Assembly: GCF_008933115.1 (NCBI RefSeq)
Contig: NZ_WBVO01000016.1
Location: 1 to 37,078, forward strand
DNA length: 37,078 nucleotides
Reading direction: 5' to 3'
DNA from: Phaeocystidibacter luteus
Lineage (GTDB): Bacteria; Bacteroidota; Bacteroidia; Flavobacteriales; Schleiferiaceae
The notes below the pieces were generated by a model, which worked only from the letters and a program-made list of their open reading frames with translations, had not been told where the DNA came from and made no database searches. This document shows positions 1 through 37,078 of the stretch, one piece after another; position 1 is the first letter of the stretch; each line of letters opens with the position of its first letter. The translations under genes and the position numbers were made by a program.

Positions 1-16
1 AGGACGGGGTTGGGGT

Positions 17-709
17 TCAAGGCATCACCACCCCAAAACGAGCCTCCACCAGCAAATCGTTTTCGAAGAGGTACTCAGCGGTATATTCAGGCATGTTTGT
101 TCGATTGAGAAAGGGACTGTTTGACTCTTCCGTTACTCTCAAGGAATAGCTCATCTTATCTTGTTCAACATGACTTTGCACAAAGGCCTCTTTTGGATAG
201 CGGTCGAAAAACTCTACCTGTGTCATTCCAATCTGTGCTCCGTGGCTCAAAGTGAACTCCTTTTCATCTAAATGAAGGTACGTAGATGTCAATGAATCTT
301 GAAACTTACGAAGGACGATGTAGCTCGGCGTCCCTTCAGTGCTGCCAGGATAGAAAAGTAAGATTGCCTCTACTCCGGCCTCAGGGTTGACCGCACTAAT
401 GTTTGGATGGTTAATGTCTAGTCCGGGCTCGCCATATCCTCCTTTTTCTTCGATAAAGGAAATGAGATTGTCATGAGATATACCTAGGAAGATACTACCC
501 ATACTTGTGTCGGGATGAGAAATGATAAGTGCAGAATCAACTGCTTCAGCCATATCGGTTGGACGATGCACTGCGATGCCAGTATCGCTCTCAATCTGAA
601 CGACGCTGGTCTCAATCGGATTGACCTTTTCGACCGTTGTTGGGGTGTCGATTCCTCTTTGACATGAAGCAAGAGTGAAAAGAGTGAAGAGGAGAGCGAG
701 TGTTTTCAT
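17..709 (-). CDS. Lipoprotein of unknown function
   Basis: A 230-residue predicted lipoprotein. The N-terminus (MKTLALLFTLFTLASC) is a short signal peptide ending in a lipobox with Cys16, so the mature protein is probably lipid-anchored in the cell envelope. I recognise no enzymatic domain. The rest is a soluble mixed sequence with an acidic early region, consistent with a periplasmic or surface accessory protein. The frame stays open upstream to 1045, but that extension is made of intergenic repeat DNA, so I chose the Met directly before the signal peptide. A -7-like box (TACCTTTC, 723-716) lies 6 nt before this ATG, which supports the short start and suggests a leaderless transcript. The stop is at 17-19. 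Confidence 0.75.
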   Translation of the reverse strand: MKTLALLFTLFTLASCQRGIDTPTTVEKVNPIETSVVQIESDTGIAVHRPTDMAEAVDSALIISHPDTSMGSIFLGISHDNLISFIEEKGGYGEPGLDINHPNISAVNPEAGVEAILLFYPGSTEGTPSYIVLRKFQDSLTSTYLHLDEKEFTLSHGAQIGMTQVEFFDRYPKEAFVQSHVEQDKMSYSLRVTEESNSPFLNRTNMPEYTAEYLFENDLLVEARFGVVMP

Positions 710-715
710 GAAGAA

Positions 716-723
716 GAAAGGTA
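716..723 (-). promoter_or_regulatory. -7-like promoter box of the 709 lipoprotein gene
   Basis: TACCTTTC on the minus strand matches the Bacteroidota -7 element TAnnTTTG in all but the last base and ends 6 nt before the ATG at 709. I see no good TTTG box 19 nt further upstream, so the call is tentative. Confidence 0.35.
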
Positions 724-1040
724 ATAAACTTCGTGCAGAAGTATTCTCTCCAGAGAATAAGAGGTATACACGTGGTGGGGAGAGAACGCGGGGGCGTGGT
801 GGAATAACTGGCGTGTTCCTCGCAAAATCGCAAATGGCAAAAACGCTAATAATCGTGTGTGGTGGATTAACTGGCGTGGTTCTCCCGCCGGCTGGCGGGC
901 AAGCTGCAAAAACGCGGAAGGCAAAAGCGCAAACATCATCATGCCGAATAAAAAACACCAAATCGTCGTACCACGGCCTTGACAGAACATAAGGGCTGAA
1001 ATATGAAGTCCAGCCGATTGGTAGAATTCCTAGGGTAATA

Positions 1041-1147
1041 GGCATGTTGCTTTAGCTCATGCCGGCCTAGGAACAAGATTGGGTTAATAACCTTACGCCA
1101 TTCCCCGGAGGGAATCGTTCCAATAGCCTCGGGGCTTTAGCCCGAGG
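1041..1147 (+). repeat. Three-hairpin cassette, divergent copy 1
   Basis: A 107-bp cassette: a first hairpin with stem GGCATG/CATGCC and a loop containing GCTTTAG (1041-1063), a middle hairpin ATTCCC-CGGA-GGGAAT, and a last hairpin CCTCGGG/CCCGAGG with loop GCTTTAG (1127-1147). The other cassettes have stem GGCACG/CGTGCC at the first position, so both sides changed together here. The middle hairpin also differs in sequence but still pairs. This is direct evidence that pairing is preserved. Confidence 0.85.
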
Positions 1148-1370
1148 TTGGCTTGCGGGGGAGCACGTGGTGGAGCACGTGGTGGATCATCGGGCGCGGT
1201 TCACCCGCCGGCTGGCGGGCAAGCTGCAAAATCGCGAAAATCAAAATCATCGGAGTGCGTATAAAACCCCGTCGGTAGACGGGCAAGACGCAAAAATGTT
1301 ACGCGATGAAGTGCGCTAAAAATGAGAGTTGAGGGTTGAGCACAGCAACCGCTCTAAATTCCCATCAATA

Positions 1371-1475
1371 GGCACGGTGCTTTAGCGCGTGCCGGGCATG
1401 GGATAGGGCGGGATCTCTCCTAACCCAATTCCCTGGCGGGGATAATTATCATAGCCTCGTGGCTTTAGCCCGAGG
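1371..1475 (+). repeat. Three-hairpin cassette, copy 2
   Basis: A 105-bp copy: first hairpin 1371-1393 (GGCACG/CGTGCC), a linker beginning GGGCATGGGAT, a damaged middle palindrome (CCCTGGCGGGG), then ATAATTATCATAG and the last hairpin at 1455-1475 with loop GCTTTAG. Same strand as the other copies. Confidence 0.85.
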
Positions 1476-1723
1476 TTGGCGTACGGAGGTGCACGTGGTG
1501 GATCATCATCTGTGTTCCTCGCAAAATCGCAAAAGGCAAAAACGCAATTATCATCGAATGTGGTTCACCCGCCGGCTGGCGAGCAAGACGCAAAATCACA
1601 AAACCCTAACATCATCAGAGATGCCCCCCTGCGCACTCTCCCCACCACGCTCATCCCTCCTTTCTCTGCGAGAGAATTCTCCGTGCCCTCCGTGCCTCTG
1701 TGTGAGACTTCCACCACATTCAT

Positions 1724-1731
1724 TACCTTCG
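1724..1731 (+). promoter_or_regulatory. -7-like promoter box of kbl
   Basis: TACCTTCG, preceded after 19 nt by TGTG (1701-1704), resembles the Bacteroidota pair TTTG-N19-TAnnTTTG with one mismatch in each box. It ends 5 nt before the ATG at 1737, so the mRNA would be leaderless or nearly so. Confidence 0.45.
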
Positions 1732-1736
1732 TTCCC

Positions 1737-2930
1737 ATGTACGGAAAACTACAACAACACCTCCAAGAAGAGCTCAAGCAAATCGAAGCTGACGGGCTCT
1801 ATAAGCGCGAAAGAATCATCACTACACCTCAAGATGCAGTGATCAAAACCGACGATGGAAAAGAGGTACTCAACTTCTGCTCCAACAACTATCTCGGCCT
1901 CTCTTCGCACCCCAAAGTAATCCAAGCCGCACACGACACACTCGAGTCACACGGATTCGGAATGTCCTCAGTGCGCTTCATTTGTGGTACCCAAGACATC
2001 CACAAAACACTCGAGCAGAAAATCGCCGATTTCCTCGGTACCGAAGACACCATCCTCTATGCCGCTGCATTCGATGCCAACGGCGGTGTTTTTGAACCTC
2101 TCCTCGGACCAGAAGATGCCATCATCAGCGATAGCCTCAACCACGCTTCTATTATCGATGGAGTGCGCCTTTGTAAAGCGATGCGCTTCCGCTACGCGAA
2201 CAACGATATGGCCGACCTCGAAGCACAGCTTCAAGCAGCCAACGAGAAAAACGCTCGTTTCAAAATCATCGTTACCGATGGCGTGTTCTCCATGGACGGC
2301 TACGTGGCGCAGCTCGACAAGATTTGCGACCTAGCCGATAAATACGACGCACTCGTGATGGTAGACGAATGCCACGCCACCGGCTTCATTGGCAAGACAG
2401 GACGTGGTACGCACGAACTCAACAACGTTATGGGTCGGGTTGATATCATCACCGGAACATTAGGCAAAGCCCTAGGCGGCGCCATGGGTGGATTCACAAC
2501 GGGTCGAAAGGAAATCATCGATATCCTTCGCCAGCGTTCGCGCCCTTACCTCTTCTCAAACTCACTCGCTCCAAACATCGTGGGCGCGTCTATCGCAGTG
2601 TTCGATTTGCTAAGCGAAACGACGGACCTTCGCGATAAGCTTGAGAACAACGTGAACCACTTCAAGAAGGGAATTAAGGCCGCAGGTTTCGACATCAAAG
2701 ACGGCGAGAGCGCCATCGTTCCAATCATGTTGTACGATGCCGCGCTATCACAGAAGTTCGCCGATCGACTTCTCGAAAAAGGAGTGTACGTTATCGGATT
2801 CTTCTACCCTGTAGTTCCTAAGGGACAAGCACGAATTCGCGTTCAGTTGAGTGCCGCTCACGAGATTGAGCACCTCGACAGAACCATTCAGGCCTTTACC
2901 GAAGTCGGAAAAGAACTGGGAGTAATCTGA
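1737..2930 (+). CDS. kbl: Glycine C-acetyltransferase (2-amino-3-ketobutyrate CoA ligase)
   Basis: A 397-residue PLP enzyme of the alpha-oxoamine synthase family. It converts 2-amino-3-ketobutyrate plus CoA to glycine and acetyl-CoA, the second step of threonine degradation after threonine dehydrogenase, in the cytosol. The length matches the family (about 395-398 residues). The PLP lysine is Lys244 in [10 protein letters not shown], with Asp210 (MVDECHATG) binding the pyridine nitrogen and His136 (SLNHAS) stacking on the ring; these fall at the positions used in the E. coli enzyme. The frame is open back to 1476, but the first 87 codons are repeat-derived and MYGKLQQHL is the normal family start. 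The gene ends 3 nt from the convergent helicase-nuclease gene. The threonine dehydrogenase gene is not in the window. Confidence 0.95.
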
Positions 2931-2933
2931 TAG

Positions 2934-5900
2934 TTAGAATAACGGAAGTTGAACGCCGGGTTCCGTGCTTGGCGTCTCTCCCACTTTCACGATTTCAATC
3001 GAATCATTGATGTAAACCAACATCGGAATCACATCTTCGGATTGAATCAAAGATGCATAGCCACGAATCTGTTTTTCGTGGCTATTCTTTTTCTCACCCG
3101 TCTTATAATCAACCACATACCAGGTGTCACCTTTGCGTGCTACCCTATCCGGACGAAGCACCGCGCCAGCGCCAAGCCAGTCGCGCTCAGCAAGGACTTC
3201 ATCCGCATCAAAAGCGGGTGCCAATTCAGGGTGCGAAACAAGGTCGGCAAGCGCCTTCTCAATAGCCTCGGCGTGGATGAGAGGCAGCGTACCTTCTGCA
3301 ACAAATTCTGAAACGACGGTCGAAACATCGTCTGCAGATCGAATTTTCGCCATCATCGCGTGTACCGTATTCCCCCACTTTCGAGGTTGGTCGGACAGCA
3401 CATCGGAAAGACCGTCTGTGTCGCGAGATAGCCGAACCCGGCTGCGCCACTCGGCTGATTGAAACCGATAGAATGAAATGGGTGTTGGATCAATATCAAC
3501 CGTTTCTTTCTCCACAGCACTCAAGAATCGAGGTGGAGCCTTCGTGCCGTAGCTCACGGGAGCATCTGGAGAAACCGTTTTGCCATCGCTGGAAACGAAG
3601 TTGCAGATGTACTGACTCACCCGCTTATTGTCAAAGGTCTTCTCAAACTGAGATACGATGTAAAGCCTTTCAACCGGACGGGTTAGGGCAACATAAAGCA
3701 GGTTCATGTTGTCGAATGTAGCCTGACGAACATACTCTTCGTACTTCTCAGCATATTCCGGAAAGCGCTTGCCTACAATCTGATAGTCTGTGTCAGACAT
3801 TGGAAGTTCTGCGACCGGTAGTCCAGCCATAGTCTCCTCTGCAAAGGAAACCCAGCGCGTGCCTTTCCGCTCTTTGGCCGCATCGAAGTTGGCAAATGGG
3901 AAAATCACTACCGGGAACTCTAGCCCTTTTGATTTATGAATGGTGAGGAGCTGAACCGCCTCCATGGTTTCAGGAGCCGTGATGGATTTCTTCTCTTTCT
4001 TCTCCTCCCACCAGTCTAGGAAATCGTGGATACTCTGGCCCTTCCTAGCGGCAAACTCGTACAGCTCATCAAGGAAAAACTGCACGAAAGGATCCGGCTG
4101 GCCATCATTCATCAACCCCAGTTCACGGGCCACGGTTTCACCCAATTCATAGAGTCCTGAACTCGTAGAGAGGGTGTTTCCGAAATTCAAGCCTTGATCA
4201 GATAACCAAGACTTCCAATCCGTATCATCCTCATTTGCAGCGAGTATCAAAAACTGGTGCAGCTGGTTTGAACCTCCTTCAAGCAACCCAGATTGAAATA
4301 GCATCTCTACCATTTCAATTTTGGTCTCCACATCTTCGGGATAATGGAAATGCCGGATGCAAGCAACGATGAGACGAGCACCGGAAGAGTTGCCTAGATA
4401 AAGCGATTCCGAACTGACTACTTCAATGCCTTCGGCCGAAAGCAATTCGGCGATGAGCGAACCGTGCTTTTTTCCACGTGTGAGAATCGCGATATCGCCT
4501 GGACGGTACCCGTCGGCGAGGCATTCCTTCACGCGTTGTCTAGTTAACTCAAGCGTAGCTTCCGTATGCTCCTCGTTACTTCTCCCTGGATTCTCTGGGA
4601 AATCAATATTTACATATCCACCTTCAAACCCTTGAGCCTTCTGCGCCGATTCCGCATAGAGGTCGGAATAGCGCTGATCCGTAAACACCGATGCATAGGT
4701 TTCGAAAAGTCGGTTGTTGAAGGTGACGATCTCGTTGCCCGATCTCCAATTCGAATCGAGGTTAATATGTCGAAGTGCGTAAGCCACATCTCCACCTCTT
4801 TCTTCGGGATTCTTTGCGTCGTTGATGAGGTTCAGGAACTGTTCGGCCTTTCCCCCACGCCAACGGTAGATGCTTTGTTTGGCATCTCCAACAATCATGG
4901 TTGTGCCACCAGAAGCAATGGCATTATGCACAAGCGGAGTGATATTCTTCCACTGCATCTCGCTGGTATCCTGAAACTCATCCACGAAATAATGCCGGTA
5001 CTTCTCCCCAATTCTCTCGTAGATATACGGCACGGGAAGTGAGATTAGCGACTTGTAAATGAGCTTGTTGAAGGTACTAAGTGTCTCTACATTGTTTGCC
5101 TCTTTGTATTCGTCGAGCTTCTTCCCTATTTCGTGAAGCACAGCGGTGGCATCGAAATTTGAGAGGACTTTGGAGATTAATACGGATTCGGCAAGAACGT
5201 TGTCAGCCCAATCAACCACGGCTATGGCCCAGGCGTGAATTTCATCGAAATTACCATCGATTGCAGCTACAGCCTCGGACGTGGGCTTGGCCTTGTAATA
5301 GCGTCCGGCATCGACCTGTTTGCGAAAGGTTGAAACTGGGTTCCAGTCGCTCACAACATTCTTCTTCAGCTTGTTTAGATGATTTGGAAGCGCTGTACCG
5401 CTGAAATGCTGAGGCTCGATTCCTCCTATTGCTCTTTCACCTTGTTCGATAATCCGCTTTCTGACTTTTTCAAGCTCAACTTTTCGCGCTTTCAGTTTAG
5501 ATCGGATATCCATGAAGTCGTCCAAAGACAACTTTTTGAGTCTCTCAAGAACCTCATAGCTATCCTCCTTCCCGAGGTGATTGGCCATTTCGACCATCTT
5601 CTTTTCGGGTTTCCAGCTCTTGCCATCCTCCATGTGGTCTTCGATATAGCGTTGGAGAAGGCTCGTCACCTGGGGATTTACGCCCGTTTCATCAAGAAGC
5701 AGATCCACACTTTGGCGATAGAGTTCCTCAACATCTAGATCAATCTCAAAATGGCTTCCCAGCCCCAATTCATGACTGAATGTCCGCACTACCCGATACG
5801 TAAACTTGTCGATGGTAGAAATACTCAGCCCTGTATAATCATGGAGCATTCGTCTCAAGACGGCATTTGCCCTGTTGCGAAGTGTAGAATCGTCCACTCC

Positions 5901-6164
5901 AAGCTCTTCGCGAACAGCCTCGAACATGCCTTTTTGTGCTGCGGGAACGGAGGCACGGCGAAAAGCGTCTAGCGCGCTAATCACCCTCTTCTTCATTTCT
6001 GTTGATGCCTTTACGGTAAAGGTGATGGCTAGGATACGCGTGAATACGGCAGGGTCATCCGTGCGTAAACAAAGCACGAGGTACTCCTTTACGAGGCTAA
6101 AGGTCTTACCGGCGCCGGCGCTGGCACTGTATACTTGAAAGTTCTTGGGAGAGGTTGAGGGCAT
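2934..6164 (-). CDS. RecB/AddA-like UvrD-family helicase with C-terminal nuclease
   Basis: A 1076-residue superfamily 1 helicase fused to a RecB-type nuclease, expected to unwind and resect double-strand DNA ends for recombination repair. Helicase motifs in order: Walker A SASAGAGKT (13-21), DEFQDT (395-400), GDAKQSIYRWRGG (426-438), TIHKSKGLEFPVV (741-753) and VALTRPVERLY (825-835). The nuclease motifs follow: His935 (GNTVHAMM), Glu993, Asp1006 (LRPDR), and Asp1019 and Lys1021 in VVDYKTG. The RecB order of domains is complete and no catalytic residue appears lost. These proteins normally act with an AddB-like partner, and none is adjacent here. The start is the Met at 6164; the extension to 6236 is repeat DNA. 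A TATATTTA box lies 4 nt before the ATG. Confidence 0.9.
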   Translation of the reverse strand: MPSTSPKNFQVYSASAGAGKTFSLVKEYLVLCLRTDDPAVFTRILAITFTVKASTEMKKRVISALDAFRRASVPAAQKGMFEAVREELGVDDSTLRNRANAVLRRMLHDYTGLSISTIDKFTYRVVRTFSHELGLGSHFEIDLDVEELYRQSVDLLLDETGVNPQVTSLLQRYIEDHMEDGKSWKPEKKMVEMANHLGKEDSYEVLERLKKLSLDDFMDIRSKLKARKVELEKVRKRIIEQGERAIGGIEPQHFSGTALPNHLNKLKKNVVSDWNPVSTFRKQVDAGRYYKAKPTSEAVAAIDGNFDEIHAWAIAVVDWADNVLAESVLISKVLSNFDATAVLHEIGKKLDEYKEANNVETLSTFNKLIYKSLISLPVPYIYERIGEKYRHYFVDEFQDTSEMQWKNITPLVHNAIASGGTTMIVGDAKQSIYRWRGGKAEQFLNLINDAKNPEERGGDVAYALRHINLDSNWRSGNEIVTFNNRLFETYASVFTDQRYSDLYAESAQKAQGFEGGYVNIDFPENPGRSNEEHTEATLELTRQRVKECLADGYRPGDIAILTRGKKHGSLIAELLSAEGIEVVSSESLYLGNSSGARLIVACIRHFHYPEDVETKIEMVEMLFQSGLLEGGSNQLHQFLILAANEDDTDWKSWLSDQGLNFGNTLSTSSGLYELGETVARELGLMNDGQPDPFVQFFLDELYEFAARKGQSIHDFLDWWEEKKEKKSITAPETMEAVQLLTIHKSKGLEFPVVIFPFANFDAAKERKGTRWVSFAEETMAGLPVAELPMSDTDYQIVGKRFPEYAEKYEEYVRQATFDNMNLLYVALTRPVERLYIVSQFEKTFDNKRVSQYICNFVSSDGKTVSPDAPVSYGTKAPPRFLSAVEKETVDIDPTPISFYRFQSAEWRSRVRLSRDTDGLSDVLSDQPRKWGNTVHAMMAKIRSADDVSTVVSEFVAEGTLPLIHAEAIEKALADLVSHPELAPAFDADEVLAERDWLGAGAVLRPDRVARKGDTWYVVDYKTGEKKNSHEKQIRGYASLIQSEDVIPMLVYINDSIEIVKVGETPSTEPGVQLPLF

Positions 6165-6168
6165 GGAG

Positions 6169-6176
6169 TAAATATA
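6169..6176 (-). promoter_or_regulatory. -7-like box of the helicase-nuclease gene
   Basis: TATATTTA on the minus strand differs from TAnnTTTG only at the last base and ends 4 nt before the ATG at 6164. No clear -33 box is visible, so this is a weak call on its own; its spacing matches several other genes here. Confidence 0.3.
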
Positions 6177-6179
6177 GGG

Positions 6180-6660
6180 AGAGCTCGCTGGATGTGGTTC
6201 ACGCAAAACCGCAAAAAGCAAAAACGCAATTATCATCTAATGTGGTCCTCGCAAAAACGCGAATATCAAAATCATCGGAGTGCGTAGAAAAGCGCAAAAC
6301 GAGATACGCAAGGGCCTGAATTGAATTTGATAGCTGAGGATTGAATTCAATTGCCGCTTTAAAATCCCAACTATAGGCACGGTGCTTTAGCGCGTGCCGG
6401 GCATGGATACGGTGGGATGTCTTCTAATGCGATTCCCCGCCGGCTGGCGGGGACAATTATTATAGCCTCGCGGCTTTAGCCAGAGGGTAGCTGGCGATAG
6501 GTGGTTATTCACAAAACGAATCTAGACCCGTTGCCTCTCCTGATAATCTGAATGAGGATGTTTGCGTTTTCATTCTCAATTCAATGGTTTTTTCAAATTC
6601 GCGTTTTTGCGACTTGCCCGACCACCGGCGGGAGAAACAAAAAACTCCCCATGCCAGATA
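6180..6660. repeat. Intergenic repeats including cassette copy 3
   Basis: The gap between two divergent genes has no coding sequence. It starts with spaced CGCAAAA heptamers (about 6198-6300), then an AT-richer stretch (6300-6370), then a full three-hairpin cassette at 6376-6486. In this cassette the last hairpin has one stem mismatch (CCTCGCGG against CCAGAGG). Near 6600-6640 a short piece of the heptamer element appears inverted (GCGTTTTTGCGACTTGCCCG). Confidence 0.8.
6376..6486 (+). repeat. Three-hairpin cassette, copy 3
   Basis: First hairpin at 6376-6398, middle hairpin CCCCGCC-GGCT-GGCGGGG, the linker ACAATTATTATAG, then the last hairpin at 6466-6486. Same strand as the other four copies, 111 bp long. 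Confidence 0.85.
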
Positions 6661-6673
6661 TTTTCCCGTCCCC

Positions 6674-6704
6674 CTTGATTAACGGCCTCCCAATAGTACC
6701 TTAG
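6674..6704 (+). promoter_or_regulatory. Promoter of the DUF5686 gene
   Basis: CTTG (6674-6677), exactly 19 nt, then TACCTTAG (6697-6704) matches the Bacteroidota TTTG-N19-TAnnTTTG promoter with one mismatch in each box. The box ends 8 nt before the ATG at 6713, so the leader would be very short or absent. Confidence 0.5.
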
Positions 6705-6712
6705 AAGCTTCC

Positions 6713-9127
6713 ATGCGAAAGATACTTTCGACCATATCAATAAGCCTTCTGCTCTTGCTACTCAGCGGTTCTCTTTCTGCTCAGCGCTATAGTGGACAAG
6801 TTGTGGACCAGGATGGTGAAGGCCTACCCACCGTTACAATCACATGGGGTGATGCGGATGCTCAACGCATGGTGACCGACTTCAACGGAAATTTCACACT
6901 TCCCAACCGTAGGTTTAGAGTCGTGCGCTTCGAGTTGTTTGGCTATGAGCCCGCCGACTTCCGTCCAGAAGATTTGCCCGATGATGGGAAGATTGTCCTC
7001 TTTGAAAAGACCGAAGCGATCGAAGAAGTAGTCGTTTTTGCCGGTGAAAATCCCGCCTGGAGAATCGTTCGAAATGCAGTTCGCTATAAGTCGGTGAACA
7101 ACCCAAACAAGTACGACAGCTACCGCTATACGAGCTATAACAAAAACACCATCACCTATAATTTTGATGTTGATTCGGTTCTTTCCTCGGCCGACAGTGC
7201 CCGAATTGCCGAGAACCGGATTTCAGCTGAAACCAAGCACTTGCTGGTCATCGAATCGGTCACGCGAAAATTCTATCGTTCGCCAAACCGACATGCCGAA
7301 GACGTTATTGGCACACGAATTAGCGGCTTCGAGAATCCAAACATTGCTACCATCCCAGACGGCATTCAACACTTTGGTTTCTACGACGACTACATGCCGC
7401 TGCTGAACAAAGAATACCTCAATCCTATTGCCAGCGGATTTGAAAACAGGTACGTATTCTACCTGACCGATACAATCGTTCATGAACAGGATACCACGTT
7501 CATCATGGACTACTTCCCAACCGCGGGCTCAAACTTCGAAGGGTTTGAGGGCGTCATCCACATCAACACAGATGGCTGGGCTATTGAGTATGTGACGGCC
7601 GAACCATGGGACAAAGGCAAGATTAGCCTGAGCATGGAGCAACGCTACGAGAAGGGCCACGGTGGACACTGGTTCCCCAAAGAGCTCAACTTTGAACTCG
7701 AGTTAGAACGCTTCCCATTCCAAAAGAACGGTGCCCTCATGATCGGAACAACCATTCTGGATAGCGTATATGTGAACGTTCCCGTGCCAGACGAGGTGTT
7801 TGACCACGTACAAGTAGAAATGCGTGAAAATGCCGGATTAATGGACGACGACTTCTGGGAACGACGTCGAACAGTTGACCTCACCGAAAAGGAGGTAGAG
7901 ACCATTCGGCATATGGACAGTATCGGCGAGCGATATAACCTAGGCGGCGTACTTCGTTCAACTCGCCACGCGTACCGAGGTTTCTTGGCCACTGGACCTA
8001 TCAACCTCGACATGAAACGACTCATTGCCAGCAGTCAATACGAAGGTTTGCGTTTGGGCATGGGGGTGTACACCAACGAATTAGTCTCAAAGTATTGGTC
8101 AACCGGCGGATACTTTGGCTATGGATTCAACGACCAACAGTTCAAATACGGTGGAGAACTAAAGCTCATTTTCGATCCAGACAACGACTTCTGGTTCAAG
8201 TACGAGTATAAAAATGATGTGCGCGGACCTGGCCTTGTAGGCATCAATTATTGGGAGCGCACCTCCTTCGCCGAACAGTTCTACAACATCCGTATGGACA
8301 GGTTTGAGCAACATGCCGTCACCCTGCGATCCAGAGCATTTACATTCCACATCTTTGAAGTTGGCGCCAAGAAGTTTACGCTAGCTCCTACGTACGACTA
8401 CGCCTTCGTTACGGACGCAGGCGAACCCTCTACGTTCTATCACTTCTCCGAAGTAAACTTTGGCTGGAGATGGGTTCAAGAGGAAAAAATCATCGCCAAT
8501 TACGGTCAGCGTATCACCACCGGCTCACGCACCTGGCCTGCGGTGCGCCTAGATTATAGCCGGGGTATTTCCGGCGTGTTGGATGGCGATTTCGATTACA
8601 ACAAGATTGAGTTGGGCATACAATTCGATCGTTTCACGAAGAATCTCGGAAGGACCTTGATGAGTATTGAAGGGGGATATGTTGACAGCCCCTTGCCGAT
8701 TGGAATGAACTTCGGTGCACGCCCTTCATACAGCGCCTCTTTCAGCGTAGTAGTTCCCAACACCTTCCAAACCATGCGATTCAATGAGTTCTTCAACTCA
8801 CAGTATGGTGCCGTATACTTCATGCACGACTTTAGATCTTTGCTTTTGAGAAGCGGGTGGTTCAAACCTGAAATCAGGTTCTTCACTGCGGTAGGATTCG
8901 GGAAATTGGATAACCGGGAACGCCACCTCAACTCAGGTATACAAGACATGCGCTATGGGTATTACGAATCTGGCATTGCGCTAGATCGACTCATTGCCAT
9001 AAACACATTCAACCTAGGATACTTTGGCATTGGCGTAGGGGGATTTTACCGGTATGGACCCTACTCACTCCCCAACGTTTGGGATAACTTCTCCCTCAAA
9101 ATTGCCTTCATGTATTCTGTGAACTAA
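6713..9127 (+). CDS. DUF5686 outer-membrane protein with carboxypeptidase-regulatory-like domain
   Basis: An 804-residue envelope protein. Residues 1-23 form a signal peptide ending in SLSAQ. Residues about 25-105 are a carboxypeptidase-regulatory-like beta-sandwich (YSGQVVDQDGEGLPTVTI, with TDFNGNFTL). The family signature then follows near 116-140 (AWRIVRNAVRYKSVNNP and a YTSYNKN stretch), which I recognise as the DUF5686 family common in Bacteroidota. The C-terminal half is rich in alternating aromatic and polar residues and ends in a Phe/Tyr-rich strand, as expected for a beta-barrel. The function is not established; such proteins are predicted to sit in the outer membrane. It is followed after 6 nt by an esterase gene on the same strand, probably co-transcribed. 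Confidence 0.85.
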   Translation: MRKILSTISISLLLLLLSGSLSAQRYSGQVVDQDGEGLPTVTITWGDADAQRMVTDFNGNFTLPNRRFRVVRFELFGYEPADFRPEDLPDDGKIVLFEKTEAIEEVVVFAGENPAWRIVRNAVRYKSVNNPNKYDSYRYTSYNKNTITYNFDVDSVLSSADSARIAENRISAETKHLLVIESVTRKFYRSPNRHAEDVIGTRISGFENPNIATIPDGIQHFGFYDDYMPLLNKEYLNPIASGFENRYVFYLTDTIVHEQDTTFIMDYFPTAGSNFEGFEGVIHINTDGWAIEYVTAEPWDKGKISLSMEQRYEKGHGGHWFPKELNFELELERFPFQKNGALMIGTTILDSVYVNVPVPDEVFDHVQVEMRENAGLMDDDFWERRRTVDLTEKEVETIRHMDSIGERYNLGGVLRSTRHAYRGFLATGPINLDMKRLIASSQYEGLRLGMGVYTNELVSKYWSTGGYFGYGFNDQQFKYGGELKLIFDPDNDFWFKYEYKNDVRGPGLVGINYWERTSFAEQFYNIRMDRFEQHAVTLRSRAFTFHIFEVGAKKFTLAPTYDYAFVTDAGEPSTFYHFSEVNFGWRWVQEEKIIANYGQRITTGSRTWPAVRLDYSRGISGVLDGDFDYNKIELGIQFDRFTKNLGRTLMSIEGGYVDSPLPIGMNFGARPSYSASFSVVVPNTFQTMRFNEFFNSQYGAVYFMHDFRSLLLRSGWFKPEIRFFTAVGFGKLDNRERHLNSGIQDMRYGYYESGIALDRLIAINTFNLGYFGIGVGGFYRYGPYSLPNVWDNFSLKIAFMYSVN

Positions 9128-9133
9128 CCAACT

Positions 9134-10033
9134 ATGCGCCGACTTCTACCCCTTCTTATCCTGTTTGTCATCATTGCGTGCGAATCAACCCCCGAGCCGC
9201 CAGCAACGGGCAAGCTTGAGCTTATCGGCAATTGGTCTCCAGAAAGACTGAGCCGAAGGGACGTATGGGTTTGGACGCCTCCGAACTACGATACGGCGCA
9301 AACGTACCCCGTCATCATCATGCACGACGGCCAAATGCTTTTTGACTCTACGAGCACCTGGAACGGACAAGAATGGCAGGTCGATGAAACCATGAATCGA
9401 CTCATCGCAGATGGCGAAATTCGTCCCGCTATTATCGTTGCGGTAGCCAATGGAGACAAGTACAGAAGAACCGACTACCTTCCAACCAAAGTGGTTGACG
9501 CGTTGCCTGAAGCCTTTCGCGATACGCTGTTAGAAGTGGAGCTTGAAAACCGTTCGCGCGCAGACGATTACGTTAGATTCATGATTTCAGAATTGAAGCC
9601 CTTCATCCAAGGGAACTACAGCGTTTCGGAACAACCCAGCGATTACTTCGTGATGGGCTCTAGTATGGGGGGACTCATTTCCCTTTACACGGTAACCCAG
9701 TTTCCAGAGCATTTTGGTGGCGCCGCATGTATGTCAACCCACTGGCCGGGCTCACTCGTCTTCAACGATGGTGTAATTCCAGAGGCGATGTTCGAGTACT
9801 TGAGTGGCCATATGCCAAACCCGAATGCTTGCAAGCTGTACTTCGATCATGGAACGGTTGGTTTAGACTCGTTGTATCGCCCGTATCAAGCTAAAATGGA
9901 CTCCATTGCACTGGCGTATGGCTATACTGGAAATCAATACAGAACCATTGTATTTGACGGTGCAGAGCACAGTGAAAGAGCTTGGGCGGCAAGGCTACAT
10001 GCCCCTTTGAAGTTCTTGTTGGGAAAGCCTTAA
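9134..10033 (+). CDS. Lipoprotein alpha/beta hydrolase, esterase D/enterochelin-esterase-like
   Basis: A 299-residue predicted serine esterase. The N-terminus LFVIIAC is a lipobox (Cys16), so the enzyme is probably membrane-anchored in the periplasm or at the outer membrane. The core starts with VWVWTPPNYDTAQTYPVIIMHDGQ, typical of the esterase D/enterochelin esterase branch. The nucleophile is Ser177 in MGSSMGG, the likely acid is Asp238 or Asp245, and the catalytic His is His279 (FDGAEHSERAW). The substrate cannot be read from sequence; siderophore esters or other acyl esters are possible. It probably shares the transcript of the DUF5686 gene 6 nt upstream. Its stop overlaps that of the convergent MFS gene in a shared TTAA. 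Confidence 0.85.
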   Translation: MRRLLPLLILFVIIACESTPEPPATGKLELIGNWSPERLSRRDVWVWTPPNYDTAQTYPVIIMHDGQMLFDSTSTWNGQEWQVDETMNRLIADGEIRPAIIVAVANGDKYRRTDYLPTKVVDALPEAFRDTLLEVELENRSRADDYVRFMISELKPFIQGNYSVSEQPSDYFVMGSSMGGLISLYTVTQFPEHFGGAACMSTHWPGSLVFNDGVIPEAMFEYLSGHMPNPNACKLYFDHGTVGLDSLYRPYQAKMDSIALAYGYTGNQYRTIVFDGAEHSERAWAARLHAPLKFLLGKP

Positions 10034-11235
10034 GCCTTCATCCATTTAGCGGAAAAGTAGAACCCCGTAGCCGATAAAGCCGCGATCGATCCGAGAACCC
10101 AAAACAGGGTTGAAAATCCGAAATCGGCGATGAGCGTCATTCCCATTTTGGGTGCAACAATATGTGCGGTCGCGTAGCTGAAGGTGAACAAGCCCATGTA
10201 CTTACCCCTCGAGGCGGAATCGGCTCTATTTGAAACGAAGGCCACGGCAAATGGCATGGCGAATATCTCCGAGAAGCTCAGCACAACCATGGCGATAACG
10301 ATCCACCAAATGGCAAAGTAGAAATTGAGCATAACGAAACTCAATCCGGCCAAAACCGCCCCTGCAACTAGGAAGTGTCGCATCTTCACTTTCTCTCCCC
10401 ACACGTGAACAATCACCATTTCCAAAGCGAAAATGAAAAGTCCGTTCACCGCTAGCATCAAACCAACTGAAGATTCTTGAAACTCATAGATTTCACGATA
10501 GTACAAGGGTAACGTACTAAGAATCTGGAAAAACACGATGGCAAAAGCCGTGTTTGAGATGCAAAAAATCAGGAAAGGCCAATCGCGGTAAGGGGATTTG
10601 CCCTTTGCTCCCGTTTCGGCATTCGACTTCCGCTCGGCATCCTCTCCCTTTCGCAAATTCCTGAAATAGAGTCCGAATACGATACCAGCTATGATGCATG
10701 TGAACCCATCCGCATAGAACAGGTACGAATAGCTCAAGCCCGCAAGAACACCACCAATGGCTGGTCCGATACTATACCCAAGATTGATGGCAAGTCGGTT
10801 AAGTGAAAACGCCTTGGTGATATTCTCCTTCCGCGCGTAGTACGCAATGCTGGCTCCGTTTGCCGGCCGGATTGTATCCGCTATGGCGCTCAACATAAAT
10901 ACACCAATAATCACATTCTGATAGGTGGTCAGATATGGCATAACGAAGAAATACAATCCTGTTACCACCAACGATCCGAGCTGTACTCTGTAATGCCCAA
11001 TCTTATCGGTCAAGAATCCGCCTGTAAGTGTGCCTGTCACAGCCCCGAGGCCATAAAACATCAGGATATTCCCAGTCTGCTTTTCCGTAAAGCCCAAATC
11101 CTCGATAAGGTAGAGCGACATAAAAGGTATAACCATGGCGCCGCTTCGATTGATGAGCATCACGAGGCTGAGTATCCAAGTTGGGGTACTTAGACCGCTA
11201 AAGGAATCGCGATATAGGCGTAGGATGGCTTTCAC
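10030..11235 (-). CDS. MFS transporter with GTG start
   Basis: A 401-residue major facilitator superfamily permease of the inner membrane with about 12 hydrophobic segments. Near the N-terminus are INRSGAMVIPFMSLYL and the loop GGFLTDKIGHYRVQ, the conserved loop between helices 2 and 3. A charged central cytoplasmic loop (LRKGEDAERKSNAETGAKGK) separates the two six-helix halves. The substrate is unknown; drug or metabolite efflux is common in this branch. The frame has no Met between the repeat-derived extension (up to 11643) and the first helix, so I chose GTG at 11235, giving a start VKAILRLYRDSFSGLS that fits the family. A TACCTTTC box at 11263-11256, 20 nt upstream, agrees with this start. 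Confidence 0.85.
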   Translation of the reverse strand: MKAILRLYRDSFSGLSTPTWILSLVMLINRSGAMVIPFMSLYLIEDLGFTEKQTGNILMFYGLGAVTGTLTGGFLTDKIGHYRVQLGSLVVTGLYFFVMPYLTTYQNVIIGVFMLSAIADTIRPANGASIAYYARKENITKAFSLNRLAINLGYSIGPAIGGVLAGLSYSYLFYADGFTCIIAGIVFGLYFRNLRKGEDAERKSNAETGAKGKSPYRDWPFLIFCISNTAFAIVFFQILSTLPLYYREIYEFQESSVGLMLAVNGLFIFALEMVIVHVWGEKVKMRHFLVAGAVLAGLSFVMLNFYFAIWWIVIAMVVLSFSEIFAMPFAVAFVSNRADSASRGKYMGLFTFSYATAHIVAPKMGMTLIADFGFSTLFWVLGSIAALSATGFYFSAKWMKA

Positions 11236-11255
11236 TGGGGTGGGGTTGGTGAGTG

Positions 11256-11263
11256 GAAAGGTA
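11256..11263 (-). promoter_or_regulatory. -7-like box of the MFS gene
   Basis: TACCTTTC on the minus strand, identical to the box before the lipoprotein gene at 709. It lies 20 nt before the proposed GTG start and inside the longer open frame, which argues against any start further upstream. No -33 box is obvious. Confidence 0.35.
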
Positions 11264-11680
11264 CGGATTGCGGTTGTAGTTTCTTGTGTGAGTTCTCTCG
11301 CAGAGAAAATGAGGGATGTGGGTGGTGGAGAGAGAACGCGGGGTGCGTGGTGGACTAACTGGCGTGGTCCTCGCAAAAACGCGAAAATCAAAAAAATCAG
11401 AGCGTGTAAAAAACCCGTCGGTGGACGGGCAAGTCGCAAAACGAGGCAAGAGGCACGGTGCTTTAGCGCGTGCCGGGCATGGGACATGGTGGGATGTCTT
11501 CTAATGCGATTCCCCGCCGGCTTGCGGGGATAATTATTATAGCCTCGCGGCTTTAGCCCGAGGATTGTGCGCGTTGGATTGCGCTGAAATTGAGAGCTGA
11601 GTAATGAGCAAAAATCCCAGTTATAGGCACGGTGCTTTAGCACGTGCCAGGCATGGGATGTGGTGGATAAGCCGCCTTGA
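11264..11680. repeat. Intergenic repeats including cassette copy 4
   Basis: Contains the palindrome module facing the MFS gene (11293-11350, core TTCTCTCGCAGAGAA), a spaced CGCAAAA stretch (about 11370-11440), the hairpin CCCGTCGGTGGACGGG, a full three-hairpin cassette at 11452-11563, and an extra single first-type hairpin at 11626-11648. No gene is visible. Confidence 0.8.
11452..11563 (+). repeat. Three-hairpin cassette, copy 4
   Basis: First hairpin at 11452-11474, middle palindrome CCCCGCCGGCTTGCGGGG with one mismatch, the linker ATAATTATTATAG and the last hairpin at 11543-11563. It is followed by a solitary copy of the first hairpin at 11626-11648. Confidence 0.85.
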
Positions 11681-11682
11681 CC

Positions 11683-11720
11683 AAAAAAAACCGCGGCTGC
11701 CTTTCGACAGTCGCGGTTTG
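11683..11720 (-). terminator. Rho-independent terminator of the DUF3857 gene
   Basis: On the minus strand a 12-bp stem (AAACCGCGACTG pairing with CAGCCGCGGTTT, one G-U) is followed by a run of eight T. It lies about 25 nt after the stop codon at 11746. Confidence 0.85.
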
Positions 11721-11745
11721 TGGTGTATTAGAACCTTGTTGCTTC

Positions 11746-14700
11746 TTATTGGAAGGCCAGGTTCTGGGTGTCGGCCTTAATGGCTGCTTCCAATGCCGAT
11801 TTAAACTCTGGATAGTCTTCTGGAGCTACTAGGTCGTCTAGTATCTCGAAGTGACGAGTGATGTGAAGAACGTTTCCGCGCTTCTTAAAAGTCACTTTAT
11901 ACGAGAAGTCTTCTACTTCGATAATCACATCTTCTGGAACTTCCGCAAGTCGCTTGCCCGCAGGAATCGTCAGTTCAATCTCTTCGTCGTACACGCGAGA
12001 GCTAAACGATTCCCAAAGTTCAATTGGGTATTTGCGCTCTTCCATCGCGATGAGCGTTGAACCGCTCTTGAATCCGTCACTAAACGGTACTTCAAAGATC
12101 TCAAGGCTAGAAATTCTTGAGGTCACATCATTCGCCTCATAGCTGTACGTGTAGTGTACTGAGTCTACGTTCTCAGTAAGCCCCTTCGTGAACTCCACAT
12201 TTGTGAGTTTGATACCTGGGTACTCATTGCTAATAGCGTCCTGCATGTACTTTTCTTGTTGAACAGGACCTTCATCTCTGTAACGGTTTCGGATACCTGC
12301 CGCCGAGATACCTGTCTTAATCGTATTTCGCGTCACACTGATGTTTGACCCTTCAAAAGACACTTCCGTGTTTCTGTAGGTTTGTGAAGTCAAACCCTTG
12401 ATATCATTGCTTACGTAAGCTTCAACTTCCTCATCGCTATTCAACGGAATAGGAAGAATGAATGCCCCTTCGATATCGGAAGTGCGCGTTGCAAATGAAA
12501 TCTTGTCAGAAGTGAGTTCTACAAAGTATGGAACATCACTAGTATCTAGCTTCACAGAAGCAATACAGTGGTTGAAGTTGATACTTGGAAGCATCATCTC
12601 CTTGGTACCGTTATTTCGCGTATTTACGAGCACGAGATTGGCATCTAGACCAACTTCCGCACAAAGCGTAGCGAACAATACAGATACATCTTTACAGTCA
12701 CCTTGCTTCGCCGTAAGTGTAGTAGATGCCGATTGTGGAATCAAACCAGACTGAAGGAAAGAAACCGAACGATAGCGAACGTTCTCAACGATATAATCAT
12801 GGATAGCGCGCGCCTTGTCGTAATCTGACATTCCTTCATAACCTGAAGGGAAGATTTCTTCAACGGCCATATCAACCTCAAACTCTTTCTTGGCTTTAGC
12901 GCGAACGAGATCGGTATACCAGTCTGAAACGAAATTCCAATCATCGAATGTGGTGTAGTGTACCGTAGTACCCACATCTGCCAATGGTGGCATTCCCGAT
13001 TCGTAGCGGATGGCCGGCACGTCAGAAACTGACCATCTGTAAGCTACTTCACCATTTCTGAGGGTGTCCGTAGTGAAATCAACATCGCCATTTTCAACCT
13101 TGTATTGAAGATTGGTTCCTTCTGGAACGATGAGCGCGAGGTTTGTGCTCAGCGTAGGAATGTAGAACTCCATGAACTCGCTTCCCCAAATGTGATTAGT
13201 CAGTTTTCCAGAGTGATGGCTCTCCAAACGGTACGTTACGTGGATTGCATCGCCCGGTTCAAGGTTTTCGAAAACAACCTGAGCACCACTTGTTTCAGCA
13301 GCAACTCTGCTTCCGTTTGCCTTGATGGTTTCGGCCTTCTCGATGATTCCGTTCTGGTTAGCCGATACAGGAACGCGGAACTCCTTCCAGCTGTCCACAC
13401 CGTCGACGTTCAACACCTTAACCACAAAAATATGGCGCTCCTCATTACCTCCGCCTTTGTAGAATACGTGCTGATTATCATCAACCACGATAAGGGCGTT
13501 GTCTTCCGGATAAGCGTCTGCGTCTGGGGCTACCTTCGCTGCCTGGTAAACATCGGTTTCTTCAAAGTTTTCGAAGATACCGTCGAGACCTTGAAGTTCG
13601 CGAAGCGCGTGACGCGAATCGTAGTCGTACGGATCGTAATAAATCGCTTTCGCATAGGCTACCTCGGCGCGGGTTGTTCTGTCTAGCTCCTTGTAGATTT
13701 CAGCCAATGAAGAGTAATACCCGCCCAAATAAGGGGCCATCTCGGTACAAGTAAGTGCGTACTCTTCGGCATCATCGTAGCGACGCATCGCAAACTTGAT
13801 TTTTGAAAGGGTGTTATAGTAACCAATCGCAATTGGCTCGTTTTCAATCAGTTCTTCATAGATATCCATTCCCTCTTGAAGTCCTGAAAGTGTTTGCTGA
13901 CCGAAGTAATGCGAGGCCATTTTGCGCAAAGCGGTAGGACTGTAGCGTTCGTCGGTGTAATCATCTAGTACATTAAGGGCGCGACGTGGATTACTGTTCA
14001 CGTCCTTCTCTACGAGGTACATGAGGTTTACAAAATCCCACTCCAGCGGAAATCTGTTGTATGCTATTTCGATTGTTTCAAATACGAGCTCGCGATCTTC
14101 TTGTGCGCTTGCAAGTTGAATCTTCTTGTCGTAGTAGTTCGTCGTATTGCCTTGAACTCTGTGAAGGTCGTTCAGGATACCCTCTGCTTGCTCGTAATCC
14201 TCGATGTCCATGGCCTCGCTGAATCTGAGGTTCAGGGCAAGGACGTTATCTGGAGATTTTACTTTGATTTCTTCAACGAGCGTGCTCATCTGCGTAGAAT
14301 TTCCATCGCGCAAGTAAGCGAGAAGCATTCTAGTGCTCAGGAAAATATTCTCTGGGAACAGCTCACGAGCCTTGTTCAACAGCACTTTCCCGGCATTTCC
14401 ATTATCTGTAAGTCGGTAATACTCAGAAAGGATAAGGTAGTTGAGGATGTCGTTTGGATTTTGCTCAATTTCCTGTGTATAGTGAGCAATTACGGCATCA
14501 GGAATGGTAGTTGATTCGAAGCTCTGCTCCGTTTGATAGCTCTGAAGCTCTGTTGTAGTGCTTAACCCTTGAATGTGGTTACCCGCGTCGTCCGTGATGC
14601 GAAGCATGAAGTTACAGTTGCCTGCTTCGCTTTCTCCCATTTGAATGAGGACACGGTTGAATCCGCGATTCAAATGAGCAGTGAATATGTATGAATCTAG

Positions 14701-15495
14701 GCCGTTGTTTCTTTCATCGGCTTCAGAGAACATCAACTTATCGTTCACCCAAACCTTTACTGAACCTGAAACTCCAAGGCGGAATTGTACGTCTTGATCA
14801 ATCTCACTTGCGAGAAAATTTTGAGCGTAGATGATGGAGTTGCTCGCATAGAAGAAGTATTCTAGGTCAACCCACTTATCGTGACGAGGTCCAGCGATCT
14901 CGAACCACTGTACTTCGGCACCCACTTTATTGTAGAAGAGGGCATCTGGATGTGGATTTTCGAGCGCGCCGAAATCTCCGTTGAAACCGCTCTCCGAGAT
15001 GTTTTCAAACTCTCCAAGAACTGCCCATCTGTCGATGGTGTGCAACTCTTCGTACATCTCTTGTGCATCGTCGAGCTCATTCGAAGTTCTGTACCAAGTG
15101 GCGAGTGCCTCTGTGGCCAGACCTTGAAGAGTCCCGGTGTGATTCTCTTGGATATTCTCGAGGAACTCTACGTCTTCATCCGACTTATCGCCATAGTGGA
15201 ATTCCCAAAGGGCACGCAGTGCGATTGTTGGATCATCTGCGGTTTGGAAATACATGCGGAGATCTTCGGTAGCGTCGTCTTTATACAGCGCCTTCTTAGA
15301 GAAATATCTCCCCAGATAAGCTTCTGGGGTAAGAGTTCCATTGTTGGCATTTGTAAACTCGTCGAGGGCTCCTTCGTAATCGTTTGCTACGAACTTTTCC
15401 CACGCGGCATCATAGGTGCCTTCTTGCGCGAATGATGTGAGAAAGAAGATGGACAGGCAAAATGTAAATGCCGTCCGAAGTAGATTTTGGACCAT
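11746..15495 (-). CDS. TPR / DUF3857 / transglutaminase-like exported protein
   Basis: A 1249-residue exported protein. Residues 1-23 form a signal peptide ending in TSFAQ. Residues about 25-640 are mostly helical with TPR-like repeats (for example DYEQAEGILNDL, RYDDAEEYALTC, TRAEVAYAKAIYYDP), interrupted at about 195-300 by a beta-rich insert. A DUF3857 region follows at about 660-850, then a transglutaminase-like core at about 885-1000 with Cys934 (QGDCKD) and His976 (NFNHC). The third triad position reads FVELTSD, with Glu where Asp or Asn is more usual, so catalysis is uncertain. Proteins of this type occur in the Bacteroidota periplasm but their role is unknown. The gene is monocistronic, with its own terminator. 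Confidence 0.85.
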   Translation of the reverse strand: MVQNLLRTAFTFCLSIFFLTSFAQEGTYDAAWEKFVANDYEGALDEFTNANNGTLTPEAYLGRYFSKKALYKDDATEDLRMYFQTADDPTIALRALWEFHYGDKSDEDVEFLENIQENHTGTLQGLATEALATWYRTSNELDDAQEMYEELHTIDRWAVLGEFENISESGFNGDFGALENPHPDALFYNKVGAEVQWFEIAGPRHDKWVDLEYFFYASNSIIYAQNFLASEIDQDVQFRLGVSGSVKVWVNDKLMFSEADERNNGLDSYIFTAHLNRGFNRVLIQMGESEAGNCNFMLRITDDAGNHIQGLSTTTELQSYQTEQSFESTTIPDAVIAHYTQEIEQNPNDILNYLILSEYYRLTDNGNAGKVLLNKARELFPENIFLSTRMLLAYLRDGNSTQMSTLVEEIKVKSPDNVLALNLRFSEAMDIEDYEQAEGILNDLHRVQGNTTNYYDKKIQLASAQEDRELVFETIEIAYNRFPLEWDFVNLMYLVEKDVNSNPRRALNVLDDYTDERYSPTALRKMASHYFGQQTLSGLQEGMDIYEELIENEPIAIGYYNTLSKIKFAMRRYDDAEEYALTCTEMAPYLGGYYSSLAEIYKELDRTTRAEVAYAKAIYYDPYDYDSRHALRELQGLDGIFENFEETDVYQAAKVAPDADAYPEDNALIVVDDNQHVFYKGGGNEERHIFVVKVLNVDGVDSWKEFRVPVSANQNGIIEKAETIKANGSRVAAETSGAQVVFENLEPGDAIHVTYRLESHHSGKLTNHIWGSEFMEFYIPTLSTNLALIVPEGTNLQYKVENGDVDFTTDTLRNGEVAYRWSVSDVPAIRYESGMPPLADVGTTVHYTTFDDWNFVSDWYTDLVRAKAKKEFEVDMAVEEIFPSGYEGMSDYDKARAIHDYIVENVRYRSVSFLQSGLIPQSASTTLTAKQGDCKDVSVLFATLCAEVGLDANLVLVNTRNNGTKEMMLPSINFNHCIASVKLDTSDVPYFVELTSDKISFATRTSDIEGAFILPIPLNSDEEVEAYVSNDIKGLTSQTYRNTEVSFEGSNISVTRNTIKTGISAAGIRNRYRDEGPVQQEKYMQDAISNEYPGIKLTNVEFTKGLTENVDSVHYTYSYEANDVTSRISSLEIFEVPFSDGFKSGSTLIAMEERKYPIELWESFSSRVYDEEIELTIPAGKRLAEVPEDVIIEVEDFSYKVTFKKRGNVLHITRHFEILDDLVAPEDYPEFKSALEAAIKADTQNLAFQ

Positions 15496-15717
15496 GGAGA
15501 GGCGAATTGAGATTAGTAATGAGGCCCAAGTTTACGAAAAAGATGCTAGGGAGAGGGGTTAGGATGTTAACAAATTGTAATGTGGGGCGGGGAACTACAG
15601 AGACACGGAGGGGGTTTCGTGCGAAATGGGGTTCTTACTAAATGGGGTTCTCGCAAAAACGCTAAAAGCAAAACCGCCAATAATAAAATCATCGGAGCGA
15701 ATAGAAAGCGCAAAATA

Positions 15718-15828
15718 GGCAGGGTGCTTTAGCGCGTGCCGGACATGGGATATGGTGGGGTATCTCTAACGCGATTCCCCGCCGGCTGGCGGGGATAATT
15801 ATCATAGCCTCGTGGCTTTAGCCCGAGG
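15718..15828 (+). repeat. Three-hairpin cassette, copy 5
   Basis: First hairpin at 15718-15740 (one stem change, GGCAGG), middle hairpin CCCCGCC-GGCT-GGCGGGG, the linker ATAATTATCATAG, and the last hairpin at 15808-15828. Same strand as the other copies. Confidence 0.85.
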
Positions 15829-15904
15829 GTATGAGTGGGGTGAGCATGGTGGATCATCGAATGGGGTTCGCGCAAAACCGCAAAAAGCAAAACCGCAAAT
15901 AATA

Positions 15905-16110
15905 AAATCATCGTAGTGCGTAGAAAACCCGTCGGTAGACGGGCGAGGCGCAAAAAGAGGCAATAGGCACGGTGCTTCAACGCGTGCCGGGCTTCCGACA
16001 TAGGCTGGGTCGACTTTCACAAGCCGCCAGGCGCGTGATCCTTTTGCTCGACGATAGGAGAGCAATCCTTTTCCCGCCATCTGGCGGGAATCCTTTCGCC
16101 ACTGTCGACC
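15905..16110 (+). repeat. Long direct repeat, left copy
   Basis: Aligns without gaps to 17098-17303 at a constant offset of 1193 nt with only scattered substitutions. It runs from the CGCAAAA/CCCGTC hairpin part through a first-type cassette hairpin (15966-15988) and the conserved stretch AAGCCGCCAGGCGCGTGATC to the CCCGCC hairpin. Together the two copies flank the acidic lipoprotein gene. Confidence 0.85.
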
Positions 16111-16250
16111 CTCTTTCTCAAAAAACAAGCAGCCCACTGCTTGACATACGAATGAGGAACAAATTTGGATTTCTCATGCGGAAAACCACAGCCAGTCTCG
16201 CTTTATAGTTGAGGACCTCAAAGAAATTTATAACCCAAAACACACGTATT

Positions 16251-16913
16251 ATGAAATACTCAATTCTTTCATTAGTAGCGATTATTGGCTTAGCAAGTTG
16301 TGAAGAGGCTCAATTGGACGGAACAAATTCGACAACCACTGGGTACTCGATGAAAATGCAATCTACCGATGCTTCCAACAAATTCGGTGAACTCAACTTT
16401 ACTTCTGCCTACGCGGTGGTAACCGAGGTTGAACTCGAGCGCGAGAGCGAGTCGGAAGGAGTGGAGTCTGAATCAGAAATTGACATTACCGGAAACTTCC
16501 GAGTTGACCTCATGACGGGTGAATCTATGCCAGAATTTCCAACCGTAGAAGTGGAAGCTGGGGAATATGATGAGCTTGAAGTGACGATCGGATCAGAAGA
16601 TCTATCCGAAACTGCCATCTTCCTCGAAGGTGAATATGAAACCGTAGCCGGAATCACTTACAGCTTCGAAATAGAGCTTGTTGGCGAGCTCGAACTCGAA
16701 ATTGAAGACGAAAACGGCATTACCATTGAAGCTAATGATGTGCGCGACATCCTCGTGAGCATCGACCTGAACACCATCATGTCAAGCATGGACTTCGACA
16801 ATGCATCGGTGAACAGCAATGGTGTAATCGTTATCAGTGCTCAATCTAACGAAGACCTGTACGCGCAGTTTATTGCGATGCTCGACGTAGAAGTTGAAGC
16901 GGATGATGAATAA
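16251..16913 (+). CDS. Acidic lipoprotein of unknown function
   Basis: A 220-residue lipoprotein: signal peptide MKYSILSLVAIIGLASC with lipobox Cys17. The mature part is strongly acidic, with Glu/Ser-rich runs (EVELERESESEGVESESEID) and predicted beta-strands (FRVDLMTGES, GEYDELEVTIG, SFEIELVGELELEIED). The overall look, with a strand-rich fold and a GEYDEL motif, resembles DUF4382-type carbohydrate-binding-like lipoproteins, but I cannot assign it firmly. The frame opens at 16209; I chose the Met that begins the signal peptide. A strong terminator follows the stop, so it is a single-gene unit. The pair of about 200-bp direct repeats on both sides could let it be lost or moved by recombination. 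Confidence 0.75.
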   Translation: MKYSILSLVAIIGLASCEEAQLDGTNSTTTGYSMKMQSTDASNKFGELNFTSAYAVVTEVELERESESEGVESESEIDITGNFRVDLMTGESMPEFPTVEVEAGEYDELEVTIGSEDLSETAIFLEGEYETVAGITYSFEIELVGELELEIEDENGITIEANDVRDILVSIDLNTIMSSMDFDNASVNSNGVIVISAQSNEDLYAQFIAMLDVEVEADDE

Positions 16914-16942
16914 TCTGCAGGTACATATAACCTGAGCGAAAG

Positions 16943-16968
16943 GCGCGGCCGGTGGGTCGCGCTTTTTT
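16943..16968 (+). terminator. Rho-independent terminator of the acidic lipoprotein gene
   Basis: Stem GCGCGGCC / GGTCGCGC (8 bp, one G-U), loop GGTG, followed by six T. It lies 29 nt after the stop codon. Confidence 0.85.
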
Positions 16969-16974
16969 GTTGGG

Positions 16975-17340
16975 ATGTGCTGAATAGGATTATCATCGTG
17001 TGTGGTTCGCGCAAAATCGCAAAAAGCAAAATCGCAATTATCATCGGACGTGGTCCACCCGCCGGCTGGCAGGCAGGCTGCAAAACCGCGAAAATTAAAA
17101 TCATCGTAGTGCGTAAAAAACCCGTCGGTGGACGGGCAAGGCGCAAAACGAGGCAATAGGCACGGTGCTTAAGCGCGAGCCGGGCTTGGGACATAGGCTA
17201 GGTAGACTTTCACAAGCCGCCAGGCGCGTGATCCTTTTGCTCGACGATAGGAGAGCAATCCTTTTCCCGCCATCCAGCGGGAACCCTTTTGCCACTGGCA
17301 ACCCTTTTTTCCGCCTTTAGCGAAAAAAAGGATTGCCTAT
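16975..17340. repeat. Intergenic repeats and right direct repeat copy
   Basis: No gene is visible. It starts with spaced heptamers (CGCAAAATCGCAAAAAGC, near 17010), continues with the palindrome CCCGCCGGCTGGCAGG and CCCGTCGGTGGACGGG, and contains the right copy (17098-17303) of the direct repeat, including a decayed first-type cassette hairpin at 17159-17181 and the CCCGCCATCCAGCGGG palindrome. The run ends in CCCTTTTTTCCGCC just before the DinB-like gene. Confidence 0.8.
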
Positions 17341-17344
17341 TCTC

Positions 17345-17352
17345 TACCTTCC
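17345..17352 (+). promoter_or_regulatory. -7-like box of the DinB-like gene
   Basis: TACCTTCC ends 4 nt before the ATG at 17357, the same spacing seen before several other genes in this window. No -33 box is clear. Confidence 0.3.
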
Positions 17353-17356
17353 CCCC

Positions 17357-17800
17357 ATGAAACAAGAGCTTCTCCTTCACTTCGACCGACAATTGTCTCA
17401 ATTGGAAAATGAAATCAACGGTTATCCAGATGAGGATACCATGTTCAAAGTGCTGCCCGGAACCACAAATTCTGCTGGGAACCTAGCCATGCACTTGATC
17501 GGAAATTTGCGTCATTTTTATGGGGCGATATTGGTTGAAGACGGATATGTGCGTGACAGAGAAAATGAATTCGCCGGAAGAATGAGCAGAGAGCAGATGC
17601 TTGAACAACTGGCCTATGTGAAACAAATGATGAAGGGGTACTTCTCCGCCGCTTCAGAATCGAGCTACGCGGAAAAATACCCCATCGAATTCGCTGGGAA
17701 CGAAATCACGAATGGCTTCGCTCACCTACAGTTTCTTCATCATTTTACGTATCACCTCGGACAGATAAACTATCATAGAAGGACACTTACAGCCAACTAG
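17357..17800 (+). CDS. DinB-like protein (DUF1572 family)
   Basis: A 147-residue four-helix-bundle protein of the DinB/YfiT-like superfamily, DUF1572 branch. The signature is NSAGNLAMHLIGNLRHFYGAIL near 38-59 and HHFTYHLGQINYHRRTL near the C-terminus. Candidate metal ligands are His46, His129 and His133, the usual three-His site of the superfamily. Many members are thought to be metal-dependent enzymes, some of them thiol transferases; the substrate here is unknown. It is a cytosolic protein without a signal peptide. The Met at 17357 is preferred over 17333 because the family starts at about this point. The stop shares CTAG with the stop of the convergent OmpA-domain gene. Confidence 0.85.
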   Translation: MKQELLLHFDRQLSQLENEINGYPDEDTMFKVLPGTTNSAGNLAMHLIGNLRHFYGAILVEDGYVRDRENEFAGRMSREQMLEQLAYVKQMMKGYFSAASESSYAEKYPIEFAGNEITNGFAHLQFLHHFTYHLGQINYHRRTLTAN

Positions 17801-19413
17801 TACCCAACAGCAAATTGGAACGCTCCACCTAGTTGAGCAAGTTCATGTTCGAGTTCATCATAAGTTACCTCGCGATAGCTCAACTCGACCTCGGTATCGT
17901 CGATATTCTGCATCGATGCGCGAGCGAAATAGATCTTTCCCTTGTTGTACTTGATTCCTACCACTTCTCCGTCAATTCCAACTTTTACAGGAGAGAATCG
18001 AATTTCGCGTCCTCGAACTGTTGATGGACCCACGCAAATACGATAATCGGGAGCAATGAATCGAATGAGCTCTTGGTTCATCCTTCTAGGAGATTGAGCG
18101 ATGACCTCCGTCTGCTGCCTAGAAGGAATCTTCATAAACACATCTAGATTATTCCAGCCGCTGAATACGGGAATCGCCGTATAAAACTCCGTTGCAGTGG
18201 CCTGTCCATTGCGAATCCGATTCTGCACAGCCTCAAATTCTTTTACCGCCTGGTCTTTCGCGTAGTCAAGGTAATTGTCAAAACCCGCTTCTCTGTATTC
18301 ATCCTTAAACACGCTATCGAGTAGGAATCGAGTGTCCTTAACATTGTACACCTTACAGAGTGTGACTAGTGAATCGTACGAAATGTAGCTATCCAAAAAG
18401 CACACATCGTAGAGCATTGAGTCAGGAGATAGCCTCCAATCTCTTCCGGTGATGGTGTAGTCAGGCTCTGGCTTCCAGCTCAACCCGTTTAACGTTCTCC
18501 TCAAACTGCACCAAAAATTACAGGGTACTACTCGAGTGCGCACACGACCTCTACTGAATGTGTTGCATCCATTCAAAAGAGCGTCTCCTAGTTGCATTGG
18601 CGCATTTCTCCATTGTGTCGCTCGGGAATGTCCATCATGACTCCCCGTGAAGGCTCTGTAATCTCCTTCAAATTGACCCGGAAATTCAGCGATCATGGGC
18701 TCATCAGAATCAAGCCTTACAGAGTCAGCAAAGGCTTCGATCTTAAGCATCCCGCCCGTTTGAAGCAACTCGCCACTTGATGTCTTGGTTACCACATTCG
18801 CCCGAATCATATCTCCTATGGTGAGCACCTCTGTGAGTTCAAGCCTGATTCTAGTGCTATCGGCAAAGCCCGCAGGCAGTGTGAACGTGTTGGCGGACAG
18901 GTGAAGAATTGTGCCGCCATCAAGCACTAATACGGTGTCGCGACCCACATCAACTCGTCGGATTTGAGGCTCGAGCGCCAAAAGCCTTAGTAGATCATTC
19001 GTTGTTGTATCAATCGGACAATTCAACACCCGAATCTCCACCCTTCTGTTCTTTGCCCTTCCTTCATCAAGGTCATTCGTAGCCACGGGCACAAATTCAC
19101 CCTTGCGTTCTGTTTGAATCTGCGCCGCACCAATGCCCAGCTCTTCCAAGCCAATTAAAGCTGAATTCACCCGTCTCTGCGACAACGCAATGTTGTACTC
19201 GTCACTGGCGTGGTTATCCGTATGCCCCGAAACACTAAGGAAGATAGAGTCGCACTCCAAGGAGGAAACAAACTCCTTCAACTGAGCGCGATGTTCATCG
19301 GTCAACTCATCTAAGTCGTACCCGAAGTAAAGGTTTAAACTAGGCTCATCAACCTGAGCCACGGTGATAAATGGTAGTGCCAAGAACAGCACTGAGAGGA
19401 GCGAAAATTTCAT
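17797..19413 (-). CDS. Exported protein with N-terminal OmpA-like peptidoglycan-binding domain
   Basis: A 538-residue protein with a signal peptide (1-20, ending in FITVAQ) followed directly by an OmpA C-terminal-like domain (about 25-131). The domain shows VSGHTDNHASDEYNIALSQRR and PVATNDLDEGRAKNRRVEI, including the conserved Asp and Arg residues used to bind diaminopimelate in peptidoglycan. This domain usually sits at the C-terminus; here it leads and is followed by about 400 residues I do not recognise. Those contain repeated beta-strand patterns (GGTILHLSANTFTLP, RIRLELTEVLTIGDMI) and a Cys-containing centre (NGCNTFSRGR, PCNFWC). I infer an envelope protein anchored to peptidoglycan whose C-terminal part carries the real function. 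Its stop overlaps that of the DinB-like gene. Confidence 0.75.
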   Translation of the reverse strand: MKFSLLSVLFLALPFITVAQVDEPSLNLYFGYDLDELTDEHRAQLKEFVSSLECDSIFLSVSGHTDNHASDEYNIALSQRRVNSALIGLEELGIGAAQIQTERKGEFVPVATNDLDEGRAKNRRVEIRVLNCPIDTTTNDLLRLLALEPQIRRVDVGRDTVLVLDGGTILHLSANTFTLPAGFADSTRIRLELTEVLTIGDMIRANVVTKTSSGELLQTGGMLKIEAFADSVRLDSDEPMIAEFPGQFEGDYRAFTGSHDGHSRATQWRNAPMQLGDALLNGCNTFSRGRVRTRVVPCNFWCSLRRTLNGLSWKPEPDYTITGRDWRLSPDSMLYDVCFLDSYISYDSLVTLCKVYNVKDTRFLLDSVFKDEYREAGFDNYLDYAKDQAVKEFEAVQNRIRNGQATATEFYTAIPVFSGWNNLDVFMKIPSRQQTEVIAQSPRRMNQELIRFIAPDYRICVGPSTVRGREIRFSPVKVGIDGEVVGIKYNKGKIYFARASMQNIDDTEVELSYREVTYDELEHELAQLGGAFQFAVGY

Positions 19414-19508
19414 GCCGGTTAATTTATAAAGTTATAATTAAACGCATGAGGGAGTGTGGGTTATTGTGAACCTGTACGAGGTGGGGAGGTGAAGGGTTGC
19501 GTAAAGGG

Positions 19509-19862
19509 TTTCTGATGAAATCAGAAAAAGGATCATCCGCCTATTGGCGAATGAAAGGATTCTCCGCCAATCGGCGGAGAAAAGAGGAAGGTCCGCTAAA
19601 GGAAATATCCAAGTTGACGCGACCACTTGACCTTCATAAATCAATCGCAGTCCGCTAGAGTATAAATGGGAATAATCCACTGTTTTAACGTTTCGGCCTC
19701 AACACTTTGTGCGGGTCATTCGCTTCTCGTATTGCACAGGCCTTGATGATGACCACAATCCTGAAACACAAGCCTCGGCCCCTTTTAAAACTCGGACGAG
19801 TTTTAATCCTTTAATCCGCCGATGGGCGGATTATCATTTCCGCCAATTGGCGGATCTCCCCA
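19509..19862. repeat. Scattered hairpins in a divergent promoter region
   Basis: The 500-bp gap between the OmpA-domain and radical SAM genes has no gene. It holds perfect hairpins: TTTCTGAT-GAA-ATCAGAAA (19509-19527, 8-bp stem, GAA triloop), TTCTCCGCC with GGCGGAGAA (19560-19581, loop AATC), AAAACTC-GGAC-GAGTTTT (about 19777-19794), TAATCCGCC with GGCGGATTA (about 19813-19834, loop GATG), and TCCGCC-AATT-GGCGGA (about 19839-19854). They are joined by AT-rich linkers containing CCTTT or AAAGG and look like dispersed relatives of the dense arrays further right. Confidence 0.8.
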
Positions 19863-19900
19863 ACCTGACTTCCATCATATTTTCCCCCACCCCCATCCCC

Positions 19901-19908
19901 TTTCTTTG
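19901..19908 (+). promoter_or_regulatory. -7-like box of the radical SAM gene
   Basis: TTTCTTTG differs from TAnnTTTG at one base and ends 5 nt before the ATG at 19914. The -33 region (TATT) is poor. Confidence 0.3.
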
Positions 19909-19913
19909 TTCTC

Positions 19914-20927
19914 ATGTCAGCCCTCAACAAAGAAAAACTGAAGGAGAAGTTTAACGAGCACCCTGTGCTTTGGCCCGCATTAAAGAAGGGACAAGAGGTG
20001 CAGTCGCGATTGAAGTACCGGTACTTTTACAAGTGGCCAGGGCATTCTAAACGCGCTTCCATCCGCGAAATCAATCTTGAGTTTGCCTCTGCCTGTAACC
20101 TTAGATGCAAATTTTGCGCGCTCGACCATAACAAGCCAAAACAGAACATGTCGCTCCTCGTGCTTCGACGTTTTCTAGATCAATGGTTAGTCGACTTTCG
20201 CTTTCATCACGTCGAGAAAATCAACCTCTACAATGGCGGCGAAACACTCCTTCATCCCAAGCGTATCGAAATGCTTCGGATTATCAAGGAATACCGACAA
20301 ATAGCGCTAAAGCACGACCTGAAGTTTCCGAAAATCAGCATGCTTACCAACGGTATGTTGCTCAGACCTACACTGGCCGATACTATCCTAAATGAAGAGC
20401 TAGTCGACGAAATTGGGTTCAGCTTAGACGGTGGAACGCCCGAAGAGTTTGAAGATCTTCGCGTGAATGCAAAATGGGCTCCTTTCTACAAAAATGTCGG
20501 ACACCTGGCCACGCGCATTCGGGAAGAAAAACTACCCGTTCGCCTGTACGGAATCACCATTGTCCCCGAGCCTAAACCGCTTACCAAAGCATGGATGCAC
20601 CCAGAGTTTCAACAACTCTCCATGTTGTTTGATCACCACGAGTTACGGAGGCTGCACGATTGGGGTGGGGAGATAGAGCTTGATGACAAGCCAAAGGCAC
20701 AGAAGTCACGCGGATGCGATCTTCTTCTACGTCAACTTGTGCTCCTTCCAAATGGCGACGTAACCGTTTGTTGCAACGACCTCAACAGCAAAGGAGTAGT
20801 CGGCAACCTCTGGGAGAAGAGTTTGTGGGAAATCTACAACTCCGCGGAACGTCGCAAATACCTCGAATTCATCGATTCGGGACGAAAAGATGAACTCGAG
20901 CTTTGTAAAGATTGCATGTCGTTTTAA
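19914..20927 (+). CDS. Radical SAM protein with SPASM-type C-terminal cluster
   Basis: A 337-residue radical S-adenosylmethionine protein. The cluster motif is Cys61-x3-Cys65-x2-Cys68 (ASACNLRCKFCAL), followed by YNGGETLLHP for SAM binding and GFSLDGG as a later strand motif. The C-terminal part has Cys268, Cys286, Cys287, Cys331 and Cys334 (RGCDLLLRQ, VTVCCND, ELCKDC), the arrangement of a SPASM or twitch domain with an auxiliary iron-sulfur cluster. Such proteins modify peptides or assemble cofactors; no precursor peptide gene lies beside it, so the substrate is open. It is cytosolic. The gene is alone on its strand and its stop shares TTAA with the stop of the metal-efflux adaptor gene. 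Confidence 0.85.
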   Translation: MSALNKEKLKEKFNEHPVLWPALKKGQEVQSRLKYRYFYKWPGHSKRASIREINLEFASACNLRCKFCALDHNKPKQNMSLLVLRRFLDQWLVDFRFHHVEKINLYNGGETLLHPKRIEMLRIIKEYRQIALKHDLKFPKISMLTNGMLLRPTLADTILNEELVDEIGFSLDGGTPEEFEDLRVNAKWAPFYKNVGHLATRIREEKLPVRLYGITIVPEPKPLTKAWMHPEFQQLSMLFDHHELRRLHDWGGEIELDDKPKAQKSRGCDLLLRQLVLLPNGDVTVCCNDLNSKGVVGNLWEKSLWEIYNSAERRKYLEFIDSGRKDELELCKDCMSF

Positions 20928-22003
20928 TGGCTGTGATCATGACCGCCTTCAGCCTCTAACAAGAGGTAAGCGTCCTCCAACACGACCGGAACCTCCAAGG
21001 TATCCATGATCTGAACCATCTTTCCCGAAGCAACTCCAGGATGTACTTCAATCATATGGTAATCGTCGCCTTCTTTAGTGAACACGTACGACTTACCCTC
21101 CTTGGTTACCACCGCCACTTCAGGTAGGATAAACGCTGGCACAGGCTCTAACAAAATCTTGCCCTCAACATACTGTCCAGGTCGCAAAACATCCGGATTG
21201 TCATCCGCGTGAGCGTGAATAATGAATGCTCCAGATTCATCATTTACTTGTCGACCAACCTGCTGAACATCCCCTTTGTACTTTTTAGAATCTCCTGGGA
21301 TGTAAAACTCAATCGTTTGCCCTACGCGAATAGCGGCAATATCTCGCGGAAAGATGGAGAGTTCAATGTGCATGTGGCTATCGTCTACGATTTCGTAGAG
21401 CGGTTCCTCGGGAGTTACATGCTGACCAAGGTTGACGTTTATCGCGGTAATGTGCCCTGCAATTGGCGAACGAAGGACCATCCCATCCACGATGTTATCT
21501 GCCGTTAAAGAGCTCGGATCTATTCCAATTTGGCGCAGCTTTGCCGAAGCCGCCATCATTCTAGACTTTTCCGATTGAAGCTCAGATTCCACCTGCTGCA
21601 AGGTTCGCTCGTTGACCGCATTTTGAGCGGCCAAGTCAGCCTTTCGTTGCATGTCAAGCTCTAAGAACTTCACCTTTGCCTGGGCATCTAAGTAATTGTG
21701 CTGAATCTCAATGTAATCTGGGTGCGCCACCATGCCGAGAACTTCTCCTTTCGACACGCGTTCTCCTGGATAAAACCTCACATCTCTGAGGTATCCGCCT
21801 AACGGAGCGGAGACAGTCGCCCTACTTTGCGGCGGAACATCCACCACACCAGTGCACGTGATTTCCGTGTAGAGTGTATCAAGTGTTGGCATACCCATAG
21901 CCATTTCGGAGTGGTTATGCTCGTGGGCCTCTTCCTGCTCGGCATTGGGCGAAGAGCACGCTGCTAGGGCAAGAAGTACAGGAATGATATATGAACTTTT
22001 CAT
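20924..22003 (-). CDS. RND efflux periplasmic adaptor (CusB/CzcB-like lipoprotein)
   Basis: A 359-residue membrane-fusion protein linking an RND pump to its outer-membrane channel. Lipobox LALAAC (Cys16) predicts anchoring in the inner membrane. The start of the mature protein is rich in His, Glu and Met (EEAHEHNHSEMAMGMP) and the C-terminus ends in GGHDHSH, both likely to bind metal in the periplasm. Between them are the barrel-sandwich half-motif GYLRDVRFYPGERVSKGEVLG (about 70-90), a coiled-coil hairpin (about 100-145), and RSPIAGHITAINVNLGQHV (about 165-185). It is the last gene of the efflux operon; its ATG overlaps the stop of the pump gene by 4 nt. Confidence 0.9.
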   Translation of the reverse strand: MKSSYIIPVLLALAACSSPNAEQEEAHEHNHSEMAMGMPTLDTLYTEITCTGVVDVPPQSRATVSAPLGGYLRDVRFYPGERVSKGEVLGMVAHPDYIEIQHNYLDAQAKVKFLELDMQRKADLAAQNAVNERTLQQVESELQSEKSRMMAASAKLRQIGIDPSSLTADNIVDGMVLRSPIAGHITAINVNLGQHVTPEEPLYEIVDDSHMHIELSIFPRDIAAIRVGQTIEFYIPGDSKKYKGDVQQVGRQVNDESGAFIIHAHADDNPDVLRPGQYVEGKILLEPVPAFILPEVAVVTKEGKSYVFTKEGDDYHMIEVHPGVASGKMVQIMDTLEVPVVLEDAYLLLEAEGGHDHSH

Positions 22004-25000
22004 TGTGTTAGAAATTCGTAGTGAAGTACTGTGCTGTTGTAATCGTGGATGGTTTGAAGGCGATCTAATTCCAAGTTGACCGCCGTCCGCATGAGTTGGA
22101 AAAACGCATAGAAATCAATTTCCCCATTCTCCCACTCGGCCTCGGCAGCCTCCATTAAAGCTTCCGCATCTTGGCGAGAAGGCTCGGCAAAGTCGCCTAA
22201 CTGCTGCATCCGTAAATCGAGTGTTCGTTTCACCTGGTCAAGGGCCTGTTTGTATTCCTGAGTTTGATAAACCGCCTGACGCTGAGCAATCTCAGCTTCG
22301 ATTTTTGCGGATCTCACATCCGCCCGCTGGCGCGCAAACCACAGTGGATAGGACATCCCCACCGAGACTCCCTGAAACCCTGGAATACCTTCCAACATCT
22401 GGTTGAAGTATCCCACGCTAAACGTTGGGAAGTACACAGATGATTCGGTTTTGACATTCGCATCCGTGAGCATTTGCCTAGCAACGAGAGGCTCGAGAAG
22501 CGCAGTATCCAAAACACGTACTTGCTGTGTCATCAGCAGCGGCGTGTAATCGTCTCCCTCAGGGATGTATTCCGTTTCCGTTTGTAGCAAAGTGCTCAAG
22601 GCCCGCTCATAGTTCAAGTACTCCGCATGAGCCTCAACGATTCTATTCGCAAAACGTCGAAGCTCCGCTCTCGACTGAATAGCCTCCGAAGGCAGCGTTT
22701 CTCCAAGCTCCGCCCGCAACGCCACCTTGTCGTTAAACCCGCTCAACATTTCATATTGATTCTTCAGGGTCATCCACTTGTGGTACGACATCGCCCAGTC
22801 GTAATAGGCTTGACGAATCAGCCAGGCTAGCTTGCGTTCCTCCAGATGAAACTCCGCTTCACGAAGTTCGATAAGGGCCGCTCCAGATTGTCCACGGCGC
22901 AGGTGACTTAGAATGGATCCGATGTCTTGTTGAACAGACAGGTTATAGTCGAAGTCGGTCGCGTTAATTTGACCGTATTGAAGTCCGAACTCCGTGGGAG
23001 CTAGGTCCACAGCCGCGGACTTTTCAGCCCGAGCTTGTCGAACCGCCCCTTCAGCTTGAGTCCACCGCGGATGATTCTCTACCCCCATGGCCACGGCATC
23101 TTGTGCCGACAGTGTTTGTTGTGCGTTGATGCCTGTCGAAAGCATGATTCCGATGACAATCATTCCCGTCTTTCCCATGGTTAGTTTGTTTTTGCGGTGA
23201 ATCCACTGGTAGAGTACTGGCAACACAATGAGCGTCAGTAATGTTGCCGATATCAATCCGCCAATGACCACTGTGGCCAATGGTTTTTGAACCTCCGCTC
23301 CGGCCGAAGTACTAAGTGCCATCGGTAGAAATCCTAGAGCGGCAACAGAGGCCGTCATGATTACCGGTCGAAGTCTATCCGTGCCCCCTTTCAAGAGAAT
23401 ATCGTGCAAGGTCAGCTTCCCTTCATCCTTCAAATCATTGAGGTGACTAACCATGACGATACCGTTGAGCACGGCTACCCCGAACAGAGCGATAAAGCCA
23501 ATTCCGGCAGAAATCGAAAACGGCATTCCGCGTAAATACAATGCGGCCACGCCACCGATGGCGGACAATGGAACGGCGCTGAAAATCAAGAAGGCATACT
23601 TAGCCGATCCAAAGGTTGCGAAGAGCAAAATGAGGATTAGGACTAGCGCTACTGGGACGGCTATTTGTAGTCGAGCCGTGGCATTCTCCAAGTTCTCGAA
23701 ATCGCCGCCGTATTCAACCCGGTACCCAGGAGGTAAATCTATTTCTGAATCAAAAATGGCTGACACGTCGGCTACGACACTGGCAATATCTCGTTCGCGA
23801 ACGTTTACTCCAATGGCAATTCTTCGCATTGTATTGTCACGAGAAATCATACTTGGCCCTTCCACATTTTCCACATTCACCAATGCTGATAGCGGGATTC
23901 TGTGGCCGTGTGCCGAGGTTACAAAAACGTGATTCAGGTTGCTGGAAAGTCGAGCTTCTTCGGTGAGTCGCACAACGAGGTCAAACCGTCGTTCGCCTTC
24001 GTATACCGTTCCTGCCACTCCACCAGCGTAGGCAAATTCGATAAGTTCGCCCACCTCTTGCATATCCACACCGTGGAAAGCTAAAAGCTGGCGGTCAGGC
24101 ACAATGCGTTGGAATCGCATACCTAGCGTGGCCTCAACTTTCACGTCGGCGGCGCCTTCAACTTCCTGGATTTTACGTGAAGCTCGTTCGGCATACGCGG
24201 CAAGTGTATCCAAGTCTTCTCCATAAATCTTCACCGCTACATCGGCCTTTGAACCGCTTAGCAATTCGTTGAAGCGCAATTGAATGGGTTGAGTGAACTC
24301 GAAGCTGGCACCTCGAATATGCTCCAATGCTTCTTCCATTTTGGAAACCAGCTCTTCACGAGTACTGGCACTGGTCCACTCTTCTTTAGGATGAAGAAGT
24401 ATCATCACGTCGGCTGCTTCAATAGGCATTGGATCGGTAGGGACTTCAGCCGTTCCAATCTTACTAACGACATGCTTCACTTCAGGGAATTCCTCTATTA
24501 GAACTCTCTCCGCCTTAGTGCAGGTCCGAATCATCTCTGTTAGATTCGTGCCCGTTCGCATGCTCACTTGCATGGCAAGGTCGCCTTCTTCCAAAGTTGG
24601 AATGAATACCGATCCCATTTGAGTAAAGAGTGCAAAAGCACCAATCAGCAAAGCGGTTGACAACCCGACAACCAGCTTAGGTATAGCCAGTGCCTTGTTG
24701 AGTGCATTTCGGTAAATGGATTGTAGTCGTTTTACCAGGCGTTCAGAAAATGAGGATGCGTTGTGCTTTGCGCCATACAAGGCAAAACTTGAGATCCAAG
24801 GGACGTAGGTAAGTGACAGAATCAAGGCTCCAAGCATAGCAAAACTGACCGTCTGAGCCATAGGTCGGAACATCCTTCCCTCTACGCCTTGCAACGTGAG
24901 AACTGGGATGAAAACCACGAGAATAATCAGAACGCCAAAGGCGGCGGACTTGTAGATTCTGCCCGAACTTTCGATGACGAGTTCGCGGTGTTGCGAACGG

Positions 25001-26277
25001 TTGAGCGCCCCTTTTGAATGCAGGTGAAAAAGCACACTTTCAACAATGATTACCGCTCCATCTACTACAATACCGAAATCGATTGCCCCGAGTGACATAA
25101 GGTTGGCGCTTACACCGAAGAGGTTCATGCACGTAATAGCGAAGAGCATGGAAAGTGGAATAACCGACGCTACAATCAGTCCTGCACGCCAATTTCCCAA
25201 CAAGAGAATGAGTACGAAAATCACGATCAAACCGCCTTCTACCAGGTTTGTGGTAACGGTGTTAATCGTTCGGCTTACCAAATCGGCGCGATCCAAGTAT
25301 GGCCGAATATGCACTCCGTCTGGCAAAGTCGACTGAATCTCTTCTACCCTCGCTTCAATTCTTTTGGTAACGGCATATGCGTTTTCACCTTTGAGCATTA
25401 AGACGATCCCACCCACGGCTTCGCCTTCGCCATCCATGGTCATCGCACCAAAACGCGGTGCATGTCCCTCAATGATCTTCGCAAACGAACCCAGGCGAAT
25501 GGGTGTTCCATCCTGAGCTGTAACCGATATAGACTCAATGTCTTTCACATTTCTGATGAGTCCTTCGGCCCGTATGTACCAGGCCTCTTTATCCTTTTCG
25601 ATATAGCTGCCTCCGGCGTTGAGATTGTTGGCTGATAAAGCTTCCCATACGTTGTGGAGCGTGATGCCGAGTGCGTTGAGATTCCGCGGGTTTACGCTTA
25701 CCTCATACTGTTTGAGAAATCCCCCAAAGCTGCTGATTTCAACCACTCCAGGAATCCCGGCAAGCTGTCGCTTTACGATCCAATCTTGAAGTGTACGCAG
25801 CTCTTGGGCATCGTAATCGCGGCGAGATTCATCGTCAACCTCCAATGTATATTGATATACCTCCCCTAGGCCAGTCGTAATCGGCATAAGTCCCGGCACT
25901 CCCATTCCGTCGGGTATGTCCTCAATGGCTACATCAATTTGCTCTTTTACGTACTGACGAGCATCGAGGGTGGCGAGGTCTTCTTCAAAAACGACGGTCA
26001 CAACGGACAGTCCGTATCGTGAAACGGAGCGAATCTCCTGAACCTTTGGAAGGTTTGCCATGGCAATTTCCACCGGGTAGGTAATGAACTGTTCTACCTC
26101 TTGTGGGGCCAACGAAGGAGAAACCGTAACCACCTGAACTTGGTTATTGGTGATATCGGGAACGGCATCGATGGTAAGTCTACTAAGTGACCATATTCCG
26201 GCGCCAATTATTCCGGCTACCAGCAACATGACCATGAGTCCGTTTTTCACGGACCCCTGAATTATCTTTTCAAACAT
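22000..26277 (-). CDS. CzcA/CusA-type heavy-metal RND pump fused to a TolC-like outer-membrane factor
   Basis: A 1425-residue fusion. Residues 1-1030 are a complete heavy-metal RND pump: RLTIDAVPDITNNQVQV near the start, the transmembrane proton-relay segment GAIDFGIVVDGAVIIVES with Asp400, Asp406 and Glu413, and a last membrane span ending VLYQWIHRKNK. The segment PIQLRFNELLSG resembles CzcA and lacks the central Met expected in the CusA copper/silver cluster, so divalent cations (Zn, Co, Cd) are the more likely substrate. Residues 1034-1053 (MGKTGMIVIGIMLSTGINAQ) look like a complete signal peptide, and 1054-1425 is a TolC-type channel subunit with heptad-rich helices. There is no stop or frameshift at the junction; internal initiation at 23178 could also make the channel alone. 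Confidence 0.9.
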   Translation of the reverse strand: MFEKIIQGSVKNGLMVMLLVAGIIGAGIWSLSRLTIDAVPDITNNQVQVVTVSPSLAPQEVEQFITYPVEIAMANLPKVQEIRSVSRYGLSVVTVVFEEDLATLDARQYVKEQIDVAIEDIPDGMGVPGLMPITTGLGEVYQYTLEVDDESRRDYDAQELRTLQDWIVKRQLAGIPGVVEISSFGGFLKQYEVSVNPRNLNALGITLHNVWEALSANNLNAGGSYIEKDKEAWYIRAEGLIRNVKDIESISVTAQDGTPIRLGSFAKIIEGHAPRFGAMTMDGEGEAVGGIVLMLKGENAYAVTKRIEARVEEIQSTLPDGVHIRPYLDRADLVSRTINTVTTNLVEGGLIVIFVLILLLGNWRAGLIVASVIPLSMLFAITCMNLFGVSANLMSLGAIDFGIVVDGAVIIVESVLFHLHSKGALNRSQHRELVIESSGRIYKSAAFGVLIILVVFIPVLTLQGVEGRMFRPMAQTVSFAMLGALILSLTYVPWISSFALYGAKHNASSFSERLVKRLQSIYRNALNKALAIPKLVVGLSTALLIGAFALFTQMGSVFIPTLEEGDLAMQVSMRTGTNLTEMIRTCTKAERVLIEEFPEVKHVVSKIGTAEVPTDPMPIEAADVMILLHPKEEWTSASTREELVSKMEEALEHIRGASFEFTQPIQLRFNELLSGSKADVAVKIYGEDLDTLAAYAERASRKIQEVEGAADVKVEATLGMRFQRIVPDRQLLAFHGVDMQEVGELIEFAYAGGVAGTVYEGERRFDLVVRLTEEARLSSNLNHVFVTSAHGHRIPLSALVNVENVEGPSMISRDNTMRRIAIGVNVRERDIASVVADVSAIFDSEIDLPPGYRVEYGGDFENLENATARLQIAVPVALVLILILLFATFGSAKYAFLIFSAVPLSAIGGVAALYLRGMPFSISAGIGFIALFGVAVLNGIVMVSHLNDLKDEGKLTLHDILLKGGTDRLRPVIMTASVAALGFLPMALSTSAGAEVQKPLATVVIGGLISATLLTLIVLPVLYQWIHRKNKLTMGKTGMIVIGIMLSTGINAQQTLSAQDAVAMGVENHPRWTQAEGAVRQARAEKSAAVDLAPTEFGLQYGQINATDFDYNLSVQQDIGSILSHLRRGQSGAALIELREAEFHLEERKLAWLIRQAYYDWAMSYHKWMTLKNQYEMLSGFNDKVALRAELGETLPSEAIQSRAELRRFANRIVEAHAEYLNYERALSTLLQTETEYIPEGDDYTPLLMTQQVRVLDTALLEPLVARQMLTDANVKTESSVYFPTFSVGYFNQMLEGIPGFQGVSVGMSYPLWFARQRADVRSAKIEAEIAQRQAVYQTQEYKQALDQVKRTLDLRMQQLGDFAEPSRQDAEALMEAAEAEWENGEIDFYAFFQLMRTAVNLELDRLQTIHDYNSTVLHYEFLTQ

Positions 26278-26319
26278 GAAGGGAAAACTTGGTTAAATAC
26301 TGCTGACTAAATCAGGGTA

Positions 26320-26691
26320 TTACACCAAGGGTGGGCCTCGTAAGGCGTGAGATTCTAAGAAGGGGGTATCTCGAAGGTGAAGACTCGACTCAACAGGGAA
26401 TTCTTCAGAAACAAGGAGCTCGTACTCTACCACTTCAATGAGGCTCATTGCCTCGGGAACCGTAGCGATGAAATTGAAGTTGGCCTTGTTGATTTGGAAG
26501 TGCTCGAGATGCTCTACGCCGAGATCATTGTGAAACACTTTCGCCAACAAATCGAGCATATCATCACTGTCTGTAGCATCACAAACAACGTGCTCAATTT
26601 CATTTTGATGATGGATATGCGGAACCACAGAATGGGCGAACAAAATGAGTCCGGCCATCCACAAAAAGGTGATTTGTAGTTTCTTCCGCAT
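26320..26691 (-). CDS. Small His-rich exported protein of the metal-efflux operon
   Basis: A 123-residue protein with an N-terminal hydrophobic segment (MRKKLQITFLWMAGLILFAHS) followed by PHIHHQNEIEHVVCDATDSDD and HNDLGVEHLEHF. The His and acidic residues just after the export signal suggest metal binding in the periplasm. The C-terminus ends in RGPPLV, a tail I associate with small proteins next to Bacteroidota heavy-metal efflux genes, although I cannot name the family. It is the first gene of the operon, 42 nt upstream of the RND pump. A role as metal-binding chaperone or sensor is inferred from position and composition only. Confidence 0.7.
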   Translation of the reverse strand: MRKKLQITFLWMAGLILFAHSVVPHIHHQNEIEHVVCDATDSDDMLDLLAKVFHNDLGVEHLEHFQINKANFNFIATVPEAMSLIEVVEYELLVSEEFPVESSLHLRDTPFLESHALRGPPLV

Positions 26692-26829
26692 GATTCAAAG
26701 GTAAAACTTCGTGCGGATTCGAGGAAAATCTCTTTTAAATTTGATTGCGCTCGCTCAAAACCTGTTTGGAATGAAGCACATGTAGAAGTTTGTTATCTTT
26801 CCTCTTCAATCCACCAACTACCTGCTGCA

Positions 26830-29223
26830 ATGTCTGTAAAGGCACTTAAATTCCTCCTACTGTTTCTTCTTCCAAGCTCCGTGCTATTTGGACAAGAAAC
26901 GCCCGACTCACTTGCGACGATTAAAACCGATGAAGTTTCGTTAAACATTCGTGAAGAGTTGGACGAATCTCAGGAATCGCTCATTGCCATTCAGGAATTC
27001 TGGAGAACTCAAAAATCGGCCAAAGCCATTCGAGAAGGCAAGGAAGAGGTCTTTCAATTGGCACTCCCTCTGGTAGTTGACTCAGCTGCAATCGGTGATA
27101 CTACTTTGTCTATCTGGGAATTGGAAAGGTGGATGGAGAGCATCAATTCCGTAAAGCAGTTGATCAAATCGTACACGGTTCTGATCGATAATGATGTAGA
27201 TACGCTTCGCTTTTACCACGACAAGCTCAAAGGTGAATCCGAAGGATGGCGACTCGAAGAAGCCGCTCACAGCACAGATTCAGCCTTATACTTCGTTTGG
27301 GAAGAACAGATCAGCAGCATTCAGGCCCAGCTTCAAAAAGAGACAAAACGGGTTCTCGATTCCATCAACCGACTCTCCGAAAGCGAAACCGAATTGTACG
27401 AACTCGTTCAAGATCTGAATGAGACGGACAACCTACTCAAGACCATTCACGAGAGCGATATCTATCACGTTATTCGGAAAGACCTACCACCGCTTTGGTC
27501 GAAGGAAGCTCGGGAAGTGAGCAAGTACCAGTTGGTGGGAAACTGGGGTATGTGGTGGAAGGAAATACGGGTGTATTCAAAGTTTAGCGGTCATTATTTC
27601 ATTCGAATTTCGCTTTCGATTCTCATCGCGACGTTAATTCTCATATTCCTAAAGAGATACGGAAGGAGACACCGATGGCTCAATAGTGCGCAGCGCTTCA
27701 AAGTGCTGATGGCCTGGTTGTACCTGCCACTTGCAAGTGCCATACTCATCACAGTATTCATCAACCGATACATCTTCATGGACGGTTTAGATGAGTCGGT
27801 TTCCAAGCCTGGAATGCTCAACAAGTTTGAGTCGATGATGGGCTATACGGCGATGATGCTCATCGTGTGGCGCAATGTGGCATCCCGACTACGTGGGTTC
27901 CTCCTCTTCCCTTTGATTTTCTTTGTGATTGACGCCTTCATCATCAGCCTACTGGGTGTTTCGTTTGAAGGTCGCGTTGCCTTACTTATCGAAACTGCCG
28001 CGGTATTTATTGGTATTGGTTTCATTATTAGAAAACTGCGCAGAACCCATGCGGTAAGGACGAGGAAATGGTACGGTCCAGTGATATTCCTCCTGGTTGC
28101 CATTATGGGTTTTGAGGTGGTTGCGGCGATTACCATCATTAGCGGAAACTTCTCGCTGTCCCGGATCATGACCTTCGGCTCATTCTATGTTTTGGGAATG
28201 GGGATTATCATCTACTTCATCAACCTCAGCATTCCGCGTTTCTTCCAGGCGCTCGTTTCGAGCCCGTTTGGCAAGCGCACACACATCGTGCGTGAATTTT
28301 TAGGTGATAACTTAAGGCCGATCACGTTGCTCGTGCAGTATTACCTGCTTATTATCTGGCTCATTGGTTTGGCGAATCAGCTCAACTTTGGACAGCAAAT
28401 TCTCGAATTCCTCAAGGTCATTTGGAACTACCGATTCGATACTGGAGATATTTCCATATCGGTAAGTAGCATCGTCGAATTCTTGATAGTGCTTGGCATT
28501 GTATACTTCGTCGCACAGTTCCTTCAGGTGATTGTCAGGGATGAAGTTGCAGGCAGGTTGACCAAAAAGAAAGGGCTTCCGATGGCTTATGGGGTCATCA
28601 CGAAGTACGTTGTATTCTTTGTGGGATTTTTAGCAGCGGCCTCTGTACTTGGAATACCGCTAGACCGATTGAGCTTTGTGCTAGGCGCCTTAGGTGTAGG
28701 TATTGGTTTTGGCCTCCAAGCTGTGGTTGGAAACTTCATTGCCGGCATTATCATCTTGTTTGAGCGACCAATGCGCGTTGGTGACATCATTCGCATTGGC
28801 ACGCAAGAGGGAGAGGTCAAGGAAATTGGCGCCAGGGCCGTTCGAATCAGGCTTTGGGAAGGAGCAGAAGTGCTGGTTCCGAACTACGACATCATGACAA
28901 AGAACGTCACCAACTGGACGCTCAACGACAGTTTCAGAAGAATCGAGGCCTTTTTCCCAGTCCACCCTGAGGCACCAATTGAAGACGTGCTTGACATCAT
29001 GAGAACGACGGCCCAAGAAATCGAAGGTGTCGTAACAGAACCTGCGCCGGTTGTTCAGTTCAAAGGCGTGGAAAACTCGCACGCCAGCTATCGTTGTTTA
29101 CTCTGGATCACGGAGGACATCCTGCGCATCGACTCGGAGTTCCGAACCAAGGTGTATGAGAAACTGGAGGAGAAGGGATGGAATATGAAGGAGGTGAGGG
29201 TGGTGCTTCGCGAAAAGGAATAA
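26830..29223 (+). CDS. Large MscS-family mechanosensitive channel
   Basis: A 797-residue mechanosensitive channel of small conductance. A signal peptide (1-21, SSVLFGQ) precedes a periplasmic helical region (about 30-240) with coiled-coil character. Several membrane helices follow (about 256-275, 293-312, 335-400, 415-470, 495-520, 545-570 and 590-610). The pore-lining helix and the MscS core come next: LGALGVGIGFGLQAVVGNFIAGIIILFERP (about 618-647), then VGDIIRIGTQEGEVKEIGARAVRIR and VPNYDIMTKNVTNW. The C-terminal cytoplasmic alpha/beta domain runs to residue 797. The gene opens tension-gated release of solutes during osmotic downshock. It is transcribed away from the metal operon, and the hairpin array starts directly after its stop codon. 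Confidence 0.9.
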   Translation: MSVKALKFLLLFLLPSSVLFGQETPDSLATIKTDEVSLNIREELDESQESLIAIQEFWRTQKSAKAIREGKEEVFQLALPLVVDSAAIGDTTLSIWELERWMESINSVKQLIKSYTVLIDNDVDTLRFYHDKLKGESEGWRLEEAAHSTDSALYFVWEEQISSIQAQLQKETKRVLDSINRLSESETELYELVQDLNETDNLLKTIHESDIYHVIRKDLPPLWSKEAREVSKYQLVGNWGMWWKEIRVYSKFSGHYFIRISLSILIATLILIFLKRYGRRHRWLNSAQRFKVLMAWLYLPLASAILITVFINRYIFMDGLDESVSKPGMLNKFESMMGYTAMMLIVWRNVASRLRGFLLFPLIFFVIDAFIISLLGVSFEGRVALLIETAAVFIGIGFIIRKLRRTHAVRTRKWYGPVIFLLVAIMGFEVVAAITIISGNFSLSRIMTFGSFYVLGMGIIIYFINLSIPRFFQALVSSPFGKRTHIVREFLGDNLRPITLLVQYYLLIIWLIGLANQLNFGQQILEFLKVIWNYRFDTGDISISVSSIVEFLIVLGIVYFVAQFLQVIVRDEVAGRLTKKKGLPMAYGVITKYVVFFVGFLAAASVLGIPLDRLSFVLGALGVGIGFGLQAVVGNFIAGIIILFERPMRVGDIIRIGTQEGEVKEIGARAVRIRLWEGAEVLVPNYDIMTKNVTNWTLNDSFRRIEAFFPVHPEAPIEDVLDIMRTTAQEIEGVVTEPAPVVQFKGVENSHASYRCLLWITEDILRIDSEFRTKVYEKLEEKGWNMKEVRVVLREKE

Positions 29224-29421
29224 GACGCTTCGCGTAAGACGGCTAGCGCCGTAAATCCTCCGCCAGCCGGCGGAATAAAGGCACTTCGTGCAAGATGGCG
29301 GAGCCATAAGGGAGCTGCGCTCCAAGTCCTCCGCCGCTGGCAGAGGAAAGGAGCTCCGCTCAAGGCACTGCGTGCAAGGACGACTTGGTCGCAAGTCCAC
29401 CGCCGATTGGGGTAGGCAAGG
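29224..29421 (+). repeat. Minihairpin array 1, AAG-oriented part
   Basis: About ten short palindromes in 200 bp directly after the mscS stop, with linkers of the form AAG, AAGTCC or AAGG. Examples: ACGGC-TAGC-GCCGT, CCGCC-AGCC-GGCGG, GCAC-TTC-GTGC, TGGC-GGA-GCCA, GGAGC-TGC-GCTCC and GCAC-TGC-GTGC. Positions 29281-29421 align without gaps to 33121-33261 (offset 3840). Confidence 0.85.
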
Positions 29422-29534
29422 TAGCTATCAATACAAGGGAAGGCATCAAACTCCGCCAAAGGGAAAATTACTTCCAGTTGACGTACGTTAGCGCTATACT
29501 TAGTTGACTCATCACACTAGGTCTTCCACCGCCT

Positions 29535-29895
29535 ATCCTTATGCGAAGCATCTTTCTTCTGTCAGCGACAGAAGACTTACGACGAAGTCGCCCTTGCACG
29601 CAGTGCCTTGTGTGAAGCACAAAAAAAGAGAACCCGCGTCCCTTAAACACGAGTCCTCTCCAAGTACAACCAACCCTTGATTTGTTACCCTCAATCGCCT
29701 ACCACATTGAGCAAATCCTATCGCTAAAGGCGGCTATCTTCTCTTGTGGGGTGAGGTCTTTCCCCACCTGCTAGCGTGGATCCTTTCAAGCCCTAGCGGG
29801 ACCCTTTCATCCGCCGCAGGCGGAGGACTTGCACGTAGTGCCTTTCTTCCGCCGGCTGGCGGAGGACTTACGGCGCTAGCCGTCCTTACACCACC
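29535..29895 (-). repeat. Minihairpin array 1, CTT-oriented part
   Basis: Sparser than the other CTT halves. At 29535-29620: ATGC-GAA-GCAT, TCTTCTGTC-AGC-GACAGAAGA (9-bp stem), ACGACGAAGTCG and GCAC-GCA-GTGC. At 29810-29895: CCGCCGCAGGCGG, GCACGTAGTGC, CCGCC-GGCT-GGCGG and ACGGC-GCTA-GCCGT. The middle part (29660-29800) has no clear array, and 29430-29535 is unassigned. On the minus strand the right part lies in the 3' untranslated region of the RskA-like lipoprotein gene. Confidence 0.75.
29621..29659 (-). terminator. Rho-independent terminator downstream of the RskA-like lipoprotein gene
   Basis: Minus-strand stem of 13 bp (AGAGGACTCGTGT pairing with ACGCGGGTTCTCT, several G-U pairs), loop TTAAGGG, followed by seven T. 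It lies about 250 nt past the stop at 29907, so the transcript would include part of the hairpin array. Confidence 0.7.
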
Positions 29896-29906
29896 GGTGT
29901 TTTTAC

Positions 29907-30791
29907 CTATCTCCTAACCTCCCCTACCGGGAAGTTCATTCCCACCTGATTCATAAGTGGGTATAGCTCGTGTACGTTTGTCGGGTTCGGGGTGCTACCG
30001 AAAAGTGGCTTAAACATGAATGGCGCTGGACTATTGTCAGGCACAGGTTCGATTGAGATTACAATCGGCGCGCCCGTTAGGTCTGTTGGGAAAGTCAATC
30101 CCATAGGTGCATTCATAATGAAGTCTTCACCTGGGAATGGAGGTCCACTAGCATCGGTACCGCTGAACATTCCTGAGGCGTCGGCACCAGAAACACTCGT
30201 AAATGTACCCGTGCTTACAGGTGTACCGTTGATTACTGCCCAACCTTCGTACGCCCAGTTTGCAGGCAAGTCAGGTAGAGTTAGAGATGGAGCGCCCGCC
30301 ATTGGATCTACGAACCAAACGCCGCTCAACTCATCGTTCATGTCGGTTGTGGTTGGGGTGGCCAAGATAAACTCGCCGCTTGCGGTTAAGAGATCTTCAC
30401 CTAGAGCCGCCATGTGGTCGGCTGAAATGCTTGCTGTGTTATTGTTGAAGGCGCCACCAATAATTTTGATGTGGCTTGGAGCTGGATCTGCATCTGGATA
30501 AGGTTCGAGAGTGAGCACGAAATCGGTGGCACTCTCCAAATCGCTGTTTGCAACGCTAAACGAGTTCTGAGAGAGCTCACCGTTTCCATCAACTTCAAAC
30601 AAGCCAGTTGATACAGGTGAACCGTCTACGATAATCCATCCTTCATAGCGTTCGTTGGCCGCGTTTGGCTCAAGATTTTGAACGCTGATGGAGAGGTTTC
30701 CATTCGGGTTTGGTGTTGGATCTTCTTCTTCAGTACAAGCCACAATCGCTAGTGAAAGCGCCGGGATTGCCATCCATTTTGAAATAGTCAT
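29907..30791 (-). CDS. Lipoprotein with two RskA-like (anti-sigma-K C-terminal) repeats
   Basis: A 294-residue lipoprotein: signal peptide MTISKWMAIPALSLAIVAC with lipobox Cys19, an acidic linker (TEEEDPTPNPNG), then two copies of a domain of about 110 residues. Each begins YEGWxxxxGxPVSTGxF (about residues 48 and 175) and contains a strand such as FVLTLEPYPDADPAPSHIKI or VISIEPVPDNSPAPFMFKP. This pattern is that of the extracytoplasmic domain of RskA-type anti-sigma factors, here without a transmembrane helix or cytosolic sigma-binding part. It may therefore be a free sensor or binding domain. It lies 87 nt downstream of the histidine kinase gene on the same strand, with its own upstream motif similar to repeats before the regulator gene. 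Confidence 0.75.
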   Translation of the reverse strand: MTISKWMAIPALSLAIVACTEEEDPTPNPNGNLSISVQNLEPNAANERYEGWIIVDGSPVSTGLFEVDGNGELSQNSFSVANSDLESATDFVLTLEPYPDADPAPSHIKIIGGAFNNNTASISADHMAALGEDLLTASGEFILATPTTTDMNDELSGVWFVDPMAGAPSLTLPDLPANWAYEGWAVINGTPVSTGTFTSVSGADASGMFSGTDASGPPFPGEDFIMNAPMGLTFPTDLTGAPIVISIEPVPDNSPAPFMFKPLFGSTPNPTNVHELYPLMNQVGMNFPVGEVRR

Positions 30792-30837
30792 GATGATTAG
30801 TTTTAGAATTTCTTACACTCCAAAAATCATCACACCA

Positions 30838-30877
30838 AATCACGACGGTCTCACATAGAAATAACGTTTTCGTGATA
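30838..30877. promoter_or_regulatory. Inverted TATCACGAA-like motif upstream of the RskA-like lipoprotein gene
   Basis: AATCACGACGG (30838-30848, plus strand) and TATCACGAAAACG (30877-30865, minus strand) form an imperfect inverted repeat about 47 nt upstream of the start at 30791. The second site matches TATCACGGAAG, found upstream of the response regulator gene, at 9 of 11 positions. A shared binding site is an inference. Confidence 0.35.
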
Positions 30878-30878
30878 A

Positions 30879-32333
30879 CTAGCTGGCCAACGGAAGTGTA
30901 AACGCGAAAGAGGTGCCAGTGGCGTCGCTTTCAACCGCTATTCGAGCCTCGTGAACGTCTAGGATTTTCTTTACGATGGCCAAGCCCAAGCCCGCTCCTT
31001 TGTTGGTCCCCGTTTGATCTTTCTTGTAGTATCTATCGAACAGATTCGGGATATCTTCCTGCGGAATTTCGCTCCCCGTATTGTGAATGGTAACCTCCAC
31101 TCCACCTGAAACGCTAGCCGCCTTCACATCAATGTGACCACTTTCTGGGGTGAACTTGATCGCATTTTCCAACAAGTTCTGAATGACCCGTTGAATCATA
31201 TCTAGATCTGCGTTTACTTTCGGAAGGTTCTCCGGCAGCACATAACTGAGGTCGATGTTCTTTTCCTTGGCTATAATGCTGAATTCGTCAGTCGTACTCG
31301 TGAGCGATTCATCAATTTTCACCGCACTTCGCTTCATTTCAACCTGATTGCTCTCCAACTTCGACAATTCAAATAGGTCGTTTACCAGTTTTTGAAGACG
31401 TTCGGAACTTCGCAATGCGATGGACAAATACTTCTCGCGATCTTCGGCAGACAAATCATCATTCTTGATGTGGAGTGTTTCCAAATATCCGTGGATAACC
31501 GCCATCGGGCTGCGGATGTCGTGCGAGACATTCGCAATAAGCTCTCTCCGAAGGGCATCGACTTGCTTCAGCTCATCCATGTTGTGAAGAAGTGTATCAG
31601 CCATTTGATTGAAGGTGCGACCTACGAGTGCGAGTTCATCATTCTTCTTCACAGGAATTCTCGCATGCATATCTCCCTCCTGAAACTGACGAATGGTTTG
31701 GATAATCACGCGAAGATTCTTGGTGAGGAGGAAGATCAATACGCCGCCTATGACAAGGGCGATGAGTAGAATAAAGGTGAATGTGATTACTCCGTTGCGG
31801 ATGAAGTAGCTGGACAGTAGCGCTTCGGTGAGCGAGCTGTACTGTTCGCTTGCTAGAACCATGTAAACATAGCCTTCGAGCTCATCGCCGTTCATCACTT
31901 CTGCAACCGAAAAGATAGTTCCTTCGCCAGGGTTGCGAGGGTCTTCACCGAGAATGAGCGACGATCTATCTGACGTTAGGAAATCCTCAATGGGGGCTAG
32001 GTCTACATTTCCGAGACGCACTTCTTTCTCGAGCACTACGTGGGATAGAATCTCGCCGTTGGGACTTAGCAAATAGACCTCGAGATTCGGGTTTACTGCC
32101 ATCATGGAGTGCATGATTTTACCCAGGGCCTCTTCGTTTACCTCGCCGTTGATAAAAGGCTGCACTTCGATGAGCATGTGCTCGGCAACATGCGAGTGCA
32201 ATTGTTGAGTTGTTTCTTGATAGTACTTCCGGGCCGAGGAGGTGGTAATCATCACGTTGACGACGCCAATGATGGTGAGTAGGAGCAACATTACGCCTAC
32301 AATCCTCCACATGAGTGTATTCTTGAACTTCAT
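30879..32333 (-). CDS. Sensor histidine kinase, two-component system
   Basis: A 484-residue inner-membrane kinase. TM1 at about 10-30, a periplasmic sensor domain at about 31-178 with a PAS-like part (NLEVYLLSPNGEILSHVV), TM2 at about 181-204, and a HAMP linker. The dimerisation and phosphoacceptor domain has His271 in ANVSHDIRSPMAVIHGYLETL, and the HATPase domain shows NLLENAIKF (N box), HNTGSEIP and KGAGLGLAIVKK. It should autophosphorylate His271 and pass the phosphate to the regulator encoded immediately upstream. Its ATG overlaps the last base of nothing more than the regulator's stop (shared T at 32333), so they are translationally coupled. The Met at 32333 was chosen because TM1 starts right after it. 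Confidence 0.92.
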   Translation of the reverse strand: MKFKNTLMWRIVGVMLLLLTIIGVVNVMITTSSARKYYQETTQQLHSHVAEHMLIEVQPFINGEVNEEALGKIMHSMMAVNPNLEVYLLSPNGEILSHVVLEKEVRLGNVDLAPIEDFLTSDRSSLILGEDPRNPGEGTIFSVAEVMNGDELEGYVYMVLASEQYSSLTEALLSSYFIRNGVITFTFILLIALVIGGVLIFLLTKNLRVIIQTIRQFQEGDMHARIPVKKNDELALVGRTFNQMADTLLHNMDELKQVDALRRELIANVSHDIRSPMAVIHGYLETLHIKNDDLSAEDREKYLSIALRSSERLQKLVNDLFELSKLESNQVEMKRSAVKIDESLTSTTDEFSIIAKEKNIDLSYVLPENLPKVNADLDMIQRVIQNLLENAIKFTPESGHIDVKAASVSGGVEVTIHNTGSEIPQEDIPNLFDRYYKKDQTGTNKGAGLGLAIVKKILDVHEARIAVESDATGTSFAFTLPLAS

Positions 32334-33034
32334 TATGCTATTTCTTCGTTGAAACGATAACCTACGCCCCACGTTGTGAGGATGTATTTTGGTGCCTTGT
32401 CGTTGGGTTCAATTTTGGCTCTCAAGCGATTCACGTGTGAATTCACCGTATGCTCATACCCTTGAAACTCGTAGCCCCAAATGGTAGAGAGCAATTCCTC
32501 TCGGCTAAAACTCCTTCCGGGATTTTCGGCAAGTAATTGGAGCAATTGAAACTCTTTGGGTGTGAGTTCAATTCTGCTTTCGCCGAGTTGGACTTTGCGG
32601 CGTTCGGTATCGATGTGAATATCCCCGTACTCGAGCGTTTTTGCTTTTGTGTCCCTGTTTTCATTCCACGATTCATTCCTGCGGAGAATCGCTTTCACCC
32701 TTGCGATGAACTCCCGAATCCCGAAGGGCTTGGTCATATAATCGTCGGCCCCAGATTCAAGTCCGAGTACTTTATCAAACTCCTCCGACTTTGCGGTGAG
32801 CATAAGAATCGGTGTGAAGTTATCGAGTGCTCGAAGCTTCTGACAAACTTGAAGTCCGTCCATTTTCGGTATCATCAAATCCAGAATAATGAGATCGAAA
32901 TGTTGCGATTGGGCAAGGTCGAACCCCGTTTGGCCGTCCATAGCTTTGGTAACTTCCACATTCAGATCATCTAGATGAATCGAAATCAGATCGATGATAT
33001 CTGCATCATCCTCTACAATTAGCACTCTACTCAT
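32333..33034 (-). CDS. OmpR/PhoB-family response regulator
   Basis: A 233-residue DNA-binding response regulator. The receiver domain (1-120) has Asp9 and Asp10, the phosphorylation site Asp52 (LIILDLMIPKMDG), Thr80 and Lys102. The C-terminal winged helix (about 135-230) has IELTPKEFQLLQLLAENPG, FSREELLSTIWGYEF and HTVNSHVNRLRAKIE, typical of OmpR-type domains. It is the first gene of a two-gene unit with the kinase. The start MSRVLIVEDD is chosen over an upstream Met at 33055. Upstream sit a perfect -7 box (TACCTTTG) and three 11-bp direct repeats, the normal binding format of this family, suggesting autoregulation. Confidence 0.93.
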   Translation of the reverse strand: MSRVLIVEDDADIIDLISIHLDDLNVEVTKAMDGQTGFDLAQSQHFDLIILDLMIPKMDGLQVCQKLRALDNFTPILMLTAKSEEFDKVLGLESGADDYMTKPFGIREFIARVKAILRRNESWNENRDTKAKTLEYGDIHIDTERRKVQLGESRIELTPKEFQLLQLLAENPGRSFSREELLSTIWGYEFQGYEHTVNSHVNRLRAKIEPNDKAPKYILTTWGVGYRFNEEIA

Positions 33035-33052
33035 AACGTATAGCTTGATTTT

Positions 33053-33091
33053 CAAAGGTATTCGTGAAGTATCACGGAAGTGTCACGGAGG
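33053..33091 (-). promoter_or_regulatory. Promoter box and three 11-bp direct repeats before the response regulator
   Basis: The minus strand has TACCTTTG (33060-33053), an exact TAnnTTTG match 18 nt before the ATG at 33034. Overlapping and upstream of it, read on the plus strand, three adjacent 11-mers run from 33059 to 33091, best represented by TATCACGGAAG (33070-33080); the neighbours are TATTCGTGAAG and TGTCACGGAGG. Direct repeats at an 11-bp period are typical of PhoB/OmpR-family sites. Confidence 0.5.
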
Positions 33092-33104
33092 TAGACGGGG
33101 GAGG

Positions 33105-33262
33105 TGGGGGAACCTTAAATGCACTTCGTGCAAAATGGCTGAGCCATAAGGGAGCTGCGCTCCAAGTCCTCCGCCGCTGGCAGAGGAAAGGAGCTTCGCT
33201 CAAGGCACTGCGTGCAAGGGCGACTTCGTCGCAAGTCCACCGCCGATTGGCGACGGAAAGAT
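33105..33262 (+). repeat. Minihairpin array 2, AAG-oriented part
   Basis: Palindromes such as GCAC-TTC-GTGC, TGGC-TGA-GCCA, GGAGC-TGC-GCTCC, GAGC-TTC-GCTC, GCAC-TGC-GTGC, GCGAC-TTC-GTCGC and CCGCC-GATT-GGCG, joined by AAG-type linkers. Nearly the same as 29281-29421 without gaps for about 140 bp. Confidence 0.9.
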
Positions 33263-33275
33263 GGCTGAAGCTTTA

Positions 33276-33700
33276 ACTCTTACGCGCAGCGTCTTACGGC
33301 GATAGCCGTCTTTCCGACGTCAGGAGGACTTGAGCGCAGCTCTCTTACGACGACAGTCGTCTTTCCGCCAACTGGCGGACTTTCCGCCGGCAGGCGGACT
33401 TACGCGAAGCGTCTTTCGACGACAGTCGTCTTTCCGACGTCAGGAGGACTTGAGCGCAGCTCCCTTACGACGACAGTCGTCTTTCCGACGATAGGAGGAC
33501 TTGAGCGCAGCTCCCTTACGGCAGTAGCCGTCTTTCCGACGATAGGAGGACTTGAGCGCAGCTCCCTTACGACGACAGTCGTCTTTCCGCCGGCAGGCGG
33601 ACTTGCACGAAGTGCTTTTCCGACGTCAGGAGGACTTACGCGCAGCGTCTTACGGCATTAGCCGTCTTTCCGCCGGCAGGCGGACCTTTGCGAAGCACCC
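33276..33700 (-). repeat. Minihairpin array 2, CTT-oriented part (about 24 hairpins)
   Basis: Three hairpin classes alternate: C-class of 14 nt (CCGCC-GGCA-GGCGG, or CCGAC-GTCA-GGAGG with a tandem G/A mismatch), 11-nt triloops (GAGC-GCA-GCTC, ACGC-GAA-GCGT, GCAC-GAA-GTGC), and T-class of 14 nt (ACGGC-GATA-GCCGT, ACGAC-GACA-GTCGT). Linkers are ACTT after C-class, CTT-type after triloops and CTTTC or CTTT after T-class. The order C, triloop, T repeats about seven times with few exceptions. Confidence 0.9.
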
Positions 33701-33757
33701 CCATCTATCCCCCCATAGACTTAACCAATATCACTTCCCCTCGAACATTACATACCT

Positions 33758-33765
33758 TACATTTG
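33758..33765 (+). promoter_or_regulatory. -7 box of the superoxide dismutase gene
   Basis: TACATTTG is an exact match to TAnnTTTG, 40 nt before the ATG at 33806. The region 19 nt upstream (TTCC) is a weak -33 box. Expected transcript start is near 33770. Confidence 0.45.
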
Positions 33766-33805
33766 TACTACTTGATAGAAGTTAAACCTCTAAATAGACA
33801 AACCC

Positions 33806-34411
33806 ATGGCATTTGAATTACCAGATCTTCCATATGCGTACGACGCACTAGAACCACATATTGATGCACGTACGATGGAAATTCACCACAGCAAGCACCA
33901 CGCTGGATACACATCGAAGTTGAACGCTGCTATTGAAGGCACGGATATGGCCGGAAAGAGCATTGAAGACTTGTTGGCTAACCATAGCGATAACGGTGCA
34001 ATTCGCAACAACGGTGGTGGATATTACAACCACAACCTTTTCTGGACGGTAATGAGTCCGAACGGTGGTGGCGCCCCAACAGGTGCAGTGGCTGATGCGA
34101 TTAACGAAGCATACGGTTCATACGACAAGTTCAAGGAAGCATTCTCAAACGCCGCAGCTACTCGCTTCGGATCAGGTTGGGCATGGCTTTGCGTACACCC
34201 AGGTGGTAAAGTAGAAGTATGCAGCTCTGCAAACCAAGACAACCCGCTTATGCCAAACGAAGGTTGCGGTGGCACGCCAATCCTTGGTCTCGACGTATGG
34301 GAGCACGCATACTACCTCAACTATCAAAACCGTCGCCCAGATTACATCTCAGCGTTCTTTAACGTGATTAACTGGGATGAGGTTAATAGGAGGTATGAGG
34401 CTGGGAAGTAA
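33806..34411 (+). CDS. Superoxide dismutase, Mn/Fe family
   Basis: A 201-residue cytosolic enzyme (no signal peptide) that dismutates superoxide to oxygen and peroxide. The metal ligands are all present: His27 (MEIHHSKHH), His76 (YYNHNLFW), Asp163 and His167 ([20 protein letters not shown]). Length and order fit the family exactly. Gln144 in ANQDNPLMP is the position of the outer-sphere Gln in Mn-type enzymes, which favours Mn; Fe or mixed use is known in Bacteroidota, so I do not fix a gene symbol. It lies between two hairpin arrays, has its own promoter box and a strong terminator, and is therefore monocistronic. Confidence 0.95.
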
Positions 34412-34433
34412 AAAAACAGCTGAATAGATTTTG

Positions 34434-34466
34434 AAGGGAGGACGAAAGTTCTCCCTTTGTTTTTTT
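34434..34466 (+). terminator. Rho-independent terminator of the superoxide dismutase gene
   Basis: Stem AAGGGAGGAC / GTTCTCCCTT (10 bp, one G-U) with GAAA tetraloop, followed by TG and seven T. It lies 22 nt after the stop codon. Confidence 0.88.
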
Positions 34467-34469
34467 CAA

Positions 34470-34830
34470 GGCACATCGTGCAAGATGGCGGAGCCATAAG
34501 TCCTCCCCGCCGGCCGGCGGGGAGAAAAGGCACTTCGTGCAAGGCGACTTCGTCGCAAGTCCTCCGCCGATTGGCGGAGGAAAGATGGCTGTCGCTTAAA
34601 CTTTTACGCTAAGCGTCTTTCCGCCGCAAAGCGGACTTGCACGAAGTGCTTTTCCGACGATAGGAGGACTTTCCGCCGGCAGGCGGACTTACGGCGGTAG
34701 CCGTCTTTCCGACTACAGGAGGACTTGAGCGCAGCTCCATTACGGCAGTAGCCGTCTTTCCGCCGGCAGGCGGACTTACGGCGGCAGCCGTCTTTTCGCC
34801 ATCGGCGAACTTGCCGCACTGCGGCCTTTC
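34470..34830. repeat. Minihairpin array 3 (AAG then CTT orientation)
   Basis: Left part to about 34583: GCAC-TTC-GTGC, TGGC-GGA-GCCA, CCCCGCC-GGCC-GGCGGGG, GCGAC-TTC-GTCGC and CCTCCGCC-GATT-GGCGGAGG with AAG linkers. At 34585 the junction ATGGCTG..GCTTAAACTTTTACGC marks the switch, as at 33261. Right part: ACGC-TAA-GCGT, GCAC-GAA-GTGC, CCGCC-GGCA-GGCGG, ACGGC-GGTA-GCCGT, GAGC-GCA-GCTC and ACGGC-GGCA-GCCGT with CTT linkers. Open frames here are Arg/Lys/Ala-rich repeats and not genes. Confidence 0.88.
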
Positions 34831-34840
34831 CTTACCTTTG
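34810..34840 (+). promoter_or_regulatory. Promoter of the PfkB-family kinase gene
   Basis: CTTG (34810-34813), exactly 19 nt, then TACCTTTG (34833-34840): one mismatch in the -33 box and a perfect -7 box. Expected start near 34845, leader about 24 nt. The -33 box lies at the very end of hairpin array 3. Confidence 0.6.
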
Positions 34841-34868
34841 CCCCCATCACCCCAAAATTTCACATTCC

Positions 34869-35789
34869 ATGAGCCTTCTCATTGTTGGAACTGTAGCATT
34901 TGACGCCATTGAAACTCCGTTCGGAAAGACCGACAAAATTCTCGGTGGAGCGGCTACCTATATCGGATTGAGCGCGAGTCGCTATCTGCCTAAGCAAAAC
35001 CTTGTTTCTGTGGTTGGCGAAGACTTTCCACAAGAGCATATGGACCTGCTTTCTGACCGTGGGGTTGACCTTGAGGGGCTTCAAATTAAGCAAGGTGAAA
35101 AAACCTTCTTCTGGAGTGGGAAGTATCACAACGATATGAACTCTAGAGATACGTTGGACACCCAACTGAACGTATTGGCTGAGTTTGACCCTGTAGTTCC
35201 GGAGTCGTATAAGGATTGTGAGTTTTTGATGCTTGGAAACCTTCTTCCTAGCGTTCAACAGCGCGTTCTAGAGCAGTTGCCGAATCGCCCGAAGTTGATT
35301 GTGCTTGACACCATGAACTTCTGGATGGACAACTTCTGGGATGACTTGATGGAGGCGTTGAAAAACGTGGATGTGTTAACCATCAACGATGAAGAAGCTC
35401 GCCAGCTTTCAGGGGAATACAGCCTTGTTAAAGCGGCTAAGAAAATCCTCACCATGGGACCTAAGAACCTCATCATTAAGAAGGGAGAGCACGGTGCACT
35501 TCTCTTCAATAATGAAGAAGTATTCTTTGCCCCTGCCCTTCCGTTGGAAGATGTGTTTGATCCTACTGGTGCAGGTGACACGTTTGCGGGTGGCTTCATT
35601 GGCTACTTGGCAAAGACAAACGACATCAGTTTCAACAACATGAAGCGTGCGATTATTCACGGTTCGGCCCTGGCCAGCTTCTGTGTTGAGAAATTTGGAA
35701 CAGTTCGTTTGGAAAATGTAACGGATTCAGAAATAGAAGAGCGCTTGAATGCGTTTATCGACCTCGTGCAGGTTGAAATGCATCTCTAA
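34869..35789 (+). CDS. PfkB-family sugar/nucleoside kinase
   Basis: A 306-residue carbohydrate kinase of the ribokinase/PfkB family. It starts LLIVGTVAFDAIETPFGK, followed by the substrate-side motif LGGAATYIGLSAS (about 25-37), and has the ATP/anion-hole signature DPTGAGDTFAGGFIGY at 231-246 with catalytic base Asp237. TINDEEARQLSG (about 171-182) and IIKKGEHGALLF (about 202-213) are the usual conserved strands. The substrate is not clear; nucleosides, ribose or another sugar are possible. Length is normal. It is followed after 20 nt by lpxH on the same strand, so a two-gene transcript is likely, although lpxH also has a box of its own. Confidence 0.9.
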   Translation: MSLLIVGTVAFDAIETPFGKTDKILGGAATYIGLSASRYLPKQNLVSVVGEDFPQEHMDLLSDRGVDLEGLQIKQGEKTFFWSGKYHNDMNSRDTLDTQLNVLAEFDPVVPESYKDCEFLMLGNLLPSVQQRVLEQLPNRPKLIVLDTMNFWMDNFWDDLMEALKNVDVLTINDEEARQLSGEYSLVKAAKKILTMGPKNLIIKKGEHGALLFNNEEVFFAPALPLEDVFDPTGAGDTFAGGFIGYLAKTNDISFNNMKRAIIHGSALASFCVEKFGTVRLENVTDSEIEERLNAFIDLVQVEMHL

Positions 35790-35796
35790 TAAGCGC

Positions 35797-35804
35797 TATC
35801 TTAG
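35797..35804 (+). promoter_or_regulatory. -7-like box of lpxH
   Basis: TATCTTAG, one mismatch to TAnnTTTG, ends 5 nt before the ATG at 35810. It may be an internal promoter; no -33 box is clear. Confidence 0.28.
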
Positions 35805-35809
35805 GCCCA

Positions 35810-36559
35810 ATGGGCGATAAAGTTTACTTCATATCCGACCTTCATCTTGGTGCTCCCGACGCGAAAAGTAGTCGGGAACGCGAGTTGCGATTCGTCAAGT
35901 GGCTCGAAGAAATTCGAAAGGATGCGAAGGTGCTATATGTGGTAGGCGATCTATTCGACTTTTGGTTTGAATACAAGCGAGCCGTGCCACGCGGATTTAC
36001 GCGTGCCATTGGTAAGCTTGCCGAACTCTCCGACGCTGGGATTGAGATTCACCTCTTTACTGGAAACCACGACCTCTGGATATTCGATTACTTGCCAGAG
36101 GAAATTGGTGCCGAGCTTCATCGTGCACCGATTGAGGTAGAACACGGCGGCAAAAAGTTCATGATAGGTCATGGCGATGGTCTCGGCCCGGGTGACCACG
36201 GCTACAAATTCATCAAGAAGATTTTCACCAACCGCTTTTTGCAGTGGTGCTATGCGCGTGTCCACCCCAACTTTGGGATTTGGCTTGCGGATAGATTCTC
36301 TAAGAAAAGCAGGCAGCATACGGGTGGAGATGACGCCATTTTTAAGGGAGAGGAAAACGAGTGGCTCTATCAGTACTGTAAGGAGGTCTTGGAAGACCGT
36401 CACATCGACTATTTCGTCTTCGGTCACCGTCACTTACCCCTTGACCTCAAGGTGGGCGAAAAGTCGCGCTACATCAATCTCGGCGACTGGATACAGTACT
36501 ACACGTATGGGGTCTTTGATGGAGATATGAGGTTGTTGGAGGATGGCAATTCGAAATAA
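35810..36559 (+). CDS. lpxH: UDP-2,3-diacylglucosamine diphosphatase (LpxH-type metallophosphoesterase)
   Basis: A 249-residue calcineurin-like phosphoesterase. In lipid A synthesis LpxH cleaves UDP-2,3-diacylglucosamine to lipid X and UMP at the inner face of the inner membrane, using two metal ions. The motifs are in order: Asp10 and His12 (FISDLHLG), Asp47 (VGDLFDFW), Asn86 and His87 (FTGNHDLW), His121 (IGHGDGLG), and GHRH at 205-208. GDLFDFWFEYK fits the Bacteroidota LpxH group. The coding sequence carries a perfect 7-bp palindrome (35854-35877, codons 15-22) that resembles the hairpins inserted in the tRNA copies downstream; the protein length is normal there. Likely co-transcribed with the kinase gene. 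Confidence 0.88.
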   Translation: MGDKVYFISDLHLGAPDAKSSRERELRFVKWLEEIRKDAKVLYVVGDLFDFWFEYKRAVPRGFTRAIGKLAELSDAGIEIHLFTGNHDLWIFDYLPEEIGAELHRAPIEVEHGGKKFMIGHGDGLGPGDHGYKFIKKIFTNRFLQWCYARVHPNFGIWLADRFSKKSRQHTGGDDAIFKGEENEWLYQYCKEVLEDRHIDYFVFGHRHLPLDLKVGEKSRYINLGDWIQYYTYGVFDGDMRLLEDGNSK

Positions 36560-36581
36560 TTTTAGATTTTTCGATTCAGAT

Positions 36582-36613
36582 ATTGTGCAAAATCATTCCG
36601 CTTCGTAATATTG
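36582..36613 (+). promoter_or_regulatory. Candidate promoter of the tRNA-Asn cluster
   Basis: ATTG (36582-36585), 20 nt, then TAATATTG (36606-36613): near match to TTTG-N19-TAnnTTTG. It lies about 43 nt before the first tRNA-like copy. Confidence 0.4.
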
Positions 36614-36656
36614 CACCCGCTTTGAACGGAATGAAACTGTGAGAAGCGATACATAT

Positions 36657-36736
36657 TCCTCCTTAGCTCAGTTGGTTAGAGTCCCGCACCTGCGGGATTA
36701 ATCAGAGGCCAGGTAGGGTAGACATAGAGAGATTAT
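36657..36736 (+). pseudogene. tRNA-Asn-derived tandem copy 1, hairpin in the anticodon arm
   Basis: The first 25 nt are identical to the intact tRNA-Asn (acceptor strand, D arm). The 5' side of the anticodon arm and first anticodon base are then replaced by the hairpin TCCCGC-ACCT-GCGGGA (36682-36697), and the sequence resumes TTAATCAGAGG. The T arm and 3' acceptor strand are missing; AGGTAGGGTAGACATAGAGA follows. It cannot be a normal tRNA. Confidence 0.8.
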
Positions 36737-36816
36737 TCCTCCTTAGCTCAGTTGGTTAGAGTCCCGCACCTGCGGGATTAATCAGAGGCTAGGTAGGAAA
36801 GACATAGAGAGATTAT
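36737..36816 (+). pseudogene. tRNA-Asn-derived tandem copy 2, hairpin in the anticodon arm
   Basis: An 80-bp tandem duplicate of copy 1 with a few substitutions, hairpin at 36762-36777. Here CTAGGTAGGA could pair with the 5' TCCTCCTTA strand at eight of nine positions, so a compact tRNA-like fold without a T arm is possible. Confidence 0.8.
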
Positions 36817-36890
36817 TCCTCCTTAGCTCAGTTGGTTAGAGCATCTGACTGTTAATCAGAGGGTCCTTGGTTCGAGCCCAAGAGGAGGAG
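36817..36890 (+). tRNA. trnN: tRNA-Asn (anticodon GTT)
   Basis: An intact 74-nt tRNA gene. The acceptor stem TCCTCCT / AGGAGGA is perfect, with discriminator G36890 and no encoded CCA. D arm GCTC-AGTTGGTTA-GAGC; anticodon arm TCTGA-CTGTTAA-TCAGA with anticodon GTT (Asn, codons AAC and AAU); T arm CTTGG-TTCGAGC-CCAAG. It is the third unit of a head-to-tail series with the two defective copies and is followed by a terminator. Confidence 0.97.
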
Positions 36891-36897
36891 CAACAAA

Positions 36898-36925
36898 AGC
36901 CTGGTCATTACGACTGGGCTTTTTT
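36898..36925 (+). terminator. Terminator of the tRNA-Asn gene
   Basis: Stem AGCCTGGTC / GACTGGGCT (9 bp, two G-U), loop ATTAC, followed by a T run. A near-identical copy follows the relic tRNA, so the duplicated unit included the terminator. Confidence 0.88.
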
Positions 36926-36931
36926 CGTTTT

Positions 36932-37036
36932 ATACCCTTCGCTCAGTTCCCCGCATAGGCGGGACAGGGGTTAGAGTCCCGCACTTGCGGGATTAATCAG
37001 AGGGTCTCCCGATGCGAAGCTATCGGGAAGGAGGAG
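36932..37036 (+). pseudogene. tRNA-Asn relic with hairpins in three arms
   Basis: A decayed tRNA-Asn copy that keeps GCTCAGTT, GGTTAGAG, TTAATCAGAGGGTC and the 3' AGGAGGAG. A 20-nt insertion in the D loop (36949-36968) contains CCCGC-ATAG-GCGGG. The 5' anticodon arm is replaced by TCCCGC-ACTT-GCGGGA (36977-36992), and the whole T arm by a 22-nt hairpin (37007-37028, stem TCCCGAT/ATCGGGA around GCGAAGC). The 5' acceptor strand no longer pairs. It is followed by its own copy of the terminator. Confidence 0.85.
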
Positions 37037-37044
37037 CAAAAGAA

Positions 37045-37071
37045 AGCCTGGTCATGAGACTGGGCTTTTTT
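37045..37071 (+). terminator. Terminator copy after the tRNA relic
   Basis: Stem AGCCTGGTC / GACTGGGCT, loop ATGA, then six T. Same stem as the terminator at 36898, with a changed loop. Confidence 0.85.
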
Positions 37072-37078
37072 CGTTTAT

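Follow-up and report, generated by a model that had tools for sequence, protein, structure and literature searches.

The window analysed here, 37,078 nt in length, is the whole of contig C8 of a 3.2-Mb genome (G000) assembled in 27 contigs. Near its end, downstream of genes that we take to encode PfkB- and LpxH-like proteins, an intact tRNA-Asn gene is accompanied by three broken copies (relics A1, A2 and B; Table 1). ARAGORN and Rfam called the intact gene and none of the relics in the window, and the predicted RNA folds of three relics depart from the cloverleaf. The first-pass annotation had described relic B as a tRNA-Asn copy whose arms were exchanged for hairpins, and comparison with the intact gene bears this out at each of the three positions. 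The 20-nt hairpin in the D loop is a pure insertion. At the 5′ anticodon arm, a 16-nt hairpin (TCCCGCACTTGCGGGA) stands in place of the 10 nt CATCTGACTG (tRNA 36842-36851), which cover the last D-stem base, base 26, the 5′ anticodon strand and three loop bases, and a 22-nt hairpin precisely replaces the 17-nt T arm CTTGGTTCGAGCCCAAG (tRNA 36866-36882). The further statement that the sequences between the arms were unchanged also holds: TTAATCAGAGGGTC and AGGAGGAG are letter-identical in relic B and the intact tRNA. The sole retained portion that differs is the 5′ acceptor part (ATACCCTTCG versus TCCTCCTTAG). One reservation is that, when relic B is folded as RNA by prediction, its D-loop insert and anticodon hairpin pair with one another and do not form two separate hairpins. 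Relics A1 and A2, tandem 80-nt units 5′ of the tRNA that the annotation had overlooked, show the same 10-to-16-nt swap as relic B. The duplicated unit also takes in the terminator-like stretch 3′ of the tRNA. The reported broken tRNA-Asn copy is real and is not unique: it is one case of a recurrent arrangement.

Table 1. Features at the end of the window and dispersed repeats elsewhere in the same genome (positions refer to the window unless a contig is given).
Feature	Position	Strand	Called by
Relic A1: tRNA-Asn 5′ half, hairpin TCCCGCACCTGCGGGA replacing CATCTGACTG, then TTAATCAGAGG and spacer	36654..36733	+	
Hairpin TCCCGCACCTGCGGGA of relic A1	36682-36697	+	
Relic A2: tandem copy of A1, 96% over 80 nt; hairpin at 36762-36777	36734..36813	+	
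Intact tRNA-Asn(GUU), parent of the copies	36817..36890	+	ARAGORN, Rfam
Terminator-like hairpin and T run 3′ of the tRNA	36895..36925	+	
Relic B: tRNA-Asn copy with three hairpins	36932..37036	+	
D-loop hairpin insert of relic B, 20 nt, no bases replaced	36949..36968	+	
16-nt hairpin TCCCGCACTTGCGGGA of relic B replacing 5′ anticodon arm, 10 nt lost	36977..36992	+	
22-nt hairpin of relic B exactly replacing 17-nt T stem-loop	37007..37028	+	
Second copy of the terminator-like stretch, 3′ of relic B; contig end 7 nt further	37043..37071	+	
26-nt repeats	G000:C1:498368-499616, 652961-653172, 679177-679643, 833073-833459		

Another contig of the same genome, C23, opens with a relic (G000:C23:1-112) that carries the D-loop and anticodon hairpins of relic B together with a decayed T-arm hairpin. 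Directly after it lies a GIY-YIG frame (C23:117-527; PF01541 at 2.2e-15), and 3′ of this frame is another tRNA-like piece in which the hairpin TCCCGTACGCACGGGA precedes TTGGTTCGAGCCC. As judged from their fitting ends, C23 probably continues C8 across an assembly gap. Related relics were present in both congeners examined, G001 and G002. G002 carries one relic 5′ of its tRNA-Asn, where the contig ends, and a different contig (G002:C66) holds a downstream piece that has decayed. In G001, a single tRNA-Asn follows an LpxH-like gene with no relic upstream; the relic lies ∼5.8 kb downstream, beyond two large genes presumably of FG-GAP type; its hairpin in the anticodon region has decayed, and a second hairpin, in the variable region, is intact. 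Despite these relics, no GIY gene was found in G001 among ORFs of ≥90 aa within the 10.5 kb read. These two layouts indicate that the upstream array was gained or lost within the genus and that the downstream relic is probably older. The pattern AGAGTCCCGN{3,20}CGGGATT gave 5, 1 and 1 matches in the three congeners and its control 0 in each, which makes a chance origin unlikely; a scan of 88 family genomes with a like pattern found matches in these three congeners only. Fragments that we take to be of RHS type (L013:3692-4246 and L260:8136-9032) also neighbour the relics in both G000 and G001, at distances ranging from some hundreds to some thousands of bases.

We scanned GTDB genomes with GGTTAGAGTCCCGN{3,10}CGGGATT and obtained at least 119 stretches, of which the 80 listed by name comprise 72 with Bacteroidota names by our reading, 4 labelled Chlorobiota, 2 Magasanikbacteria and 2 only ‘uncultured bacterium’. 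The 119 loci listed hold 186 matches, 179 of them exactly 16 nt long, and in 109 of these loci, which were themselves chosen by a like pattern, the hairpin sits at the 5′ anticodon position of relic B. Among the listed loci, a common layout runs from tandem relics through tRNA-Asn, a terminator and a GIY-YIG gene to a further relic. The GIY frame ends in, or within ∼60 nt of, a tRNA copy in 59 of the 186 listed matches, and in 41 of these 59 an intact tRNA-Asn lies upstream, the median distance being 331 nt. A usual tail of the GIY protein, LAQLVRVPHVRD, is the translated tRNA copy and hairpin, and replacing 10 nt by 16 nt leaves its reading frame unbroken. No GIY ORF was detected by profile in 47 of the 119 listed loci, some of them short or near contig ends. 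The first-pass annotation had proposed a search for the hairpins beyond relic B and would have taken their absence from the rest of the genome as a refutation; they do recur, but mainly at tRNA/GIY-YIG loci. Besides the 186 matches, the same listed loci contain 89 extra TCCCG hairpins within 1.5 kb and 9 farther away; locus L173 accounts for 3 of the 9, as inverted tRNA-Asn copies. The extra hairpins sit in other relics, in T and D arms, in terminators and, in one case, within another hairpin. The N1-N6 pair is formed in 128 of 132 distinct hairpins by four pair types, against a mean of 51.4 and a maximum of 69 after shuffling. The hairpin is conserved as a hairpin, under a pairing constraint with compensatory pairs.

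Several individual loci deserve mention. In L072 (6720-6790), a hairpin is nested in the loop of another hairpin inside a tRNA-Asn copy. In L079, L093, L097, L121 and L161, the terminator-like stem after a tRNA-Asn or relic is itself a TCCCG...CGGGA hairpin before the T run. Two loci labelled Magasanikbacteria (L100 and L101) show the same hairpin pattern 5′ of tRNA-Val(tac), L101 additionally with two GIY-YIG frames, so the arrangement may extend outside Bacteroidota.

GIY-YIG loci were also sampled without regard to tRNA, using a profile of 12 GIY domains without their tails. As these domains come from tRNA-linked loci, distant GIY genes without a tRNA may escape the profile. At E ≤ 1e-10 it matched 66 of 148 phylum genomes, and several of these had tandem copies. 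We assembled 69 loci (set A) from 60 of the 66, mostly the best match of each genome; set A omits G000, G017, G111, G175, G217 and G240, and 9 of its loci are additional ones (the second or third) from 7 genomes. An intact tRNA was present in 60 of the 69 loci, compared with 0 of 20 control RAYT loci, and isotypes included Asn, Asp, Gly, Thr, Val, Ala, Lys, Ser, Met, Pro, Arg and Leu. In 55 of the 60 loci, a damaged copy of the locus's own tRNA lies on the same strand; the corresponding figure averages 5.3 of 60 for tRNAs of other isotypes and is 4 of 60 for the opposite strand. These damaged copies lie on one or either side of the GIY-YIG gene; some keep the T arm and others have several arms exchanged. 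One locus (L253; G146:C34:6988-9763) has eight tandem GIY-YIG matches with near-identical 3′ pieces and is a candidate for studying amplification of the unit. The combination of a small GIY-YIG gene, a tRNA and tRNA copies with an arm exchanged for a hairpin is a widespread and apparently undescribed bacterial arrangement; among the hits listed from the open-licence PMC literature, judged by titles and abstract beginnings, we found no earlier description of GIY-YIG/tRNA hairpins in Bacteroidota.

A strict filter, requiring a stem of ≥6 bp that fills 80% of the insert and dropping inserts <10 nt and tRNA gaps >30 nt, left 50 clean hairpin cases (tandem copies counted repeatedly) in 27 of the 69 loci. 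They affect the anticodon arm in 30 cases, the T arm in 15 and the D arm in 1, with 4 pure insertions, and span 12 anticodon types and 10 amino acids, the two Arg types by insertion only. Whole arms are exchanged in 14 of the 50, for example CTTGAATGGCATTCAAG for TCCCGAAAGCTTTCGGGA in tRNA-Ala, and tRNA bases are lost in 46. A hairpin can thus replace an existing stem-loop in many tRNAs, as the annotation had suggested from the single relic. The hairpin begins with TCCCG and ends with CGGGA in 36 of the 50. Hairpin types vary, and CCCCG..CGGGG, TCCGCC..GGCGGA and CTCCG..CGGAG also occur. Looser chains number 133, and outside the strict test the loci show other damage, looser matches or none.

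The replaced segments tend to be capable of folding back on themselves. In a list of distinct cases that also drops replaced segments <4 nt, 17 of 21 replaced segments of set A have two or more complementary end pairs; windows of equal length taken from the tRNAs concerned give an expectation of 1.7. With whole-arm exchanges set aside, the count is 7 of 11 (0.9 expected). The tendency is weaker in set B, which comprises the Asn-pattern loci and the window's genus: 7 of 21 (1.4 expected), and 2 of 7 (0.4 expected; p 0.05) without whole-arm cases. This self-complementarity suggests a folded strand as the intermediate, and the exchange probably proceeds via a folded single strand.

The GIY-YIG genes are small, with a domain of ∼85 aa, and often occur in tandem copies. 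Two members match PF01541 at 2.2e-15 and 3.3e-15, and Y5, Y16, G18, R26 and E64, among others, are invariant across 12 aligned members; the proteins thus have a GIY-YIG catalytic domain with conserved residues, as expected of a SegB-like homing endonuclease. UPF0213 proteins and SLX1, the latter a distant relative, are the nearest solved ones by sequence, and the Bacteroidota members resemble GIY-YIG proteins of this UPF0213/SLX1 type in Pfam assignment (PF01541) and sequence. No paper combining UPF0213, GIY-YIG and tRNA was found in the open-licence PMC literature.

We then compared the GIY lineages with their tRNAs on two trees, both built from ∼80 columns and weakly resolved. Mapping isotype onto a tree of 64 GIY domains, 56 of them labelled by tRNA, required 22 changes, against a mean of 39.1 after shuffling and a value as low in 0 of 200 shuffles, kinship uncorrected. 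An 11-row clade with 99* support contains 8 Asn rows and 3 without an intact tRNA in the locus and spans four family codes. Clustering is also seen for the two Lys rows and for Gly and Ser; it is weak for Pro and absent for Val, Asp and Met. As in homing systems, the gene stands at its presumed target, here taken to be the tRNA found in 60 of the 69 loci, and lineages keep that target. In tRNA-Asn the hairpin takes two positions, 5′ (before TTAATCA) and 3′ (after CTGTTA). All 62 5′-position rows fall on one side of a 99* branch, together with 1 unlabelled row; the 5′ label arose by selection of the loci in 60 of the 62, the grouping of their GIY genes did not. The first 3′-position pattern covered 3 set-A loci only, and their 3 rows lie apart from the 5′ group. 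As a loose 3′ pattern gave many chance hairpins, just the 7-bp set-A cases were used (L200, L201, L205 and L206); the fourth 3′-position locus, L201, lies in the 99* Asn clade of the isotype tree and is also apart. By this separation of 5′ and 3′ rows, hairpin position in tRNA-Asn follows nuclease lineage.

The closest tested precedent for a GIY-YIG enzyme acting on tRNA genes is SegB of phage T6. SegB cleaves within tRNA genes, and tandem amplification of the tRNA-segB segment depends both on its active site and on recombination genes (PMC13096335). Its motif, RAWTSGAAC, in our reading resembles the T-loop sequence on the other strand. Like the genes described here, the SegB genes of phages T4 and T6 are free-standing and lie beside tRNA genes of many isotypes in phages (PMC13096335). 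In contrast to phage-borne SegB, the Bacteroidota genes are chromosomal, occur in 66 of 148 sampled genomes, are small and single-domain, fall into lineages that cluster by tRNA type, and are accompanied by tRNA copies with exchanged hairpins; the parts of PMC13096335 consulted make no mention of hairpin exchange. A phage vehicle for the Bacteroidota units was considered and set aside: viral contigs gave 25 pattern matches, among which no relative was confirmed.

With moderate confidence, we favour a model where the relic arose as a side product of a free-standing GIY-YIG nuclease unit of homing type that is specific for one tRNA. The association of gene, tRNA and damaged copies is observed directly, whereas cutting and shielding are proposed to account for it. 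By analogy with SegB, the nuclease would cut its own cognate tRNA gene, and recombinational repair would then amplify the segment that carries tRNA and nuclease. A copy whose target arm had been exchanged for a hairpin would be neither cut nor read as tRNA, and such copies would accumulate as a shielded array while the intact tRNA was kept. The exchange of one stem-loop for another might occur by template switching at hairpins or by nicking at the base of a hairpin; SLX1, one of the nearest solved relatives, is a structure-specific nuclease. Several points count against the model. Because the intact tRNA adjoins the nuclease gene, the putative cutter would need to have low activity, be under regulation or recognize something beyond the arm. 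Some copies keep the T arm and others have several arms exchanged, more than shielding of one site needs. The strict filter is passed by 27 of the 69 loci, some GIY-lacking genomes are rich in TCCCGN6CGGGA sites (43 in G229 and 42 in G214), the searches described above found no GIY ORF in G001 or in 47 of the 119 listed loci, and some isotypes do not cluster on the tree. The sequences gave no sign of transfer between genomes.

An alternative that leaves the nuclease out of hairpin placement is selection at the RNA level: tRNA copies might harm translation, or trigger tRNA processing of the leader and GIY message, so that fold-destroying hairpins were kept. The window does contain exactly one intact tRNA beside its broken copies, the hairpins are under a pairing constraint, and the GIY frames that end in or beside a tRNA copy (59 of 186 listed matches) mean that tRNA processing could cut the GIY message. 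However, deletion or point mutation would be a simpler way to inactivate a copy, and such selection leaves unexplained both the one shared hairpin type and the tRNA-Asn position that follows GIY lineage. We consider this account unlikely, though it is the strongest competitor of the homing-type unit.

Alternatively, the hairpin could be the nuclease's own recognition or end structure, pasted over stem-loops as a minimal non-autonomous element. Consistent with this, TCCCGN6CGGGA is commoner in GIY-bearing genomes (median 12 versus 4; Mann-Whitney p 3e-7, kinship uncorrected), the hairpins at these loci also sit in terminators, D arms and, once, another hairpin, and SLX1 is a distant solved relative. 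Yet the hairpin types vary, as listed above, some GIY-lacking genomes are rich in such sites (43 in G229 and 42 in G214), and we know of no GIY-YIG enzyme that joins DNA. We regard such an element as distinctly improbable.

A route that the first-pass annotation had named alongside template switching, in which a RAYT (TnpA-REP) Y1 transposase puts REP palindromes into tRNA copies, fared worse. The two systems are alike in having short conserved palindromes, a nuclease-type partner gene and many copies per genome. The RAYT search that the annotation proposed showed these genes to be common (PF01797 in 106 of 148 genomes) and to co-occur with GIY genes (59 of 66 versus 47 of 82; Fisher p 1.7e-5, kinship uncorrected). 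In addition, the T-arm hairpin of relic B has GCGAAGC in common with a dispersed 26-nt repeat of the G000 genome, and some hairpins may therefore derive from dispersed repeats. However, the partner here is a GIY-YIG and not a Y1 HUH protein, and the palindromes neither flank the Y1 HUH gene at the RAYT loci examined nor are confined to transposase-bearing genomes. The TCCCG hairpin was found at 0 of 20 chosen RAYT loci from the phylum sample, several of which have other palindromes, and at 2 of 10 loci nearer the window's genome, where each had one such hairpin that was not part of flanking repeats. In 7 of the 66 genomes with GIY genes the search gave no Y1_Tnp match (E ≤ 0.001), yet the hairpin median in these is 10, and one of them, G223, carries clean hairpins (L192). 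RAYT-type insertion is not known to remove target bases, whereas the listed distinct cases lose 4-18 nt; most hairpins here replace a stem-loop instead of inserting cleanly, and they are concentrated at tRNA loci. A RAYT/REP origin is, on this evidence, very improbable.

TCCCG-type palindromes do occur elsewhere in these genomes. The 101 TCCCGN6CGGGA copies of G110 suggested a general REP, a candidate that we rejected: in the five contexts that we read, the copies belong to a dispersed GTCATTCCCGCGAAGGCGGGAATCCA-type repeat and do not resemble the hairpin at G110's own GIY/tRNA-Ala locus. Eight 16-nt hairpins outside tRNAs were read in G000, three being copies of one repeat and five lying in other contexts, one apparently in what we take to be a cobalamin-riboswitch-like stretch. 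Contig C1 of G000 contains 26-nt repeats of the TCCCGAATCGGCTTCGCCTCTCGGGA type, tandem and dispersed and in places 93 nt apart; this type is the commonest TCCCG family among the listed G000 places.

Rickettsia palindromic elements, to which the annotation had also pointed, likewise place palindromes within genes, in frame in proteins, but they are longer than the hairpins here and insert, whereas ours mostly replace: only 4 of the 50 clean cases, and also the D-loop insert of relic B, are pure insertions. We know of no nuclease gene beside them. Ordinary decay of drifting tandem duplicates, with hairpins arising by chance, can be dismissed as exceedingly improbable: old copies do degrade (as in the C23 relic's T-arm hairpin and G002:C66), but the flanks are letter-perfect, the hairpin sequence type is fixed with compensatory pairs, and 186 matches are listed in at least 119 GTDB stretches.

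Beyond the homing-type unit itself, we tentatively propose, as a bolder and rather less probable generalization, a class of selfish units in which isotype-specific GIY-YIG nucleases make tRNA copies uncuttable and untranslatable by an undescribed stem-loop exchange, the hairpin position being a fossil of the cut site. The idea is directly testable in vitro, because hairpin position would, if it is right, predict the target of each enzyme. An odd relic at a contig end has led to a pattern that spans the phylum and has a clear partner gene. If the proposal is true, chromosomal GIY-YIG genes known by their domain alone would be tRNA-specific homing-type nucleases, bacterial tRNA gene families would gain a driver of duplication and decay, and these loci would be a natural system that swaps one hairpin for another at single-base precision.
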